Shown here piece by piece: positions 1 to 61,516 of a stretch of 61,516 bases of DNA. The stretch is from a virus. The notes beneath the pieces were generated by a model, which had not been told where the DNA came from, ran no database searches, and was given only the letters and a program-made list of their open reading frames with translations. The translations under genes were made by a program, and so were the position numbers. The DNA is taken from positions 1-61,516 of IMG/VR virus record IMGVR_UViG_3300036045_000009, one strand, 5' to 3'. How positions within the stretch are numbered: the first letter of the stretch is position 1; the number at the start of each line of letters is the position of its first letter.

Positions 1-323
1 CGATCCAACCCATCACGCCGTCGGCGACGAGCATACCGTTCTCGCACGAGGACACGAGTGGCGTGTCCATCAGGCAGCCGCAGGCGCCCGCTGCTCAGCC
101 ATCGCAAAGTGGCCTGCCGGGGCAAGGCGCGAGCACCGCGCAACCTCCGCCAAGCGCGCAGCCCGCGCTGATCCCGCCACAGCGCATGGCGACTGTTCCG
201 GTGACGGCGGCACCTGTCGTTGCCGGCGTCAGCACGAAGGAGACCGCGGCCGGCCAACTGCAGGCGTTGTTGAGCGAGCAGTCGCCCCTGCTCATTTCCG
301 CGCGCACGCGCGCGCAGGAAATG
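1..323. repeat. Terminal direct repeat, left copy (323 bp)
   Basis: Bases 1-323 match 61194-61516 at 319 of 323 positions. The differences are transitions at 46, 59, 64 and 196, where this copy has A or T and the right copy has G or C. The same gene is read in the same frame through both copies, so they are one locus seen twice. This is most simply the overlap of a circular or circularly permuted assembly. A physical terminal repeat is possible, but those are normally identical. Confidence 0.9.
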
Positions 324-1214
324 GCGACGGCGCGAGGGCTCCAGAATTCCAGCATCGCCGCGCAGTCTGGCGAGAAAGCGCTGATCGACTCCGCGCTGCC
401 GATCGCTCAGTTCGACGCCGCGAGTCACTTCAACCGTACGAACGCCAATCTCGATGCGGTCAATCGCTTCGGTCTGAACGAGCAGACGATTCAAGGTCAG
501 AAGGACCTCTCCGCCCAGGACGCCGCGCAGCGCGGCACGCTCATGGATCAGGAGACGGCGGCGCGCGTGAAGTTGCTTGCGCAGGAAGGCGCGCAGCGGC
601 TTCAGGAAATCAGCGCGACGACCGACGCGAACATGCGCTTGCAGCAGATGGACCAAGACTTCCGGCTGCTGCAGCAGGACCGCGCTGCCGGCATCGACCT
701 GAGTCTTGAGGACAAGCGCTTCCAGAATCAGCAGGCGCTGCTCATTGCCGAGTACGCGCAGCGCACCGGCCTCTCGCAGACCGAGCAGGTGCAAATGCTC
801 GAGCGCATGAACCTGCAGCACGCGCAGACGTTGGAGCAGATCGCTGCGCAGGCTGCGGCGGCGCAGGCTGCCGACGTCGGCCCGAAGCTGCAAAGCCAGT
901 ACCTCGCGTCGGTCAGTGATCGCATGAACGCAGGCTCGAACGAGATTTCGCAGATTTACCAGACCCAGGGCCTCACGGCGTCGCAACAGCAGACTGCCGT
1001 GCAGAACGCCCAGAACCGCATGGCGGCGGATCTCGCGGCGCTCTCAGCGTACTACCGACAGTCGCCGTTCTGGGACCCGAACTGGGGCGCGAGCGGCATC
1101 ACGAATCCGAACCCGGCGGCGCCGCCAATCATGGGCGGAAACCCGACTACTCCGGTTACGCAGGAGCCAACCGCCCGGCCGATCAACCTCTGGCCGCGCG
1201 CCAATTGGTCATGA
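1..1214 (+). CDS. Virion-associated coiled-coil protein, 3' part (gene spans the contig join)
   Basis: This is the continuation of the gene starting at ATG 61076; read across the join the product is 443 residues. The N-terminus is Pro/Gln/Ala-rich and disordered. The middle is a long Gln/Ala/Glu-rich helical region with coiled-coil character, and the tail is Pro/Asn-rich, ending in NWS. No catalytic motif is visible. It is first in a run of small structural-type genes and lies 10 bases before the next. An apparent GTG start at 63 is an artefact: that codon is GCG (Ala) in the other copy of the repeat. Internal-virion or scaffold-like role is inferred from composition and position only. Confidence 0.75.
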   Translation, partial: IQPITPSATSIPFSHEDTSGVSIRQPQAPAAQPSQSGLPGQGASTAQPPPSAQPALIPPQRMATVPVTAAPVVAGVSTKETAAGQLQALLSEQSPLLISARTRAQEMATARGLQNSSIAAQSGEKALIDSALPIAQFDAASHFNRTNANLDAVNRFGLNEQTIQGQKDLSAQDAAQRGTLMDQETAARVKLLAQEGAQRLQEISATTDANMRLQQMDQDFRLLQQDRAAGIDLSLEDKRFQNQQALLIAEYAQRTGLSQTEQVQMLERMNLQHAQTLEQIAAQAAAAQAADVGPKLQSQYLASVSDRMNAGSNEISQIYQTQGLTASQQQTAVQNAQNRMAADLAALSAYYRQSPFWDPNWGASGITNPNPAAPPIMGGNPTTPVTQEPTARPINLWPRANWS

Positions 1215-1224
1215 AGGAGCGCTG

Positions 1225-1575
1225 ATGCCCTACCCGCACGATCTGAAAAAGTCCGGCGCTGGCGTCAACGACAACGACGTCGTGCTCACGACCGAAGACG
1301 TGTCGGGGTGCAACGAGCACCTCATCCGCGCCACCGCGGGCACGGTCGACGTGGAAGTGGCGATCAACGATGGTACCGTTGGCGGCGCCACGTACACCGA
1401 TTCCGCAACGTTCCCGATCTCGGTGATGAAATTGAACGTCACCAATCCGTCCACGTGGTCGCTCACGATCGCAGCCGGCGAGATCGCGGTGCTCGTTGGT
1501 CGTTTCGATCGCGTGCGGCTCAGGCAGAACGGCGCGACCGCAGCCGCGGCGCATATCTCCAGTTACATCCGGTAA
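1225..1575 (+). CDS. Small beta-rich structural protein
   Basis: A 116-residue protein with many Thr/Val/Ala/Gly strands and no signal peptide or membrane segment. The start ATG has a good AAGGAG site just upstream (near 1214-1219). Composition resembles head-decoration or fibre-accessory proteins, and it lies in a virion gene block with 24 bases to the next gene. I do not recognise the family. Confidence 0.75.
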   Translation: MPYPHDLKKSGAGVNDNDVVLTTEDVSGCNEHLIRATAGTVDVEVAINDGTVGGATYTDSATFPISVMKLNVTNPSTWSLTIAAGEIAVLVGRFDRVRLRQNGATAAAAHISSYIR

Positions 1576-1599
1576 CGCCACTCTTTCAAGGAGTTTGTC

Positions 1600-2010
1600 A
1601 TGGCGAACAGTTGGTACGACGCAGGATTGGAAGGCTTCGCCGGCGGCGACGTCGCCTGGGACACGAGCGACATCCGCCTCATCTGCATCGACGAAGCGGA
1701 CGACACCATCGACCTGGTGAATGACGACTTTCTCGACGACCGTGCGGCGGCCTCGCGAGTTGCCGTCAGCGGCTCGTTCGGCACCAAGACGAACACCGAC
1801 GGCTACCTCGATGCGGCCGATATCACCCTGACCTCGGTGAGCGGCGACCCGTTCGAGAGCATCGACATCTACTGCCACGACGGCGGCGCTGACTCGGCGC
1901 GTCGGTTGCTCCTGAACTTCGACACAGCGACCGGGCTGCCGCTCACGCCGGATGGCGGCAACGTCACCGTGCAGTGGGACAACGGCACGAACCGCATCGC
2001 ACGGCTGTAA
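1600..2010 (+). CDS. Structural protein of unknown family
   Basis: A 136-residue acidic protein, Asp- and Thr-rich, that looks like a beta-sandwich. It opens with a WYDAGLEGFAGGD-type N-terminus followed by alternating polar and hydrophobic strands. AAGGAG lies upstream of ATG 1600. This type of protein recurs in podovirus structural blocks as a conserved unknown. Virion role is inferred from the neighbourhood. Confidence 0.72.
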   Translation: MANSWYDAGLEGFAGGDVAWDTSDIRLICIDEADDTIDLVNDDFLDDRAAASRVAVSGSFGTKTNTDGYLDAADITLTSVSGDPFESIDIYCHDGGADSARRLLLNFDTATGLPLTPDGGNVTVQWDNGTNRIARL

Positions 2011-2013
2011 GCC

Positions 2014-2397
2014 ATGAACCCCAAGGGGGAGTTGACGCTTGTGCGCGACTCGTTCGATCCGACGCGGACGCTGATCGTCCTAAACGGCAAGGCTGTGGCG
2101 TCTGTGCCGTGGCAAACATGCGACGAAATCGCAAAGAGTTTCACGCGTGCAGCTCGCGCTGGCGAGGAACAGGAGAAGGCAAACAGCATCGTGCTTGCCG
2201 AAGCCGCGCTGATTCGCTCCGGCGCGCCGTTCTCGCTCACGAGCGATTCAAAGATTCGCGACGATGCCTTCACGGAAGCCCAATGGAACTCTCACATGCG
2301 CAAGCGCATGCCCATGCGTGGAGCACCATCCAAGAAGCGGCTCGGCACGCCGACCATCATCAAGCATCGAACAATCGGAGGGAATGGACATGTCTGA
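2014..2397 (+). CDS. Conserved phage protein of unknown function
   Basis: A 127-residue soluble protein starting 4 bases after the previous stop, so probably translationally coupled. The N-terminal half is predicted alpha/beta. The C-terminus is basic and Pro/Lys/Arg-rich, ending TIGGNGHV, which would suit nucleic-acid or virion contact. Its last 8 bases overlap the next gene. No family recognised. Confidence 0.65.
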   Translation: MNPKGELTLVRDSFDPTRTLIVLNGKAVASVPWQTCDEIAKSFTRAARAGEEQEKANSIVLAEAALIRSGAPFSLTSDSKIRDDAFTEAQWNSHMRKRMPMRGAPSKKRLGTPTIIKHRTIGGNGHV

Positions 2398-2611
2398 TCG
2401 AAGCAACCCTGAAGTTCTTGCCGCGCGCGAAGCGCGTCAGCAGGAGATCGCGACTGTCGAGACGGAGGTCGCTGGGCTGGAGGCGAAACGCGCGGACTTC
2501 GAAGCAACGCGCGTGGAGGCATTGCGTCAGGGACGGCTCGTGTGCGCCGATCTCGACGCGAAGCGTCAGCGACTCGATGGGCTGAAGCGTTCGCTCGGCG
2601 AGCCAGCGTAA
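2390..2611 (+). CDS. Short coiled-coil protein
   Basis: A 73-residue, almost wholly helical protein with heptad-like Glu/Ala/Lys/Leu spacing. Two ATGs (2384 and 2390) are possible. I chose 2390 because GGAGG at 2377-2381 is then 8 bases upstream rather than 2. Probably a small virion or chaperone-like helper for the adhesins that follow; this is inference. Confidence 0.6.
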   Translation: MSDRSNPEVLAAREARQQEIATVETEVAGLEAKRADFEATRVEALRQGRLVCADLDAKRQRLDGLKRSLGEPA

Positions 2612-2617
2612 TCGCGT

Positions 2618-3940
2618 GTGGCAGACATTCGGATAGGTCGGGCGTTTGGATGGGAGAACAACGCCCAGATCATTCAAGTCTCTGACGCCCAGACCGGCGT
2701 AGCGCTCGACTATGACGTTGGCGCGCAAGTCACCGGCGAACAGTCGATCGCTCTGACATCTGGCAGTTTGCCAGGGTGTTCTTTTGATCCGCAGACGAAG
2801 CGGATTACCGGCACGCCGACGACGCCAGGCTCATACGACCTTTCTTTTACAGCAGACGATGGCCAGAACACGGTCGTCGCAGACTGGCAATCTCGCATCG
2901 GCGGGCCGGGCGTCGTCTGGTATCACGGGTTCGAGTCGGACAACGAGGTAAATAACTTTCGCTGGACGCCGACGATTGGAAACAATCCGCAGGGCGTCAC
3001 AACACCCAGTTACACGGGGCTTGTTCGTCGGATCACTACAGACGGCTCAGATAAGGGCTCTGGCGTGTCGTGTCTCGAGGTGGTGCGCCTTTCTGGATCA
3101 AGCGATGGGTCTGATTGGTGGCGACCGATGTCGCCGCTTGTAGGCGGGACAACATCCGGCAATGGTCGCGGGGTTGGTCAGAATGACCCCGGCGCTGGCG
3201 GCACTATTATTCCGAGAGCTTTCTCTCCGACCCAAGGTGGTAGCCAGACCGCAGGCTTTTCTCCAGGTCGTTATGGCAATTCCATCTATCACGGCGAGGG
3301 CGGATTCGACGGCACCGAATACTACTTGCAGATGAGGGTCAAGATCGACCCTTTGCGCTGGCAGGGTATCAATGCGAATGCTGTGTACGGGAAACTCATC
3401 TACCTGACGCGCACCGATCGTTCGCTAACCGACCAAGAGATCAATACAGAGACCGCTCGCATCATTGGTGGGAACAGTTACTTTTCGATGTATCGAAGCG
3501 GCAGCCCCGGGCTCCCCCAAGACCCTCCGGGAGTTTCGGTTCACGGGAATCAGCCGGGCACTCAGTTTGGCACTGTCGGTGATGGCGTCTGCCGGTTCGA
3601 CAACAACGGCGGTCGGCTCGCGAACTGCTGGTTCTGGCCTTCTGGCCAATGGACAACAGTTCTCTATCACGTCAGGCCCGGCACCTCGACTGGTCCGCTA
3701 GGGAGCAGCAGCGGCAACAATGACACTCTGGTAGAGGTATGGGTGGCGGTTCAGGGCGCAACTTCCTACACGAAAATCTGGGAGCAAGCGGGCGTCGACC
3801 TGCCGTTCGACAACTTCCACGGTCACAACGCTGTGATCGCGTCGATCTACGAGGGCGGTGAGCCCGGAACCGGCTGGTATCACCGTTACGACCAGATCAT
3901 TTTCTCGAAGCAGTTCATCCCCTGCCCGCAGGTGTGGTGA
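2618..3940 (+). CDS. Putative receptor-binding adhesin, Ig-like plus jelly-roll domain
   Basis: A 440-residue protein starting at GTG 2618. Residues about 30-90 resemble a putative Ig-fold (He_PIG/cadherin-like) repeat: a GTPTTPGSYDLSF-type strand followed by ADDGQNT. Residues about 100-440 are Trp/Gly/Asn-rich with alternating strands, like the LamG or polysaccharide-lyase jelly-roll folds of tail spikes. It is first of three consecutive adhesin-like genes, and its stop overlaps the next start (TGATG). Carbohydrate binding is inferred; no catalytic residues can be assigned. Confidence 0.6.
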   Translation: MADIRIGRAFGWENNAQIIQVSDAQTGVALDYDVGAQVTGEQSIALTSGSLPGCSFDPQTKRITGTPTTPGSYDLSFTADDGQNTVVADWQSRIGGPGVVWYHGFESDNEVNNFRWTPTIGNNPQGVTTPSYTGLVRRITTDGSDKGSGVSCLEVVRLSGSSDGSDWWRPMSPLVGGTTSGNGRGVGQNDPGAGGTIIPRAFSPTQGGSQTAGFSPGRYGNSIYHGEGGFDGTEYYLQMRVKIDPLRWQGINANAVYGKLIYLTRTDRSLTDQEINTETARIIGGNSYFSMYRSGSPGLPQDPPGVSVHGNQPGTQFGTVGDGVCRFDNNGGRLANCWFWPSGQWTTVLYHVRPGTSTGPLGSSSGNNDTLVEVWVAVQGATSYTKIWEQAGVDLPFDNFHGHNAVIASIYEGGEPGTGWYHRYDQIIFSKQFIPCPQVW

Positions 3941-4986
3941 TGGCGGCGTCTGCCAAAACAATCAGGTTTGTTGTGTCAGATCCTTCCGCGTTGGCGACGG
4001 CATGTGCCGCGCTGGCTTCTGGCGCGAATGCGGCGTTCGCGTCTGGCCAACAGTCGTCGTTCACTGAAAACGATTTGTCGTGGCAGACCGCGTTCTATCA
4101 CGACGACGGCCACGGGCTTATCCACCTCATGGGAAAGCCCGCGAACTCGGACACGCAGTGGAAGCACCAGTACTACACGGTTGCCACGAACACGTGGACA
4201 GTAGTTCTGACCGGGGCATGGAACAATCCGGGGCACATCTACGGCAACTTCACGATGGACTTCGTGACCGGCGATGTGTTCCAGCAGCGCGGCTTTAACG
4301 GCGTCGACAATGTGCGTCGACTTCGCCGTTGGGACTACACGCAGCGCGCGAGCGGCGCGGCAGCGTGGGGGCTTGCCCCGATCAATCAGGACATGTTCAC
4401 CGGCAACGAGGACAATCACGGTAACGGTGTCTGTTATCACCCGAACCTCTACGGAACGAACGACGGCGGTGCGATTTGGAGCACGCAGTCACAGATTCAT
4501 TTCTGGCGCCGCAACACGGATGGTCGTCAAACCATCGGCTACACCTACGGCGCTTATGGCGAGAAGGAAGGCGCGAACTGTTATTGGCCCGCGCAGAATT
4601 CGTGTTTCGTAGGCGGTTCCGCCGGTCCCGACGGCAACAATTTGCTGCGCGTGACGCCAAATGTCAGCGCAGGCGGCACGCCTGTACTGGCCAACATGGG
4701 CACACCGCCGATTCGTTGTCAGGGCGCTTCGCATCTTGGCGGGTCTGGATTCGGGTCTCTGCATGTACACCCAGGAAATCCCAACAAGATGCTGTTGATA
4801 GAGACAGCGGGTTCTCGCGTCTACGAGACGAGCAATGGGTCAACTTGGACCCAGATCAGCAATCACCCGTTCACGATGGTGCCGCGTGTGCTGTGTTCGC
4901 TGCGCGGCGGCTTGGGTTGCGTGTGGGCGATCGGTCGTAACAGCGGCGGCACGCACTATTCGCAACTTTGGAAGCCGGCACCGTAA
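3940..4986 (+). CDS. Putative beta-propeller-like tail spike or receptor-binding protein
   Basis: A 348-residue protein. GTG codons at 3934 and 3937 are in frame, but ATG 3940 overlaps the upstream stop and is preferred. The chain is rich in Trp, Asn, His and Gly with repeating strand-turn units and NGSTW/SGGTHYSQLW-like elements seen in sialidase-type propellers. No signal peptide. Coupled by overlap to the preceding adhesin and abutting the next gene (stop 4986, start 4987), so the three probably assemble together. Confidence 0.55.
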   Translation: MAASAKTIRFVVSDPSALATACAALASGANAAFASGQQSSFTENDLSWQTAFYHDDGHGLIHLMGKPANSDTQWKHQYYTVATNTWTVVLTGAWNNPGHIYGNFTMDFVTGDVFQQRGFNGVDNVRRLRRWDYTQRASGAAAWGLAPINQDMFTGNEDNHGNGVCYHPNLYGTNDGGAIWSTQSQIHFWRRNTDGRQTIGYTYGAYGEKEGANCYWPAQNSCFVGGSAGPDGNNLLRVTPNVSAGGTPVLANMGTPPIRCQGASHLGGSGFGSLHVHPGNPNKMLLIETAGSRVYETSNGSTWTQISNHPFTMVPRVLCSLRGGLGCVWAIGRNSGGTHYSQLWKPAP

Positions 4987-6414
4987 ATGGCGCAAGCATT
5001 CAAAGACTTTAGCGGGTATTCGACCGGAGCCATTGGGTCTGTATCCGGCGGCGATTTCAGCGTGCAGGTCGCTGGCGGCGGTAACTGGACGCAGAACTGC
5101 GAGGATGTCAGCGGTACGAAGATGTTGCGCATCACACGCACGTCGTCTGGTACCGCCGGGAATCTTGTTGTGTGCGATGCGCTAGGCGCAGCCACGTCTG
5201 GCGACATCGAAGTCGTCGTCAAGATGCGGCGCGGGGCGAATCCTGACAGCGCCGCCATAGACGGACCGACCCTTTCTGATTCCTCCGGTAATTCCTACGG
5301 CATCGCTTGGGGGGATTCTGGCGGGCAGTTTCAACTAGGGCGATGGTCGTCTCTGACGGGCTCGCCTACGCAGATAGGCTCTGACTTCGGCACCGGTATC
5401 GGTGCGAACACTTGGTTTTGGGTTCGTCTTGGTCGAAGCGGTACCACGATTCGCGCGAAAGCGTGGGCGGATGGTTCCGGTGAGCCTGGTTCGTGGCAGA
5501 CATCTGGCACAGACACCAATATCACCAGCGTCAAGGCAGGATTCGCGTGCGCCGAGTACCAATGGACGCCGTATGACTGCGGCGCATTTGGTGTTGGCAC
5601 TGGTGGAGATGCTGCGCCGACGAGCGGTGGTGGTCTCGTCACACAGTCTGGTCTTGCAAGTGCCGCCGCGTATGGGTCCCATGCTATCGCAAACACTGTC
5701 GAGAGCGCGCAACCGAGCGGTATTGCGACGAGCACGGTGTACGGCTCGCACACGCTCTCGAAAGTTGCCGCGCGCACGTTAGGCCCTGTTGGCAATCTCA
5801 GCTCCTCTGCGTTGTACGGTTCTCATTCCATCGCGTCGAGCGGAGCGATTCAGTACGTTCAGCCATCAGGCATAGGCACGTCGAGCGCCTTCGGTACTCA
5901 CGCGTTGGCAAAAGTTGCGGCGCGCAGTCTTGGACCTGTCGGGAATCTGGGGTCAGCAGCGGTCTACGGCACGCAGACCGCCGCCAAGACGGCCGCGTCC
6001 GAGGGCATACCGAGCGCGGTTGTTTACGGCACGCATCAAATAGCGAGCCAGGGTACAGATGTCATCGGGCATCAGGGGAAGTCGAGCGCGGCCGTCTATG
6101 GGTCGCACACGGTGGCAAAGGTTGCTGCCCAGGTCGTACCGCCTGCAGGAAACTCGAGCGCGGCGGTGTACGGCTCGCACGCGCTGACGATCTCTGGCGT
6201 GGCCGCCATTGCGCCGAGCGGCCTGGTGTCGCCGGCTATCTACGGCGCTCCGACGGTGGCGCTCGCGAACAAGTTAATTGGGATGACTGGCATTTCGAGC
6301 GCGGGCATCGGAGGTATCCCAAAGATGCTTGGCGGCGCGGCGCCGACGGGCAACGGAATGTCCGCGCGTTGCCGCTGGCGGCGATCGAGGCCGCGCAGGA
6401 GTCGTGCGGCGTGA
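4987..6414 (+). CDS. Tail-fibre-like protein with LamG-like head and tandem YGSH repeats
   Basis: A 475-residue protein. Residues 1-205 look like a LamG/concanavalin-like domain. Residues about 215-445 are about nine degenerate repeats of roughly 25-30 residues centred on SSAxYGSH (for example SSALYGSH and SAAVYGSH) with AKVAAR linkers, giving a fibrous shaft. The last 18 residues become abruptly Arg-rich (RCRWRRSRPRRSRAA) and look out of frame. The neighbouring frame over the same bases reads PLAAIEAAQESCG, so a recent frameshift is possible. The stop overlaps the next start (GTGA). Confidence 0.6.
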   Translation: MAQAFKDFSGYSTGAIGSVSGGDFSVQVAGGGNWTQNCEDVSGTKMLRITRTSSGTAGNLVVCDALGAATSGDIEVVVKMRRGANPDSAAIDGPTLSDSSGNSYGIAWGDSGGQFQLGRWSSLTGSPTQIGSDFGTGIGANTWFWVRLGRSGTTIRAKAWADGSGEPGSWQTSGTDTNITSVKAGFACAEYQWTPYDCGAFGVGTGGDAAPTSGGGLVTQSGLASAAAYGSHAIANTVESAQPSGIATSTVYGSHTLSKVAARTLGPVGNLSSSALYGSHSIASSGAIQYVQPSGIGTSSAFGTHALAKVAARSLGPVGNLGSAAVYGTQTAAKTAASEGIPSAVVYGTHQIASQGTDVIGHQGKSSAAVYGSHTVAKVAAQVVPPAGNSSAAVYGSHALTISGVAAIAPSGLVSPAIYGAPTVALANKLIGMTGISSAGIGGIPKMLGGAAPTGNGMSARCRWRRSRPRRSRAA

Positions 6415-6884
6415 GTGCGCCAACCATCCGGCAAGCCACGCACGCTGACATCCCCGTATTGATAGAACTGTTCCTGCGCTTGAAGCGCGCGTCGCCGTAC
6501 GTGACCGCTCCGCACAGCCTAGAGCGCGCTCGCGCGACCATGCGGCGGTGCATTTCCTCGCCAAGCGGTTACCTTGCGCTGGCGGAGCACCAGGGCAAGA
6601 TCGTAGGCGCGCTCATGGGCGAGACGATCGAGTATTGGTGGAGCGGGCGGCACTATGCGACGGATCACTCGATGTTTTCGACGATGCCAGGCGCTGGAAG
6701 CGCGCTCGTCGAGGACTTCTGCAGGTGGGCATGGTCCCGGCCGAATGTCCTCGAAGTGCTGGTCGGGCAGTCGAGCGGCGATGAGCCGGCGCGCACTCGT
6801 GCGCTGTTCGAGCATCTCGGGTTCGAGTACGCCGGGGGGCTCTTCCGGCTCGCACGCTACGACGCGATGAGAGGTGCGGCATGA
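6411..6884 (+). CDS. GNAT-family N-acetyltransferase
   Basis: A 157-residue protein with the GNAT layout: N-terminal IRQATHADIPVLIEL, a central strand with GKIVGALMGE, and a C-terminal RTRALFEHLGFEYAGGLFRL matching the usual motif B. Transfers an acetyl group from acetyl-CoA to an unknown acceptor. I chose GTG 6411 (GTGA overlap with the fibre gene) because family members start at this point. A TTG at 6369 would add 14 residues. In phage fibre modules such enzymes may modify a virion protein or host surface sugar; this is inference. Confidence 0.75.
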   Translation: MSAPTIRQATHADIPVLIELFLRLKRASPYVTAPHSLERARATMRRCISSPSGYLALAEHQGKIVGALMGETIEYWWSGRHYATDHSMFSTMPGAGSALVEDFCRWAWSRPNVLEVLVGQSSGDEPARTRALFEHLGFEYAGGLFRLARYDAMRGAA

Positions 6885-7780
6885 GCGGAGTAGCGAAGAA
6901 GATCAAGAAAACCTTCAAGAAGGTGTGGAAGTCCCTGAAGAAAGTGGTCACGGTCGTCGCGATCGCCGCCGCCGTGTACTTCACCGCCGGCCTCGCGCTA
7001 TCCGCCTTTCCCGCGACCGCGAGCTTCGCGGCGTCGATGCCGGGATTCGCCGGAGGAGGATTCATGGGCCTGGGCATTGGCTCGGGCGCGACCGCGGGTA
7101 CCGGCATTTTCACGAAGGTCGCGGCGAAGTTCGGACTCGCGGCAATCGGCAAGGGCGGCGGGCTCGTCGGCGGCGCGCTGGCGTCTGGCACGAGCACGGC
7201 TGCGCTCGCGAACGCAGGAATCTCGGCCGCGCAGCTTGGCGCGGGCGCGGCGTCGGCCGCGAACTCGGGGCTGATTTCTGGCGCTGCGGCCAGTGCGTCA
7301 CAGGCCGTTGCACCGGCTGCCGTAGCCTCGGCGTCCGGTGCGCCGCTCGCTGCCACGAAGGCTGGCGTAGAGGCGGGCGTCGCGCTCAGTACGGGCAGCG
7401 CGGTCGGCCCCGCGGCCAGTGCGGGCATGGCGCTGTCCGACAAGTTGCTGCTCGCGAGCACCGGACTGAAAGCCGTCAGCGGGCTGCTCGCGCCGTCGCC
7501 CCGTGAAATCGCCGACGCGCAAAAGCGCTGGTCCGGCGCATTTTACGGTGACGAAGGTGGGGGCGCAGCAGCGCCGCCTCCTCCGCCGCTGATTCCCCTG
7601 CCCTCGACCGCGGCCGCCAAAGTGAAGCCGCCATCGGGCGCGAAGCGCACGGTGCCGTCGGACACGAGTGCCGCACGCAACGCCCTCATCAGTCCGAGCT
7701 ATCGCTACGGTCAGACCGGCAGCGGCAAGCCGGCGAGCGTTGTCGACGCTGAATTCGGCGTGCAGGAGAGCGCGGCGTGA
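6881..7780 (+). CDS. Ala/Gly-rich ejection-type virion protein with membrane segment
   Basis: A 299-residue protein. A Lys-rich amphipathic N-terminus (VAKKIKKTFKKVWKSLKKV) runs into a hydrophobic stretch at about residues 22-48. A long Ala/Gly/Ser-rich region that could insert in membranes follows, then a Pro-rich linker and a short charged C-terminus. This pattern is typical of internal or ejected podovirus proteins that form a conduit across the cell envelope. Overlaps the GNAT gene by 4 bases and the next gene by 4 bases. Role inferred from composition and position upstream of the giant protein. Confidence 0.65.
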   Translation: MSGVAKKIKKTFKKVWKSLKKVVTVVAIAAAVYFTAGLALSAFPATASFAASMPGFAGGGFMGLGIGSGATAGTGIFTKVAAKFGLAAIGKGGGLVGGALASGTSTAALANAGISAAQLGAGAASAANSGLISGAAASASQAVAPAAVASASGAPLAATKAGVEAGVALSTGSAVGPAASAGMALSDKLLLASTGLKAVSGLLAPSPREIADAQKRWSGAFYGDEGGGAAAPPPPPLIPLPSTAAAKVKPPSGAKRTVPSDTSAARNALISPSYRYGQTGSGKPASVVDAEFGVQESAA

Positions 7781-8484
7781 AGCCGAAGGAGAAAGCCGGC
7801 AAGGCGAAGCGCAACGTCGGGCGCATGAGCGCGCCGGTCACGCCTGCGCCTCGACGAGATCCGGCGCAGGTGCGTCCGCGGCTGCTCCCCGGCACCGATG
7901 AAACGAGCGGCGAGTTCGCGGCGGCGCCCAGCGAGCAGGCGGAACTCGAACAGGTCGTCGACAAGGCCATGCGCATGATCCACGGGCGGGATTCCCGCGA
8001 TCAGACGTTGCGCGCGCTCCATGATCCGTCGGCGACGGTGGCGGAAACCGTCGGCCGTGCCGCGTATCGCGTGCTCTCAGCCGTGAGCGATCAGAAGCGA
8101 GCGACGACCAAGGAACCTGTGTCGGAGACCGTGCTGCAGGAGGCCGCCGGCTACGTCGTGCCGGAACTACTGAAGGTCGGCATAGCCGCGGGACTGTTCC
8201 CGATCGAGGACGACTCCGAGTCTCGCGATGAAGTCGGCGACACCGATTCCGAGTTCGACGAGCAAGTGCGCCTAGCCATGCTCGAGGCGACCAAAGCGTA
8301 CGGCGAGAACGAACTGCGCGGGCCGAACGGCGCGCGGCGCAGCGAGGAAGCGCAGGACGAGTGGACGCGGGGCGTCGCGCAGGAAGTCAGCAGCGGTAGC
8401 GCCGATCCCGAGTTCATGCAGATGGCGCAGAGCCAGCTCGCGCCGCCGCAGCAACAGCAAAAGCTGATCGAGGAGGGCGCCTGA
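7777..8484 (+). CDS. Putative internal virion protein
   Basis: A 235-residue, mostly helical, acidic protein with a basic N-terminal tail (KPKEKAGKAKRNVGR) and a Gln-rich C-terminus (PPQQQQKLIEEGA). The start overlaps the preceding stop (GTGA-type) and its last base overlaps the next ATG. Together with its neighbours it forms an ejection-protein cassette ahead of the giant gene. No enzymatic motif seen. Confidence 0.65.
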   Translation: MKPKEKAGKAKRNVGRMSAPVTPAPRRDPAQVRPRLLPGTDETSGEFAAAPSEQAELEQVVDKAMRMIHGRDSRDQTLRALHDPSATVAETVGRAAYRVLSAVSDQKRATTKEPVSETVLQEAAGYVVPELLKVGIAAGLFPIEDDSESRDEVGDTDSEFDEQVRLAMLEATKAYGENELRGPNGARRSEEAQDEWTRGVAQEVSSGSADPEFMQMAQSQLAPPQQQQKLIEEGA

Positions 8485-9113
8485 TGGGCCTGAACTGGTC
8501 GCGCGCGCTGGAAGGAGCTGCGGAAGGTGTCGCTGTGATGGGCGCCCACCAGGCACGCCGCGAGGATCAGGAAATCGAGCAGTTGCGGCAGGAGAACTTC
8601 GCCCGCCTTACCGCGGGGTTGGCGATGGAGCGAGACCGCGCGAACAACGCCGACATCGACAAGCGGCAAAAGGACCGCGACGCCGCGATCGAGGATCGGC
8701 AGGACAGGCGTGACGCCGCCATGTTTGGCCGCCAGCAGAAACTCATCGAGTCGCAGGAGGCGCGCGAGGACATGCGCAATGCGCGCGCGATGGAACTCGA
8801 CGAGCGCCGCTCGATGCGCGAGAGGCTGGCCGACGCCAAGGCGCGCGCGGGTGAACTTCGGAAGCAAGAAGCTGATGCGCTCGCTGAACTCGAAGCGCTC
8901 GAAACCTCGACGATCGCCGATCCGAAGGTGATAGCGCGCCGGCGCCGACAGCTCGAGGAAATAGTCGGCGACCGGCAACTGGCCGAGCGTGACATCGTGC
9001 GCTTCCAGCAGCGTGGTATGCCTACACCGCCGCGCCGCGGTCAACCGTTCGCCCCATCGAAAGACCCGTTCGAGTTCGGTCCACAGCTCATCCCAACGCA
9101 ACCGGGGCGCTGA
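8484..9113 (+). CDS. Coiled-coil internal virion protein
   Basis: A 209-residue, highly charged protein. Residues about 25-170 are Arg/Glu/Asp/Gln-rich with heptad spacing, a long continuous coiled coil. A Pro-rich tail ends in FGPQLIPTQPGR; the PQLIPT signature also appears near the start of the giant protein (PQLIPTSPPQ), and SQLIPMPG near the start of the 61076 gene. This shared short peptide may be a common virion-binding or processing tag. The stop shares a base with the start at 9113. Confidence 0.65.
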   Translation: MGLNWSRALEGAAEGVAVMGAHQARREDQEIEQLRQENFARLTAGLAMERDRANNADIDKRQKDRDAAIEDRQDRRDAAMFGRQQKLIESQEAREDMRNARAMELDERRSMRERLADAKARAGELRKQEADALAELEALETSTIADPKVIARRRRQLEEIVGDRQLAERDIVRFQQRGMPTPPRRGQPFAPSKDPFEFGPQLIPTQPGR

Positions 9114-12100
9114 TGGCCTACGACTGGCTCGCCGACGCGGAACGCGAGCCTTCCGACAACGAAGGCTTCGAGTGGGTCCGCGATCCAAATGATGGGCTCT
9201 GGTACGAGTTGCCGCAGGTCACGCGGCGCGCGTCGTCATACCTGATCGACCCTGAAGATGCGGTCGGCGCGGACTCGGGCGCCCCGCAACTCATACCGAC
9301 GTCGCCTCCACAGGAGAAGTCGAGTTTTTTCGGTTCGCTGTTCGACATCGAAATGGCGGACCTTGGCAAACTGCTCGGCGCCGAGGGGATTTCGATGGTC
9401 AGGGGGGCGTCGCCGGTCAGTATGGCGTCGTTCGGTGAGCCGGCATCGTTCGGGCTCGATCCGACGCTGCTTGAAGCTCAGGCCGAACTCGCGAGCCCGG
9501 AGAGCCGCAAGGCAATCGACGCCGAACTCGCTGGACAGGAGAAGGCGCTGCTGGAGTCGCGATCGCCGGGCTCTCAGGCGATAGACCAAGAGTCCTATGC
9601 ACGCTGGCCCGAACCCGGCGAGCAAGGCTCGAGGGTCACGAAGTTTCTCGATGCGATGGCGCCGAGCAATCCGCTTGCGATCGGCGCGGTCGCGTTGCGC
9701 GAGGCGTTCCCAAATACCCCGTTCATTGGGCGCGACGCCAAATTGGGCGACTTCAGCGCGGCGAAGATCGCTCAGGACGTGACACGCAGTCTGCCAAGCA
9801 CAGCGGCTGGTATTGCCGCAGGCGGCGGCATCAGCAGCGTGGGGCGAAACCTCGCTGCCAGCGTCCTCCGTCGGGAAGCTGTAGAGCGAGCCGCTACCGA
9901 GGGTAGTGAACAGGCTGTGCGGCAACTCGCTCGCTTGCAGCGCATCGACAGGGTGATTTCCGGCGCTGGCTACGGCGCTGGCGAAGCTGTTATCGCCGCT
10001 CCACAGGCCGCGCAGGACGTGCGCGACGAGATACTCGAACTGCCCGCAGAACTGCTGTTCGAGAGCAATCGCTTCCGCGAAATCTACGATGCCGCTCGCG
10101 AGTTGCCGGAAGCCGAGCGTATTGCCTACGCCCGCGACACGCTCGCGAACGAGCTCGGCAATGCCGCGGGGTTTCGTGTCGCGGCAGTCACGTTCGCGAC
10201 GGGTCCGCTCGCTGCCGATGTGGCCGCGCGCGCCGGCCGTCTGATGGAAGGTCGCACCGCACAGGAGGCGATCGCTGCCAGCCGAGGTCGAGCCAAGCAG
10301 GCGCTCGTGTCAGGTGCCCAGGAAGCCGGGCAGGAATTCGTACAGAGCGGCGGGCAGGAGTTCGTGTCCGCCGAACAGGTTCGTACCGTCGATCCGACTG
10401 TCGACTCGCAGATGCGCATGGTCGAGGGGGCGATCGGCGGCATGTTCGCTGGCAGTGTGATGGGCGCTGGCGTCGGTGCGCTGACCGGAGGAAAGCGGCC
10501 CGCACTTGGCCGCGAGGCGCCGGCAGGTGTTCAACTTCCACAAGGGGAGAGCCCTGATCCCGTTGCCGGGCCAGCGGCTCAGGCAAGTATGGCTGACGTG
10601 AGCCGGCTGGCTCGCGCCGCCCGCGAGGCCGGCGTCGATCCGGCGGCGCTGCGCGAGGTCTCGCAGGCCGTCATCCGCAAACAGGTGGCGCCAGCCGAGG
10701 CCGCGGAAGCCCTGAATTCGCTCATTGAAGCAGCCCGCCAGACCGCCGCAGAGGCTGCTACGGCGGAGCAAGAGCCCCCAGCCACGGAGACCCCCGCAGA
10801 GCCCGCCGAGCCGCCGCTGCCCGCCCAGGGCGAGCCGGATATGGCTGCCACGCCGGCTGCTCTCCTTGCAGAAGAGACCGTGAAGGCCAGGTTCAAGCGG
10901 GAACTGCTGGCGGACGTTCCGGCTGCCTTGGAGCGCTATGCGGCGCTGCCGGGCACGGACAACGGCAGGATCCTCGCGCCGGACATGGCGAAGCGCCTGT
11001 CGCCCGAGTACGTGGCTGATCGGACGCTCTCCGATGAGGTGGCGCCAGGCGCCTCGCACCTGATGCAGGCTGCTTTCGACCAGGCGATCCAGCAGCCGGC
11101 GCCAGCGGGCAAGCAGAACTACGTCGTGTTGACCTCCGGCGGTACCGGGGCAGGCAAATCGACGATTGCCGCTGACGTGCCGGAGTACGGCGAGGCCCAG
11201 GTCGTGTACGACACGAACCTCGCGAGCTTTGAAGTGGCGAAGCGCCGAATAGACGCCGCGCGCGACGCCGGCAAGAGCGTCTACATCGTGCACGTCTATC
11301 GCGATCCGACGGAAAGTTTCCGTCAGGGCGTGCTGCCGCGCGCGATGGGCGCAGAAGGGCGGCCAATCACCGTCGAAAGCCATGCGCGCACGCACGCTCA
11401 GTCGAACGAGGTCGTGCGTCGGCTCGCGGCGGAATATGCCAGCGACGCAGGCGTCACCGTCGAGATAATCGACAATTCCCGCGGGCCAGGGAAGGCGAGC
11501 AAGATCGCGGTCGAGGCGCTGCCGGCGGTGGAGTACAATGCGACTCGTGACGCAGCCCAACAGCAACTCGAAGAAGCCTACGACGCCGACGAAATCTCCG
11601 ACCGCATCTACCGCGCCAGCGGCGGGCAGCGCACAGCGCGATCAGTCGTTCCGCGCGTGGAGCGATCGGGCGACGAAATCAGCGGTGGACGCGCTGAACC
11701 AGAAGTTCGGGCCGAAGTAGATGGATTTTCGCCGGGAAGTGATCGGCGGAATCCGAATCCTGATTCTCGACGAGGCGTCCGAAATACCCCCCGAGGTGTG
11801 GAACGCGAAGCCGGCAGCGCCGAGCACGGCAGTCGTGCGGACGCCGGACCCAATGAGGCTTCCCGGCCCCTTGCCCAAGATCGGTCCGCTGCCACCGAAG
11901 TAGCGGCCGACGCCGCGCCGGCAGAAGAACCAGCAGAGGAATTCGACAGCGATCACGTTGTCGACCGTGGCGCATACACCGGCGCCTACGACCACGACGC
12001 GAGAGTGGCTTCGCTGCGCGCGAAGCTGCGCGGCGACAAGGCGTTCAAGGCGGCGTTCAAGTCTCCCAACGGCAACGACAACGCGCACGTCGAATCTGGC

Positions 12101-15100
12101 CCCGCCATCTCGTTCTTGGACGGATGGGAGGACGCGGCGGCGGGCAAGCCGATCGACGAGGCGCGCATTTCTCGCCCTACGGCAGATATGAAGCCGTGGG
12201 GCTTCAACCCGGTCGACTCCTACCGCAGCGGGTACGAAAGCCAGAAAGCCGGGGAGCCGCGCCGGCTTCGCGTACTCGATCCGATCGAAACGCCCGACAA
12301 AGCCCCGGCCGCTGCAGCGCCGACCGAGGCGCAGCCTGAAACTGACGTCGCCAAGATCTTCGAGAAGATGCTGCTCGCCGGCGCGCCAACGCGGCTCGCG
12401 GAGTTCCGCAGGGCCTATGGCGAGTCGCTCGGACGCGCGGTTATCCCGCGAGACTTCAAGACCGTCGACGAGCTCGTCGAGCGCGCGTTGGTGACGGTCG
12501 CGCGCCGCATCGTTGATAACGCGAAGTCGCCGGCCGAAGCCTTCGACAAGCTGGTAGCGCTGTATCAGTCGCAGCCGACTCTGAGCACGCGCACGTCGAC
12601 AAGCATCGAAAATCAGGCGTACTCGACGCCAGCACCGCTCGCCTACCTCGCTTCGCGCCTTGCCGGCATCACGAAAGACACGTTCGTGCTCGAGCCGAGC
12701 GCGGGCAACGGCATGCTGCTGATCGAGGCGAATCCGAAGAACACGCACGCGGTCGAACTCAACGAAGAGAGGGCGGAGTCGCTGCGCGCGCAGGGGTTCG
12801 CGCCGGTCGTTGGCGACGCGCTGTGGCCGTCATCTGCACCGGACCACGAGCAGGATGTCGTGATTGCGAATCCCCCGTTCGGCGTCGTCAAGACCGACCA
12901 GGGCGACTCGCAGACGTTCTCGATCGACGTCGGCATGGGGCAGATGCGCACGACCGAGATCGACCACGCGATCGCGCTCACGGCGTTGAAGCACATGAAG
13001 GTCGACGGGCGCGCCGTGCTCATCATCGGCGGGATCAACAGACTCGCGAAGTCGCAGGAGGCGCGATCGGACGCTTACAACGGCGCGGCGAAGCGCAAGT
13101 TCTTCTTCAACCTGCAGCGCCTTTACAACGTCGTCGACCACTTCACCGTGTCCGGCGACCTGTACGCGAAGCAGGGCGCGGGCTGGCCGGTCGATATCAT
13201 CGTGATCGACGGGCGGAGGCCGTCTGTAAGGGCGCTCCCGGCTGTCGATGTGCCTCGGGTGTACAATTCCTGGGCGGACCTGAAACCGCTGCTTGAGGCG
13301 ACCAATGAGCGCAATGATCGCATGGGCACCGACACCGCTGCGGCGGTGGACGCGGCTGACCGCGGTGCTGTGCGCGCCGGGGCAGACGATGCAGCGCTCG
13401 ACGTACCTGTCGCTGCTCGGGGAGCGGATACAGCGGATGGTGGACGCAGCGCAGAGCCCGCAGGAAGCGGCGTCCAACCTGCAGACGTGGCTGCACGAAC
13501 TGGGGCTCGTGTCGGACCTCGGCCACGTGCCAGCGAGCGAAGCGGGGAACCGGCTGGTGTGGAGCAATCCAGCGGTGGAAGAGAAGCTCGGCAACTTGGG
13601 CTTCCTGCGGAACCTGCCGGAGCAAGTAGCGGAGATGCCGGAAGCGCGCCAGCAGACGGACCTCGATCAGAGCGACCCGCTCGGCCGGCTCGCGCTGTGG
13701 ACGAGCGACCTGCACGCGACGATGACGAAGTAACGACCGGCGGGCAAACCGCCTACAGACCTTCCAGCGCTGTCGAGGCCATCGGCACGCTCGTTCCCTC
13801 GAACATGCGCACGGCGATTGCCGACGCGCTCACGGATATGTCCGCGCGCGCCGGCAGCATCGACGAGTACGTCGCGCGCGAGCTCGGGTACGAGCCCGCG
13901 GAACTCGGCCGCTACTTCTCCGCGGAGCAGGTCGACGCGCTGGCGTTAGCGCTCGACCAAATGAGCCGTGGATCGGGCTTCATCATCGGCGACCAGACCG
14001 GCGTCGGCAAAGGCCGGTTTGTGGCCGGCATCATCCGCTACGCGCTGAAGAACGGCCGCATTCCGATCTTCGTCACGGAGAAGCCGAACCTATACGCGGA
14101 CATCGTTCGCGACCTGCGTGACATCGCACACAAGGACATCCGTCCGCTGATGACGAATGCCGGCGAGCGCGTGCCGATCGACGACAGCGGTAATGAACTG
14201 CGCACCCAAGGCAATTCGCCGCATAACGCGCTGTTGAACAGAATCGCCGGCAGCGCCGACCTCGGCGAGTTCAACATCGTGTTCACGACCTACAACCAGA
14301 TGCAGACACTCAAGGGCAAGCCCACCGAGCGCATGCTGCTGCTGCAGGCACTGGCGCCGAACGCGATCGTCATCTTCGACGAGTCGCATAACGCTGGCGG
14401 TAGCGACGCCGAAAGGCGCTCTCGCAATCAGAAGGCCGCCGACGGGGGCAGCCCCAAGACTGGACGAGCGGCGTTCGCGCGCGCGCTGGCAAGCACAGCA
14501 AAAGGCGTCGTGTACTCGTCGGCAACCTACGCCAAGCGCCCGTCGGTCATGGACCTGTACTTCAAGACCGACATGAGCCTCGCCGTCGAAGGCGACGCGA
14601 CGAAACTGCCAGCGGCGATCGCCCTTGGCGGCGTGCCGCTACAACAAGCGGTGGCTTCGATGCTCGCGAGGTCCGGTCAGTACATCCGCCGCGAACGCAC
14701 GTTTGAAGGCGTCGAGTACAACACGCCCGTTGTCGGCGTGGATCGGTCGGCGGCCGAGTCCATTTCCGCGATGATGCTGGCGGTCAAGCAATTCGACGAC
14801 GCGAAGGCTGGCGCGGTCGATGCGCTGAAACGGGCGGCGAAGGCCGAAGCGAAGGTCGTGACCGGGAGCACGGCGACGGGGGCGGCCGGCGCGCACTCGA
14901 CGAACTTCACCTCGGTCATGCACAACCTGATCGATCAGATGCTTCTGGCTCTGAAAGCCGATAAGGCGGCGGACCTCGCGCTCGAAGCGTTGAAGCGCGG
15001 CGAGAAGCCGGTCGTCACCGTCTCGAACACGATGGGCTCGTTCATCGAAGAGTACGCGGACGCAGCAGGACTCGCCGGCGGCGATGCGATCACGCTCACC

Positions 15101-18100
15101 TTCCGCGACCTGATGCTCCGCTACTTGGCGAAGTCGCGCGAAGTCCAGGTCAAGGACCACACCGGCAAAGCGACGCGCCACTACCTGACGGACGAAGAAC
15201 TCGGCGCCGCGGGGCTGTACATGTACAACAGTGCCCGCACGGTGATCGACGAGTCCCCGCAGATTCAGGCGGTGCCGATCAGCCCGATCGACTGGATTCA
15301 TCACCGGCTGCGCGAAGCCGGGTACTCGTCGGGTGAGATCACCGGGCGATCGCACACGATCGAGTACGGGAAGAACGGCAAGGCCACGTACAAGCTGCGA
15401 TCGAGCAAGGACACCTCGATACGAGCGCGGCGCAACGCCATCGACAACTTCAACAGCGGGAAGCTGGACGCGCTCGTCCTGAACCAGTCCGGCGCGACCG
15501 GCCTGTCACTGCATGCCAGCGAGAAGTTCAAGGACAAGCGGCGCCGGCGCATGGTCATCGCCCAGGCGGAAAAGAACATCGACACGCACATGCAGATGCT
15601 TGGCCGGGTGCATCGCACCGGCCAAGTCATTGCGCCAGCCTACGATCAACTTGTCGCCGACGTGCCCGCCGAGAAGCGCCCGGCGGCTGTACTCGCGAAG
15701 AAGATGGCGAGCCTGAACGCGAATACAACGGCCTCGCGCTCGAGCCAGTTCACGAGCAAGGAGACCGTCGACTTCCTGAACATCTACGGCGATGAAGTCG
15801 CCGCGCAGTTGATGACCGACCTACCGGAGATTCACCTGAAGCTCGGCGAGCCGCTGGCCGCGGGCGAAAACGGGCTCGAACGCATCGACGCCGCGCGCAA
15901 GGTCACCGGGCGCATCCCCATGCTGCCGGTCGACGAGCAGGAGTCGCTGTACGACCTCATCGAGAACGCCTACGCCGATCGTTTGCAACAGGCGGAGGCA
16001 ATGGGCGAGAACGCGCTGGAAGCCAAGACGCTGCCGCTCGATGCGCGGACGGTCGAGCGCCGCGTGATTTTCGACGGCAAGCAGGGGGCGAGCCCGTTCG
16101 CGGCCGGCGCCGTGGCCGAAGTCGTCGACGTGAAGCGCCTGGGCAAACCGTACACGTCGGAGAAGGTGCGCGAGCTCGTGGCGTCGACTCTCGAACAGCC
16201 CGCAGACAGCACGCTTTCAGCCCTGTCGCGCGCGGGGGAGTCGGCGCGAGCCGAAGTCGTGAAGGACGTGACGGCGAAGTTCGAGAAGTATCTGACGGCC
16301 GAAGAGACGCGGATGCTGGAGTCGGACATGCCGGAAGCCGCCCGTGAAGGGCGGGTCGGCGCATTACGTGGAATCAATGCGCGCTGGCGCGAACTCTCGT
16401 ACACGCTGCACGTAGGCGGAAGCTACGAACTCACGATGGAGGATGGCACGACGCTCTATGGCGTGGTGACCGAGATCCGCCACAAGAAGGGCGTGAAGAT
16501 GCCGGTCGCGCTCGGCTCGTGGATCGCACACTTCGCCGTGGCCGACGGCGCGCGCACATTGAGCATTCCGTTCTCGCGTATGTCCACACGCCAAGCAGCG
16601 GTCGCGGGCATGGGCACGGTGACGGTCGAGCGTGCCAGCCGTCACCCGCTGACTGGCGCAACGATTGAACAGATGTTCGACGACGGCCAGACCCTTAGCC
16701 GCGAACAGCGCGTCGTCGTGACCGGGAACCTGCTCGCCGGCTACTCGCAGATGAAGCGCGGGCAGATCGTGAACTACACCGATGCCGGCGGCCGGACGCT
16801 GCAAGGCATCCTCATGCCTCGCTCGTTCAACCTCGCCGAGTTCACGGCGGAAGCGCCGGTAACGGTTACCGCAGATCAGGCCATCAAACTGCTGCGCGCC
16901 GAGTACAGCTCGATCGTGCGCACGGCCGATGGGCTGGCACAGGTGTCACGAGCTGGCGGTGACTTCGCGATCTCTGTGCCGCGCAGCAAAGCGGAGGGCG
17001 GGAAGTATTTTCTCGATCGCGGCCTGCGCGAGATCGTCGGGGATTTCGTGAGCACGTCGAGCGCGATGCGCGTGCTCGTGCCGGGGAGCCTCGTGTCCGG
17101 CGCCCTGGACTACATCAACACACAGATGGGCCAGCGGCTTGAGGTCGTCACCCATCGCGAGGCAGCGATTCGCGTCGGCGGAACCGCCATCGGCTCGCGC
17201 AAGGTGGAAGCGAAACCAGCCGAGCCGGAGCCTCTGTATTCCCGAGCCCCGGTGTTCTATTCGACTGCCCTTGCAACCGCCGAAGCGCTGCCGCTGCGCA
17301 AGGCGAGCGGTCAACAGTGGTACGCAACGCTCTCGAAGCGCCCCGGCGTGAAGCCGGATGAGCTCGACTGGATGGGGCTGAAGGAATGGCTCGGCGATCG
17401 CGCTGGCGTGACAAAGGACGAACTGATCGAGTTCATGCGCGCGAACGAAATCAACATCGAGGAAACGGAGCTCGGCGGCGACCAAGACCCGCGTGTGACG
17501 GCGGTGAAGCGCCTGCTCGCCGCCGGCTACGAAATCGACGACGACTACACAGCGGTCATCACGAAGAACGGCGAGGACGTCCGTGACGAGGACATGACCG
17601 CTGCCGAGCTCGCCGATTGGGAATTCGTGCGCAACGACCTTCCGAATGCCGATGCTACGGGGGAGCCTCTCGCCACCAAGTACGACGAATACACGCTGCC
17701 CGGCGGCAAGAACTATCGCGAGCTGATGTTGCGGTTACCCGCGCGAGACACGGTTACGCAAGTGCCATCCCCGGCCCCGGCGGGATGGGGCGACACAGAC
17801 GGCGGGAATGTCGGTGTAGCGCGGCGAGGGAATATCAAGGCCGACTTTCGCGGCGGTCACTTCGACGAGCCCAACGTCATTGCGCATGTGCGCTTCAACG
17901 AGCGCATCGACGCCGATGGCAAGCGAGTGCTGTTCATCGAGGAGATTCAGAGCGACTGGCATCAGGCCGGCCGCCGGCGTGGCTATCGCGGGCGGCAGAC
18001 ACCGCGGCCGACGCTAGATGATGTGGCGCGCGAGGTCTACGGGCGACCGTACTCCGAACTGGACGAGCCGACTCGGGCGGCAGTAGACAGCGAACACGCA

Positions 18101-21100
18101 GCGCGCGAGCGCGGGACTGGTGGCGCAGCGCCCGCGACGGATGGCGGGAATGCGGTGCCCGACGCGCCATTCAAGACGACATGGCACGAACTCGCGCTCA
18201 AACGGATGATCCGCTACGCCGCGGAAAGCGGTTTCGATCGCGTCGCGTGGACGACGGGGCAGACGCAGGCCGATCGCTACAGCCTTCGAAAGCGCCTGTC
18301 CGCGATCTACTACAGCGGCAGCAACTTCTCTGCGGTCGACCACAACGGGAAGGAGGTCATCCGGCGTACTGGCGTCACTCGCGAAGAACTCCCCGAATTG
18401 ATAGGGAAGGCAGCAGCAGATCGCCTGTTAGCGAAGGAGCCTGACGGAACCCTTCGGTCGCTCGAAGGCGAGGATCTGGAAGTCGGCGGCGAAGGCATGC
18501 TCACGTTCTACGACAGCATGCTCGTCGTAGCCGCCAACAAGTACGTGAAGAAATGGGGCGCGAAAGTCGGGTCCACGACGATCAAGGCCGACAACGCGCC
18601 GGAGGAAGTGGTCGCGCGCACGGCCGCATCCGATCCGAAGCATCCGCTGGTCGTGAAAAACCGCCTGCCTGTTCACTCGGTCGACGTCACGCCGGCCATG
18701 CGTGACTCCGTGTTGGCCGGGCAGCCGCTATTCAGCGGCGCGAGGGCGTCAGGCGGCGCAACCGTCGCCCAGGTCAGGACTTGGCTCGGCCGTGCGATCG
18801 ACAAAACCCGTGGCGCGGCGGAGACGGTAATCGTTGCAGATGTCGACGAACTGCGCCGGGTTACCGGCCGGCCGAACATTCCCGATGACGTGGAAGGAGT
18901 GTACTTCCTCGGTGGTCGTACGGTGTACCTCGTCGCGAGCCGGCTGCCGGACGCGGCGACGGCGCAGCGCAAGTTCGCGCATGAGATGTTCGGGCACCTC
19001 GCCCCGGAGCGGTACGAGGACATGCGCCGCGCGGTGACGATGGTGCAAAACCTGCGACGCATGAAGTCGCAGAGCATCACCGCGCTGTGGGACGAGGTAT
19101 CGCGGCTGCAACCTGGACTGACGGACCTGCAACACGCGAAGGAAGTCATCGCGCTCATGGCCGAGCGCGGCGTGAAGAATTCGATCATGGACCGCTTGCT
19201 CGCGTGGGTGCGGCAGACGCTTCGGTCGTGGGGCGTCAACATCGAGCACGCGGAGGCGGAACTGCGCGCACTCATCGGTCGCGCTGCCCGTGCGCTCGAA
19301 TCCGATGCGCGGCTGTCCGCGCGCGACGAAGCGAGCGTTGCGGATGCCGACGCGAAGGATGATGTGTCGCTCGATGCCGCGCTCGGCGCGATGGACCTGG
19401 CGCGCTCGCCGCTGATCGAGTCCGGGGCGCCGCTGGAGCAGTTCTACGAGCGGCCGGCTGATGTATTGGACGGCGACGCGCTCGACGTGAACCTCGAGGC
19501 GCTTGACGACGCCATAGCCCGGCACTGGCTGCCGCAGTTCTCGCGTGATGACGGCAGCGCGTTCGCGGCGGAAGTGCTCGTAGAACTCGGCGCGGTGGAT
19601 GAACTATTCAAGCGGCCCACGACCGGCGCCGGTACTGTGCGCGAAGCTCTTGCCGCTATTGCGCCGGACATTGAGTGGGGCGGCACGGAACTGCCAGTTG
19701 AGGAAAGTGATTGGTTCCGCGCGGAGCGTCGGCACGTCGCCAAGCTTCCGAATGGCAAGCCGCTGTATGTATACGAACGTGGCCGCGAAGTCTGGATCGA
19801 CATCAGTGACAGTAGGCGTGGCGGTGGCGGTGATGCCGCTTATCAGGCCATCGCGGACTATGCCCGCAACACTGGCCGCCGCTTCATCGGTGATCCGATG
19901 GGGCTGTCGGCGGATGCCATTGTTCGCCGGACTTACCACATGCTCTCGAACATGGTCCGGTACGGCGACCTGCGCGGCTTCGAGCCGGCGCCAGCCCAAC
20001 TGGAGGGCGCGCCAGATCGTAGGATTGCACCGCTGGCGTGGCCGGCGGACAATGCAGGCCGGTTCCGGGCGCTGATCGAGTCGTTCTATCAGACGCATCG
20101 AAACCTGTACCCTTGGATCGAGAATGTTCGATACAACTTTGCCGAAAGACGATTTGTTGGTGATTCAGCAGATCGACTCAATCAGGCAGTACATCATGGG
20201 CCTTCCTCCCCTGAGTCCCGAGGAATTGGAGCGCCGCAGGCGGGGCGCCGAACGCTGCGAGCGGCTGTATTCCTCCAATCCCTCCTACGCAGCGAAAGCA
20301 GCGAAAGACCCGCTGTACTGGCACAAGTTCTACGCCAGCCAAGTGAACTGGTAACGAAGGGCGGGCTCGACCCGCTTTTCTCTCGCTCTCCACCCGAAGA
20401 TCCGCAGCTAGCCGCCGACCGCCGAAAAGTCATGGCCGCTGCCGGGCACGCGGCGTTGCCGCTGCGCGACCGCTTGCGCTTGTTTCTGCGCAAGCACCTC
20501 GACTTCTCGAAGCTCGCCGCGCGCCAGTACATCGCCAACAGCTTCGCCTCGATCGAGGCGTACGAGCGCCTTATCAACGCGGGGCAGTTGCAGGATGCGT
20601 CGGTCTCGCCCTACAAACAGACGGTCGCGACCCAGAACCTCGGCTCGGTGATGAGCGCGGTGCTGTCGCACGGCGTCCCTGTCTGGCGCGACGGGGCTTA
20701 CGTGGTCGCGGACGACGGCCGAAAGGGCATCACCGACATCTTCGCGCCGCTCGTGAATCACCCTGCCGGCAACCTTTTGCCGCAGTGGGAGTATTACGCC
20801 GCGGCTCGCCGGGCTGCGCGTCTCATCACGGAAGGGCGCGAGCGACTTTTCACGCAGGACATGATCGACCGCGCGTTGGAGCTCGCGACGACGTATCCCG
20901 AATTTGATGGCGTATTCAACGACTGGCAGACCTTCAACAAGCAAGCGCTCGACATGGCGGAGGAAGCCGGGCTTCTAAATGCCGAGAGTCGCGCGATCTG
21001 GGAGCGCAACGACTACGTGCCGTTCTACCGGGCGGTGGAAGCCGCGTCCGGTCGGCTGAATCCGGTCTCGCTGAAGAAGGCGATCGCGAACCAGCGCGCG

Positions 21101-23044
21101 AAAATAAAGCGGCTCGTTGGCGGAACCGCGGCACTTGAGGACGTGTTCGAGTCGATGCTGATGAACACGGCGCACTTGGTCGACACGTCCTTCAAGAACC
21201 GAGCCGCGCAAGCGATCGTCACGCAGTTCGACGGCGTGGCGACCTCTCGTGCGCCGAAGGCCGCACAGCCCGTCCGCCTGTCGACAGAGCGCGTGCGCTC
21301 GGCGCTCGAGGCCGCGGGCATTGAGACGCTTGGCGATGCGGAAGCCGAGTACATGACCTTCTTCCGCGCGGTAGCGCCGACAGACAAGAACGTGGTTTCG
21401 GTGATGTTCGATGGCAAGCCGAAGTATTTCGAGGTGCACGATCCCCTGCTGTTGGAGTCGATTGTGCAGATGCACCCGAGCGAGTTCTTGCGCCGGATCG
21501 ACGTGTTCGGCCTGCTGTCGGGCTCGAAGCGGCTGCTCACGCGAGCGGTGACTGCGCTGCCGGGATTCATCGTCGCCAACCTCATGCGCGACACCCTGTC
21601 GAACGTGGTGCAGAACGAGAACAAGAAGATCGGCGACATGCTGAAACTGACGTTCCTCACGGAGGCGGCGAAGGGCTTCAAGGATTACGTGACCGACAAT
21701 CGTGTCGTGCACGACCTCATGATGGCCGGTGCCGGCGGCGACCAGATTTACGACAACGAGCGCGGGACACTGAAGAAGATACTCACCCGCGCGATGCAGG
21801 ATGCCGAAGCCGACGGCTTCCTCGATACCGTGGTGTCTCCGCGGCGGATCTGGAACGCCTACCGCAAGTTGCAACAGGCGTCGGAGAACGCGAACCGCAT
21901 CGCCGTGTACCGCCTCGTGCGCCAGCGCGGCGGCTCGCATGCCGAAGCCGCGTACCAGGCGCATGACGTCCTGAACTTCCAGCAGCGCGGCTCGCACCCG
22001 TTGATGCAACTGTTGGTGATGACGGTGCCGTTCCTCAACGCCCGCGTGCAGGGCCTCGATCGCTTACAGCGGGGTTACGCCGCGAACCGCATGGGGTTCC
22101 TGCTCAAGGGGCTGTTGCTCACGTCGGCAACGCTGGCGCTGATGGCCGCTGGCGATGACGACGAGCGGTATCAGGAGTTGGAGGAGTGGGATCGCGACCT
22201 GTATTGGCACGGCTGGATCGGCGACACGCACATCCGTATTCCGAAGCCGTTCGAGATCGGGGTACTGTTCGCGACGCTGCCCGAGCGCGCCGTGCGACTG
22301 ATGCGCGGTCAGGACGCCTTTCGCACGACGGCAAAGTCACTCGGTCGAATCCTGTTCGACACCTTCGCCTTCAACCCGACGCCGCAACTGGCGAAGCCAG
22401 TGATCGAAGCGTGGGCGGGCAAGAGCTTCTTCACGGGGGCGCCGATTTTGTCGATGCAGGACAAGAACGTGCTGCCGGAGGCCCGCTACCGGCCGTGGAC
22501 GTCGCCGACGCTGATCGAGCTCGCGAAGGCGATGCCGGACGGCGCGCCGGAGTTTCTACGCTCGCCCGTGCAACTGGAACACCTGCTGCGGGGATACCTC
22601 GGTGGGATGGCGATGTTGGGGCTGGAAGTGTCGGACACGGTGACGCGCTCGGCCGGCGGGTATCCCGATGCGCCGGCGAAGGCGTTCCACGAGCACGTGT
22701 TGCGGCGGTTCGTGCGAGTGGGCGAGCCGCGGACGACGAAGTGGCACGACGAACTGTACCGGATGCTTGATGTCGCAGATGACACCGCGCGCACGATCAA
22801 GAAGCTCGGCGCCGAGGGGCAGATGGAGGCGGCGCGCCGGCTGGCGACAGAGCGCAAGGAACAGTTGCTCGTGCGCCCACGCTTGAACGACATCGCTCAG
22901 GAGATCCGGAAACTGAGTGCGCGGGCGCGCATGGTCCAGTCCTCGTCGATGACCGCCGAGCAGAAGCGGGCGGCGCTGGAGAAGATTTACGCGCGCCGCA
23001 ATGAACTGGCTCGCATGGTCGAGCCGTACGCCCCACTGTTCTAA
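9113..23044 (+). CDS. Giant polyvalent (DarB-like) virion protein, 4,643 residues
   Basis: Domains seen, in order: Ala-rich helical region with hydrophobic segments (1-620); P-loop kinase resembling zeta toxin, Walker A GGTGAGKST at 676-684; N6-adenine methylase-like domain with SAGNG near 1197 and NPPF at 1253-1256; strawberry-notch/SNF2-type helicase with Walker A GDQTGVGKG at 1626, DESH at 1756-1759 and QMLGRVHRTGQ at 2161-2171; an LPD-type domain with EIQSDWHQ near 2943; a zincin-like HEMFGH at 3290-3295; and a long helical C-terminus with hydrophobic stretches. Known LPD-rich proteins are injected with phage DNA and protect it or act early. Disordered linkers at about 843-931, 1398-1541 and 3671-3747 lie over nested +1-frame genes. 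Family from memory. Confidence 0.85.
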   Translation: MAYDWLADAEREPSDNEGFEWVRDPNDGLWYELPQVTRRASSYLIDPEDAVGADSGAPQLIPTSPPQEKSSFFGSLFDIEMADLGKLLGAEGISMVRGASPVSMASFGEPASFGLDPTLLEAQAELASPESRKAIDAELAGQEKALLESRSPGSQAIDQESYARWPEPGEQGSRVTKFLDAMAPSNPLAIGAVALREAFPNTPFIGRDAKLGDFSAAKIAQDVTRSLPSTAAGIAAGGGISSVGRNLAASVLRREAVERAATEGSEQAVRQLARLQRIDRVISGAGYGAGEAVIAAPQAAQDVRDEILELPAELLFESNRFREIYDAARELPEAERIAYARDTLANELGNAAGFRVAAVTFATGPLAADVAARAGRLMEGRTAQEAIAASRGRAKQALVSGAQEAGQEFVQSGGQEFVSAEQVRTVDPTVDSQMRMVEGAIGGMFAGSVMGAGVGALTGGKRPALGREAPAGVQLPQGESPDPVAGPAAQASMADVSRLARAAREAGVDPAALREVSQAVIRKQVAPAEAAEALNSLIEAARQTAAEAATAEQEPPATETPAEPAEPPLPAQGEPDMAATPAALLAEETVKARFKRELLADVPAALERYAALPGTDNGRILAPDMAKRLSPEYVADRTLSDEVAPGASHLMQAAFDQAIQQPAPAGKQNYVVLTSGGTGAGKSTIAADVPEYGEAQVVYDTNLASFEVAKRRIDAARDAGKSVYIVHVYRDPTESFRQGVLPRAMGAEGRPITVESHARTHAQSNEVVRRLAAEYASDAGVTVEIIDNSRGPGKASKIAVEALPAVEYNATRDAAQQQLEEAYDADEISDRIYRASGGQRTARSVVPRVERSGDEISGGRAEPEVRAEVDGFSPGSDRRNPNPDSRRGVRNTPRGVEREAGSAEHGSRADAGPNEASRPLAQDRSAATEVAADAAPAEEPAEEFDSDHVVDRGAYTGAYDHDARVASLRAKLRGDKAFKAAFKSPNGNDNAHVESGPAISFLDGWEDAAAGKPIDEARISRPTADMKPWGFNPVDSYRSGYESQKAGEPRRLRVLDPIETPDKAPAAAAPTEAQPETDVAKIFEKMLLAGAPTRLAEFRRAYGESLGRAVIPRDFKTVDELVERALVTVARRIVDNAKSPAEAFDKLVALYQSQPTLSTRTSTSIENQAYSTPAPLAYLASRLAGITKDTFVLEPSAGNGMLLIEANPKNTHAVELNEERAESLRAQGFAPVVGDALWPSSAPDHEQDVVIANPPFGVVKTDQGDSQTFSIDVGMGQMRTTEIDHAIALTALKHMKVDGRAVLIIGGINRLAKSQEARSDAYNGAAKRKFFFNLQRLYNVVDHFTVSGDLYAKQGAGWPVDIIVIDGRRPSVRALPAVDVPRVYNSWADLKPLLEATNERNDRMGTDTAAAVDAADRGAVRAGADDAALDVPVAARGADTADGGRSAEPAGSGVQPADVAARTGARVGPRPRASERSGEPAGVEQSSGGREARQLGLPAEPAGASSGDAGSAPADGPRSERPARPARAVDERPARDDDEVTTGGQTAYRPSSAVEAIGTLVPSNMRTAIADALTDMSARAGSIDEYVARELGYEPAELGRYFSAEQVDALALALDQMSRGSGFIIGDQTGVGKGRFVAGIIRYALKNGRIPIFVTEKPNLYADIVRDLRDIAHKDIRPLMTNAGERVPIDDSGNELRTQGNSPHNALLNRIAGSADLGEFNIVFTTYNQMQTLKGKPTERMLLLQALAPNAIVIFDESHNAGGSDAERRSRNQKAADGGSPKTGRAAFARALASTAKGVVYSSATYAKRPSVMDLYFKTDMSLAVEGDATKLPAAIALGGVPLQQAVASMLARSGQYIRRERTFEGVEYNTPVVGVDRSAAESISAMMLAVKQFDDAKAGAVDALKRAAKAEAKVVTGSTATGAAGAHSTNFTSVMHNLIDQMLLALKADKAADLALEALKRGEKPVVTVSNTMGSFIEEYADAAGLAGGDAITLTFRDLMLRYLAKSREVQVKDHTGKATRHYLTDEELGAAGLYMYNSARTVIDESPQIQAVPISPIDWIHHRLREAGYSSGEITGRSHTIEYGKNGKATYKLRSSKDTSIRARRNAIDNFNSGKLDALVLNQSGATGLSLHASEKFKDKRRRRMVIAQAEKNIDTHMQMLGRVHRTGQVIAPAYDQLVADVPAEKRPAAVLAKKMASLNANTTASRSSQFTSKETVDFLNIYGDEVAAQLMTDLPEIHLKLGEPLAAGENGLERIDAARKVTGRIPMLPVDEQESLYDLIENAYADRLQQAEAMGENALEAKTLPLDARTVERRVIFDGKQGASPFAAGAVAEVVDVKRLGKPYTSEKVRELVASTLEQPADSTLSALSRAGESARAEVVKDVTAKFEKYLTAEETRMLESDMPEAAREGRVGALRGINARWRELSYTLHVGGSYELTMEDGTTLYGVVTEIRHKKGVKMPVALGSWIAHFAVADGARTLSIPFSRMSTRQAAVAGMGTVTVERASRHPLTGATIEQMFDDGQTLSREQRVVVTGNLLAGYSQMKRGQIVNYTDAGGRTLQGILMPRSFNLAEFTAEAPVTVTADQAIKLLRAEYSSIVRTADGLAQVSRAGGDFAISVPRSKAEGGKYFLDRGLREIVGDFVSTSSAMRVLVPGSLVSGALDYINTQMGQRLEVVTHREAAIRVGGTAIGSRKVEAKPAEPEPLYSRAPVFYSTALATAEALPLRKASGQQWYATLSKRPGVKPDELDWMGLKEWLGDRAGVTKDELIEFMRANEINIEETELGGDQDPRVTAVKRLLAAGYEIDDDYTAVITKNGEDVRDEDMTAAELADWEFVRNDLPNADATGEPLATKYDEYTLPGGKNYRELMLRLPARDTVTQVPSPAPAGWGDTDGGNVGVARRGNIKADFRGGHFDEPNVIAHVRFNERIDADGKRVLFIEEIQSDWHQAGRRRGYRGRQTPRPTLDDVAREVYGRPYSELDEPTRAAVDSEHAARERGTGGAAPATDGGNAVPDAPFKTTWHELALKRMIRYAAESGFDRVAWTTGQTQADRYSLRKRLSAIYYSGSNFSAVDHNGKEVIRRTGVTREELPELIGKAAADRLLAKEPDGTLRSLEGEDLEVGGEGMLTFYDSMLVVAANKYVKKWGAKVGSTTIKADNAPEEVVARTAASDPKHPLVVKNRLPVHSVDVTPAMRDSVLAGQPLFSGARASGGATVAQVRTWLGRAIDKTRGAAETVIVADVDELRRVTGRPNIPDDVEGVYFLGGRTVYLVASRLPDAATAQRKFAHEMFGHLAPERYEDMRRAVTMVQNLRRMKSQSITALWDEVSRLQPGLTDLQHAKEVIALMAERGVKNSIMDRLLAWVRQTLRSWGVNIEHAEAELRALIGRAARALESDARLSARDEASVADADAKDDVSLDAALGAMDLARSPLIESGAPLEQFYERPADVLDGDALDVNLEALDDAIARHWLPQFSRDDGSAFAAEVLVELGAVDELFKRPTTGAGTVREALAAIAPDIEWGGTELPVEESDWFRAERRHVAKLPNGKPLYVYERGREVWIDISDSRRGGGGDAAYQAIADYARNTGRRFIGDPMGLSADAIVRRTYHMLSNMVRYGDLRGFEPAPAQLEGAPDRRIAPLAWPADNAGRFRALIESFYQTHRNLYPWIENVRYNFAERRFVGDSADRLNQAVHHGPSSPESRGIGAPQAGRRTLRAAVFLQSLLRSESSERPAVLAQVLRQPSELVTKGGLDPLFSRSPPEDPQLAADRRKVMAAAGHAALPLRDRLRLFLRKHLDFSKLAARQYIANSFASIEAYERLINAGQLQDASVSPYKQTVATQNLGSVMSAVLSHGVPVWRDGAYVVADDGRKGITDIFAPLVNHPAGNLLPQWEYYAAARRAARLITEGRERLFTQDMIDRALELATTYPEFDGVFNDWQTFNKQALDMAEEAGLLNAESRAIWERNDYVPFYRAVEAASGRLNPVSLKKAIANQRAKIKRLVGGTAALEDVFESMLMNTAHLVDTSFKNRAAQAIVTQFDGVATSRAPKAAQPVRLSTERVRSALEAAGIETLGDAEAEYMTFFRAVAPTDKNVVSVMFDGKPKYFEVHDPLLLESIVQMHPSEFLRRIDVFGLLSGSKRLLTRAVTALPGFIVANLMRDTLSNVVQNENKKIGDMLKLTFLTEAAKGFKDYVTDNRVVHDLMMAGAGGDQIYDNERGTLKKILTRAMQDAEADGFLDTVVSPRRIWNAYRKLQQASENANRIAVYRLVRQRGGSHAEAAYQAHDVLNFQQRGSHPLMQLLVMTVPFLNARVQGLDRLQRGYAANRMGFLLKGLLLTSATLALMAAGDDDERYQELEEWDRDLYWHGWIGDTHIRIPKPFEIGVLFATLPERAVRLMRGQDAFRTTAKSLGRILFDTFAFNPTPQLAKPVIEAWAGKSFFTGAPILSMQDKNVLPEARYRPWTSPTLIELAKAMPDGAPEFLRSPVQLEHLLRGYLGGMAMLGLEVSDTVTRSAGGYPDAPAKAFHEHVLRRFVRVGEPRTTKWHDELYRMLDVADDTARTIKKLGAEGQMEAARRLATERKEQLLVRPRLNDIAQEIRKLSARARMVQSSSMTAEQKRAALEKIYARRNELARMVEPYAPLF
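11538..11720 (+). CDS. Nested +1-frame ORF in giant-gene linker (60 codons)
   Basis: A 60-residue frame inside the giant gene, starting at ATG 11538 after GGTGGAG. The first half looks like a shadow (Thr/Ser/Pro-rich) while the giant frame there is still protein-like. From about 11631 the picture reverses: this frame reads QRDQSFRAWSDRATKSAVDA while the giant frame becomes Arg/Gly/Asp/Pro-rich. It may be a remnant C-terminus of the upstream kinase domain now out of frame, rather than a free gene. Confidence 0.35.
   Translation: MRLVTQPNSNSKKPTTPTKSPTASTAPAAGSAQRDQSFRAWSDRATKSAVDALNQKFGPK
11721..11903 (+). CDS. Nested +1-frame small gene in giant-gene linker
   Basis: A 60-residue frame whose ATG directly follows the previous nested stop (TAGATG). 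The product begins MDFRREVIGGIRILILDEAS and ends in a Pro/Lys-rich tail. By eye about three quarters of its third codon positions are G or C, against about half for the giant frame over the same bases, so the coding signature favours this frame. The giant frame here is low-complexity linker. Function unknown. Confidence 0.5.
   Translation: MDFRREVIGGIRILILDEASEIPPEVWNAKPAAPSTAVVRTPDPMRLPGPLPKIGPLPPK
13305..13733 (+). CDS. Nested +1-frame gene overprinted on giant-gene linker (142 residues)
   Basis: The ATG at 13305 has GAGG at 13295-13298, six bases upstream, and the frame ends in TAA at 13731-13733. The product looks like a normal globular helical protein: balanced Leu/Glu/Ala/Trp, with segments such as LLGERIQRMVDAAQSPQEAA and NLGFLRNLPEQVAEMPEARQ. 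By eye about 88% of its third codon positions are G or C. Over the same bases the giant frame has roughly 45% and encodes an Ala/Gly/Arg/Asp/Pro string between the methylase and helicase domains. I consider this the better-supported coding frame here. No family recognised; a regulator or antidote of the surrounding enzyme is only a guess. Confidence 0.7.
   Translation: MSAMIAWAPTPLRRWTRLTAVLCAPGQTMQRSTYLSLLGERIQRMVDAAQSPQEAASNLQTWLHELGLVSDLGHVPASEAGNRLVWSNPAVEEKLGNLGFLRNLPEQVAEMPEARQQTDLDQSDPLGRLALWTSDLHATMTK
20124..20354 (+). CDS. Nested +1-frame gene in giant-gene linker (76 residues)
   Basis: A 76-residue frame from ATG 20124 to TAA 20352-20354 inside the giant gene. The product is protein-like: LLVIQQIDSIRQYIMGLPPL, SPEELERRRRGAERCERLY, then a Trp/Tyr-rich end KDPLYWHKFYASQVNW. 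About 75% of third positions are G or C, against about 42% for the giant frame, which here is Ser/Arg/Pro-rich linker. Upstream ribosome-binding signal is weak (GGATCGAGA). Function unknown. Confidence 0.6.
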   Translation: MFDTTLPKDDLLVIQQIDSIRQYIMGLPPLSPEELERRRRGAERCERLYSSNPSYAAKAAKDPLYWHKFYASQVNW

Positions 23045-23070
23045 CTTGCGCTGACGGATCACTCGGCGAG
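23045..23070 (+). promoter_or_regulatory. Late-promoter-like motif, copy 1 (terminase unit)
   Basis: CTTGCGCTGAC at 23045-23055 lies directly after the giant gene's stop and 25 bases before the terminase ATG. It shares the 11-base core with copies at 24570, 45880 and 60861, all intergenic and on the plus strand. Downstream of the core this copy is the most divergent (GGATCACTCG). Promoter or activator function is inferred from recurrence and placement. Confidence 0.5.
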
Positions 23071-23080
23071 CATCGGTACG

Positions 23081-24562
23081 ATGCAAGCCGCCTCCGCTGA
23101 ACTGCACGCTGGCGATGACGAGATCGCCGAAATCGCCGCGCAGTACCTCTACGATCCCTGGGGCTACGCGCTCGCCATGTACCCGTGGGGGCAGGCGGGG
23201 ACGCCGTACGAAAAGTGGCCGGATGGGCCGGACGTGTGGCAGTCGACGGTGCTGCGCGACATCGGCGCGCACATGTACGCGGTGGCGACCCACCGGGCTC
23301 CGGAGCCCACGACGCAGATCGCTGTGCGCAGCGGCCACGGCATAGGTAAGTCCTGGCTTATACAGACGCTAGTGCAGTGGTTCCTGTCGACGCGCGTCAC
23401 CCCGCAGGTCGTCGTCACCGCGGGCACCAAGACGCAGCTCGAAACGAAGCTCTGGCGCGAACTCAACAAGAACTACCGCTACACGCTGAACGCGCACTGG
23501 TTCGACTGGCAGGCGACGTCCTTCTCGCTGAAAGGCGAGGGCAAGCAATGGGCGGCGAATGCGATCCCGTGGTCACGCGATAACGCCGCCGCGTTCCAGG
23601 GCACGCACGAGCAGGACGTGCTCATTGTTTACGACGAGGCGAGCGCCATTGCCGACGAGATATGGGAGGCGTCCGAGGGCGCGTTCACCACCCGCGGCGG
23701 CCTGTGGATCGCGTTCGGCAACCCGACGAGCGAGACCGGCCGATTCTCTGAGTGCTTCGGGCGCTTCAAGCATCGCTGGCTGACGTACACGATCGACGCG
23801 CGGAATGCGAAGGCCGCGGATCACGCGAAGTTGCAGGAGTGGGTCGACGACTACGGCGAGGACAGCGACTTCGTGCGCGTCCGCGTTCGCGGCCTCCCGC
23901 CGAAGTCGTCGGAGACAGGGCTGATCTCGGCGTCGCTCGTGCAGCAGGCGGTCGACCGCGACATCGAAGAGGACTTCATCCCCGACACGATCCCGCGCGT
24001 GTGCGGGATTGACGTGGCGTATGGCGGCACCGCTCGCACAGCGCTCGTGTTCCGTCGCGGCCCCATTGTGACCGCGCGCGACATAATCCGGTTCTCGGAG
24101 TCGAATCACATGCACCTCGCGGACCGGATCGCGACGCTGCTCTCGACGGAACGGCCGGACGCCGCCTTTATCGACGCGCATGGCGCTGGCAAGGGCGTTT
24201 ATGACCGGCTGATCCAACTCGGCTACACGAACGTCATCCCCTGCTACGCCGGCGATCGCTCGGCGGTCATCGAAAAGCTGCTGTACTACAACCCGCGCGC
24301 GGAGTGGTGGAGCCGCCTCGCGCGCTGGCTCACGGAGTCGAAGATCCCGCCGGACAACGACCTGCGCGACGAACTCGTGGCGCAGCCCGTTCACTACGAC
24401 ACCGCGCGCCGCCTCCAACTGATGTCGAAAGAGGACATGCGCGAACTGAATCTGCCGTCACCCGACACGGGCGATGCGCTCGCGCTGACCTTCGCGCAAT
24501 CGGTCGCCCCCGTTCGCATGCCGGGATTCTCGGGCCAGAAAGGCTTGCCGGAGGTCGTGTAG
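23081..24562 (+). CDS. Terminase large subunit
   Basis: A 493-residue packaging motor. Walker A GHGIGKS lies at 85-91, Walker B VLIVYDEAS near 180, and a GNPTS coupling motif follows. The C-terminal RNase H-like nuclease shows GIDVAYGG near 308, FIDAHGAG and a final DTGDALALTFA acidic motif. Cuts concatemeric DNA and drives it through the portal with ATP. The start is ATG 23081; GGCGAG about 9 bases upstream is a modest ribosome-binding site. It is unusually far from its likely partners (small subunit candidate at 44811, portal at 47019). Confidence 0.92.
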   Translation: MQAASAELHAGDDEIAEIAAQYLYDPWGYALAMYPWGQAGTPYEKWPDGPDVWQSTVLRDIGAHMYAVATHRAPEPTTQIAVRSGHGIGKSWLIQTLVQWFLSTRVTPQVVVTAGTKTQLETKLWRELNKNYRYTLNAHWFDWQATSFSLKGEGKQWAANAIPWSRDNAAAFQGTHEQDVLIVYDEASAIADEIWEASEGAFTTRGGLWIAFGNPTSETGRFSECFGRFKHRWLTYTIDARNAKAADHAKLQEWVDDYGEDSDFVRVRVRGLPPKSSETGLISASLVQQAVDRDIEEDFIPDTIPRVCGIDVAYGGTARTALVFRRGPIVTARDIIRFSESNHMHLADRIATLLSTERPDAAFIDAHGAGKGVYDRLIQLGYTNVIPCYAGDRSAVIEKLLYYNPRAEWWSRLARWLTESKIPPDNDLRDELVAQPVHYDTARRLQLMSKEDMRELNLPSPDTGDALALTFAQSVAPVRMPGFSGQKGLPEVV

Positions 24563-24569
24563 GGCAGGG

Positions 24570-24597
24570 CTTGCGCTGACAGTGCACGTAGATAGGT
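24570..24597 (+). promoter_or_regulatory. Late-promoter-like motif, copy 2 (lysis unit)
   Basis: CTTGCGCTGACAG at 24570-24582, followed ten bases after the core by GATAG, between terminase stop and the first lysis-cassette gene. Same order and strand as the other copies (23045, 45880, 60861). Placement suggests it drives the lysis genes. Confidence 0.55.
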
Positions 24598-24636
24598 TCG
24601 CGCTGGCAAGTCCAACAGGTTGAACGTGGAGGCTTT

Positions 24637-24792
24637 ATGGGCGCAGTGGAATCCATCGGAGTGCTGGCCGCCGTAAGCGTGCTCGGCTACTTCGGCTGGC
24701 GCATCTACTCGAAGAGGAAGCAACGCACGGAAGGCGCCGGATCAGGCGGTGGCGGCGGCAGCGGCCCGTTCGATCGCCCGAACAAGCACTGA
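24637..24792 (+). CDS. Small membrane protein of the lysis cassette
   Basis: A 51-residue protein with ATG at 24637 after GTGGAGG. One hydrophobic helix (IGVLAAVSVLGYFGWRIY, about residues 6-23) is followed by a Lys/Arg-rich then Gly/Ser-rich tail. N-out/C-in topology is expected from the positive C-terminal side. Lying directly upstream of the next membrane protein and the endolysin, it could be a pinholin-like or antiholin partner. Assignment rests on size and context. Confidence 0.6.
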   Translation: MGAVESIGVLAAVSVLGYFGWRIYSKRKQRTEGAGSGGGGGSGPFDRPNKH

Positions 24793-24803
24793 TTACCCAA
24801 GGG

Positions 24804-25079
24804 GTGAACGTGGACAACAGAAATCGCGACCCCTTGGCGATCACGATTGCTGTTGCCGGCCTGCTCGTGCAGACGGGCATGTGGTTCTACTGGTCCGGCC
24901 GGCTCGAGCAGCGAGTCACGAATGTCGAGACCACCGTATCCGCGACCGCTTCTCGATCGGCTCTGCACCTCGAGAAGGACAGCCAACAGGATGCGCAGAT
25001 CGCCGTCACCGTCGCGCAGTACACGGAAGTGCTGCGTCGATTGAACAACATCGAGACGTCGATCGAAAGACTGCGGTGA
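24804..25079 (+). CDS. Small membrane protein with coiled-coil tail, holin/antiholin candidate
   Basis: A 91-residue protein from GTG 24804 (GTG 24810 also possible). One hydrophobic segment (LAITIAVAGLLVQTGMWFYW, about residues 10-29) is followed by a helical soluble tail with LEQRVTNVETTVS-type heptads. Its stop overlaps the endolysin start (GTGA). The single-span, coiled-coil layout matches several phage lysis-cassette membrane proteins. Which of the three membrane proteins is the true holin is unclear. Confidence 0.6.
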   Translation: MNVDNRNRDPLAITIAVAGLLVQTGMWFYWSGRLEQRVTNVETTVSATASRSALHLEKDSQQDAQIAVTVAQYTEVLRRLNNIETSIERLR

Positions 25080-25474
25080 CCTACGTACTCGGTGCCCGCT
25101 CACTGCGACGGCTCGATGGCGTTCACCCGGCGCTCGTGAAGGTCGTGAAAAGCGCGATTCTCGTCACCGCCCAGGACTTCTCCGTCACCGAAGGCGTACG
25201 CACGCTCGCAAAGCAGCGCGAGTACTTCACGAAGGGCAAGTCCCGCACGATGACATCCCGCCACCTCACTGGCCACGCCGTCGACCTGACGCCGTGGCGC
25301 GCCGGCGGCTTTCAGGACTTGGAGGCGCCAGACGCGCTCGCCGCGTATCGCCGAGTCGCCAAGGCAATGAAACAGTGCGCGCTCGCCGCCGGCATCGACA
25401 TGGATTGGGGTTACGACCTATGGGGGTGGGACATGCCGCACTTCCAACTCAACTGGAGCGCGTACCCGGCCTGA
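25076..25474 (+). CDS. Endolysin, M15-family L,D/D,D-carboxypeptidase type
   Basis: A 132-residue peptidoglycan peptidase starting at GTG 25076. The zinc-site motif SRHLTGHAVD spans residues 61-70 (H63 and D70 as ligands), and the third ligand region DMPHFQL has H122. Cleaves peptide cross-bridges in the cell wall. No signal peptide or SAR segment, so it should need a holin for release. Length and motifs match the VanY/T5-lysin group. GTGA overlap couples it to the preceding membrane protein. Confidence 0.9.
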   Translation: MTYVLGARSLRRLDGVHPALVKVVKSAILVTAQDFSVTEGVRTLAKQREYFTKGKSRTMTSRHLTGHAVDLTPWRAGGFQDLEAPDALAAYRRVAKAMKQCALAAGIDMDWGYDLWGWDMPHFQLNWSAYPA

Positions 25475-25487
25475 AAGGGGCGAACCG

Positions 25488-25874
25488 ATGGAGACCGTAG
25501 CCAACATCTTCGCGTTCGTCGAGTCGATGCTGAAACATGTGCACGTCGTCTCCTTGTTACTCGGCCTGACGATCTCTATCGGCTTCACGCAGTGGGCCAA
25601 GTTCCCGCTGCGCCTGTTTGCCGATGCGCGCAACTACCCGATGCGCGCGTTCAAGTTCTTGGTGCGCACGACCGCGGCGACCGTCGGTTTCTTCGGAACG
25701 TGGATCACGTGGCCCGAGGGCGGCAAGTGGGCCGTAGTGTGGGGGCTGTTCACCGGCTTTATGACGCCGCTCGTGTACACGGGCAGCGTGCGGGTCCTTG
25801 CCCGCTTCTGGCCGTGGCTCGCGGACAAGGCGAGTACGGACCGGCTCGACGACAGCGATGAGGCTGGCGTATGA
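25488..25874 (+). CDS. Membrane protein, holin candidate
   Basis: A 128-residue protein with about three hydrophobic segments: VVSLLLGLTISIGFTQWA (about 20-37), a FLVRTTAATVGFFGTWITW region (about 53-72) and WAVVWGLFTGFMTPLVYTG (about 78-97). An acidic C-terminus (STDRLDDSDEAGV) follows. A three-span protein just downstream of the endolysin fits a class I holin, although order alone does not prove it. The last bases overlap the deformylase start (ATGA). Confidence 0.6.
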   Translation: METVANIFAFVESMLKHVHVVSLLLGLTISIGFTQWAKFPLRLFADARNYPMRAFKFLVRTTAATVGFFGTWITWPEGGKWAVVWGLFTGFMTPLVYTGSVRVLARFWPWLADKASTDRLDDSDEAGV

Positions 25875-26335
25875 CGGAACTGGTCATTCTGCAGCACCCG
25901 CATCCGGCGCTGCGCATGGTCGCGGCTCAGGTCGAGACCTTCGACGCAGCGCTCGCCGACCTTGCCGCGGAAATGCTGCGGCTCATGTACGGCGCGCACG
26001 GCGTCGGGCTCGCCGCCAACCAGGTCGGCGTGCTCTCGCGGCTGATCGTGCTCGACGTGAGCCCGTCGCGTGTCGACCCGGTGGTCATGGTGAACCCGGT
26101 CATCCTCAAGGCCGAGGACACGCAGATGGTCCGCGACGGGTGCCTGTCGGTGAACTTCGGGCGCACGTTCGCCTACACGACGCGCGCGAAGCGGATCAAG
26201 GTGGCGTATCAGGACCTCACCGGCGCGCCGCGCGTGGCGAAGTTGTCCGGGTTGAGTGCGGCCTGCGTGCAGCACGAAGTCGACCACCTCGACGGCAAAC
26301 TGTTCATCGACCTCGCCGGGCAGAAGGCGGCCTGA
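25871..26335 (+). CDS. def: Peptide deformylase
   Basis: A 154-residue Fe/Zn hydrolase that removes the formyl group from N-terminal methionine of nascent proteins. All three family motifs are present: GVGLAANQ at 44-51, DGCLS at 89-93 (canonical EGCLS; the metal ligand C91 is kept) and QHEVDHLDG at 134-142 with H135, E136 and H139. The short C-terminus is usual for viral deformylases. It sits between a holin candidate and the spanins and overlaps the upstream gene by 4 bases, so it is expressed with lysis genes. It may restore deformylation late in infection; that is inference. Confidence 0.92.
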   Translation: MTELVILQHPHPALRMVAAQVETFDAALADLAAEMLRLMYGAHGVGLAANQVGVLSRLIVLDVSPSRVDPVVMVNPVILKAEDTQMVRDGCLSVNFGRTFAYTTRAKRIKVAYQDLTGAPRVAKLSGLSAACVQHEVDHLDGKLFIDLAGQKAA

Positions 26336-26336
26336 C

Positions 26337-26777
26337 ATGTTTGGATGGATTGCGACATCGCTGACATGGCTCAAAGCCTTCCAGGGCCCGTGCCTCATCC
26401 TTGCCGGTATCGCGTTCCTCGCGGGGACAGGCGCCGGAGGTTGGGCTGCCTACAAGATCACGGAGTCCCGCGCGCTCACGGCGGAAAACGCGCTCGCCAA
26501 CTTCCGCGCCGAGCTCGCCACCCAGTCGGCCGAGATCGAGCGCGAGGCCGCGGCCAGACAGAAAGCAGCCGCAGATGAACTGCGCGAGCGCGATCAATTC
26601 ATCACCGCGAGCGTGGACGCTATCCCGGCGGAAGTCGCCCGGCTCGTTGCCCCGCAGTTCGCGAAATTGAGGGAATCCGTCAATGACACGCGCTTTGATT
26701 GCCTGCGCCTGCCTCTGCCTGAGCCTTACCTTGACGGCCTGCGCCGGGCAGCCGGCAGCGCCGCCGCGAATCCTTGA
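26337..26777 (+). CDS. i-spanin (Rz-like)
   Basis: A 146-residue protein starting at ATG 26337, one base after the deformylase stop. An N-terminal membrane anchor (CLILAGIAFLAGTGAGGWAA, about residues 19-38) is followed by an Ala/Glu/Arg-rich periplasmic coiled coil. This is the standard inner-membrane spanin layout, and the Rz1-like lipoprotein gene overlaps its 3' end in another frame. Acts in fusing inner and outer membranes during lysis. Confidence 0.8.
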   Translation: MFGWIATSLTWLKAFQGPCLILAGIAFLAGTGAGGWAAYKITESRALTAENALANFRAELATQSAEIEREAAARQKAAADELRERDQFITASVDAIPAEVARLVAPQFAKLRESVNDTRFDCLRLPLPEPYLDGLRRAAGSAAANP

Positions 26778-26943
26778 GGTCCCGGTAGTTGTCCCACCGC
26801 CCGCCGCATGCGCGCGGATACGGGCGCTGCTCCTGCCGTCAGGGTACAGCGCGCAGGACGTGATCGAGGCGCAGCAGCGGTTGATTCTCGAATACGAAGA
26901 GCAGGTGAAAGCGTGCGCTGCGGCTAGGCCACCTTCACCGTGA
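26683..26943 (+). CDS. o-spanin (Rz1-like lipoprotein)
   Basis: An 86-residue lipoprotein starting inside the i-spanin gene (95-base overlap, different frame). The signal sequence ends in lipobox LTAC with C20 as the lipidated residue, followed by a Pro-rich segment (AAPPRILEVPVVVPPP) and a short helical C-terminus. Outer-membrane partner of the Rz-like protein. The last 20 bases overlap the convergent integrase gene, so this is where the rightward late unit meets the leftward early unit. Confidence 0.82.
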   Translation: MTRALIACACLCLSLTLTACAGQPAAPPRILEVPVVVPPPAACARIRALLLPSGYSAQDVIEAQQRLILEYEEQVKACAAARPPSP

Positions 26944-28429
26944 CCTCGAAAGTCGGGGCCCATCCATCGAATCCCCTTGGGGACGCCATAGATAGGCCCA
27001 CGGCGGTCCGGTAGTACAGGCGGCAGCCGAGGTCCTTATCGAGGACCACGCGGTCGACGAGCGACGGCAGGGCCTTCCGCGGCCCCCCAAGTTCCAGTAG
27101 CAGGGCCCGCAGTTTCGTTGGCGTCATCGCCTTCGCCTGCTTATGCAGGGCCGACTCCGCCTCCATTTCCGCGAGCTCGGCGCGCAGTGCCGCGATCTGG
27201 CTCGAGCGCTCTTCGACAAGCCTTGAGAACGTGCCGCCGTCGTCGACAGTCAGTGCGAACGCAGCCGCGCGGCTCTTCTCTTTGTCGAGTTGAATGAGCC
27301 GCTCGCGCAGCGGCTTGCCGGGGTCTGCGGCGAGCCCCGTCGATCGCGCGGCCGCGATCAGTCCGGCGAGGAACTCGTCGGACCGGATGTCCTCCGTTAC
27401 CTTCGTCAGCACCGCGCGGTCGACGACCTCGCACGGGACCAGCTTGCCGGGGCCGTTCGCCGATCGGCGCAGTTTGTAGTACCGCCCGCCCTTGCCCGTC
27501 CACGCCGCGCCGTCCGGCGTGACGAGCAACCCCGTGAGCAGGTACGACGACGCCGCGGCCTTCGCTCTCGACACCGCAGCGCCAACGGGGCTGGTCATCA
27601 GGCGAGCGAGAATGCTCTCGGCATCGGCGTCCGTTATCAGCGCCTCGTGCGTGTCTCGATGCACGACCCATTCCTCACGCGATCGCCGCTTCGTGCCGTG
27701 GCCAGGCTCCTTGTGCACGTTCCACACCGTGTGGCCGGCGTACGTCAGCGCGTTCCACTCCACACCGATCAACGAGGACGGATTGCAGGTGAGGCCCAGG
27801 GACTTCATCGTGACATTGCGCGGTTGTCCGCTGGCTCGCGCCTTGAGATAGCGCCGCATGCGCTCGGCGTCCGCCCCGCGCACGAGCGTCGACTTCATCA
27901 CCGGCTTTCCGTCGCGCATGGCGCCGGTCGCCGTGTGTTTCAGCCGGTAGCCCATCGGCGCGCGCCCGCCAGCCCGAAAGCCGCGCGCGACGTTTTCCCG
28001 CATGCCCATGAGCCCCTTGTCGCGACTCATCAGCGACAGCACTTCGTCCATCGCCTCGAACGAGCTCTCAAGGATTACTTCGGCAATGGGGTCGACGTCG
28101 GCGGGCATACGCGCGTACACGATGGCGACGCCCCGCCGCCGGGCCTGATGCTTGAACGCCTGGGCGATGTAGCGGCGGCGCGCGAGGCGCGATGTGTCAT
28201 AGATGAGCAGTGTGTCCCACCCGCGCTGTGGGTCTTTCAGCGCTGCGAGTAGGTCGACGAAACCGGGACGACGATCCGAAGAGCCTGACTCTACCGCGTC
28301 CTCGAACTCGCGAGCGATCCGCAGCCCGCGTGCCTTCGCAAGTGCCGCGAGCTCGCGCCGCTGCGCGCTGATCGAGACATCACTGCGGTCCTTGCTGCTG
28401 CGCAGGTACGTGGCTGCGTTGTGGCTCAT
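26924..28429 (-). CDS. Large serine recombinase (integrase)
   Basis: A 501-residue site-specific recombinase for prophage integration. The N-terminal resolvase domain shows TYLRSSKDRSDVSISAQ (likely nucleophile S12), then SGSSDRRPGF and LLIYDTSRLARR. The recombinase domain and a C-terminal coiled coil (about 395-440) follow. The zinc-ribbon region (near LLTGLLVTPDGAAWTGKGG) has lost nearly all of the usual four cysteines; only one remains near VPCEVVD. It is last in the leftward early unit. attP should lie near its 5' end, but no core can be recognised by eye. Confidence 0.88.
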   Translation of the reverse strand: MSHNAATYLRSSKDRSDVSISAQRRELAALAKARGLRIAREFEDAVESGSSDRRPGFVDLLAALKDPQRGWDTLLIYDTSRLARRRYIAQAFKHQARRRGVAIVYARMPADVDPIAEVILESSFEAMDEVLSLMSRDKGLMGMRENVARGFRAGGRAPMGYRLKHTATGAMRDGKPVMKSTLVRGADAERMRRYLKARASGQPRNVTMKSLGLTCNPSSLIGVEWNALTYAGHTVWNVHKEPGHGTKRRSREEWVVHRDTHEALITDADAESILARLMTSPVGAAVSRAKAAASSYLLTGLLVTPDGAAWTGKGGRYYKLRRSANGPGKLVPCEVVDRAVLTKVTEDIRSDEFLAGLIAAARSTGLAADPGKPLRERLIQLDKEKSRAAAFALTVDDGGTFSRLVEERSSQIAALRAELAEMEAESALHKQAKAMTPTKLRALLLELGGPRKALPSLVDRVVLDKDLGCRLYYRTAVGLSMASPRGFDGWAPTFEVTVKVA

Positions 28430-28544
28430 CGGTAGGGCGCTTCTCCATCAGTTCCAACACGAGTGGCAGCACGACGAGCGGATCGGGCGCGCCGACCGAC
28501 GGCAACATCGTGACTTGATGAGTGTGCCGCTTCTTTTCAGGCAT
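28380..28544 (-). CDS. Small protein between methyltransferase and integrase
   Basis: A 54-residue frame whose ATG (28544) directly follows the methyltransferase stop (TAAATG), suggesting coupling. It overlaps the first 50 bases of the integrase gene. N-terminus is basic (PEKKRHTHQ), the middle is hydrophobic (PDPLVVLPLVLELMEKR) and the tail is Gln/Pro-rich. Third codon positions are GC-rich, as in real genes here. Could be an integrase-associated factor (for example an excision factor); this is a guess from location. Confidence 0.5.
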   Translation of the reverse strand: MPEKKRHTHQVTMLPSVGAPDPLVVLPLVLELMEKRPTDEPQRSHVPAQQQGPQ

Positions 28545-30584
28545 TTATGGCTCGCCGCCGGCAGCCGAAAGCGGCTCTTCGTGCGACAACGCGAGCCCGT
28601 GCTGTTGACCGCGATGCGTCGCAAGCATCGCCGCGTACTCGCCGTTGATCTCGCAACCGATGAATTGACGGCCGAGTTCGAGCGCGACCTGTGCGGTCGT
28701 GCCGCTGCCCATGAATGGATCGAGAATGACATCGCCTGGGCGAGAGCCAGCGAGTATGCAGCGCCGCGGAAGATTGCGCGGGAACGTGGCGAAGTGCCCC
28801 CCACCGAACGGTTCGGACGGCATCGTCCACACCGAGCGAGCATTGCGCTGAGTCACCAGCCCGGCGACAGCGCCGCTGAAACTCTCGTTCTGACGCGGGC
28901 GGCCGAACTTCGTCCCATCGCCCGTTGACTTCGACTTTGCATGCGCTGCGGGCGTGTGCGGCCCATCGCCACGTGCCCATCCCGCGGCCTTCGGGTTCAC
29001 GCCTCGGCCGCGCGCATTGGCGGTGCCGCTCACCGGCTCTGCGATCGCGGCAGCGTCGTAGTGGTAAGTCTCAGACTTCGCCAACAGGAAGATGTACTCG
29101 TGGGATTTCGTCGGTCGATCCTTGATCGACTCTGGCATCGGATTCGGCTTGCAGTTGTGCGTAAGGACTCCGGATGCCAGCGCAAATAAGTGCGGATTAT
29201 CCTCGACTGCGATGTCCCAAAATCCGCGGGCTCGACTGAGGCGAATCTCTGAAATCTCGCCGCGGTCCGCCTCGTTCCAGTGTCCGCTGCGCTTCCATCG
29301 CCATTCACCTCGGAAGGTTGGTGCATCGCCGTTCTGATAACTCGCCGTTTCGGGCCAGAGCGCCAGCGTCGCGCCGAGCCGCGCAGCGGCTGTACGCAGG
29401 TCGCGTTCAAGCGAATAGTTTCGGCAGAAGCCGAGGCGCCAACGGGCGTTTGCTGTGTCGTCGTGACCGTCTCCATCGAGATAGCCTTGCACTACGCGCA
29501 TCAGAGCGTCGTTTGGTAGACGCCATGCGGCGACCTTCAAGTGCTTGTCGATGGCGACCGATCCGCCGATGTATGCGTCAATTAGCGAGTGCAGGACCGC
29601 CCCGTAGATTCTTACCGCAAGCGATCTTCCTGTAATGGTGTGGCTGCAAGATCCGCCGTAGTGCTTCGCAATCGCCTCGATGCGAGGAAGCCAATCTTGC
29701 TCGTCAGCAGACAGCGACAATTGACGCGCGTTCGCGTTCCCGCTGCGACTTCCCTCAGCAAGATACAATCCGATCAGCCACAGCGCGTCGTTGGTGATGT
29801 ATGTTGGACGCTCGCAATCATCCGGCTCTGGCAACTTGCATGACCGTATGATGTCGCCAACACGCAGGTCGCGTGCCATTACATTGCCACGCTGCGTGGG
29901 CCAGAGATGTCCGCCCGTACAACCGATGCGCTCTCCGGATCGCAGCACGAGTTCGATGCGCTTTTTGTCGTTGTTGCTCGGCCCCCATCCGAGCACGCCC
30001 GTCCACTTCTCGCCGTTCCACAGACGCACTGTCTTTGGGTTAAGGCGCACCAGGTCTTTCACCATCACGGGCATGTCACCTTTCTGTGTGCGCGCGTAAA
30101 CCCAGGCGCCCCCGGAAAGGCACCACACGATGTCGCTTCGCAAGTACCAACCCGCGTCCTGCAGCGCGAAGGCAACGCGCCACGGCTGTCCCATCAGGTC
30201 CTTCGCTTTGAGCCCGGCCGGAGGCCTCCGATTGGCCTCGCGCATGGCCACGCTGTTGCGTGTTGCGGTGAAGCGCCGGTCAGAGCGCTCGCCATTCTTC
30301 CCCTGCCAGCCGGCGCCGCCGTTCTGCGCGTAACTGTCGCCCAGGTTCAGCCAGAGCGTGCCGTCGTCAACGAGCAGGTCGCGCACGAGGTCGAACACTT
30401 CGACCATCGTGTCCACCCACTCGTGCAGGCTCGGCTCGAGGCCGATCTGCCCGGCGGCTTGGTAGTCGCGGAGCCCGAAGTAGGGGGGGCTGGTCACGCA
30501 TATCTGCACCTTCACGCCGTCTGCAATCATCTTCCGCATGAGGTCTCTACAGTCGCCGACGTGTACGCGGTTGAGCCAGGTCAC
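28545..30584 (-). CDS. DNA methyltransferase (N4-cytosine/N6-adenine, beta class) containing an intein
   Basis: A 679-residue precursor. Extein residues 1-154 carry catalytic motif IV TSPPYFGLRDY at 31-41, and residues 478-679 begin CKPNPMPESIKDRPT and carry the AdoMet-binding motif DPFMGSGTTAQVALE near the end. Motif order (IV before I) is the beta class. TSPPY favours N4-cytosine, but N6-adenine is possible. Residues 155-477 are an intein inserted in the conserved IVWCKPNPMPES segment. Once spliced the enzyme would be about 356 residues, normal for the family. No restriction partner is visible, so it is likely an orphan methylase protecting phage DNA or regulating genes. Confidence 0.9.
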   Translation of the reverse strand: MTWLNRVHVGDCRDLMRKMIADGVKVQICVTSPPYFGLRDYQAAGQIGLEPSLHEWVDTMVEVFDLVRDLLVDDGTLWLNLGDSYAQNGGAGWQGKNGERSDRRFTATRNSVAMREANRRPPAGLKAKDLMGQPWRVAFALQDAGWYLRSDIVWCLSGGAWVYARTQKGDMPVMVKDLVRLNPKTVRLWNGEKWTGVLGWGPSNNDKKRIELVLRSGERIGCTGGHLWPTQRGNVMARDLRVGDIIRSCKLPEPDDCERPTYITNDALWLIGLYLAEGSRSGNANARQLSLSADEQDWLPRIEAIAKHYGGSCSHTITGRSLAVRIYGAVLHSLIDAYIGGSVAIDKHLKVAAWRLPNDALMRVVQGYLDGDGHDDTANARWRLGFCRNYSLERDLRTAAARLGATLALWPETASYQNGDAPTFRGEWRWKRSGHWNEADRGEISEIRLSRARGFWDIAVEDNPHLFALASGVLTHNCKPNPMPESIKDRPTKSHEYIFLLAKSETYHYDAAAIAEPVSGTANARGRGVNPKAAGWARGDGPHTPAAHAKSKSTGDGTKFGRPRQNESFSGAVAGLVTQRNARSVWTMPSEPFGGGHFATFPRNLPRRCILAGSRPGDVILDPFMGSGTTAQVALELGRQFIGCEINGEYAAMLATHRGQQHGLALSHEEPLSAAGGEP
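29154..30122 (-). other. Intein with LAGLIDADG homing endonuclease (323 residues)
   Basis: In-frame protein intron covering precursor residues 155-477. It starts with Cys (CLSGGAWVYAR), has a block-B-like GCTGGHLW near 222, and ends with a block-F/G pattern DIAVEDNPHLFALASGVLTHN whose terminal His-Asn is followed by extein Cys478 as the +1 nucleophile. Two LAGLIDADG-like helices are present, LIGLYLAEGS (270-279) and VVQGYLDGDGH (364-374). Both likely catalytic acids are kept, so the endonuclease may be active. It interrupts the methylase at an otherwise conserved site. Confidence 0.92.
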
Positions 30585-30811
30585 GCCTTGGTCTCGTGTT
30601 GCGCGCCCACGATTCTCTGCCCGCAGTTACGGCAGCGCCGCACTCCGCTGGTTATCGGCCCGCCGACATCCTTGTACGTCAGCCCGTGCACGATGTCGTA
30701 GATGACTTTGCGGTTGACGACGTGAAAGTCCGCCAACTTCTTGAGCCCGCAGCCAAGCCGATATTGGTGGCGGATCGTGCGAACGGTCGAGTCTGCGAAA
30801 CGGCGTCTCAC
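30581..30811 (-). CDS. Helix-turn-helix protein with zinc knuckle
   Basis: A 76-residue protein. The segment VRTIRHQYRLGCGLKKLADF followed by NRKVIYDIVHGLTYKDVGGP is the HTH repeat often seen next to HNH nucleases and in phage DNA-binding proteins. A C-terminal CRNCGQ gives one CxxC. It overlaps the methyltransferase start by 4 bases. Upstream, a 16-codon frame starting near 30859 (VSAVTLDDLIDCSKRPLL) ends on the GTG start (GTGA) and may act as a leader. Confidence 0.65.
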   Translation of the reverse strand: MRRRFADSTVRTIRHQYRLGCGLKKLADFHVVNRKVIYDIVHGLTYKDVGGPITSGVRRCRNCGQRIVGAQHETKA

Positions 30812-30860
30812 AACAGCGGCCGTTTGCTGCAGTCGATCAAGTCGTCGAGAGTGACGGCGC

Positions 30861-31454
30861 TCACTGGCTGAGTCTTAGGAACTCAATCACCCACACCCAC
30901 GGGTTCTCGTCCCACGAGCCGGGGCCGCTAATGGACTCCCACATTCGCCGGTAGCACTCCCGCGCCGTCGTGCCGCTCAATACTGTCCCGCACGCGAACA
31001 CGCCCTCAGCGACTGCATCCGCCTCGGTTATGTCCTGCAACCGCTGCACACGTACGTCGGTGACCCTGAGCGTGATGCGGGACATCGCACGAGGCATGTG
31101 GATAGGTGAACGCCACCCGCCATGTGCAGCGACCTTTGGCAGGCGTTTCAACTGCGCGGCGTCGAAGTCCGCGCGGTATAGGCAGTCAAAGTGCGGGGAC
31201 GAGTGCCACGTCTCCCTTACCCAGAGCGTCGTCCCACCGACACGATGCCTTGAATTGACGATATCGCCGGGTTCGCCGTAGGGGCAGCGCATCGACGTGA
31301 TGCCCCGCACTTCGTTCATGTCCACCCACGCGCCGCTTGAACTGTGGAACGGCGCAATCGGCTGCGGCTTCACCACTCGGCGCGTCTGCGACTTCCTGCC
31401 ATACAACAGAGCGCGGATCGAGGAGGCGCTGAAAATTATAGGACGCTCGTTCAC
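30861..31454 (-). CDS. ASCH-like conserved phage protein
   Basis: A 197-residue protein of a family common in temperate phages, sometimes labelled morphogenetic protein. It opens ERPIIFSASSIRALLYGRKS with QTRRVVKPQP, followed by CPYGEPGD, TLWVRETWHS, MPRAMSRITLRVTDVRVQRL and a Trp-rich end WESISGPGSWDENPWVWVIEF. These match the ASCH/PUA-like RNA-binding fold pattern. Biological role is unknown; its early-unit position argues against a structural role. Overlaps the next upstream gene by 4 bases. Confidence 0.75.
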   Translation of the reverse strand: MNERPIIFSASSIRALLYGRKSQTRRVVKPQPIAPFHSSSGAWVDMNEVRGITSMRCPYGEPGDIVNSRHRVGGTTLWVRETWHSSPHFDCLYRADFDAAQLKRLPKVAAHGGWRSPIHMPRAMSRITLRVTDVRVQRLQDITEADAVAEGVFACGTVLSGTTARECYRRMWESISGPGSWDENPWVWVIEFLRLSQ

Positions 31455-31648
31455 CCGCCAGCCTTCAGTTGTTGCAGTTCGATGGTGAGAGGCGCGCCGA
31501 AGTGTTGAGCCGCCTCCATCAGCGCATCGTCCAATTGCCGATACACGTCCGTCCTGAACGTGACGTTGTAAAATGAGTCGATGAACACGACCGAGAATCC
31601 TCGGAACGGGTCAATCACGAGATTTGCATGACCGGAATCCATGCTCAT
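31451..31648 (-). CDS. Small early protein
   Basis: A 65-residue soluble protein (starts MSMDSGHANLVIDPFRGF). Alpha/beta composition and no motif recognised. Coupled by 4-base overlaps to genes on both sides. Confidence 0.6.
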   Translation of the reverse strand: MSMDSGHANLVIDPFRGFSVVFIDSFYNVTFRTDVYRQLDDALMEAAQHFGAPLTIELQQLKAGG

Positions 31649-31896
31649 GTCTTTGCCTCCTGCTCCTTCGCGAGGGCTGCGCGGATGGCGAGGTAAAGAT
31701 CGGTTTCAGTTCGCAGGTGCGGTTGAACTCGTTGGCGATAAGCATCCATAGCGGCGTACACAGCCCCACTCGGCTCCTCCGGCATAACGACTAGCGCTGC
31801 GAGGCGCTCGATCTCGTCGGCAGCATCAGCGGCGATACTTGCGTCCGAGTGCTCGAAGCGCGCGAGGGCGCGAAGCTGATCGACGAGTGTGCTCAT
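31645..31896 (-). CDS. Small helical early protein
   Basis: An 83-residue, mostly helical protein, Ala/Glu-rich. It opens STLVDQLRALARFEHSDAS followed by AADAADEIERL, an N-terminus common among phage ead/Ea22-like small proteins of unknown function. Four-base overlaps on both sides. Confidence 0.65.
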   Translation of the reverse strand: MSTLVDQLRALARFEHSDASIAADAADEIERLAALVVMPEEPSGAVYAAMDAYRQRVQPHLRTETDLYLAIRAALAKEQEAKT

Positions 31897-32174
31897 GGCA
31901 CCCCAGGATTCGCCTGCGGGAACAGCGTGCCGTCGTGCTCTTCGAGCAAACGCAGTCGAATCGTCTCTGTGCCGATGATGGTTCGCTGACTTTCAAGTAT
32001 GGCTCGGCCCTTCGCGTCGAAGCTGAAGTCAGAGTGCCCGCCTCTGTTGAAGCGCGCCGCACCGAGTCCAGCGGGGTCGCAGGGAACCTTCAGAAGCCAA
32101 ACGGGTTTTCGTTGGCCCAGCTTGTCGAAGAAGTCGAATCGTTGCCACGGATTGTCAGGCGATTCTGTGTTCAC
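31893..32174 (-). CDS. Early protein of unknown function
   Basis: A 93-residue protein starting at GTG 32174 (overlapping the upstream stop). Contains DNPWQRFDFFDKLGQRKPVW and a basic Gly-rich middle. No family recognised. Confidence 0.6.
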   Translation of the reverse strand: MNTESPDNPWQRFDFFDKLGQRKPVWLLKVPCDPAGLGAARFNRGGHSDFSFDAKGRAILESQRTIIGTETIRLRLLEEHDGTLFPQANPGVP

Positions 32175-32989
32175 GCCTGCTCCTGATGTGTCGCTTCCAT
32201 TTCTGCGGCCGCGTTCTCAATCTTCGCCAGTAGTTCGGTCATCGCCGCCGCGTGCTGTCGTAACATCGTGGGCGCGGCGTGCAGACCTCCGCGCCAGTTA
32301 AGTTCTTCCAGAGACTTGACGATGCCGCCGATTGCTCCAGCGTTGTACGATTTGAGCGTGATGCCCGATGCCTTCTCGAACTCGGCCACGGCGTCGCGCA
32401 GGTCTCGGAGCTCTCGCGCGGCAATGCCGCCGGCGCGCTCTAACTGAGCCCTGTACATGCGCTCTTGTTCGCGCGTCCGTTCTTCTATGGCCGAGCGCAC
32501 ATCGGGGCTCGATATGAGATCGTCCTGCAACTTCCGCAGCAGCCCAACCGTGAATCCCCAGGGCATGTTGTCGCGGTCATTGGGCAACTTTTGCGCCGGG
32601 CGCTGCACGCGCAGCCCGTGTTTCGTCGCCGTCATCCAGCCCCAACACGCCGGGATCTCATCGACCTTCGCGACCGACGGATCGCCTGTGACCAGCCAAA
32701 AGTAGTCGCAGATGGCGACGAACGGATCGGCTTTGTTGACGTGCTTCAACTCGCGCAGCCAGTCCGAGCGAGACACTTTGAGCTCGAACGCGGAGACGTT
32801 TCGCCCCACGGACTTCCAAATCCCGATGGCAACGGCGTCGATACGTCGGCGCGCGTCGAGACTCACGGCATCGGGCACGTCGAAGAACAGGGCGTAGCGA
32901 ACGCGGTCGTACTTGGCGCGAAGCAGGTCCTCAAGCTGCGCGGTCGTCAGCTTCGGCTCGTCCTCAAGCGCCAGTTCTGGGGAACTCAT
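32171..32989 (-). CDS. MmcB-like PD-(D/E)XK nuclease-type protein
   Basis: A 272-residue protein. The core RRRIDAVAIGIWKSVG followed by VSAFELKVSRSDWLRELK has the Asp and Glu-x-Lys spacing of restriction-fold nucleases and resembles the MmcB DNA-repair family. A CDYFWLVTGD strand and WGWMTATKHGL follow, as in those proteins. The C-terminal third is helical. Likely acts on DNA in replication or repair; specificity unknown. Four-base overlaps on both sides. Confidence 0.65.
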   Translation of the reverse strand: MSSPELALEDEPKLTTAQLEDLLRAKYDRVRYALFFDVPDAVSLDARRRIDAVAIGIWKSVGRNVSAFELKVSRSDWLRELKHVNKADPFVAICDYFWLVTGDPSVAKVDEIPACWGWMTATKHGLRVQRPAQKLPNDRDNMPWGFTVGLLRKLQDDLISSPDVRSAIEERTREQERMYRAQLERAGGIAARELRDLRDAVAEFEKASGITLKSYNAGAIGGIVKSLEELNWRGGLHAAPTMLRQHAAAMTELLAKIENAAAEMEATHQEQA

Positions 32990-33483
32990 GTGACGCTCAT
33001 CGGCGCAAACAGGGTCAACGGCGTATCCGACCGAATGAACAGCGGATGCTTCGGGCTGCCGCCCTTGTTAAATCCGAGGCATTGGACGTCGCCGTAATTC
33101 GCGAGAAGTTTCATCACCGGCTGCGCATCCTCTTGCTTGGCATGTCGTCCCCAGGCGGCGACGATGATCTGCGCATCGGCCGCCAACTCGAACAGGTGCT
33201 CGCGGTTGTGAGGCCCGACCGGATACGGGGCATCCCACAGTGCGGCGGGATACGTCGACCGATATGCGTAGACATTGCCGACCGAAATCGAGCCGCAACC
33301 GTTGGCCTTCGCAATTCTCACGCATGCGCGGATGGTGTTGTCGTCGCGCGTGCCGTCAGCCGTACTTGGGTTCAGCATCACGAACAGCATCCGAGGTCCT
33401 TCGGCTTCCCACCGACGATGGAGCTCGTAGCGGTACTGCTTGCAATGGCTGAACAGCGCGTACCTCTTCACAAAGGTGCTCAT
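32986..33483 (-). CDS. DUF1643-family protein
   Basis: A 165-residue protein. I chose ATG 33483 because it overlaps the upstream stop and fits the family length. Shows the DUF1643 hallmarks: RMLFVMLNPSTADGTRDDNT, SISVGNVYAYRSTYP, IIVAAWGRHA and a Pro-Leu-rich end. Function of the family is unknown; members are widespread in phages and mobile elements. Confidence 0.82.
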   Translation of the reverse strand: MSTFVKRYALFSHCKQYRYELHRRWEAEGPRMLFVMLNPSTADGTRDDNTIRACVRIAKANGCGSISVGNVYAYRSTYPAALWDAPYPVGPHNREHLFELAADAQIIVAAWGRHAKQEDAQPVMKLLANYGDVQCLGFNKGGSPKHPLFIRSDTPLTLFAPMSVT

Positions 33484-33662
33484 TGGAAAAGGGCCTCCGC
33501 CGTCCAATACAGCGACCCGCATTGATCGCATCCGTTGCGATAGCGCTCGCCGAACTCGCCGGGGCAGTCCTGCCATACATGGCCGCACGCAACGCAGGTC
33601 ATGCGCTGCTTCTCGTGCGCGTGGCACATGGGGCATCGGCGCGTCACTTCGGCGCTCGTCAA
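33480..33662 (-). CDS. Zinc-ribbon miniprotein
   Basis: A 60-residue protein with three CxxC pairs (CPMC, CVAC, CDQC) plus a His, so it probably binds one or two zinc ions. Size and pairing resemble small phage proteins that bind nucleic acid or host transcription factors. Overlaps both neighbours by 4 bases. Confidence 0.65.
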   Translation of the reverse strand: MTSAEVTRRCPMCHAHEKQRMTCVACGHVWQDCPGEFGERYRNGCDQCGSLYWTAEALFQ

Positions 33663-33883
33663 GGCAGCGTTCTCCCGAGCACGCCGTACAGGTAGTCGCG
33701 CAGTACATCTGGCGCGCCGCCGTGCACGTAGAAGTGGTTGAACACGAGATCCGCAGAGGCGCGAAGGTCCAATTCACTCGGAGAATCGACGGGCTTCTTG
33801 GCGCGTGCGTCGAGCTCGCGCACTAAGTCTGAGGTATCGACATCGCCAAGGTCGACTTCCGCTCGTACGACTATCGTCGTCAC
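33659..33883 (-). CDS. Small early protein
   Basis: A 74-residue acidic protein. GTG 33883 overlaps the upstream stop (GTGA) and gives the start TTIVVRAEVDLGDVDTSDLV. No motif recognised. Confidence 0.58.
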   Translation of the reverse strand: MTTIVVRAEVDLGDVDTSDLVRELDARAKKPVDSPSELDLRASADLVFNHFYVHGGAPDVLRDYLYGVLGRTLP

Positions 33884-34263
33884 TGGCCGCTCCTCGCAAA
33901 CGCGACGACGCGCGCGCAGGTTTCCACATCGAACATGCCGATGTGGCAGTCTCGGTCGTCGATCCCGAGGTGCTTCGCCAGCCGACGGTACGCTTCGCTG
34001 CGGCGGATCTTGCGAGACTTCCACAGCGGATCGAACGCATCGTGCGCGCGGATTTTTGCCGCCCGCAGTTCGGCATTCGCAAGGCGCCCGAGTGGATTCT
34101 CGGTGCCGGGATGGCAACCGACGTAAGCGTCGCAGGGTGCGCAGCGCCAGAATCTCAGGCGATCGAGGTCCGGCCGGTGCGGGTAGATGGCGCTGCCGCC
34201 TACCAGTTCGGCATGGCCGCGGCAGTATTCACAGCGCACCGCTGCACGAATTGACGTGCTCAT
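33880..34263 (-). CDS. DUF3268-like zinc-finger protein
   Basis: A 127-residue protein. ATG 34263 is chosen for GGAG six bases upstream. Contains CEYCRGHAELVGGSAIYPHR, FWRCAPCDAYVGCHPGT, PLGRLANAELRAAKIRAHDA and DCHIGMFD, the pattern of the DUF3268 (zinc-finger-containing) family found in phages. Likely DNA-associated; no experimental role known to me. Confidence 0.8.
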   Translation of the reverse strand: MSTSIRAAVRCEYCRGHAELVGGSAIYPHRPDLDRLRFWRCAPCDAYVGCHPGTENPLGRLANAELRAAKIRAHDAFDPLWKSRKIRRSEAYRRLAKHLGIDDRDCHIGMFDVETCARVVAFARSGQ

Positions 34264-34364
34264 GCGATCTCCATAAGGAGCCCGCGCCGCCGCCGCTGCA
34301 CACGTGTCACACCAGGGCACGGCATGACGGGGAGGATTCGCGGCGACGGCACGGGCGATTCAGT

Positions 34365-35030
34365 TCAGGCCGCGCCAGCCGCGATACTCTTCTCCGACCA
34401 CACGCGCACGCCGGGGATGTTGGCGGCGCCCTTGAGCGCGTTGACGACCGCACGCACTTTCGTCGGGTCGACGACCATGTACTCGCGAGGCACGAGCTTC
34501 TCGTCGGCGATCTCGAACCGCCAGACCTCGCGCGAGGACAACCCCGACACCTTCGGCGGCTCGCGCTGGATCACGGGGGCGACCACAGTCGCGGCACGCT
34601 CCTCCAGTTGTGCGGCCTTTTCTGGCTTGCCGGCTTCGGCCGCACGGCGCGCCTGCGCTTCGATGCGCTCGCGCTCCTTGCGTGCGGCTTCGTCGGCGCG
34701 GCGCTGCTCTTCAAGCCGGATGCGCCGCTGCTCGTCCTCGTAGCTCGTGAGCGCGCGCTTCAAGCGCATTTCGACTTCGACCAACTGTTCCGCTGGCCGT
34801 CGAAACATGTCGTTGACCGCTTTCAGGCCATCGTTGATCGGCTTCGTGATCGACACGCGCAAGGATTCGATCTTCTTCTGCGCGCCCTTCACCAGTTTCA
34901 GGTGCTCGGCGCCGGCGGTGAAGTCCTCGGCCGTGACGATCGCGTAGTCGTCTGACACGTGCGCCGCGACCTCGTTCACGAGGCTCGTGGCTTCGCGCAC
35001 TTCCGGCGCGGCGGCGAAATCAGGTTGCAT
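34365..35030 (-). CDS. Coiled-coil protein of the recombination block
   Basis: A 221-residue protein, helical from about 60 to 150 with a long Arg/Glu/Ala coiled coil (SYEDEQRRIRLEEQRRADEA), and a compact C-terminal domain (WRFEIADEKLVPREYMVVD). Such proteins commonly sit beside phage exonuclease and annealing genes, as here. It may be a DNA-end-binding or nuclease-inhibitor factor; this is inference from context. About 100 bases without a convincing gene separate it from 34263. Confidence 0.65.
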   Translation of the reverse strand: MQPDFAAAPEVREATSLVNEVAAHVSDDYAIVTAEDFTAGAEHLKLVKGAQKKIESLRVSITKPINDGLKAVNDMFRRPAEQLVEVEMRLKRALTSYEDEQRRIRLEEQRRADEAARKERERIEAQARRAAEAGKPEKAAQLEERAATVVAPVIQREPPKVSGLSSREVWRFEIADEKLVPREYMVVDPTKVRAVVNALKGAANIPGVRVWSEKSIAAGAA

Positions 35031-35595
35031 GGCGGTTCTTCCAATTGTTGAGGTTCAAACAACTTTGAAACATCGGCCAGTCGGTCGGCTCCGTGAACTT
35101 CGTGAATCGGTATGTGCCATCCGGGCGCAGGTGCAGTGCTGCGCGCGCGTGGCGAACCGCCATGCACTTCTCGTAGGCCGCTGTCTGGGGACCGACGGTG
35201 CGCGACAGCGTGGCAGTCGACTTGATGTCGATCAGCGTGGGGCGCTTGTTCAGCAGGCCGCGCACGTCGAGCGTGCCCGCGTAGCCGTAGACCGCGTTCG
35301 CCACCCGCTCTTCGCTCGCGGTCACGACGAAGCCGGACTCGACGAGGAACTTGTCGTACGCGCGCACGTAGGGCTCCAGTTGGCCGTCCAGCCGGTCCCA
35401 ATCGAGGACGCCTAGGTTGTGCAGGTGGCAAGCCTCGTGCACATGCCGCCCGAACTGCGCCGCGGCCTCGAGCAGGTGTTGGGGCACATGCTCGAAGTCC
35501 TCCAGAAAGCGCAGCACTTGCGTCACGCTTGGCAACTTCTTGTCGCCGAGCGTGTACGAATGCGTACTCGGCTCGAACGACAGTTCAGCGTGCAT
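35020..35595 (-). CDS. PD-(D/E)XK exonuclease (Cas4/RecB-like)
   Basis: A 191-residue nuclease. GRHVHEACHL gives the N-terminal His helix, and YAGTLDVRG followed by PTLIDIKSTATL gives the Asp and Asp-x-Lys catalytic pair. QTAAYEKCM follows, as in RecB-type nucleases. Probably degrades one strand of double-stranded DNA to feed the annealing protein encoded next to it. Overlaps the downstream gene by 11 bases and the upstream gene by 11. Confidence 0.78.
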   Translation of the reverse strand: MHAELSFEPSTHSYTLGDKKLPSVTQVLRFLEDFEHVPQHLLEAAAQFGRHVHEACHLHNLGVLDWDRLDGQLEPYVRAYDKFLVESGFVVTASEERVANAVYGYAGTLDVRGLLNKRPTLIDIKSTATLSRTVGPQTAAYEKCMAVRHARAALHLRPDGTYRFTKFTEPTDWPMFQSCLNLNNWKNRHAT

Positions 35596-36592
35596 TGATG
35601 CTGCGCAGGTACGCGAGTGCGTCGTTCACACGGTTCAGCGGCAGCGACTCGATGCTGTCGATCCTGAACTTGTGCAGGAAGTCGGTCTCCAGCACGCCGC
35701 TCGCGTCGATCAGTTTCTGGATCTCGCCGACTGGAACGACGTTTGGAGGCGGGGCCGTTTTTGGTGCGGCCTGTGCCGGTGCCTCGCCTTTCTGAACGGC
35801 AGCCGGGGCATCAGTCGCTGGCTTCGCCTTCGGTGCTTCCGTCTCTTTCGGCGCGAAGGCAAGCTCGATGGTCGTCTCGCCGTCCTTCACCGCCGTGATA
35901 AGGCCCTTGAGCGTCGCGAGCTCGTCGAGTCCGATGTCCTCCGCGCCCTTCACGCCGAGCGTGGCAAACACCATGTCGGCTGTCGCGCCCATTTTCTGCA
36001 GGTACGCGAGCGCATCGGTTCGCTTGTTCGCGAGCGTTTTGACATCGCCAACCGCAGCGCGGCGCGCGGACTCGTAGATGTCATTCCAGAATGCCTTCGG
36101 CACGCCCTTGAATACGGCATTGCGAAGCGCGATGGAGCACGCGGCGTTGCCTGTCACGCCGATCATGTCGGCGTTGTACCGCTTGCCCTTGCTGTCGGTG
36201 ATGCGCCGGCGGACCTCGTACGTGATCGAGACGTTGCGCTGCAGGTCGTGGAACACGCCCTGGGCGGTGATGAAGTCCGCGCCCTCGTCGACGATGCGAG
36301 CTCCGGCGCGGCAGTTGCCCCACGCGCTCGCCACGATTTCGGCGAGGCGCGCGCTCGGGCCCTCGATGGTCTTGCCGGAGCGTGGCAGCGCGTAGAAGCA
36401 CTCGCTGGCGACCTTCTCATTGAGCGTCGCCATTTCCATGCACTCATTGACGAACGCCTTCAAACTGCGCGGGAAGGCGCGCGCGGTGGCGATCTGCTGG
36501 TCGAGTTCGGCCTTCGATATGAGAGCCAGGACGCCGGCTTTGACTTCGGTGGCCTCGACTTCGCGCTCGACGTCCGTGGCTTTAGCGTTCAT
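35585..36592 (-). CDS. Recombination-block protein, single-strand annealing candidate
   Basis: A 335-residue protein; ATG 36592 is preferred by overlap with the upstream gene. The N-terminal 220 residues include CFYALPRSGKTIEGPSARLA, EIVASAWGNCRAGARIVDEG, RRRITDSKGKRYNADMI and ACSIALRNAVFKGVPKAFWN, a conserved phage family. An Ala/Pro/Lys linker (about 235-285) precedes a C-terminal domain. Pairing with the exonuclease suggests a RecT/Erf-type role, and the linker-plus-tail shape suits binding a partner. I cannot confirm the fold by eye. Confidence 0.6.
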   Translation of the reverse strand: MNAKATDVEREVEATEVKAGVLALISKAELDQQIATARAFPRSLKAFVNECMEMATLNEKVASECFYALPRSGKTIEGPSARLAEIVASAWGNCRAGARIVDEGADFITAQGVFHDLQRNVSITYEVRRRITDSKGKRYNADMIGVTGNAACSIALRNAVFKGVPKAFWNDIYESARRAAVGDVKTLANKRTDALAYLQKMGATADMVFATLGVKGAEDIGLDELATLKGLITAVKDGETTIELAFAPKETEAPKAKPATDAPAAVQKGEAPAQAAPKTAPPPNVVPVGEIQKLIDASGVLETDFLHKFRIDSIESLPLNRVNDALAYLRSINAR

Positions 36593-36846
36593 GCGGCCTC
36601 CGCTTCGTTCGCCACGCTTCCCGGCGGCTCGACCAGTTGCTCCGGAAAGCTCGAAGCATCGGAGAAGATGGTGCCGCCGCTCTTGCCGAGCGTGAACAGG
36701 TCGTCTTGGCTCGCGATCTCCACCTTCACCAATGCGCCTGTGATGAGGTTGATCGCCTGGGCGCGGTTCTTGGCGCGCACGAGGATCGGGCCGGCGAACC
36801 GCGTCGTGCCCGTGGTGATGTCGACTCGATAAATGCGTGTGCTCAT
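36589..36846 (-). CDS. Small early protein
   Basis: An 85-residue protein starting at ATG 36846 (AGGA upstream). N-terminus STRIYRVDITTGTTRFAGPI with LVRAKNRAQAINLITGALVK looks like a small alpha/beta domain seen in many phages. Four-base overlap with the annealing candidate suggests co-translation. Function unknown. Confidence 0.65.
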   Translation of the reverse strand: MSTRIYRVDITTGTTRFAGPILVRAKNRAQAINLITGALVKVEIASQDDLFTLGKSGGTIFSDASSFPEQLVEPPGSVANEAEAA

Positions 36847-36860
36847 GTCCGTCTTCCTGT

Positions 36861-37214
36861 TCAGGGGGTAAAAAGTCTTTCCACATGCGCGCCCACACGA
36901 GCCACAGCCACTTGGACGTAATCGCGCAACTGCTCGATAGGGATACCGATGACGCGCGCAGCGGTTTCTCCGCTGCATCGGCGCATGGCGGACCAGTCGC
37001 CGCGGTGCTGGAAGTATTCGCTCACGACTCGCAGCGCCGCCGCCTCGTTGACGTTGAGTTGCGTCGAAACAAGCCGATGGGCCAATACGCTGAATGCGCC
37101 GGCAAGCATTGCCTGCGCGGCGTCCGGTTTGCTCGTGGACAGCGACTCCAACTGATGAATCGAGCCGAGCGCGACGAGCAACGGGATTTCGCCGATCACT
37201 TCCGTGGATTTCAT
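36861..37214 (-). CDS. Helical early protein
   Basis: A 117-residue helical protein; ATG 37214 sits two bases past the stop of the small membrane gene. Leu/Ala/Val-rich helices but no clear membrane segment. No family recognised. Confidence 0.6.
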   Translation of the reverse strand: MKSTEVIGEIPLLVALGSIHQLESLSTSKPDAAQAMLAGAFSVLAHRLVSTQLNVNEAAALRVVSEYFQHRGDWSAMRRCSGETAARVIGIPIEQLRDYVQVAVARVGAHVERLFTP

Positions 37215-37215
37215 G

Positions 37216-37386
37216 TCAGACCTTCCCCGCCGCACCAGGCGGCGTACGAAGTGTGGCGGGATCAGGCGCGCCCAATTGCTTGCGATAGCGCGACTCCCGC
37301 GCGTACCAGCCGAGCCACAACCCGGCGACGAACGCGACTATGGCGACCACGATGGCGTGCACGTACGCGTCGGCAAGGGAGATCAC
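37216..37386 (-). CDS. Single-span membrane peptide
   Basis: A 56-residue protein from GTG 37386 (overlapping the upstream stop). One hydrophobic helix (AYVHAIVVAIVAFVAGLWLG, residues 7-26) is followed by a basic then Pro/Gly-rich tail. Early membrane peptides in temperate phages often affect host physiology or exclude other phages; here that is only a possibility. Confidence 0.6.
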   Translation of the reverse strand: MISLADAYVHAIVVAIVAFVAGLWLGWYARESRYRKQLGAPDPATLRTPPGAAGKV

Positions 37387-37547
37387 GTCGCGCGCTCCTC
37401 GGCCAGCGCGCGCTCGACCTGCTCACGATGCTCTTTCGCCCACCGCTCATGTATTTCGCGGGTCTCGCGTTCGTGCTCAGGGCACAGGTGCAGCCATTCG
37501 TGGTCACGGTACTTGCAGCCGCAGGGTTCGGTGACGGGGCGGGTCAT
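37383..37547 (-). CDS. Small Cys/His-containing early protein
   Basis: A 54-residue protein; ATG 37547 has GGAGAG upstream. Contains CGCKYRDHEWLHLCPEH, a possible zinc site, followed by a charged helix rich in Glu and Arg. Four-base overlaps on both sides. Confidence 0.6.
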   Translation of the reverse strand: MTRPVTEPCGCKYRDHEWLHLCPEHERETREIHERWAKEHREQVERALAEERAT

Positions 37548-37996
37548 GTGTTTCTCTCCATCACTATCAGCCCGCCTTTCGTGCGTCCGCATCTGCCCCA
37601 ACCGGCGGCGATAAAGCAAAAGCCAGGATTCCTTGAGGCGATCCGCGCCGGATCGACGTAGGTGTAATGCCGGCGATCAGACCAGAGACAATCAGCAATC
37701 TGATCCGCCTGTCGTATAAGTTCCGAGCTGCGATGTGCTGACTCGTTGCGGAACGCCGCGCAGTTGATGCCTGCCTGCCGCTCTCCGGTGCGCGTGTCGA
37801 TGCAGTCGTCGACGAATCGACGCCAAACCCAGAAGGCGTTACCGTGCTCGGTGCGCAGGACGACTTTCTCGCCGGGGCCGGCGAACAGTTTTCGCGCGCG
37901 TCCGTCGGCGTAGCGGTAGGCGCTGTAGTGACGCTCGTAGAGTGCGAGGCAATCACGGTCGCCGTCCTTCGTGAGCCACCAAAGCGGTGTCGACAC
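37544..37996 (-). CDS. Early protein of unknown function
   Basis: A 150-residue protein from GTG 37996. Trp- and Arg-rich, with TPLWWLTKDGDRDCLALY at the start, a NAFWVWRRFVDDCID middle and a basic C-terminus. It overlaps the upstream gene by 44 bases, so a later start is possible, but no better one is seen. Confidence 0.6.
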   Translation of the reverse strand: MSTPLWWLTKDGDRDCLALYERHYSAYRYADGRARKLFAGPGEKVVLRTEHGNAFWVWRRFVDDCIDTRTGERQAGINCAAFRNESAHRSSELIRQADQIADCLWSDRRHYTYVDPARIASRNPGFCFIAAGWGRCGRTKGGLIVMERNT

Positions 37997-38168
37997 GCGA
38001 TCCCTCCCTCAGTGCCGCCGCCACGGTCTGCGCGAATCGCAGCACGGCCTCGCGCGTGCGCAGGGCCAAGTCGTCCGGGCCCACGGTGTACTCGCGGTGC
38101 AGTTCGGTGAGATACGCCACGTTCGGCTGGCCGAGTGCGTCGAGATTCGTGAGAGCGTCGGCGCTCAT
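37953..38168 (-). CDS. Small early protein
   Basis: A 71-residue protein starting at ATG 38168 (overlap with the upstream stop). Helical C-terminal half (REAVLRFAQTVAAALREG). No family recognised. Confidence 0.58.
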   Translation of the reverse strand: MSADALTNLDALGQPNVAYLTELHREYTVGPDDLALRTREAVLRFAQTVAAALREGSRVDTALVAHEGRRP

Positions 38169-38419
38169 GGCTTCGCCTTCATGAGTACAGCGCTGGCGTC
38201 CCTGCACCAGTCAAGCAGTGCAGGCACCAGCGGATCGTCCGCGTTCATGTGCGGCACAAGGTCCAAAGCCGTGACGAGCAGCGCGTGCATGTCTGGCGCG
38301 GTGGAGATCAGGCGGGCGTTGGCTTTCGCATTCGCGCCTTTGGCAACTATGTAACCGTCTGGAAGATCAACGTGCAGGTCAGCGAACTGCCACGGCCCCG
38401 GCGTGAACGCGGCGCTCAT
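38165..38419 (-). CDS. Small conserved phage protein (FTPGPW type)
   Basis: An 84-residue protein with N-terminal FTPGPWQFADLHVDL and central NARLISTAPDMHALLVTAL, the signature of a very common small phage family of unknown function. Four-base overlaps on both sides. Confidence 0.75.
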   Translation of the reverse strand: MSAAFTPGPWQFADLHVDLPDGYIVAKGANAKANARLISTAPDMHALLVTALDLVPHMNADDPLVPALLDWCRDASAVLMKAKP

Positions 38420-38631
38420 TCGCAGCTCCGCCAGCGGTGGCCCTCGATCACGAACCCGTCGACGCTCGCTGTCGTTTGCAGCGCCGTGCCGTAGCCCATC
38501 GGGTGGTAGTCGTCGAGGTACTTCGATCGCGCTGCCTCCGCCTGCGCAAGCGTGTCGAACTCGCCGCGTACGGTCACGTTGCCGTAGGCGTCGCGCCGTT
38601 CATGCAACACGTTGCGTGTCGCAGCGCTCAC
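38416..38631 (-). CDS. Small early protein
   Basis: A 71-residue protein. GTG 38631 overlaps the upstream stop (GTGA), so I prefer it to a slightly longer form. Contains FDTLAQAEAARSKYLDDYHP, a short helix-turn pattern. Function unknown. Confidence 0.58.
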   Translation of the reverse strand: MSAATRNVLHERRDAYGNVTVRGEFDTLAQAEAARSKYLDDYHPMGYGTALQTTASVDGFVIEGHRWRSCE

Positions 38632-38744
38632 GACCGCCACCACTCGCGCGCGATCGCGACAGCGCCGCAGACACCGACCGCGATCAGCATGGCGATGAAC
38701 GCGAGCGCGGCGACATCGCCGGCAATCATCGGTTCGGTGCTCAC
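38628..38744 (-). CDS. Single-span membrane miniprotein (38 residues)
   Basis: Start GTG 38744 has a strong GAGGAGG site about seven bases upstream, which decides it against longer Arg-rich versions. The hydrophobic helix VAALAFIAMLIAVGVCGAVA (residues 11-30) is followed by AREWWRS at the inner face. The upstream gene stop overlaps the start. Role unknown. Confidence 0.65.
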   Translation of the reverse strand: MSTEPMIAGDVAALAFIAMLIAVGVCGAVAIAREWWRS

Positions 38745-38959
38745 TAGTAGTCCTCCTCGATGACTTCGCCCACGTCCTCCAACTGCTGCCTGCCGTCGCC
38801 GCCGTAGCGCGACCAGCCGCAGTAGCAGAGGTCGAGACCGACGTGCGCCTCGCACTCGAAGCACACGTAGGCGCCGCAGTGGCGATTAAGCGTGATGCCG
38901 GTCGCGCTGCAGGAATCGCAGTCCTTGGTGCTGCGGCGAGGCTCGTCGCTGGCGCTCAT
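38744..38959 (-). CDS. Double zinc-finger-like early protein
   Basis: A 71-residue protein with CDSC, CFEC and CYCGW clusters plus His residues, consistent with two small zinc sites, and an acidic tail (LEDVGEVIEEDY). Possible binder of nucleic acid or of a host regulator. Confidence 0.62.
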   Translation of the reverse strand: MSASDEPRRSTKDCDSCSATGITLNRHCGAYVCFECEAHVGLDLCYCGWSRYGGDGRQQLEDVGEVIEEDY

Positions 38960-39144
38960 GGCTGCACCTGCGCGAGGACCCGCCCGAGCTGCTGTGCGTT
39001 CGCCATCGCGCCGCGCTTACGGACGTAGCCCTCTGACGAGGCTCCGATGATCTTTCCGTTCCGCGCGCGCACGCGCCAGCGCCATTCCCGCCGATGGCCT
39101 TTGAGGTAGTAGTTGTAGCGGTAGAACTCGATGCGCGGCGTCAC
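38956..39144 (-). CDS. YegP/DUF1508-like small protein
   Basis: A 62-residue protein from GTG 39144. One DUF1508-type unit: an aromatic strand RIEFYRYNYYLKG, then WRWRVRARNGKIIGASSEGY and a C-terminal helix. Family function is unknown; the fold is a small beta-beta-beta-alpha unit. Confidence 0.72.
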   Translation of the reverse strand: MTPRIEFYRYNYYLKGHRREWRWRVRARNGKIIGASSEGYVRKRGAMANAQQLGRVLAQVQP

Positions 39145-39335
39145 GACGCCACCTCGACGATCCGAATCGTGTCGCCGATGCTGAGAAGCCATCCCTCGAT
39201 GACCCGGCCGACCGCATCATTTACGGCCTGATCGGGATCGTTCTCGTAGGCGGCGGCATCGAGCGTGAGTTCCTCGCGGTCCAACTCGCCGCCAGGCCCT
39301 TCGAGCACCACCGCGATTCGCTTCGCCGCGCTCAC
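39141..39335 (-). CDS. Small early protein
   Basis: A 64-residue acidic protein; GTG 39335 overlaps the previous gene's stop. Contains AKRIAVVLEGPGGELDREEL. No family recognised. Confidence 0.58.
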   Translation of the reverse strand: MSAAKRIAVVLEGPGGELDREELTLDAAAYENDPDQAVNDAVGRVIEGWLLSIGDTIRIVEVAS

Positions 39336-39778
39336 GACCGCACCGCCTGCGTCAGGACGAGCGCGCCTTTGTTGGCGAGGTAGCACACGCGCTCGACCGC
39401 GGCGTTGAACGCCTCGTCGCCGCAGTGCCAGTCGCTGATGAGGTCCTCTTTGTTGCCGCCGATCAGCAGCACGCCGAGGCTGCCCCAGGCGTCCAGTCGG
39501 TCGCGCTTGGCGAAGTGCAGGGTGCATTCTTCGACGCTGAACACAGAGTCCAGCACTTCCGTCAGCGACATCGGCTTGGGCGCCGGCATCGACGGTACGG
39601 CGTCAGCCTTGATGGTCGCGTTGTCGGCGAGCTGGTATTCCTCGCTATCCCACACAGCGACGGCTACGAAGCCGGCCTTGTCGAGCTCGTGGACCAGTGC
39701 TCTTGTGATGGCGTGCTCGATCGGCGCGCCGTAATTCGGGGCGTAGAGCCCCGGTTCAACAGATGCTGTGGTGTTCAT
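39332..39778 (-). CDS. First gene of the leftward early unit
   Basis: A 148-residue alpha/beta protein. ATG 39778 has AAGGG about six bases upstream, and the leftward promoter (-10 at 39810-39815) lies just beyond. Ends with FNAAVERVCYLANKGALVLT. Being first after the promoter and under operator control it should be made earliest after infection and shut off in the lysogen. Function unknown. Confidence 0.68.
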   Translation of the reverse strand: MNTTASVEPGLYAPNYGAPIEHAITRALVHELDKAGFVAVAVWDSEEYQLADNATIKADAVPSMPAPKPMSLTEVLDSVFSVEECTLHFAKRDRLDAWGSLGVLLIGGNKEDLISDWHCGDEAFNAAVERVCYLANKGALVLTQAVRS

Positions 39779-39796
39779 AGAGTGCCCTTCTATGCG

Positions 39797-39845
39797 TTTA
39801 TGCATAGCCATTCTAGGCTTCACGCGAGCAATGTCAATGCATAAA
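39797..39845 (-). promoter_or_regulatory. Leftward early promoter with two operator-like sites
   Basis: Read leftward: -35 TTGACA (39837-39832), 16-base spacer, -10 TAGAAT (39815-39810), close to consensus. Two copies of ATGCATAAA flank it: one on the plus strand at 39837-39845, touching the -35, and one on the minus strand at 39805-39797, just downstream of the -10. The latter lies in CTATGCATAAACGCATAG, with perfect 6-base arms CTATGC/GCATAG. These are probable repressor/Cro operators. Confidence 0.7.
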
Positions 39846-39886
39846 TGGCTTGACCTGCTCAGCCGGGCTGCAACAGGGCTTCGAAA

Positions 39887-40156
39887 CTATCGAGACGGGC
39901 GGCGGGTGAAGAGTTCGAGGAGCGCGCCAGCAGCGATGATGAGGCCCAACACGGCGAGCGCCTGAACAGTCGCGCCAAGACTGTCATCGCCGTACGCGGT
40001 GTAGTGCACCACGACAGCCGCTACGGCGAGCGCGCCGACCGCGCGCAGCAGCTCCAAGATCCAGACGAGACGAGCGGGCAGGGCGCCGCGCGAGGTATGC
40101 AGGGCCATCCAGGCGCCTGCGCATGTTATCGCGCCCCAGGCGGCGATACCGATCAC
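39887..40156 (-). CDS. Membrane protein co-translated with the repressor
   Basis: An 89-residue protein from GTG 40156, overlapping the repressor stop. About three hydrophobic segments: IAAWGAITCAGAWMALH, AVGALAVAAVVVHYTAYG and AVLGLIIAAGALLELF. Because it follows the repressor in the same unit it is probably expressed in the lysogen. A superinfection-exclusion role is a reasonable but unproven idea. Confidence 0.65.
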   Translation of the reverse strand: MIGIAAWGAITCAGAWMALHTSRGALPARLVWILELLRAVGALAVAAVVVHYTAYGDDSLGATVQALAVLGLIIAAGALLELFTRRPSR

Positions 40157-40827
40157 ACGGGGACCCACTTCCCGATCACGACGCCAATGATCTCGCTGTC
40201 GTGGTCCAGCGCAATGACTTCCGGCCCTGGCCACGCCGGATTCAGTCGGCGCAGGTAGCGGTGCCGACCCTCGACGACGAGCTCGCGGAACAACGCTTCG
40301 CCGCCAACACCGCCGCGAGCGATCACAAGCCTACCGCTCGTGGCGCGCGCATCCGGGTCGCAGAAGATCACGTCGCCATCGACGAAGCGCGGCTGCATGG
40401 AGCCGCCCGACACCTTCAGCGCAAACGTGTGCGGGCCGCAGGAATCCGGGCACGCGAGCCACCGTTCGACGTTCCTCTTCAGGGAATCCATGTCATCGAG
40501 CGCCTGTACTTCGATTGCGGCCCACGACACTAGGGGAACGCGGCGCGAAGGCGACGTGAACTGCGGCACACTGTTACCGTTTTGCGACAACCCCCTAGGC
40601 GGCTCGTCGTAAAAGTGGCCGACCTCGAGACCGAGCGCGTCGGCAATGCGCCGCAAATTGTCAGCGCTCGTGTCAACTTCTGCCCTACGGATCCGCCCGA
40701 TGGTGGTTTGTGCCAGCCCCGCGCGCTTCGCGAGCGCTGCTTGCGTGCGCAACTCCACGTGCGCGTCCATCGCCGCGATCAACCGCTGAGCCACGATCTC
40801 CCGCGGCGGCTGCTTCCTTCTAGCCAT
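40153..40827 (-). CDS. CI-like repressor (HTH plus S24-fold domain)
   Basis: A 224-residue lysogeny repressor. Residues about 10-65 form an HTH domain (AALAKRAGLAQTTIGRIRRA) and residues about 110-224 an S24/LexA-type domain with the nucleophile motif GGSMQPRFVDGDVIF. Two key features are missing. The usual Ala-Gly cleavage site is absent (VPLVSWAAIEVQ), and the catalytic lysine of the FKKL motif is Arg (ALFRELV). Self-cleavage is therefore doubtful. Start ATG 40827; a GTG at 40857 would add ten residues. Divergent from the Cro-like gene across a shared operator. Confidence 0.82.
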   Translation of the reverse strand: MARRKQPPREIVAQRLIAAMDAHVELRTQAALAKRAGLAQTTIGRIRRAEVDTSADNLRRIADALGLEVGHFYDEPPRGLSQNGNSVPQFTSPSRRVPLVSWAAIEVQALDDMDSLKRNVERWLACPDSCGPHTFALKVSGGSMQPRFVDGDVIFCDPDARATSGRLVIARGGVGGEALFRELVVEGRHRYLRRLNPAWPGPEVIALDHDSEIIGVVIGKWVPV

Positions 40828-40864
40828 CTGAGCATCTTGCAATGCGATGTCAGGCACGAGAGAC

Positions 40865-40892
40865 TTGCAGTGTATGCATAAAAGGCTATGAT
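40865..40892 (+). promoter_or_regulatory. Rightward early promoter with operator-like site
   Basis: -35 TTGCAG (40865-40870), 16-base spacer, -10 TATGAT (40887-40892), 22 bases before the Cro-like ATG. The spacer carries ATGCATAAA (40874-40882), the same 9-mer found twice at the leftward promoter. Binding there would block this promoter. Confidence 0.65.
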
Positions 40893-40913
40893 CGGCGCTC
40901 CGAAGAGATACCC

Positions 40914-41168
40914 ATGACAGAATTCGACGGCGAGTCGCTGGGTCCAGGCCCCCTTACAGACGGCCTGGAAAACCCGCTCTACGCGAAGGTGCGGACGTTG
41001 CTCGCCGCGCGCCGCGGGCAGTGGACGGTGATCGCGAGGGAGTCTGGGGTCACCTATCACACGCTCGTTCGCATCGCGAACGGGTACGTCGTGAGCCCCG
41101 GCTACCCGAAACTCGCGGCACTGGCGCGGTACCTCGACGCCAATCCCCCGGCAAGCGATGCCGCCTGA
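40914..41168 (+). CDS. Cro-like HTH regulator
   Basis: An 84-residue DNA-binding protein starting at ATG 40914 with AAGAG upstream. The helix-turn-helix is WTVIARESGVTYHTLVRIANG (about residues 39-59), followed by KLAALARYLDA. First gene of the rightward unit and divergent from the repressor, the classic Cro position. Expected to bind the same operators and favour lytic growth. Confidence 0.75.
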   Translation: MTEFDGESLGPGPLTDGLENPLYAKVRTLLAARRGQWTVIARESGVTYHTLVRIANGYVVSPGYPKLAALARYLDANPPASDAA

Positions 41169-41213
41169 CGTGAAAACGCCGTCGCTTGCGCCTGTTTTCC
41201 CTGGGGATCTCTC

Positions 41214-41528
41214 ATGACCCAATCATCGCCGACGGTCGATGCAAGCGCACGGAAGATGGTCTCCACGGTATTGCAGGTGCTGCAAGAGCCGGGGCGCGCG
41301 GTGGCGATTGCAACCGCGCTCGGAGTCTCTGAATCGACAGTTTCTCGCCTGAAAAATGAGCACCTAGAGACCCTGTGCAGCGTGCTCGCGTACGCGGGGC
41401 TCAAACTCGTGCCCGCCGACGCTCACGTCGTCGCGAAGGACAAGATCGAGGCGCTGCTACTGTTCGCCAAGGCCCACCTCGCTAGGGTGGAAAGCGCCGC
41501 CGACCTCACCATCGACAGCGGGCCATGA
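41214..41528 (+). CDS. CII-like transcriptional activator
   Basis: A 104-residue protein. The HTH region AIATALGVSESTVSRLKNEH and the following LCSVLAYAGLKLVP resemble phage CII proteins in both motif and position (second gene after Cro). In lambda CII activates the repressor and integrase promoters. Here that would be the repressor at 40827 and the integrase at 28429; no CII-type direct repeat was found by eye. Overlaps the next gene by 4 bases. Confidence 0.72.
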   Translation: MTQSSPTVDASARKMVSTVLQVLQEPGRAVAIATALGVSESTVSRLKNEHLETLCSVLAYAGLKLVPADAHVVAKDKIEALLLFAKAHLARVESAADLTIDSGP

Positions 41529-41707
41529 GCGAGGGCAGGACCATGCTCCCGCCTCGTTCATCGCTCGACCTCGAAATTGATCGCGCGTGGTGGCTGTTGG
41601 TCACGGCGCCGGACATGGACATCCGCGTGCTCCGAGCTCAACGCATGGCGCGCCTCCGCCGCCTGCGGCTCGAGGCCCCGCCAGCGGCGACGAAAGCCGC
41701 CCCATGA
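41525..41707 (+). CDS. Small protein ahead of the replication initiator
   Basis: A 60-residue helical, Arg/Leu-rich protein (LDLEIDRAWWLLVTAPDMD). ATGA overlaps at both ends tie it to the CII-like gene and the initiator gene. Function unknown. Confidence 0.55.
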   Translation: MSEGRTMLPPRSSLDLEIDRAWWLLVTAPDMDIRVLRAQRMARLRRLRLEAPPAATKAAP

Positions 41708-42654
41708 GCGGCTGGATCAAGTTTGAAAAGTCGCTGGTGGAATCGCTGCGCTTCAAGCGATTCGCGAAAGCCCTGTCACGCAGCGTAACGCGTCACGTAA
41801 CGCATGGCGCCATCAGTGACGAAACAGTCGCCATCGGAGGTCTCGCGCGACTGTGGATGTACGCCGACACTCACATCGCCGAGAACAACATTCTTGAAGC
41901 CTCGCTCGACGAGGTAGACGAGATCGCCGGCATTGAGGGATTCGCCCAAGCACTGCCCGTCGACTGGCTTAAGGTCGTCGACGCGAATCACGTCGAACTC
42001 CCGGATTTCCTTGCTCATAACGGCACGTCCGCCCGCATGCGAAAACTTGGTGCCGAGCGCCAAGCCCGCTATCGGCATCGTAGCAAGGATGCGTCACTAC
42101 GCAGTGACGTAACGAGGCGTAACGCGTCACGTAACGCCAGTAACGATGCTAGACCAGACCAGACCATACCAAGACCAGATGTAATAGCAGCGTCCGTTCC
42201 ACATGGAGCAAAGAGCGAATCCCGACTGAGTTTCGAACGTTGCCGATCGACGTACCCGAAGGGGCTGTATACGGGGTCGGCATGGCTGATGGCAGAGCGC
42301 GAGTTCTACCGCCGGATCGACGAGGGCGCGAGCGCCGCCGAGCTCGTGGCAGCCGCCGCTGAGTACGCCCTGCAGCAGGACGCTCTCGGGAACACCGGCA
42401 CGCAGTTCGTGATGTCGCCGGCGAAGTTCTTCAACGGCACCGGGGCGTGGCGCGGGCCCTTTCCGCTGCCGATTGATCCGAAGGCGAGCGAGGCGGGGCG
42501 TGCCCAGGCAGCGAAGGCGAGCGCGCTTGAGCGTGAGGTCGCGGCGGCGCGCGCCATCGGTTGCCCGCTGCAACCCGATCCCGCCGACTGCGCGGAGACG
42601 TATGCGACGCGCGTGCGCCTGTGGCGGCAGGATCAACCGAGGTCGGTCGCGTGA
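41704..42654 (+). CDS. Replication initiator-like protein (lambda O-like position)
   Basis: A 316-residue protein. The N-terminal region (about 1-125: GWIKFEKSLVESLRFKRFAK, LARLWMYADTHIAENNILEA) resembles the winged-helix domain of phage O/DnaT-like initiators. A variable linker (about 125-165) contains repeated DNA iterons. The C-terminal part (RSTYPKGLYTGSAWLMAERE onward) is helical. Lying right after Cro/CII and carrying iterons inside its own gene matches the lambda O plan. Ends with a GTGA overlap with the next gene. Confidence 0.68.
   Translation: MSGWIKFEKSLVESLRFKRFAKALSRSVTRHVTHGAISDETVAIGGLARLWMYADTHIAENNILEASLDEVDEIAGIEGFAQALPVDWLKVVDANHVELPDFLAHNGTSARMRKLGAERQARYRHRSKDASLRSDVTRRNASRNASNDARPDQTIPRPDVIAASVPHGAKSESRLSFERCRSTYPKGLYTGSAWLMAEREFYRRIDEGASAAELVAAAAEYALQQDALGNTGTQFVMSPAKFFNGTGAWRGPFPLPIDPKASEAGRAQAAKASALEREVAAARAIGCPLQPDPADCAETYATRVRLWRQDQPRSVA
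41783..41803 (+). repeat. Origin iteron, copy 1
   Basis: A 21-base sequence with core GTAACGCGTCACGTAACG that recurs exactly at 42117-42137. The copies fall in different reading frames of the same gene (offset 1 versus 2), so the DNA sequence rather than the peptide is conserved. Probable initiator-binding site. Confidence 0.7.
42093..42145 (+). repeat. Iteron cluster, candidate replication origin (copy 2)
   Basis: Contains the exact second copy of the 21-base iteron (42117-42137). Additional GTAACG boxes flank it, four in total within 42108-42145, and the neighbouring GTCAC/GTGAC pair forms an inverted repeat. It lies in the linker-coding part of the initiator gene, as lambda ori does in O. 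Confidence 0.68.
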
Positions 42655-43001
42655 GCGCGTGGAGTCCCGACAGCGGCGAGCAGTTCGATTGGGTGAATCG
42701 GCGCGACCTCGGTATCGCGCGAGCTCAACAGCGCGCAGAGCGCGAGCACGAGGGATGGACAGACCTTGCCGCCGAGTACCTGCGCGACTACTCGACGCGC
42801 GTTGCTCACGGTCAGCCATTTCTGCTTGAGGACGCGCGCGATGCGAGTTACGGGCGCGTGGTGAGGCCGTCGAACGACAAAGCCTGGGGCGCGGCGGTGC
42901 AGCGCGCGGCGAAACGCGGCTGGCTCGCGAAGGCCGGCTATGCGCCGGCGCGGAGCTCGAACGGCAGCCCGAAATGCACGTGGAGGGCGAAGCATGCGTG
43001 A
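42651..43001 (+). CDS. Replication-block protein of unknown family
   Basis: A 116-residue protein starting at GTG 42651 (GTGA overlap). Helical N-terminal half and a C-terminal segment NDKAWGAAVQRAAKRGWLAK followed by SSNGSPKCTWR, a pattern I have seen in phage replication regions without known function. It sits where a helicase loader would be, but no Walker motif is present. Confidence 0.62.
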   Translation: MSAWSPDSGEQFDWVNRRDLGIARAQQRAEREHEGWTDLAAEYLRDYSTRVAHGQPFLLEDARDASYGRVVRPSNDKAWGAAVQRAAKRGWLAKAGYAPARSSNGSPKCTWRAKHA

Positions 43002-43179
43002 CGACGACGAGTTCAACATGGCGCAGCGCCATCGCTTCGGCGACGAGTACGGCGGCCCGCCATTCAGGCCACCCGAGCACAGCCCCCTCGTCGAGGTCCT
43101 GGGCGCGTGCGCGCTGATCGTGCTCGGCGTCGCGTGCCTCGTGCTGCTCGGGCACTTCGCGATTGAGTTGCTGTCGTGA
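42994..43179 (+). CDS. Single-span membrane protein
   Basis: A 61-residue protein from ATG 42994 (overlapping the previous gene by 8 bases). Acidic, Arg-containing N-terminus and a C-terminal hydrophobic helix (VLGACALIVLGVACLVLLGH, residues 35-54). Function unknown. Confidence 0.6.
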   Translation: MRDDDEFNMAQRHRFGDEYGGPPFRPPEHSPLVEVLGACALIVLGVACLVLLGHFAIELLS

Positions 43180-43403
43180 ACACGGTCGCGCACGACTTCG
43201 CGAACGAAGCATGGCTCGTCAATCGCCTGGGCAGTTTCGGACACGTGTTTGCCGGCGTCACCGACCGCGAGATCCGCAAGCAGCGAATTCGCGAGGCGAT
43301 TCGCGAAGGCAACCTCGAGCACGCCATCGCCGGCGGCGCGAAGCGCGGATCGCCGGAGACCTTTGCTGATGTGTTCAAATGCCTGTACGGGGAGGACCTG
43401 TGA
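43176..43403 (+). CDS. Small protein of the rightward early unit
   Basis: A 75-residue helical protein starting at GTG 43176 (GTGA). Contains FAGVTDREIRKQRIREAIRE, which is basic and might contact nucleic acid. No family recognised. Confidence 0.58.
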   Translation: MNTVAHDFANEAWLVNRLGSFGHVFAGVTDREIRKQRIREAIREGNLEHAIAGGAKRGSPETFADVFKCLYGEDL

Positions 43404-43651
43404 AGCGCACGAAACTCACGCTCACGCGGCGCATGGCTCGATTAGAGCGGCGCTTGCAACTCGCGAACAAGGAGGCCCGTCGCCGAACCGCGCTGACTGA
43501 CGCGCATGTCGCTGCGCTACAGAGCGTGCACGAGCACTGCCGCCGCCTCGCGACGCACGTCGAACGGTTGCTCGCCGAGAACCGCGAGTTCAGGGCCGAT
43601 CCACGCTTGTCGTTGTCGAACGGCACGCTGCCCCAAGAGCAGCAGCGATGA
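43400..43651 (+). CDS. Coiled-coil protein of the rightward early unit
   Basis: An 83-residue highly basic helical protein. GTG 43400 is supported by GGAGG upstream and GTGA overlap. A long Arg/Leu/Glu heptad pattern (RRMARLERRLQLANKEARRR). No family recognised. Confidence 0.58.
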   Translation: MKRTKLTLTRRMARLERRLQLANKEARRRTALTDAHVAALQSVHEHCRRLATHVERLLAENREFRADPRLSLSNGTLPQEQQR

Positions 43652-43896
43652 GCACGACGAACCAGACGCCGCCCGCAGGCATACGCATCGAGCGCGTCGC
43701 CAACGGCTTCGTCGTGATCCCGGAGGGGTTCGAGCGCAATGCCCCGATGCTTCGCGCCGACACGCTCGTGTTCAACACGCTCGATGACCTGTGCTTGAAG
43801 CTGGAGGCGTGGTGGGGCGACCGAGAGCCGCGCACGCTTCCGCCGGTCAATGCCGCAGTGTTGCAGGCGTGGCGAGACGCAGGGGCGAAGGTATGA
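43648..43896 (+). CDS. Small protein of the rightward early unit
   Basis: An 82-residue soluble protein with strands at IRIERVANGFVVIPEGF and a C-terminal helix containing LCLKLEAWWGD. Four-base overlaps on both sides. This strand-then-helix pattern with WWG recurs in small phage proteins of unknown role. Confidence 0.62.
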   Translation: MSTTNQTPPAGIRIERVANGFVVIPEGFERNAPMLRADTLVFNTLDDLCLKLEAWWGDREPRTLPPVNAAVLQAWRDAGAKV

Positions 43897-44324
43897 CCCT
43901 GCGCATCGGCTCACTGGCCCAATGCTCGCCGGAGCTGCGCGACCGCATCGAGCGCTCGGCGTCAGGCCCGCGCCGCGAGACCCCGCCCTTCGCCCCCTGG
44001 GACCTCACCCGGCGCAACAGCAAGTTCAATGCGAAGAAAGTGCGTGTCGACGGCTTCGTGTTCGACTCCACACTCGAAGCGCGCCGCTACGGCGAGTTGA
44101 AACTGCTTATGCAGGCTGGCGACGTGCGCTGGTTCGCGCTGCAGGCCGTGTTCCTGCTGACTGGCGGCGTCGTGTACAAGGCCGACTTCGTGATCCACTG
44201 GAAGGACGGCACGACGACGGTCGAGGACGCCAAGGGCCTCGATCGGCAGGTGAGCCGCAACAAGCGCAAGCAGGTCCGCGCGCTCTACAACGGGCTCGAG
44301 GTGTTGTTATGGCCGCCCAGGTAG
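43893..44324 (+). CDS. DUF1064-family PD-(D/E)XK nuclease
   Basis: A 143-residue protein. The core SKFNAKKVRVDGFVFDSTLE followed by ARRYGELKLLMQAGDV, then KADFVIHWKDGTTTVEDAKG, gives the Glu, Asp and Asp-x-Lys positions of the DUF1064 restriction-fold family. Members occupy the slot of Holliday-junction resolvases in many phages. Predicted structure-specific endonuclease acting in replication or late recombination. Start ATG 43893 overlaps the preceding stop. Confidence 0.8.
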   Translation: MTLRIGSLAQCSPELRDRIERSASGPRRETPPFAPWDLTRRNSKFNAKKVRVDGFVFDSTLEARRYGELKLLMQAGDVRWFALQAVFLLTGGVVYKADFVIHWKDGTTTVEDAKGLDRQVSRNKRKQVRALYNGLEVLLWPPR

Positions 44325-44830
44325 ACACGACCGTCGCGATTCCTGCTGACGAGATCCGCCTCGTCATCGAATCCGAGCTCGCGGAGCGGTTTCTCGGTTT
44401 CGAGCGACGCCTGTCCGACCTCGGCACGTGGCTGTGGCGGCCGAAGGACGCGCCGGCGTCGCCCTGGGTGGATGCGCCGCCGAACACAATGGGCACGAAA
44501 GAGGCCCTGCCGACGCTGCTCACGCTGCTCGGGACCGCGTGTCACGCCCAGGGGCTGGAGTGGTCGATCATATATTCGCGCCTGTACCCGAGTATCGTCG
44601 GCGGTGAGCCCACACCGAAGTATTCTGTGGCCGTGTACGCGCGCGCGCCCAACGAGCCGCAGCGCAACCTCGTGAAACTCACGCACGTCGACGACCTGCA
44701 CGGCGCCATCGGCATCACCGTGATCGAAATGCACGGCGGCAACATCCACGACGCTCACCGCAAACTGTTCCCCGGTCGGTACCTCGCCGGCGCCAACGAT
44801 TCGAGAGTCGATGAGCAGATCCGCCAGTAA
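44309..44830 (+). CDS. Protein of unknown function before the small terminase candidate
   Basis: A 173-residue alpha/beta protein starting at ATG 44309 (16-base overlap with the nuclease gene). Central region TLLGTACHAQGLEWSIIYSR suggests a compact domain. Its last 20 bases overlap the next gene. No family recognised. Confidence 0.6.
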   Translation: MAAQVDTTVAIPADEIRLVIESELAERFLGFERRLSDLGTWLWRPKDAPASPWVDAPPNTMGTKEALPTLLTLLGTACHAQGLEWSIIYSRLYPSIVGGEPTPKYSVAVYARAPNEPQRNLVKLTHVDDLHGAIGITVIEMHGGNIHDAHRKLFPGRYLAGANDSRVDEQIRQ

Positions 44831-45581
44831 CCCGGAGTCGGTGCGCGCGCTGTTGCGGCAGGACCTGAGCGCGCCGAACGATCCGAACGAGTCCATCGAG
44901 CGACGGCGCAATTGGCAGGCGGCGCGGTTCGGAAGAGCGGCGGCTGCGCACCAGTTCGCCGCTTTCTACGTCGAGAGCGGATTCAGTTCTAGCGGCGCGT
45001 ACGAGCGCATGCGCCCCGACATCGAACTCACGACCGCGCAGAAGAAGACGCGCGGCGCGCGATGGGTGCTCGACCGCCGCGTGCGTGAGGCGGTGATCCG
45101 CCTGGTCGAGCCGGCCATGCAGCGCGCGGCACGCACGTACGACAAGATCCTCGCGCAGCTTGAAGCGGAGATGGACGCCGACATCTTCGAGTTCATCGAA
45201 GAGGGCAGTGTGCCGGTGAAGTTGCAGGATAGGGTGGAGTACGTCACCGGCATCCGCTACAAGATCGACCCCTCGGAGTCGAATGCGCTGCGCCGACGTG
45301 CCGTGCGCTCGATCCGCGTGCAGGACGGGCAGGTGACCCACATCCAGCTCGCGGACCCGAATGCCGCGCGCAAGCAGTTCGTCGACATCGTGACCCGCCT
45401 CGAGCAAATCCGCGCCGGGCAGAAGGGCAAAGACGGGAGCCTGTCGAAGGTGCTGCGCACCCGGCTGACGCGCGCCAAGGAACTGCAAGCTGCGGGCGCG
45501 AAGAAGCTGCCGCTGCCGCCGAACGTCACCGATTTCAAGATCATCGACGGGCAGGTCATCCCGGAGCGCAAGGGTGCGTAA
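44811..45581 (+). CDS. Terminase small subunit candidate
   Basis: A 256-residue protein. The N-terminal region with AAHQFAAFYVESGFSSSGAY and AQKKTRGARWVLDRRVREAV resembles the HTH and linker of terminase small subunits. A long helical middle and a basic C-terminus follow. Expected to recognise the packaging site and activate the large subunit encoded 40 kb away around the circle. The assignment rests on motif impression and position ahead of portal and capsid. Confidence 0.5.
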   Translation: MSRSASNPESVRALLRQDLSAPNDPNESIERRRNWQAARFGRAAAAHQFAAFYVESGFSSSGAYERMRPDIELTTAQKKTRGARWVLDRRVREAVIRLVEPAMQRAARTYDKILAQLEAEMDADIFEFIEEGSVPVKLQDRVEYVTGIRYKIDPSESNALRRRAVRSIRVQDGQVTHIQLADPNAARKQFVDIVTRLEQIRAGQKGKDGSLSKVLRTRLTRAKELQAAGAKKLPLPPNVTDFKIIDGQVIPERKGA

Positions 45582-45876
45582 CGGCCGAGCGACGCACGCA
45601 CGCACGCTCGTACGTGCGGGCACGCGCCTCGTGTGTCCCAATCCGCTGTGCCGGGCGCACGTCGCCACGTTCCGCTACGACGTGTTGAGGGGAGCGCCGG
45701 GCATGGACCCGCGCTGGTTTCGGTTCGAGCCTGGGCAGACGCGCGAGGTCGGTTCGCCAGCGATCTGCTTCACGTGCACAGAGCAGGTGATGAAGGCGGA
45801 AGTCGGGCTGATCGACGGCAAATCCGCGTCGTGGTTTTCGATGCACACCGACAACGGCTGGATCGCGCTGCGCTAG
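45574..45876 (+). CDS. Zinc-ribbon-type small protein
   Basis: A 100-residue protein from GTG 45574. CPNPLC and CFTC pairs about 40 residues apart suggest one zinc site. Last gene before the late promoter-like motif, which makes a regulator of late transcription conceivable; there is no direct evidence. Confidence 0.6.
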   Translation: MRNGRATHARTLVRAGTRLVCPNPLCRAHVATFRYDVLRGAPGMDPRWFRFEPGQTREVGSPAICFTCTEQVMKAEVGLIDGKSASWFSMHTDNGWIALR

Positions 45877-45879
45877 GCC

Positions 45880-45905
45880 CTTGCGCTGACAGTTCCCTCG
45901 GATAC
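45880..45905 (+). promoter_or_regulatory. Late-promoter-like motif, copy 3 (morphogenesis unit)
   Basis: CTTGCGCTGACAGTTCCCTC at 45880-45899, then GGATAC. It matches copy 4 (60861) over all 20 bases and the following G. It lies between the early rightward genes and the portal/capsid unit, directly before the ATG at 45917. Confidence 0.6.
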
Positions 45906-45916
45906 GTTCGGGCGCC

Positions 45917-46096
45917 ATGCCCACGGTCAAGCCCGCGCCGAAGCCCACGTTCAGACAGACCACGCTGACTGACGTCGTGCGCCGGGCTGAGGGGCCGATG
46001 GCGTACGCGCGTCGCAAGCGCTACGTCGAGTACGAGTTCGGCGGCGGTCGTGGCAAGCCGCGCAAGTTCTGGGGCAACACGGACGGCACGCGCTGA
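45917..46096 (+). CDS. Small basic protein, first gene of the morphogenesis unit
   Basis: A 59-residue, strongly basic protein starting 17 bases after the promoter-like motif. Contains YARRKRYVEYEFGGGRGKPR, consistent with nucleic-acid contact. Its stop overlaps the next start (TGATG). Function unknown. Confidence 0.6.
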   Translation: MPTVKPAPKPTFRQTTLTDVVRRAEGPMAYARRKRYVEYEFGGGRGKPRKFWGNTDGTR

Positions 46097-46251
46097 TGCT
46101 CTCCAACGCTCAATGGGCGGCGACCGTGTTCATCGCCTTCGGCGCGGTGCTCGTCGCCTTCGGCATGTGGAACAAGGACACGAAAGGCGCGATGTTGATT
46201 GCTGGCGTGATCGTGATCGTTGGCGCGGTGCTGTTCGTCGCCGCCGCATGA
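46096..46251 (+). CDS. Two-span membrane miniprotein
   Basis: A 51-residue protein with two hydrophobic helices (ATVFIAFGAVLVAFGMW and MLIAGVIVIVGAVLFVAAA) joined by a short NKDTKGA loop, a hairpin typical of class II holins. It is far from the endolysin, so it may be a second holin or have another membrane role. Coupled to both neighbours by overlaps. Confidence 0.6.
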   Translation: MLSNAQWAATVFIAFGAVLVAFGMWNKDTKGAMLIAGVIVIVGAVLFVAAA

Positions 46252-46535
46252 AGGTCGCTCTCGCGCTGCTCACGCTCGTGCTCGCCGGCTGTGCCGTCAG
46301 CGCCGAGCGCCGCCCGTGGATCGAGGCGGGCATGGCCTACGACTTCAAAGACACCGTAGGCAGCAATCCCGCGTGCATCGTGCGCGTGCGTGCGCCCGTG
46401 CACTTCGGGCCGATCCCGCCGGGAGGGCTCATCGTCTCCTACACGCATCACTCCAGTTGCCCGGACCTTGACGACGCGAACACCGTCGATCAGGTCGAGC
46501 TCGTGGCCAAGTTCTACCTGGGGCGCGAGCGGTGA
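46248..46535 (+). CDS. Predicted lipoprotein
   Basis: A 95-residue protein. The signal peptide KVALALLTLVLAGC ends in lipobox LAGC with C15 lipidated. The mature part has strands and two Cys (PACIV, SSCPD) that may pair in the periplasm. Phage lipoproteins of this kind often block the receptor or DNA entry against later phages; this is inference. It lies at the head of the morphogenesis unit, so it is made late rather than by the prophage. Confidence 0.68.
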   Translation: MKVALALLTLVLAGCAVSAERRPWIEAGMAYDFKDTVGSNPACIVRVRAPVHFGPIPPGGLIVSYTHHSSCPDLDDANTVDQVELVAKFYLGRER

Positions 46536-47035
46536 GCGGTAACCCGCTCGATCCCGTCGGCGAGCCCGAAGGCACGGTATTCGATCCCGGCGCGCTGAAC
46601 TGCAACGCCTCGCTCGTGCTGCTCGTGAAAGGGGCTGCTGACGCGCTCGAGCGCGAGTATCCGGGCTGGCTGTGGGCGATCCAACCTGACGAGCTTGGCG
46701 GCGTCATCAACATCTTCTCGATGCGCCTGTCCGGTCAGTGGGGCTACACGCTCAAGACCTCCCGCGTGCAGGAAGATGCGCGCAATGCCGCGGTGCTGAA
46801 AGCGGGCGGTGAGTTACTGGAGCGCTTCGGCTTTCGCCCTGGCCCGTACGACGCCGACATATACCGCGCGACGCTGCGGCACTTGGGGCAGATGAGGGCG
46901 GACGTCTCCGACCTGCCCGCGCGCACGCAGCGCGAGTACAACACGAACATGCTGCAGAACGCGGTCGCAACCGGCCACGCGCGAATCCTCATGGACGCTG
47001 ACATCGCCAAAGCCCGCCATGTACCAGGCGACTGA
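46532..47035 (+). CDS. Putative virion accessory protein
   Basis: A 167-residue protein with an alpha/beta N-terminal region (LVLLVKGAADALEREYPGWL) and a helical C-terminus. ATGA/GTGA overlaps with the lipoprotein and a 17-base overlap with the portal gene place it in the head-assembly unit. Conserved portal-adjacent proteins of this size occur in Bcep22-like phages as I recall. Function unknown. Confidence 0.62.
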   Translation: MSGNPLDPVGEPEGTVFDPGALNCNASLVLLVKGAADALEREYPGWLWAIQPDELGGVINIFSMRLSGQWGYTLKTSRVQEDARNAAVLKAGGELLERFGFRPGPYDADIYRATLRHLGQMRADVSDLPARTQREYNTNMLQNAVATGHARILMDADIAKARHVPGD

Positions 47036-49307
47036 GCCGCCGGTCAGCGGATCGCCGGCGAAACTCGCGGCGGAAGCGATGGAGGCGGCGTCGGCTGCCG
47101 AACGCGGCGACAGCGAGGACGTGTCTGCGCCAGAGGTACTTGCCGAGGGCATGACCACCGAGCAATGGACGCAGGCGGCGCAGCGCGCCCACTTCTCCAG
47201 CACGAACTGGTTCGACGGCAGCGTCCGCGCCACGCTCCAGCGCAACTACAATCATTTCCACTCAAAGCACGCGCCCGGCAGCAAGTATTTCAACGAGCTC
47301 TATCGGCTGCGCGCGCAGTTCTTTCGCCCGAAAACAAGGGCGATGACACGCCGGTCGGAGGCCGCTGTTGCCGTCGCTCTGTTCTCGACGTCAGACCTGC
47401 TCGATGTGTCGACGTGGAACGACGTGGACAAGGATCAGCGGGACGCCGCTGAGGTCGCCAAAGCGATCCTGCAATACCGGCTCGAAAACACGCTGCCGTG
47501 GTTTCAGACGGCGGTCGGCGCGACGCAGGACGCGGCGATCGCCGGTCGTGTCATCGCGCGGCTGTCATGGCGCTACCGCACGGAGCAGGTGGAGTCGATG
47601 GTGGCTGACGAGGACGGGCAGGTCCGCCGCGAAAGTAGAGACGAAGTGCTGGAGGATCGGCCGTGGATTGACCTGGTGCCGATTGAAAACGTGCGCTTTG
47701 ACCCTGCCTGCGACTGGCGAGATCCGGTCGGCACGTCGCCGTTCTGGATCGAGATGATGCCGATGTACGTCGGTGACGTGAAGCAGATGATCGAGCAGTC
47801 GAACGCCGAGTATCGAGGCCGCTGGTACTTCGACGTGCCCGATGCGAAGTGGTGGAGTTTCACGAAGCGCGACAGCGACAGCATCCGCCAAGCACGCGCA
47901 AGCGGCCAAGTCGATCCTTACGAAGAGCGCAAGGGCCTGCCGGACTTTGAAGTCGTCTGGGTGCACCGCTACTTCATGCGGATCAACGGCACCGACTACA
48001 CCTTCGACATGATCGACACGCGCTCGATGCTGTCGCGGCCGCGGCCCGTACGCGAAGTCTATCCGCACTGCGACTACGGCCAGCGGCCGTACGTGAGTGG
48101 CACGGCGGCTGTCGAGGCTCACAAGCCGATACCGACAGCGCCCGTTGGCATGGTCGCGGAGACACAGGGCGAGATCAACGAGCTCGCGAACCTGCGGGTT
48201 GATGGCACGCGCCACGCGATTCTCGGCCGCTGGCTCATTCGCCGCGGCGCGCAGGTCGACGTGGAGACGCTGAAGTACGGCGTCGCGAATTCGGTGGTGT
48301 CGACCGAGAACATCAGCAACGACGTGAAAGAACTGAAGCAGCAGGACGTGCCCGCGTCCGCCTTCAACGAGGCCGATCGGCTGAACGTCGACTTCGATGA
48401 CGTCGCCGGCAACTTCTCGCTCGCAAGCATCGCCCCGAATCGCAAGTTGCAAGAGACAGTTGGCGGCATGAATTTGCTCAGTGGCGACGCCGCCCAGGTG
48501 AAGGAGTACGAGATTCGGACGTTCGTCGAGACCTTCGTCGAGCCGCTGCTGAATCAGTTGTATGCGATGGAGCAGGTGTACGAGACCGACGAAGCGTTGC
48601 TGCGCGACATCTGCGAGCACACGGACATGAGCGTCGAGCGCGTGCTGGACCTGCTCGCGTTGAAGGTGAAAGTGCGGGTGAACGTCGGCTTCAACTCCAC
48701 GAGTCCCGAGCGGCGCATCCAGCGTATTACCACAGGTATCAAGGCGGTGGCGGAGCTCGCGCCCGAGAAGCAGCAGCAGATCAACGCCGCCGAAGTCATC
48801 AAGGAAGTGTTCGGCGCGCTCGGCTACAAGAACGGCGAGCGGTTCTACGCGCTGTCCGAGAGCGATGACCCCGAGAAAGAGGCGCTGAAGCAGGAAGTCG
48901 CGCAACTCACGGCGATGCTGCAGGGCCGACAGATCGAGGCGCAGTCGCGGATCGAGGTGGCGAATATAACCGCCAACGCGCGGCTCCAGCAGGCGGCGAT
49001 GGACGGCGAGTCGCGCGAGCGCATCGCCATCCTCGAACTGCAACTCGAAGCCAAGCGCCTGCAACTGGAAGAAGTCGACCGCGTGCTCGTGACCGAGGTG
49101 AACGAGGTGAAGCGGCGCGAACTCATCCTGCAACGCGAGGCGCTGTCGCACGAGATCCAGCAGGACAACCGCGAGTTTCTGATGATGCTGCGCGGCAGCG
49201 CGAAAGCGGAGGGCGCTGACGAGGGACCGATGGACCTGCCTGGCGATGACAAAGCCGGTACGATCGCGCGCGGCAAGTTCGGCAACATACCGTTTGCAGA
49301 GGGGTAG
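47019..49307 (+). CDS. Portal protein
   Basis: A 762-residue protein, the right length for a podovirus portal. The N-terminal region FNELYRLRAQFFRPKTRAMT, a core with ENVRFDPACDWRDP and MVAETQGEINELANLRVDGT, and a long C-terminal coiled coil (barrel helix, about 610-740) match portal architecture. Forms the dodecameric DNA channel that docks terminase and the tail. Followed by scaffold and capsid genes. Confidence 0.85.
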   Translation: MYQATEPPVSGSPAKLAAEAMEAASAAERGDSEDVSAPEVLAEGMTTEQWTQAAQRAHFSSTNWFDGSVRATLQRNYNHFHSKHAPGSKYFNELYRLRAQFFRPKTRAMTRRSEAAVAVALFSTSDLLDVSTWNDVDKDQRDAAEVAKAILQYRLENTLPWFQTAVGATQDAAIAGRVIARLSWRYRTEQVESMVADEDGQVRRESRDEVLEDRPWIDLVPIENVRFDPACDWRDPVGTSPFWIEMMPMYVGDVKQMIEQSNAEYRGRWYFDVPDAKWWSFTKRDSDSIRQARASGQVDPYEERKGLPDFEVVWVHRYFMRINGTDYTFDMIDTRSMLSRPRPVREVYPHCDYGQRPYVSGTAAVEAHKPIPTAPVGMVAETQGEINELANLRVDGTRHAILGRWLIRRGAQVDVETLKYGVANSVVSTENISNDVKELKQQDVPASAFNEADRLNVDFDDVAGNFSLASIAPNRKLQETVGGMNLLSGDAAQVKEYEIRTFVETFVEPLLNQLYAMEQVYETDEALLRDICEHTDMSVERVLDLLALKVKVRVNVGFNSTSPERRIQRITTGIKAVAELAPEKQQQINAAEVIKEVFGALGYKNGERFYALSESDDPEKEALKQEVAQLTAMLQGRQIEAQSRIEVANITANARLQQAAMDGESRERIAILELQLEAKRLQLEEVDRVLVTEVNEVKRRELILQREALSHEIQQDNREFLMMLRGSAKAEGADEGPMDLPGDDKAGTIARGKFGNIPFAEG

Positions 49308-49310
49308 GCT

Positions 49311-49673
49311 GTGCCGGAACCGACGCAAGCCGACTTCGACGCGATGGACCGGCGCATCCGCGCCGGGTTGGGGCCGGAAGCCGGCCTCGTCGATCGCCTG
49401 CAAGACGGAATCGACCTGGTGGCGCTGCTCGACCTCCCCGCGGGCAAGGCGCTGATCGCCGAGTGCACGCGGGTCGCGACCGAGTATTTGCGCATCCTAA
49501 CGGCCGAAGAGCCGCCGTCGGCAAACGACGAACGCACGGCACTACTTGCGCTGAGACTCAACATCGGCATTCTCCGGCGCATGGCGACGACCGTGACCAT
49601 CGGCAAGCAGGCTGAACAGATGATTCGGCAGCGCGATGCCGAGGCGCCGCTGCTCGCCGAGGATGACCAGTAA
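49311..49673 (+). CDS. Helical head-assembly accessory protein
   Basis: A 120-residue, mostly helical acidic protein starting at GTG 49311. Lies between portal and scaffold and its stop overlaps the scaffold ATG. No family recognised; a head-assembly helper by position. Confidence 0.6.
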   Translation: MPEPTQADFDAMDRRIRAGLGPEAGLVDRLQDGIDLVALLDLPAGKALIAECTRVATEYLRILTAEEPPSANDERTALLALRLNIGILRRMATTVTIGKQAEQMIRQRDAEAPLLAEDDQ

Positions 49674-50875
49674 TGCCGGCCGAGAATCCGAGCGAAGTCG
49701 TCGACACGGGCCAGCCCGCGGGGCTGCCGGCCGATGGCGTCGCCGCGGCGGAACCAGCCGGCGACACGCCGCAGGCCACGATTCGCACGTCGGATCACGA
49801 GCGCGCGGCGATCATCCAGCGCTACACGGAATCGAATCGCGCTGCCCAGGATTCGTCGCTGAACGCAGCGCGCGGCGCGTCCGAAGCCGCGATGCAGGAA
49901 GGCAGCGACGGTGTTTCTGCTCGCGCCGCGTCAGCCGGAAATGGCTCACAGGCAGCCGACGCCTCACCCCCAGATACCTCGTCGACCCCCGTCGAGAAAG
50001 CCGCAGCGCCGGAGTCGGAGACAGCCGCTCCGGCGCTGCGCACTGTGACCGTGAAGGTCTACGGGACCACGCTCGAGGTGCCGATGTCGACGGTCGAGGC
50101 TGCCGGCGGCATTGCCGCGTACCAGAAACAACTCGCGGTCGACGATCAGCTTCGCCGCGCCTCGATCCTCACGAAGAAGCTCGAGGAGCAACTGAATTCC
50201 GGGCAGAACGCGACCTCCGCGGCGCCCGCAACCACTACGGCCGCAGCCTCTCCACCTTCGGGCGAGCAGGCAGCGGTGGGAGGCAAGGAAGCCGCCCGCG
50301 AGGCGCTGGAGGCGCTGTTGGAGTCCGATGCGGATCGATTCTCGACCGCGCTCGGAAAGGCGATTGAGGGAACCGTGCAGGAACGGCTGCGCGAGGCGAA
50401 ACCGGCGGCTACGACAGCCGAAGCACCGGCCACGACTTCGCGAAGTGCCGAGGAAATTGCTGCCGCGAACGACGTGTTCGCGCAGGAATTTTCCCACCTG
50501 GCGAAGCGCCCGGAAGTGTTTCAGGCCGCGCAGGAACTGATGCGCGCGAGGATGTCGTCGCCGGAGTTCGCCTCCGTGCCGCTCGACATGCTCGCTCGCG
50601 ACGTCGGCGCGCGCGTCATGAAACTCACCGGCGCTCCGCTTGAATCTGCGCCAGCCAAGGCCGATACGCCCGCACGCCCGCGTGCTGACGTGGCATCGAG
50701 GCTGGAAGTGCGGCGCACGGTGAAAGCACGACTGCCGGCCGCTGCTTCGACCACGGCGGCATCGAGCACCCCCAATCCGCCCAAGAGCCGCGCCCAGGGG
50801 ATCTCCGATTACATCAAAACCCTGCGTTCGCGCAGCGGTTCCAACAGTGCCATCGCCGAGCGCGGTGCCCGTTAA
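49673..50875 (+). CDS. Scaffolding protein candidate
   Basis: A 400-residue acidic Ala/Ser/Thr/Pro-rich protein with long disordered stretches. Helical segments include KVYGTTLEVPMSTVEAAGGI, LRRASILTKKLEEQL and EEIAAANDVFAQEFSHLAKR, and the C-terminus is basic (ISDYIKTLRSRSG). Immediately upstream of the capsid gene, where scaffolds usually lie. Composition fits a helical, removable scaffold. Confidence 0.72.
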   Translation: MPAENPSEVVDTGQPAGLPADGVAAAEPAGDTPQATIRTSDHERAAIIQRYTESNRAAQDSSLNAARGASEAAMQEGSDGVSARAASAGNGSQAADASPPDTSSTPVEKAAAPESETAAPALRTVTVKVYGTTLEVPMSTVEAAGGIAAYQKQLAVDDQLRRASILTKKLEEQLNSGQNATSAAPATTTAAASPPSGEQAAVGGKEAAREALEALLESDADRFSTALGKAIEGTVQERLREAKPAATTAEAPATTSRSAEEIAAANDVFAQEFSHLAKRPEVFQAAQELMRARMSSPEFASVPLDMLARDVGARVMKLTGAPLESAPAKADTPARPRADVASRLEVRRTVKARLPAAASTTAASSTPNPPKSRAQGISDYIKTLRSRSGSNSAIAERGAR

Positions 50876-50887
50876 GGAGAACTTTCA

Positions 50888-51892
50888 ATGAGCGGACAAG
50901 TTTGGCAGGTCGCGTCTGAGGGCGGCTACATGTACTCCGACGAGCTGTCGGTGTACCTGCGAACCGTCGTGCAGCCGGCGATGCGCTTCCGTCAGTATTG
51001 CGACGCGAAGGACGCGACGGAGGCAGGCACCGGCAAGACCTACGGCGCCGGCGACAAGTTCACGTGGAACGTGTACTCCGACGCGCAGGACGGCGGCGAT
51101 CAGTTGGTCGAGAACGCACCGATCCCGGAAACCAATTTCCGGATCACGCAGGGCTCGCTGACGATCACCGAGTACGGCAACTCCGTGCCCTACACGGCGA
51201 AGCTCGACAACCTGTCGCTGCATCCGGTGCAGGAGGTCATCAACCGCGTGCTCGGCAACGACGTCGCAAAGACGCTCGATGGCGCCGCGTACAACCAGTT
51301 CCGGGTGACGAACCTCAAGGTCAACGCGGCGTCTGGCACATCGACGACCGACGTAGTAGTCGTCGACACCGGCTCGATCGGCGTCACGAACAACATCGCC
51401 ATGAACAAGAACCACGTCAAGGCGATCTCGGACGTGATGAAGGAGCGCAACATCCCCGCGTATCAGGGGAGCGACTACTTCTGCGTGGGCTGGCCCACGA
51501 CCTTCCGCACGTTCAAGAACGACTTGGAGGCGCTGAATCAGTACGTGGATCAGGGCTTCCGCCAGATCATGAACGGCGAGATCGGCCGCTACGAAGGCAT
51601 CCGCTTCATCGAGCAGACGCACGTGGCGAAGGGCGGCGCCGAGGACAGCACCTCGTACAACTTCCGCACGACCGACCCCTGGAACAACGCCAAGAGCGAC
51701 TGGGCGTTCTTCTTCGGCGAGGACACGGTGGCCGAGGCCATCGTCGTGCCGGAGGAGATGCGCGGCAAGATCCCCGGCGACTTCGGTCGCGACAAGGGCA
51801 TCGCCTGGTACTACCTCGGAGGCTTCGGCATCGTCCACGCCGGTGCGGGCAACAAGAACACCCGCATCATGAACTGGCAGTCGAACGCCTGA
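50888..51892 (+). CDS. Major capsid protein (N4-gp56 family)
   Basis: A 334-residue protein with a strong AAGGAG site upstream. Segments LSVYLRTVVQPAMRFRQYCD, GDKFTWNVYSDAQDGGDQLV, LTITEYGNSVPYTAKLDNLS and a Tyr/Gly-rich C-terminus match the N4-gp56-type HK97-fold capsid family. Forms the icosahedral shell. No signal for a protease is present nearby, consistent with scaffold-driven assembly. Confidence 0.88.
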   Translation: MSGQVWQVASEGGYMYSDELSVYLRTVVQPAMRFRQYCDAKDATEAGTGKTYGAGDKFTWNVYSDAQDGGDQLVENAPIPETNFRITQGSLTITEYGNSVPYTAKLDNLSLHPVQEVINRVLGNDVAKTLDGAAYNQFRVTNLKVNAASGTSTTDVVVVDTGSIGVTNNIAMNKNHVKAISDVMKERNIPAYQGSDYFCVGWPTTFRTFKNDLEALNQYVDQGFRQIMNGEIGRYEGIRFIEQTHVAKGGAEDSTSYNFRTTDPWNNAKSDWAFFFGEDTVAEAIVVPEEMRGKIPGDFGRDKGIAWYYLGGFGIVHAGAGNKNTRIMNWQSNA

Positions 51893-51922
51893 GCCGGCGC
51901 ACCTACAGGAAGGACAGCAGAC

Positions 51923-52315
51923 ATGGGCTACAGCAATCCGATCCAGCGCTCCTACGGGCTCAAGGGTCACGCCTTCACCTCGGCGATCACGCGCGCGATC
52001 AAGCCGCCGCCGAAGTGCAACCGCGGCCGCATCACCGACATTCACGTGTCGGTGACGGTCGTGTTCACGGCGGTGACCACGCAGGGGTTCATCAACGTCG
52101 GTACGGCTGGCGATACCACGAAGTACGCGAGTCTCGGCATGGGCACGGCGGCGGCCAACACCGCCTACAACTCGCGCGACTTCCCCGCCGCGATCAAGTC
52201 CGACATCGACATGACCCGTGACAACGTGACCGCGATCCAGTACGCGATCGTGGCGCCGACCGGCGGCTCGCCGACGGGCACGGGTGACTTCGACATCGAG
52301 ATCGCCTGGTCGTAG
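51923..52315 (+). CDS. Head decoration/stabilisation protein candidate
   Basis: A 130-residue beta-rich protein (TDIHVSVTVVFTAVTTQGFI). It directly follows the capsid gene with GGAAGGA upstream and is followed by a terminator-like hairpin. Size and position suit a capsid decoration protein. Confidence 0.68.
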   Translation: MGYSNPIQRSYGLKGHAFTSAITRAIKPPPKCNRGRITDIHVSVTVVFTAVTTQGFINVGTAGDTTKYASLGMGTAAANTAYNSRDFPAAIKSDIDMTRDNVTAIQYAIVAPTGGSPTGTGDFDIEIAWS

Positions 52316-52337
52316 TACCAGCGGCAACGTGTGACAG

Positions 52338-52363
52338 GGCGGGGCCTTGACCCCGCCACTTTT
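52338..52363 (+). terminator. Rho-independent terminator-like hairpin
   Basis: Perfect 7-base stem GGCGGGG (52338-52344) / CCCCGCC (52351-52357) with a CCTTGA loop, followed by ACTTTT. It lies between the capsid/decoration pair and downstream head genes. The short T-run suggests partial termination that would raise capsid over tail expression. Confidence 0.72.
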
Positions 52364-52379
52364 CGACAAAGGAGCCACG

Positions 52380-52565
52380 ATGAGCGGCAAGCGAGACTGT
52401 CAGTTGGGTTCTGGCCTGGAAGCCGGCGTGTACACGAAGGACTCGGCGAAGGGCAAGGCGGAGCGCAACCCGTCCAAGACCAGCGACTACCAGAACGACT
52501 CCAGCGCGCGCCTGTCCGCGGGCAAGCGCGTGAAGGGCGCTGGCGGCAAGCACAAGTTCGCGTGA
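52380..52565 (+). CDS. Small Lys/Ser-rich virion protein
   Basis: A 61-residue hydrophilic protein. ATG 52380 is chosen for the AAAGGAG site just upstream; an earlier in-frame start would overlap the terminator. Disordered, with SAGKRVKGAGGKHKFA at the C-terminus. Probably a minor head protein by position. Confidence 0.62.
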   Translation: MSGKRDCQLGSGLEAGVYTKDSAKGKAERNPSKTSDYQNDSSARLSAGKRVKGAGGKHKFA

Positions 52566-52575
52566 GCAGGCCCAC

Positions 52576-52839
52576 ATGAAGGGCCCGCTGTACTACGCGA
52601 CCGTGGTGGAGAAGCCGCCGGACACGCACTCCGGTCGTGATCCGAGCGGGCGTGACCGCGCGCGTGTGACGCACGGAACGCCGCATCGCTACGACTCGAA
52701 CTTCGATCGCGACGAAACGGGCAACACCGTGACCCGCGCCGAACTCGAGAAGAACGCGGGCGAGCGTGAGCGCGGCGCTCGCAATGAGGACGGGTTCTCG
52801 TCGCGCATGCCCTTCAACCGCCGAACCTGCGGGTACTGA
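52576..52839 (+). CDS. Small hydrophilic virion-block protein
   Basis: An 87-residue, highly charged, probably disordered protein (PPDTHSGRDPSGRDRARVTH). Ends one base before the next start. No family recognised. Confidence 0.6.
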   Translation: MKGPLYYATVVEKPPDTHSGRDPSGRDRARVTHGTPHRYDSNFDRDETGNTVTRAELEKNAGERERGARNEDGFSSRMPFNRRTCGY

Positions 52840-52840
52840 C

Positions 52841-53236
52841 ATGGCCTTCAAAAAGCGGGCTGGCGCGCCAGCCTTCAACCCCGCCGAGCCGCACGGCACG
52901 CTGTACGGCAGCGGCGATGAGAGCGACATGGCGGGCGTGCGCTACGTGCAGCGCGGCCACTACTACGCCGCGAATCAGGAGTACGTCGGGAGTGACGAGT
53001 CCGCGTCCACCGTTGCCGTGAGCGCGGCGCCAGTTCGCGAGGTCAATCGCAACGAGCGCTTCGTCGAGCCGGAAGAGGCGACCGAACTGCTGAAAGACCC
53101 GCGCGCGGCGAAACTCATGTCGTCGAGCCTCGATGAGCTTGCGGCGATTACGAAAGAGCACGGCGGCCCGCAGTTCGGCGGCGACAATGCGCTCGCGCTC
53201 TACACAGCCTGGCTGCTGAAGTTCGCGGTCGAATGA
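52841..53236 (+). CDS. Head-completion-type protein
   Basis: A 131-residue protein. The N-terminal half is Gly/Tyr-rich (YVQRGHYYAANQEYVG) and the C-terminal half is helical. Lies just before the adaptor gene, so a role in head completion is plausible but unproven. Confidence 0.6.
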   Translation: MAFKKRAGAPAFNPAEPHGTLYGSGDESDMAGVRYVQRGHYYAANQEYVGSDESASTVAVSAAPVREVNRNERFVEPEEATELLKDPRAAKLMSSSLDELAAITKEHGGPQFGGDNALALYTAWLLKFAVE

Positions 53237-53252
53237 CCGCGCCCGCGCGGTC

Positions 53253-53969
53253 GTGAACTACCTTTCGCTCTGTCAGGATTTCGTCAGCCAGTTCGGACTT
53301 GCCGGCGGCACGGGGCCGACCACTGTCGTCAACCAGACCGGCGAACTCGCGAATGTCGTTCGCTGGATTCGCGACGCCGAACTCTACCTCAACAACCTGT
53401 GGGTCGACTGGCGGTTCCTGTGGCTGCCGTACACGGGGACGATCGCCGCGGCCGCATCCGTGCCGAGCGCGGTCACGCAACCGGGCGTGCGCGTGCGGCT
53501 GTGGGAAACGCACAAGCTGAAGATTCGCGTAGCGTCACCACTCGAACCCTCTTGGTCGACGCTCGCTTTCCTCCCGCGTTCGCAGTTCGAGCGACTGTAC
53601 GACCCCGACGTGTCGACACCGGGGCGCCCGGAAGCGTTCACGGTGATGCCGGACAACACCATCCAGTTCGACAAGAGCGCCGACGTTATCTACGACGTGA
53701 AGGGCTCGTACTTCCGCTCGCCGGAGCCGATGACGGAGAACGAGCACTTACCGCTCATGCCAGCCGAGTACCACCGGCTGATCCTCGTCCGCGCCTGCAT
53801 CATGTACGCCGACCGCGAGGACGCGCCAGAGCTCGTGAATGGCGCGACCGCCGAGTACCCAGACCTGCTGGAAAAACTGGAAGCCTCGCAACTTGAGGGC
53901 CAGTTGAACCGACGGCGGTCGACGACGCCCGATGAGCACGTGTCCGCCAACACGGAGCGCTGGCTGTGA
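53253..53969 (+). CDS. Head-tail adaptor protein
   Basis: A 238-residue protein starting at GTG 53253. The motif NVVRWIRDAELYLNNLWVDW, the LYDPDVSTPGRPEAFTVMPD strand-turn region and LLEKLEASQLEGQLNRR near the end match podovirus adaptor (gp4/tubular A-like) proteins. Binds the portal and carries the tail. Overlaps the next gene by 4 bases. Confidence 0.76.
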   Translation: MNYLSLCQDFVSQFGLAGGTGPTTVVNQTGELANVVRWIRDAELYLNNLWVDWRFLWLPYTGTIAAAASVPSAVTQPGVRVRLWETHKLKIRVASPLEPSWSTLAFLPRSQFERLYDPDVSTPGRPEAFTVMPDNTIQFDKSADVIYDVKGSYFRSPEPMTENEHLPLMPAEYHRLILVRACIMYADREDAPELVNGATAEYPDLLEKLEASQLEGQLNRRRSTTPDEHVSANTERWL

Positions 53970-56086
53970 ACCTCGCGGAAACGCGAGCGGTCGCGCGGCG
54001 TACGGGGGCGACGCGAGTCGTCGACAGCGACTACTTCGCGCTCGAGGGCGGGCTGAACGTCGTCGACGCCTCGCTCAAGGTGAAGCCCGGAGAGTTGCTC
54101 GGCTCCCTGAACTACGAAGCGAAGGCGCGCTCGGGCTATGAGTCACTGCGTGGCTTCGAACGCTACGACGGCCGGTTGCTCCCTTCGCTCGCGCCCTATT
54201 GGGTGCTGAACTTCGACGGTCAGGCGAACGTCGCGAACGACGCCTCCGTCGGCTCGACGGTGACCGCCGGTTCCGGCGGAACCGCGGTCGTGCTCAAGTT
54301 CGACGACCCGAACAATGATGGTATCGGCCGGCTGATCGTTGGCCGACTCGTCGGCAGTTTCACCGACAACACCTCTCTCACCAGCGGCTCGTACTCGGCG
54401 CTGTTGAACGGCGCGCCACAGCAGAACACGGCCGCAACCGATGAAGAGGACGAAGAATTCCGCGCGCTCGCGATCGCGGATCAGCGCGCGCAGATAGCCG
54501 CTGTGCCGGGCGAAGGCAAGGTGCTTGGCGTCGTGATCTATCGCGGCGTGACCTACGCGCTGCGCAACAACGTCGGCAACACAGCCGCGGTGCTGCACAA
54601 GTCCACGACAACCGGCTGGACGGCGGTAAGCCTGGGGTGGAAGCTGAAGTTTACTGCCGGGCAGGCGGCTGCAGTCGCGGAAGGCGACACGCTCACCGGC
54701 AACACGTCGACCGCGACTGGCATCGTGCGAAAGATCGTGGTCACGGCGGGCACGTTCGCGGGCAACAACGCCGTGGGCTACTTCATCCTGACCGGAGTCA
54801 GCGGCACGTACTCGAACGGCGAAAGCCTGCGGGTCGGCGGCACGAACCGGGCGACAGCAGACGGCGCGAGCGCTGCGCAGACGCTCTCGCCGAATGGCCG
54901 GTTCGAGTTCCGCGTCCACAACTTCTACGGCCACACGCGGACCACTCGCCTGTACGGCGTCGACGGCGTGAACAAGGCGTTCGAGTACCAAGACGGAACG
55001 GGCGAGTTCTTCTGCCTCATCGACACGGGCATGTCGCAGGACAAGCCGAATCACCTTGCCGTGTGGCAGGGCCAACTGTGGCTGACGTTCCCCGGCGGCA
55101 GCATTCAGAAGTCCGGCGTGAACGACCCGGCGCTCTTCACCGTGCTGTCGGGCGCCGCCGAGCTCGCAATCGGCGATGAGCCGACGGGGCTGCTTGAAGA
55201 AGTCGGCACGGTCATGTTCATTTTCTCGCGCGACCGCACGAGTTACATCGAAGGAAACCCCGCGGACGGTTACGCGCTGCGCACCTTCAACCCTGAAGTG
55301 GGGGCCTTCGAGCACACGATCCAGCGCATCGGCCAAGGCACGTATCTCGACGATCGCGGCTTCGCCACGCTCGCAACGACCGACCGATTCGGCAACTACG
55401 CCGGCAATTCGATCAGCGAGAAGATCGCGCCGCTCATCAAACCTATCAAGACGCGCGCGATCGCAAGCTGCATATCCCGCAACTACGACCGCTACCGCTG
55501 CTTTCTCGACGACGGGCAGTTCTTCTCGATCACGTTCCGCGACAGAAAGCCGATCGCGCACATGCGCTGCGAGTACCCGAAAGTGGTGCGCTGCGTGTGG
55601 AGCGGCGAGGACAGCGTTGGCGACGAGCGCATCGTATTCGGTTCGGACGACGGATTCGTGTACGTCGCCGACTCGGGCACGAGTTTCGATGGGGCTGCCA
55701 TCGTTACGTTCATGCGCCTGCCGTTCCATCACTCGCGCGCGCCGAGCCGCGTGAAGCGCTATCGCGCCGCCGAGTTCGACATCGTGCTCGAAGGCAAGTG
55801 CTCGGTGTCGATCGGTGTCGACTACACATACGCGCGGGCCGACGTGCGCGGCGATCCGACTCGCGTCATTGAACTCCTGGGCGGCGGCGGATTCTGGGAC
55901 GTGAGTTTGTGGGATCAGTTCCGCTGGAACGCCGGTTTCTCGGCCCGCGCCAACGTCAAGTTGGAAGCGAGCGGCCAGAACCTCTCTTTTCTCATCGCGA
56001 GCAACAGCGCGGCGAACGCGAGCCATGCCGTCGACGGCGTGCGCTTGCTGCTCACCTACCGACGGCTCGAGCGGGGTGTGGGATGA
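53966..56086 (+). CDS. Tail hub/nozzle-type protein
   Basis: A 706-residue protein. N-terminal LAETRAVARRTGATRVVDSD with LEGGLNVVDASLKVKPGELL resembles podovirus nozzle proteins. The middle has several beta repeats (TAGSGGTAVVLKF, TGNTSTATGIVRKI), and the C-terminal region has FMRLPFHHSRAPSRVKRYRA and an aromatic end. Large beta-propeller nozzles of this length close short tails. Sits between adaptor and fibre genes. Role inferred from these features. Confidence 0.68.
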   Translation: MNLAETRAVARRTGATRVVDSDYFALEGGLNVVDASLKVKPGELLGSLNYEAKARSGYESLRGFERYDGRLLPSLAPYWVLNFDGQANVANDASVGSTVTAGSGGTAVVLKFDDPNNDGIGRLIVGRLVGSFTDNTSLTSGSYSALLNGAPQQNTAATDEEDEEFRALAIADQRAQIAAVPGEGKVLGVVIYRGVTYALRNNVGNTAAVLHKSTTTGWTAVSLGWKLKFTAGQAAAVAEGDTLTGNTSTATGIVRKIVVTAGTFAGNNAVGYFILTGVSGTYSNGESLRVGGTNRATADGASAAQTLSPNGRFEFRVHNFYGHTRTTRLYGVDGVNKAFEYQDGTGEFFCLIDTGMSQDKPNHLAVWQGQLWLTFPGGSIQKSGVNDPALFTVLSGAAELAIGDEPTGLLEEVGTVMFIFSRDRTSYIEGNPADGYALRTFNPEVGAFEHTIQRIGQGTYLDDRGFATLATTDRFGNYAGNSISEKIAPLIKPIKTRAIASCISRNYDRYRCFLDDGQFFSITFRDRKPIAHMRCEYPKVVRCVWSGEDSVGDERIVFGSDDGFVYVADSGTSFDGAAIVTFMRLPFHHSRAPSRVKRYRAAEFDIVLEGKCSVSIGVDYTYARADVRGDPTRVIELLGGGGFWDVSLWDQFRWNAGFSARANVKLEASGQNLSFLIASNSAANASHAVDGVRLLLTYRRLERGVG

Positions 56087-56826
56087 GCCGATACTGGAAC
56101 TGGACATCCAATCTGTCGCCGGGCGAGATCGCGCGCTCGCAGGAAGTGAACGACAACTTCAGCGCGATCGACGCCGGTCTCGATGCGGTCGAGCTCGAAA
56201 TGAACCGCTCGATCCGGTTCACCAACGATTCCAATCCGGCAGAGTCGTACTTCCAGATCGCTGAGTCGCCCGCGCAGCGCGCGAGCAAGGCGCTCGGCTT
56301 CGACTCCGCTGGAAAGGCCGCCATCGTCAGTGTGCTGTGGAACTGGCGAGACGCCTGGCTTACGTCGACCGCGTACGCCGTGAACGATGTCGTGTCGCAA
56401 GGCGCGGAGAAATCGCTGTACGTGTGCCGCGTGGCGCACACCTCAGGCACGTTCGCAACGGACTTGGCCGCGTCAAAGTGGACGAAGGTCATCGACCTCA
56501 CTGAGGTGTCACGTGCTATTCGCAAACAGCAAATAGTCACGAATGCGATGTCGCCGTTTGTCGCGACCGCGGGCGACGACCTGCTTGTCGACGTCGCCGG
56601 CGGCGCGGTCACGATCACGTTGCCGGCGTCGCCGTCGATCAACGATCAAGCCATCAGCATCACCCACATCGACGGGAACATCGGCACGAACAACATCACC
56701 GTCGCGCGCAACGGCAATCTCATCATGGCGCTCGCCGAGAACATGGTCGTGAACGACACGAACGCCGCCTTCGAGCTCGCGTACTCCGATGCGTCTCGAG
56801 GGTGGCGCCTCGTTCGCGGAACATGA
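56083..56826 (+). CDS. Tail fibre base protein with carbohydrate-binding-like module
   Basis: A 247-residue protein. The N-terminal [20 protein letters not shown] with [15 protein letters not shown] is a common fibre attachment domain. The middle segment [30 protein letters not shown] (about 95-128) matches the CBM5/12 chitin-binding-like fold. The C-terminus is a beta domain ([20 protein letters not shown]). Likely anchors the collagen-like fibres that follow; start overlaps the hub stop. Confidence 0.66.
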
Positions 56827-57338
56827 GCACCTACCGCCTGCTGCGTGTGTTGGGTCCGCCGGGGCCCGTTGGCCCCAACGGACCGACCGGCCCGTCAAGT
56901 CCAGGCCCAACCGGACCTCCTGGACCGACGGGGCCGAACGGACCGAATGGACCCGCGGGACCCACCGGACCCGCAGGTCCCACAGGTCCAACTGGTCCGA
57001 CGGGTCCCGCTGGATTGGGGCCGACAGGTCCCGCAGGGCCTCCGGGTCCGTCGGGTTCGCCGGGCGGCGCCGGTCCTCCTGGGCCTGCGGGCTCGACAGG
57101 TCCGACTGGACCGACCGGACCTACAGGTCCTACCGGACCCAATGGCCCACCCGGACCGACCGGCCCGACAGGTCCTACCGGACCCACAGGTCCCACGGGG
57201 CCCACGGGGCCCGCCGGACCCACTGGCCCCACAGGACCAGCGGGCGCAACGGGCGGACCCGGACCGACCGGGCCAGCCGGGCCCACCGGGCCCACTGGAC
57301 CCACTGGACCGACGGGGCCCGTTGGCCCGCCGGGGTAA
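56823..57338 (+). CDS. Collagen-like fibre protein 1
   Basis: A 171-residue protein. After a short head ([20 protein letters not shown]) it is almost entirely Gly-Pro-X triplets to the end ([16 protein letters not shown]), able to form a collagen triple helix. Y-position residues are mostly Thr, Pro, Asn, Ala and Ser. A prolyl-hydroxylase-like enzyme lies downstream at 60238. The head resembles that of the gene at 57507 ([16 protein letters not shown]), so these are paralogues. Confidence 0.85.
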
Positions 57339-57348
57339 GGGCGAGCCC

Positions 57349-57510
57349 GTGCACTGGCTCACCATCGACACGCCGGACGCGATTTTCGTCGTGCCCGACA
57401 ACGCCCGCCATCTGCTCGATCCAGATGGCCTGTGCTGCGCGTGCGAGCCGATCGTCGAGCGCGAGCCCGACTACCGCTGCAACGTCGTCGTGCACCGCGA
57501 GGATGCGTGA
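57349..57510 (+). CDS. Small Cys-containing protein between collagen-like genes
   Basis: A 53-residue protein starting at GTG 57349. Contains [17 protein letters not shown], a Cys triad, and ends with a GTGA overlap with the next collagen-like gene. Possibly a trimerisation or chaperone factor; this is inference from position. Confidence 0.58.
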
Positions 57511-58340
57511 GCACGTATCGGCAGTTCGTGGTCATGCGCGAAGGCGGGCCGGGGCCGAGTGGCCCGATCGGCGTGCCCGGCACACCCGGCCCCACCGGCG
57601 GCAGTGGTCCCGCTGGCCCATCAGGTCCGCCCGGTCCCACTGGCCCGTCGCCGACCGGGCCAACAGGTCCAAACGGCCCGCCTGGCCCCACTGGCCCGTC
57701 GCTTCCTGAATTCACGGGCCCTGTCGGCCCGACTGGACCTCCCGGTCCTTCGCCGCCGGGGCCTCCTGGGCCGACTGGCGCGACAGGCCCAACAGGTCCA
57801 ACCGGGCCATCGCCAACCGGACCCTCAGGACCGACTGGCCCAACCGGACCGACCGGGCCATCGCCAACGGGGCCCGCGGGGCCAACCGGCCCTACCGGGC
57901 CTTCACCGCTCGGACCGCCCGGCCCGTCTCCGGCTGGTCCTCCAGGCCCAACCGGACCTCCTGGGCCAACCGGCCCCACCGGACCTACGGGTCCAACAGG
58001 GCCTACAGGCATCAACGCGGGGCTCAGTCCTGTCGACAGACTGGTGATTATTCCGGAGCCCGGCGGAACCGTTGGCCCAAGAAATGCACCGACGATGCCA
58101 GCGTCGTACACCGGTGGCGCGCCCGGTACGCCGACCTACGGGTGGGCCTTAATTGCGCCGAACTTCCCAGGCGCGTCGTTCCAAAACCCGGCTGGAGCGT
58201 CGAGCCAGATTGTAGGTTTCCCAGGCCCGCTCGGCGCAGGAAATCCAACACAGGGCGTGCGGGTGACCGTCACAGACCCCCTCAGTAACGCCGCTACGCA
58301 AGACGCCATAGCGAGCCTGACTATCGAGGACGGGACTTAG
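57507..58340 (+). CDS. Collagen-like fibre protein 2
   Basis: A 277-residue protein. A short head, about 160 residues of Gly-Pro-X repeats with interruptions ([20 protein letters not shown]; the [11 protein letters not shown] break), then a globular C-terminus of about 90 residues ([40 protein letters not shown]) with an Ig-like strand pattern that could contact the receptor. Confidence 0.85.
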
Positions 58341-58343
58341 GCC

Positions 58344-59354
58344 GTGGCGAACGTTGTTATTACCAGCGTGCTCCTGAACGGCTACAACCTCGACGGCGGG
58401 GCGAAGTCGGTTGAAATCGCGCGCCACCGCGATTGCGTCGCGCACCAGTTGTCGATCGCGATCACGCCGGCCGCAGGCTCGGGAACGCTGCGCGTGCGCG
58501 GCGTGCCGAGCGGCTCGAAGATGGCGCCAGTCATCATCAGCGCGGCGCTGGAGTCGATCGCGCTCAACGCCGGCAATCAGACGTTCGTCATTCAGGGCAT
58601 GTTCGAGCACCTGGAGTTCGTGCCCTCGAGTCCGCCCGCGAACACGCTCATCACCGTCAGTCTCGTATCCACCCCCGGCGACCTGCGGTCGGGGCCTCCT
58701 GGACCCACAGGTCCGACGGGACCTGGCGGCGGGCCGCCTGGACCGCCAGGCCCATCCGGTACCGGGCCAACTGGACCGCCTGGTCCTACTGGCCCGAGCG
58801 GGCCGGCGGGACCCGCGGGACCAAGCGGGGCAAGTGGCCCCACGGGACCGAGCGGACCTCCGGGTCCAGCGGGTCCGCCCGGCGGGCCTCCGGGACCGAC
58901 AGGTCCAACGGGGGCAGATGGTCCCCCAGGCCCTGCCGGACCCCCAGGGCCATCTGGCCCTGCAGGACCGACAGGTCCAACCGGGCCAACAGGTCCGAAT
59001 GGGCCCCCCGGTCCCACGGGCCCCGCTGGTCCGAATGGACCGACGGGGCCAGCGGGGACGGCTGGCTCGGTCTGGTTCAGCCAAGCCGGCGCGCCGCCAG
59101 CGCCGACGGGCGTCAACGGCGATCACGCGCTCAACACCACGAACGGGGAAATCCTCGAAAAGATCAGCGGCACGTGGACGTCGCAGGGAAACATCACCGG
59201 GCCCGCGGGACCCACCGGACCCGCTGGCGGCGCTGGTCCGACGGGCCCCACGGGGCCGACAGGTCCCAATGGCCCACCGGGCCCCACAGGACCGACGGGC
59301 CCAACAGGGCCATCCGGCTCCGGCGACACCCTGCTCTACATGTTCCTGAATTGA
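58344..59354 (+). CDS. Collagen-like fibre protein 3
   Basis: A 336-residue protein from GTG 58344. An N-terminal beta domain of about 110 residues is followed by Gly-Pro-X repeats (about 113-235), a small globular insert ([32 protein letters not shown]) and a second collagen-like tract ending [12 protein letters not shown]. The insert resembles short trimer-stabilising knobs of other phage fibres. Confidence 0.85.
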
Positions 59355-59361
59355 GGCAGCC

Positions 59362-60222
59362 ATGATCCTGCTCACCAGCACGTCCGACCTGATCCGCGTA
59401 GTGAGCTCCGGCACGTCGGCGCTCGATGTCCAAGCGACTGCGATGGACATGAACCCGACGAACACCGATCGCCCGACCGGCTATCGCAAGAACACGGCAA
59501 TCACCACGGCCACGACGACGACGGTGGTCGAAAGCCCGGCGTCGAACGTCATCCGCTCGCTGAAAACGCTCTCGATCCGCAACAAGGGCGCGGGCACGCA
59601 GACGGTCACTATCCTGCACACCGACGGCACGACGGTCGTCGAAGTCATCGAAGCCATCCTCGCGCCCGATACTTCGCTCCAGTACCACGAAGCCGCGGGC
59701 TGGTGGGTGACGGACACGCAGGGGCGGGCTGCGGTCGTGAACTTTACGAACGTCGGCACGCCGGTCGCGGGCTCCGACACGATTACGACGCTTTCGTCGG
59801 ACGTAACGAACAACAACGGCACCGCGAACACGATTCAGGACGTGACCGGGCTTTCGTTCTCGGTATTGGCCGGGAAGATGTACGACTTCGAGTTCAACAT
59901 CGTCTACACCGCGGCGGCGACCACGACCGGCTCGCGCTGGTCGATCAGCGGGCCGGCGTCGCCCACGTACCTCGACTACACCAGCGAATACTCGCTGACG
60001 ACGACGACGACGACACGCAACGCGCTGGTGCAGGCGTATGACTCGCCTGCCGCAAGCAACGCCACGAGCGCCGCGACCGGCAACAACCGGGCGTACATCA
60101 ACGGCGTCATCCAACCGAGCGCCGATGGCACGGTCATCGCGCGATTCGCGTCGGAAGTCGCCTCGAGCGCGATCGTCGCGAAAATCGGCAGTTGGGTGCG
60201 CTTCCGCCAGATCACCGCATAA
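59362..60222 (+). CDS. Fibre-tip/beta-structured virion protein
   Basis: A 286-residue Thr/Ala-rich beta protein. N-terminal ILLTSTSDLIRVVSSGTSAL looks like an adhesin head, and the central region DVTGLSFSVLAGKMYDFEFN with YTAAATTTGSRWSISG is a pattern I have seen in phage tail fibre tips. C-terminal VIARFASEVASSAIVAKIGS. No signal peptide. Follows the collagen-like genes and precedes the hydroxylase. Confidence 0.68.
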   Translation: MILLTSTSDLIRVVSSGTSALDVQATAMDMNPTNTDRPTGYRKNTAITTATTTTVVESPASNVIRSLKTLSIRNKGAGTQTVTILHTDGTTVVEVIEAILAPDTSLQYHEAAGWWVTDTQGRAAVVNFTNVGTPVAGSDTITTLSSDVTNNNGTANTIQDVTGLSFSVLAGKMYDFEFNIVYTAAATTTGSRWSISGPASPTYLDYTSEYSLTTTTTTRNALVQAYDSPAASNATSAATGNNRAYINGVIQPSADGTVIARFASEVASSAIVAKIGSWVRFRQITA

Positions 60223-60237
60223 AACGACAGGACTGCC

Positions 60238-60870
60238 ATGTATCACCGGACCGGATACTTCTTCGAGCCGCCTGCGCTCGCAGCCGACTACCCCTCGCAT
60301 GTGCAGTGGACGGCGGAGAACGCGATCCTCTCGCCGCCGGACTGCGCGGCACTCATAGAGATCGCCAACCGCATCGGGTGGTCGCCGGCAGCCGTCGGCT
60401 CAGGTGATCGCATGCGAATCGACCCGGCCTACCGCTGCGTGAGCATTGCGAGTATCCCGTACACCGCCGAAGTGGCGTGGTTGTACGAGCGCGTCACATC
60501 GCGAATCCATTGGGCCAACTGCGCGTACTGGCGCTTCGACCTCACGGGCCTGCTCGAACCCTTCCAAGTCCTGAGATACGAAGCGCCGAAGGAGCCGGAC
60601 GCGATTCCCGGTCACTACGACTGGCATCAGGACTTCGGCGCCGGGCAGATGGGGCGGCGCAAGCTCACGTTCCTCGCGCAGATGTCGGCGCCGAGCGACT
60701 ACGACGGCTGTGACTTGACGCTGATGTCGCACCAGCAGGAAAAGATGCCCTACCGAAATGCTGGCGATGCGATCGCGTTCCCGTGCTGGACCCCGCACCA
60801 GGTGTCTGCGATCAGCCGCGGCACCCGCTACGCCCTGGTGAACTGGATTCACGGTCCCCCCTTGCGCTGA
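60238..60870 (+). CDS. 2-oxoglutarate/Fe(II) dioxygenase, prolyl 4-hydroxylase-like
   Basis: A 210-residue enzyme. The iron site is HxD at H130 and D132 (in YDWHQDFG) plus distal H187 in WTPHQVSAISRG, with R197 ten residues on to hold 2-oxoglutarate. All four expected residues are in place. Upstream GDAIAFPCW is also typical of the double-stranded beta-helix fold. Size matches PKHD-type hydroxylases. Hydroxylates an amino-acid side chain using O2; the substrate is not shown, but three Gly-Pro-X-rich fibres are encoded just upstream, making proline in those proteins the obvious candidate. Confidence 0.85.
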   Translation: MYHRTGYFFEPPALAADYPSHVQWTAENAILSPPDCAALIEIANRIGWSPAAVGSGDRMRIDPAYRCVSIASIPYTAEVAWLYERVTSRIHWANCAYWRFDLTGLLEPFQVLRYEAPKEPDAIPGHYDWHQDFGAGQMGRRKLTFLAQMSAPSDYDGCDLTLMSHQQEKMPYRNAGDAIAFPCWTPHQVSAISRGTRYALVNWIHGPPLR

Positions 60871-60886
60871 CAGTTCCCTCGTATAC
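60861..60886 (+). promoter_or_regulatory. Late-promoter-like motif, copy 4 (ejection/adhesin unit)
   Basis: CTTGCGCTGACAGTTCCCTC at 60861-60880 followed by GTATAC. It overlaps the 3' end of the hydroxylase gene by ten bases and precedes the genes at 60925 and 61076. Confidence 0.6.
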
Positions 60887-60924
60887 ATGAGGCACATGCA
60901 GACGCCCCTCACCGGAGCGAATTC

Positions 60925-61095
60925 GTGCGTGTGACCAACCCCGCCGGCCGTTCAGCGTCGAGAAAGGCGCGCGACGAAGCCGACGAGATCCGCGAGATCA
61001 ATCGCGCGATGTTGGCGTGGTCGATGAACTCGCGCGCGGCCGCGTCGGTCCCCGCACGTGAAAAGTCGCGAGTCGATGGCCGTCTCGGCAAGTAA
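60925..61095 (+). CDS. Small basic protein upstream of the ejection/adhesin block
   Basis: A 56-residue, Arg/Ala-rich helical protein from GTG 60925 with GGAG upstream. Contains SASRKARDEADEIREINRAM. Overlaps the 61076 gene by 20 bases. No family recognised. Confidence 0.62.
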   Translation: MRVTNPAGRSASRKARDEADEIREINRAMLAWSMNSRAAASVPAREKSRVDGRLGK

Positions 61096-61516
61096 CGAAC
61101 CGGCCACGGATCAGCGTCGGTTGGGCCCGCCGCCGCCGACGAAGATTTACGACAGCGGTTCGCAACTGATCCCGATGCCGGGACCGTCGGACACGATCCA
61201 ACCCATCACGCCGTCGGCGACGAGCATACCGTTCTCGCGCGAGGACACGAGCGGCGCGTCCATCAGGCAGCCGCAGGCGCCCGCTGCTCAGCCATCGCAA
61301 AGTGGCCTGCCGGGGCAAGGCGCGAGCACCGCGCAACCTCCGCCAAGCGCGCAGCCCGCGCTGATCCCGCCACAGCGCATGGCGACTGCTCCGGTGACGG
61401 CGGCACCTGTCGTTGCCGGCGTCAGCACGAAGGAGACCGCGGCCGGCCAACTGCAGGCGTTGTTGAGCGAGCAGTCGCCCCTGCTCATTTCCGCGCGCAC
61501 GCGCGCGCAGGAAATG
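61076..61516 (+). CDS. Virion-associated coiled-coil protein, 5' part (continues at base 1)
   Basis: First 147 codons of the gene that continues at 1-1214. ATG 61076 begins AVSASNEPATDQRRLGPPPP followed by SGSQLIPMPGPSDT. The SQLIPMPG element resembles PQLIPT near the end of the 8484 protein and the start of the giant protein. The 323-bp end repeat lies within this gene. Confidence 0.75.
   Translation, partial: MAVSASNEPATDQRRLGPPPPTKIYDSGSQLIPMPGPSDTIQPITPSATSIPFSREDTSGASIRQPQAPAAQPSQSGLPGQGASTAQPPPSAQPALIPPQRMATAPVTAAPVVAGVSTKETAAGQLQALLSEQSPLLISARTRAQEM
61194..61516. repeat. Terminal direct repeat, right copy (323 bp)
   Basis: Copy of bases 1-323 with four transitions (61239, 61252, 61257, 61389). 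Three change the encoded residue (Arg to His, Ala to Val twice) and one is silent. See the left copy for interpretation. Confidence 0.9.

Follow-up and report, generated by a model that had tools for sequence, protein, structure and literature searches.

The window, a 61.5-kb virus record, carries one ORF (9113–23044) that encodes a 4643-residue polyvalent protein. The host gene meets the criterion for this class of proteins, namely an adenine methylase fused to an SF2 helicase of the SWI2/SNF2 type and to LPD domains in one ORF. The linker between the methylase and the helicase is overprinted throughout by a second ORF on the same strand, designated here as X. The features of the locus are as follows:

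9113..23044, plus strand, host giant gene (4643 aa) with Zeta toxin-like, methylase, Strawberry-notch helicase, LPD37, and LPD38 regions
12593..13300, plus strand, DNA methylase domain region of the giant protein
13281..13283, plus strand, in-frame TGA that shuts the X frame 5' of the X start
13295..13298, plus strand, GAGG Shine-Dalgarno sequence of X, six bases 5' of the ATG
13301..13741, plus strand, interdomain linker of the giant protein, overprinted by X throughout
13305..13733, plus strand, X (overprinted gene, 142 aa), in the +1 frame of the giant ORF
13952..14737, plus strand, first half of the helicase (AAA_34; giant residues 1614–1875)
15335..16009, plus strand, second half of the helicase (Helicase_C_4, the C-terminal domain on Strawberry notch homologue; giant residues 2075–2299)

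X begins with ATG at 13305 and ends with TAA at 13731–13733 after 142 codons. An earlier note, made from the sequence alone, had proposed this nested ORF at the same position in the methylase-helicase linker, and its description was confirmed. The GAGG that it placed six bases upstream of the ATG is present, and the GC content at third codon positions (GC3), estimated at about 88% for the nested frame, was computed to be 87.4%. The corresponding value for the giant frame over X, estimated at about 45%, held roughly (48.3%). The giant-frame counterpart of X is a low-complexity linker rich in A, G, R, P, and E, as claimed, and the nested frame is predicted by a structural model to encode a mostly helical protein, also as claimed.

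GC contents at codon positions 1, 2, and 3 were 0.685, 0.483, and 0.874 in the X frame, which is the normal coding pattern, and 0.874, 0.685, and 0.483 in the giant frame over the same bases; those of the entire giant gene were 0.687, 0.483, and 0.787. When the giant gene was scanned for codon usage in 142-codon windows (4501 in total), the shift to the +1 frame was maximal at X (0.398 nats per codon at 13304), and the best value found more than 450 nt away from X was 0.098. The codon-signature shift that the earlier note proposed to look for is thus present and unique in the giant gene. ORF length by itself is no evidence, because forward ORFs of 157 and 158 aa at 12823–13296 and 19599–20075 in the giant gene have no coding signal. 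Elsewhere in the giant gene, GC3 falls to about 0.5–0.6 at 19913–20400, near LPD37, without an alternative coding frame; this drop possibly marks a recently acquired domain. The Shine-Dalgarno sequence of X in the window is weak. No promoter-like site was found near X in the window, and X is therefore expected to be translated from the giant transcript.

A direct search with the X of the window found no match in named phages or in the viral-contig scan because X diverges fast, and the full X alignment (A1) contained no stretch conserved enough for a scan of the collection. The route that succeeded was to collect homologous helicases and read their linkers. The helicase region, used as a query, retrieved 73 viral loci, in which the methylase and the helicase were located and the linker was read in all frames; giant-gene homologues were taken from these 73 viral contigs, from plasmids, and from 80 bacterial genome loci. 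Linkers of 250 nt or more were present in 138 loci, and in 115 of these the linker is filled by a +1 ORF homologous to X. The final family profile, with its noise level set by shuffled and out-of-frame decoys, recognised X in 68 of 71 phage loci, in 6 of 11 loci from plasmids or phage records, and in 41 of 74 genome loci, the denominators being loci that carry the methylase and the helicase in that order. The 68 phage loci bear on the possibility, raised in the earlier note as a refutation, that homologues have stop codons in the nested frame: they all keep the homologous ORF open. X is in the +1 frame in 115/115 cases with the giant frame open across it; linker length varies from 270 to 1840 nt among the viral loci, and the X frame is nevertheless always +1. 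A scan with X itself returned 51 loci, all within a giant open frame.

The pattern of X in the largest group is MIAW.P ... W.eALaDRV ... G..LV..Nl.L ... WVelALS, and the proteins fall into a long type of about 130–150 aa and a short type of about 90–110 aa. Two of the proteins (L010 and L012) are very divergent, the former lying below the final profile threshold. X occurs on plasmids of Chroococcidiopsis, Gloeobacter, Leptolyngbya NIES-3755, Picosynechococcus PCC 7002 (a standard laboratory strain; plasmid pAQ6, L130 2456–2962), and Synechococcus NIES-970, and in many genome loci of cyanobacteria, Alphaproteobacteria, Desulfovibrio, and others. Among the plasmid records examined, only one, the Gloeobacter plasmid pGMOR1, has an annotated overprinted X (L076 3492–3941; WP_230844304.1, assigned by PGAP). 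In that record, the PGAP helicase begins after X, which leaves out the methylase although the ORF is open from 2477.

X is not indispensable to the linker. Some loci, mainly of Bacteroidota, have long linkers without a recognisable X, and linkers of about 100 nt, again mostly of Bacteroidota, have none. In several of the long Bacteroidota linkers, the +1 frame is closed. The existence of these short and +1-closed linkers indicates that the linker can do without X. Six Bacteroidota methylase-helicase fusions (L187, L191, L195, L202, L204, and L217) have linkers of 440–750 nt with no open alternative frame and serve as natural controls. Several candidates were rejected or left unclaimed. A 150-codon ORF between separate methylase and helicase genes in an Aquimarina MAG (L211 2900–3349) was considered as an unfused X, but its score was within the range of shuffled decoys; the scores of L077, L140, L146, L176, L178, and L189 were also within that range, and these loci are not claimed as carriers. 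L190, which was outside the profile test, has a linker ORF at the same place as L189.

The start of X is marked in a consistent manner. In most phage homologues, it lies at a constant position with respect to where the methylase ends and is preceded by AAGGAG at a spacing of 7. Of 58 distinct phage genes, 35 have an X-frame stop codon immediately 5' of the start, and 46 have one no more than four codons away. X thus fulfils the criterion of having its own initiation signal and its own stop. A rival explanation is programmed ribosomal frameshifting, in which a +1 slip at the linker would make a methylase-X fusion. The constant +1 relation of X to the giant frame speaks for it, and Shine-Dalgarno-like AAGGAG inside a coding sequence can stimulate frameshifting, as in prfB and dnaX. 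However, a frameshift product demands that the nested frame be open 5' of the start, and X fails this criterion: a slip 5' of the start would terminate at once at the X-frame stops found there in most of the 58 genes. Where a stop comes immediately before the start codon, X is better explained by initiation of its own than by slippage. Furthermore, the 7-nt spacing to the ATG in most homologues is that of initiation. We thus regard frameshifting as very unlikely.

The two frames differ sharply in predicted structure. AlphaFold, given an alignment of 53 X proteins, returned a model with a pLDDT of 94.4 and a pTM of 0.89, in which two short strands are predicted to accompany a helical bundle. 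For a matched control, these 53 DNA segments were read in the giant frame, and the resulting model had a pLDDT of 56, a pTM of 0.14, and no secondary structure. A Foldseek search with X yielded no meaningful match (best E-values, 1.1 in PDB and 2.4 in BFVD), and X profile searches of Pfam, PHROG, and NCBIfam gave no significant match. The family is usually acidic, with a median pI of 4.4; the X of the window, at pI 5.6, is less so.

Selection was examined with 33 long-type sequences forming 22 close pairs, which are not independent of one another. The dN/dS values are plain NG86 counts per frame, not a dual-frame model, and the flanking regions served as controls. Substitution rates at nested codon positions 1, 2, and 3 were 0.062, 0.060, and 0.139, respectively, the highest being at position 3. 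For X itself, the dN/dS was 0.29, compared with 1.26 when those bases were read in the giant frame; in the flanking methylase and helicase, the pairs gave 0.19 and 0.09, respectively. The synonymous rate was 0.18 in the overlap versus 0.42–0.51 in the flanks, as expected if both frames restrict change. No giant-frame stop was observed over X in the 58 genes, whereas 408 were expected when X codons were resampled by the host's own usage and 86 when they were permuted within genes. These results show that X is under purifying selection and that the giant linker, while free of residue-level constraint, is held free of stops. The proposal of the earlier note that the coding signature belongs to the nested frame is supported, since protein-level constraint and a fold are found in that frame and the giant frame is merely open.

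One could suppose that X is a by-product of a GC-rich, low-complexity linker whose +1 frame is open by chance, as the other long out-of-frame ORFs without coding signal in the giant gene would suggest. Against this, the protein sequence, the start, and the Shine-Dalgarno sequence are conserved over 115 loci, AT-richer phages included; the dN/dS of 0.29 and the contrast in pLDDT (94 vs 56) would not be accounted for; and the +1 frame is closed in long Bacteroidota linkers that lack X. A single recent origin of the homologues is excluded by their spread over phages, plasmids, and several phyla. Chance is all but ruled out. Another rival holds that the methylase, X, and the helicase are three separate proteins, the helicase being started within the giant gene by coupling to termination at the X stop. 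In its favour, the PGAP helicase of the Gloeobacter plasmid starts 4 nt before the X stop. However, the absence of giant-frame stops where 86–408 were expected indicates that readthrough is selected, and a giant-frame start codon lies near the X stop in only 24 of the 58 genes, with a Shine-Dalgarno-like site in one. This explanation is also very unlikely.

Computation thus shows that the DNA between the methylase and the helicase is read in two frames, with X beginning where the methylase coding region ends and stopping shortly before the helicase. By the same means, the product of the +1 frame is a soluble-looking, mostly helical, and usually acidic protein of about 90–160 residues. We conclude that X is very likely (probability, about 0.88) a genuine, ancient same-strand overprinted gene that is internally initiated and whose product is most probably a partner of the methylase-helicase, its expression and function being inferred. 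Computation likewise assigns to the giant frame a disordered linker, with residues free to vary and stops forbidden so that the methylase and the helicase share one polypeptide. In the mechanism that we propose, ribosomes would, in all likelihood, enter the giant mRNA internally at the X start and make X as a separate protein in addition to the giant one, although this is an inference made without expression data.

The function of X is less certain. Distances between X proteins correlated with those between helicases (r=0.91), a value that 0 of 999 permutations reached. We propose an accessory role because X and the helicase diverge in step and X is almost always at one place: it may assist the methylase-helicase in trans, whether as an accessory or as a regulatory subunit, in a DNA-modifying antirestriction machine, a role that the present data leave evenly balanced. 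The partnership is an inference that rests on position and co-inheritance alone. The main rival on this point is that X is real but independent of the methylase-helicase, such as a free-standing anti-defence protein or DNA mimic stored in the linker. The usually acidic character of the family favours this view, as does an un-overprinted copy in Coleofasciculus that has no methylase or helicase within 3.5 kb. In contrast, the near-strict linkage of X to the methylase-helicase over great distance, their congruent divergence, and the lack of a match to known mimic folds speak against it, and we consider an independent role the weaker, although viable, alternative.

Copies outside the overlap bear on the origin of X. 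In Leptolyngbya boryana, a homologue of cyanobacterial X is an ordinary annotated gene just 5' of the helicase gene (L139 2411–2911). The genome of Coleofasciculus LEGE 07092 has one copy without an overprinting frame (L220 1483–2001) and two others that are overprinted. Both methylase and helicase are absent from the 3.5-kb locus of the former copy, which adjoins an unknown ORF of 152 codons. These un-overprinted copies in two cyanobacteria indicate that X is able to exist outside the overlap. The earlier note had called X an older or inserted gene; "older" is favoured by the same copies but not proven, because the fusion is also of long standing and the inference rests on no rooted phylogeny. 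The simplest history is a methylase-X-helicase operon whose flanking genes were fused through X, while the reverse order is not excluded. With a slight preference, we infer that X may once have been an ordinary gene between the methylase and helicase genes, and that the fusion would have read through it.

Other linkers of these proteins also contain short +1 ORFs. In the window, codon usage shifts to +1 in a second linker, which follows the Zeta-toxin region of the giant protein (11538–11903), and upstream linkers of other phages have short +1 ORFs that differ among them and have good Shine-Dalgarno sites:

11538–11720 and 11721–11903 of the window, two adjoining short +1 ORFs in the second linker, about 60 aa each
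L005 6082–6291 and L068 6106–6306, upstream-linker +1 ORFs
L030 4468–4650 and L044 5332–5529, upstream-linker +1 ORFs
L028 5875–6048, upstream-linker +1 ORF
L066 5176–5391, upstream-linker +1 ORF

Two homologous pairs among the upstream-linker ORFs are conserved as protein, and those of other phages gave no family matches. On a bolder reading, polyvalent linkers are a general home of overprinted genes, X is an ancient co-translated subunit of the methylase-helicase, and more small genes lie in other linkers. We hold this reading only tentatively, as the odds are against it; if it is true, these giant genes are in effect operons compressed into one reading frame plus nested frames.

The giant protein belongs to the polyvalent class of Iyer et al. 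2017, with a methylase, a SWI2/SNF2-type Strawberry-notch helicase, and LPD domains (PMC5512222). The DNA methylase-helicase dyad described there is thought to modify and protect the DNA of the incoming element, DarB of phage P1 being an example (PMC5512222). Our search of the main text of that paper turned up no gene located in the linker. A widely conserved folded protein exactly over the interdomain linker of a giant gene appears to be new within the open-licence literature that we searched, although an earlier description is not excluded. Same-strand nested genes are deemed rare in prokaryotes, and annotation tools tend to drop ORFs inside larger genes (PMC12350097), which explains why a family present in more than 100 loci has been almost invisible. 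X would be an unseen component of the methylase-helicase antirestriction machines that phages and plasmids bring into cells, and its locus is an unusually clean test of dual coding, with a confident fold and disorder arising from the same bases.

Three known systems invite comparison. The DNA-mimic antirestriction proteins Ocr and ArdA are, like X, small and found in an antirestriction setting, and the acidic character of most X proteins, less marked in the copy of the window, may be a further likeness. No sequence match to such mimics was found for X, and the searches of PDB and BFVD gave no match to their folds. The small subunits Cas11 arise by internal translation within the large-subunit gene (PMC11899642); like X, whose partnership is inferred, they are small partners with an internal start in the gene of a large nucleic acid-processing protein. 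However, Cas11b is made by internal in-frame translation, whereas X is always +1, fails the criterion of a product in frame with its host, and has no sequence in common with the giant protein. The third system is comS of Bacillus subtilis, which is nested within srfA (PMC12350097). Like X, it is read from the strand of its giant multidomain host gene but in a different frame, and its role is distinct from that of the host product. The product of comS is a short peptide of about 46 aa with a restricted distribution. Unlike comS, X is a folded protein of 90–160 aa that is spread over phages, plasmids, and several phyla and lies exactly over an interdomain linker.
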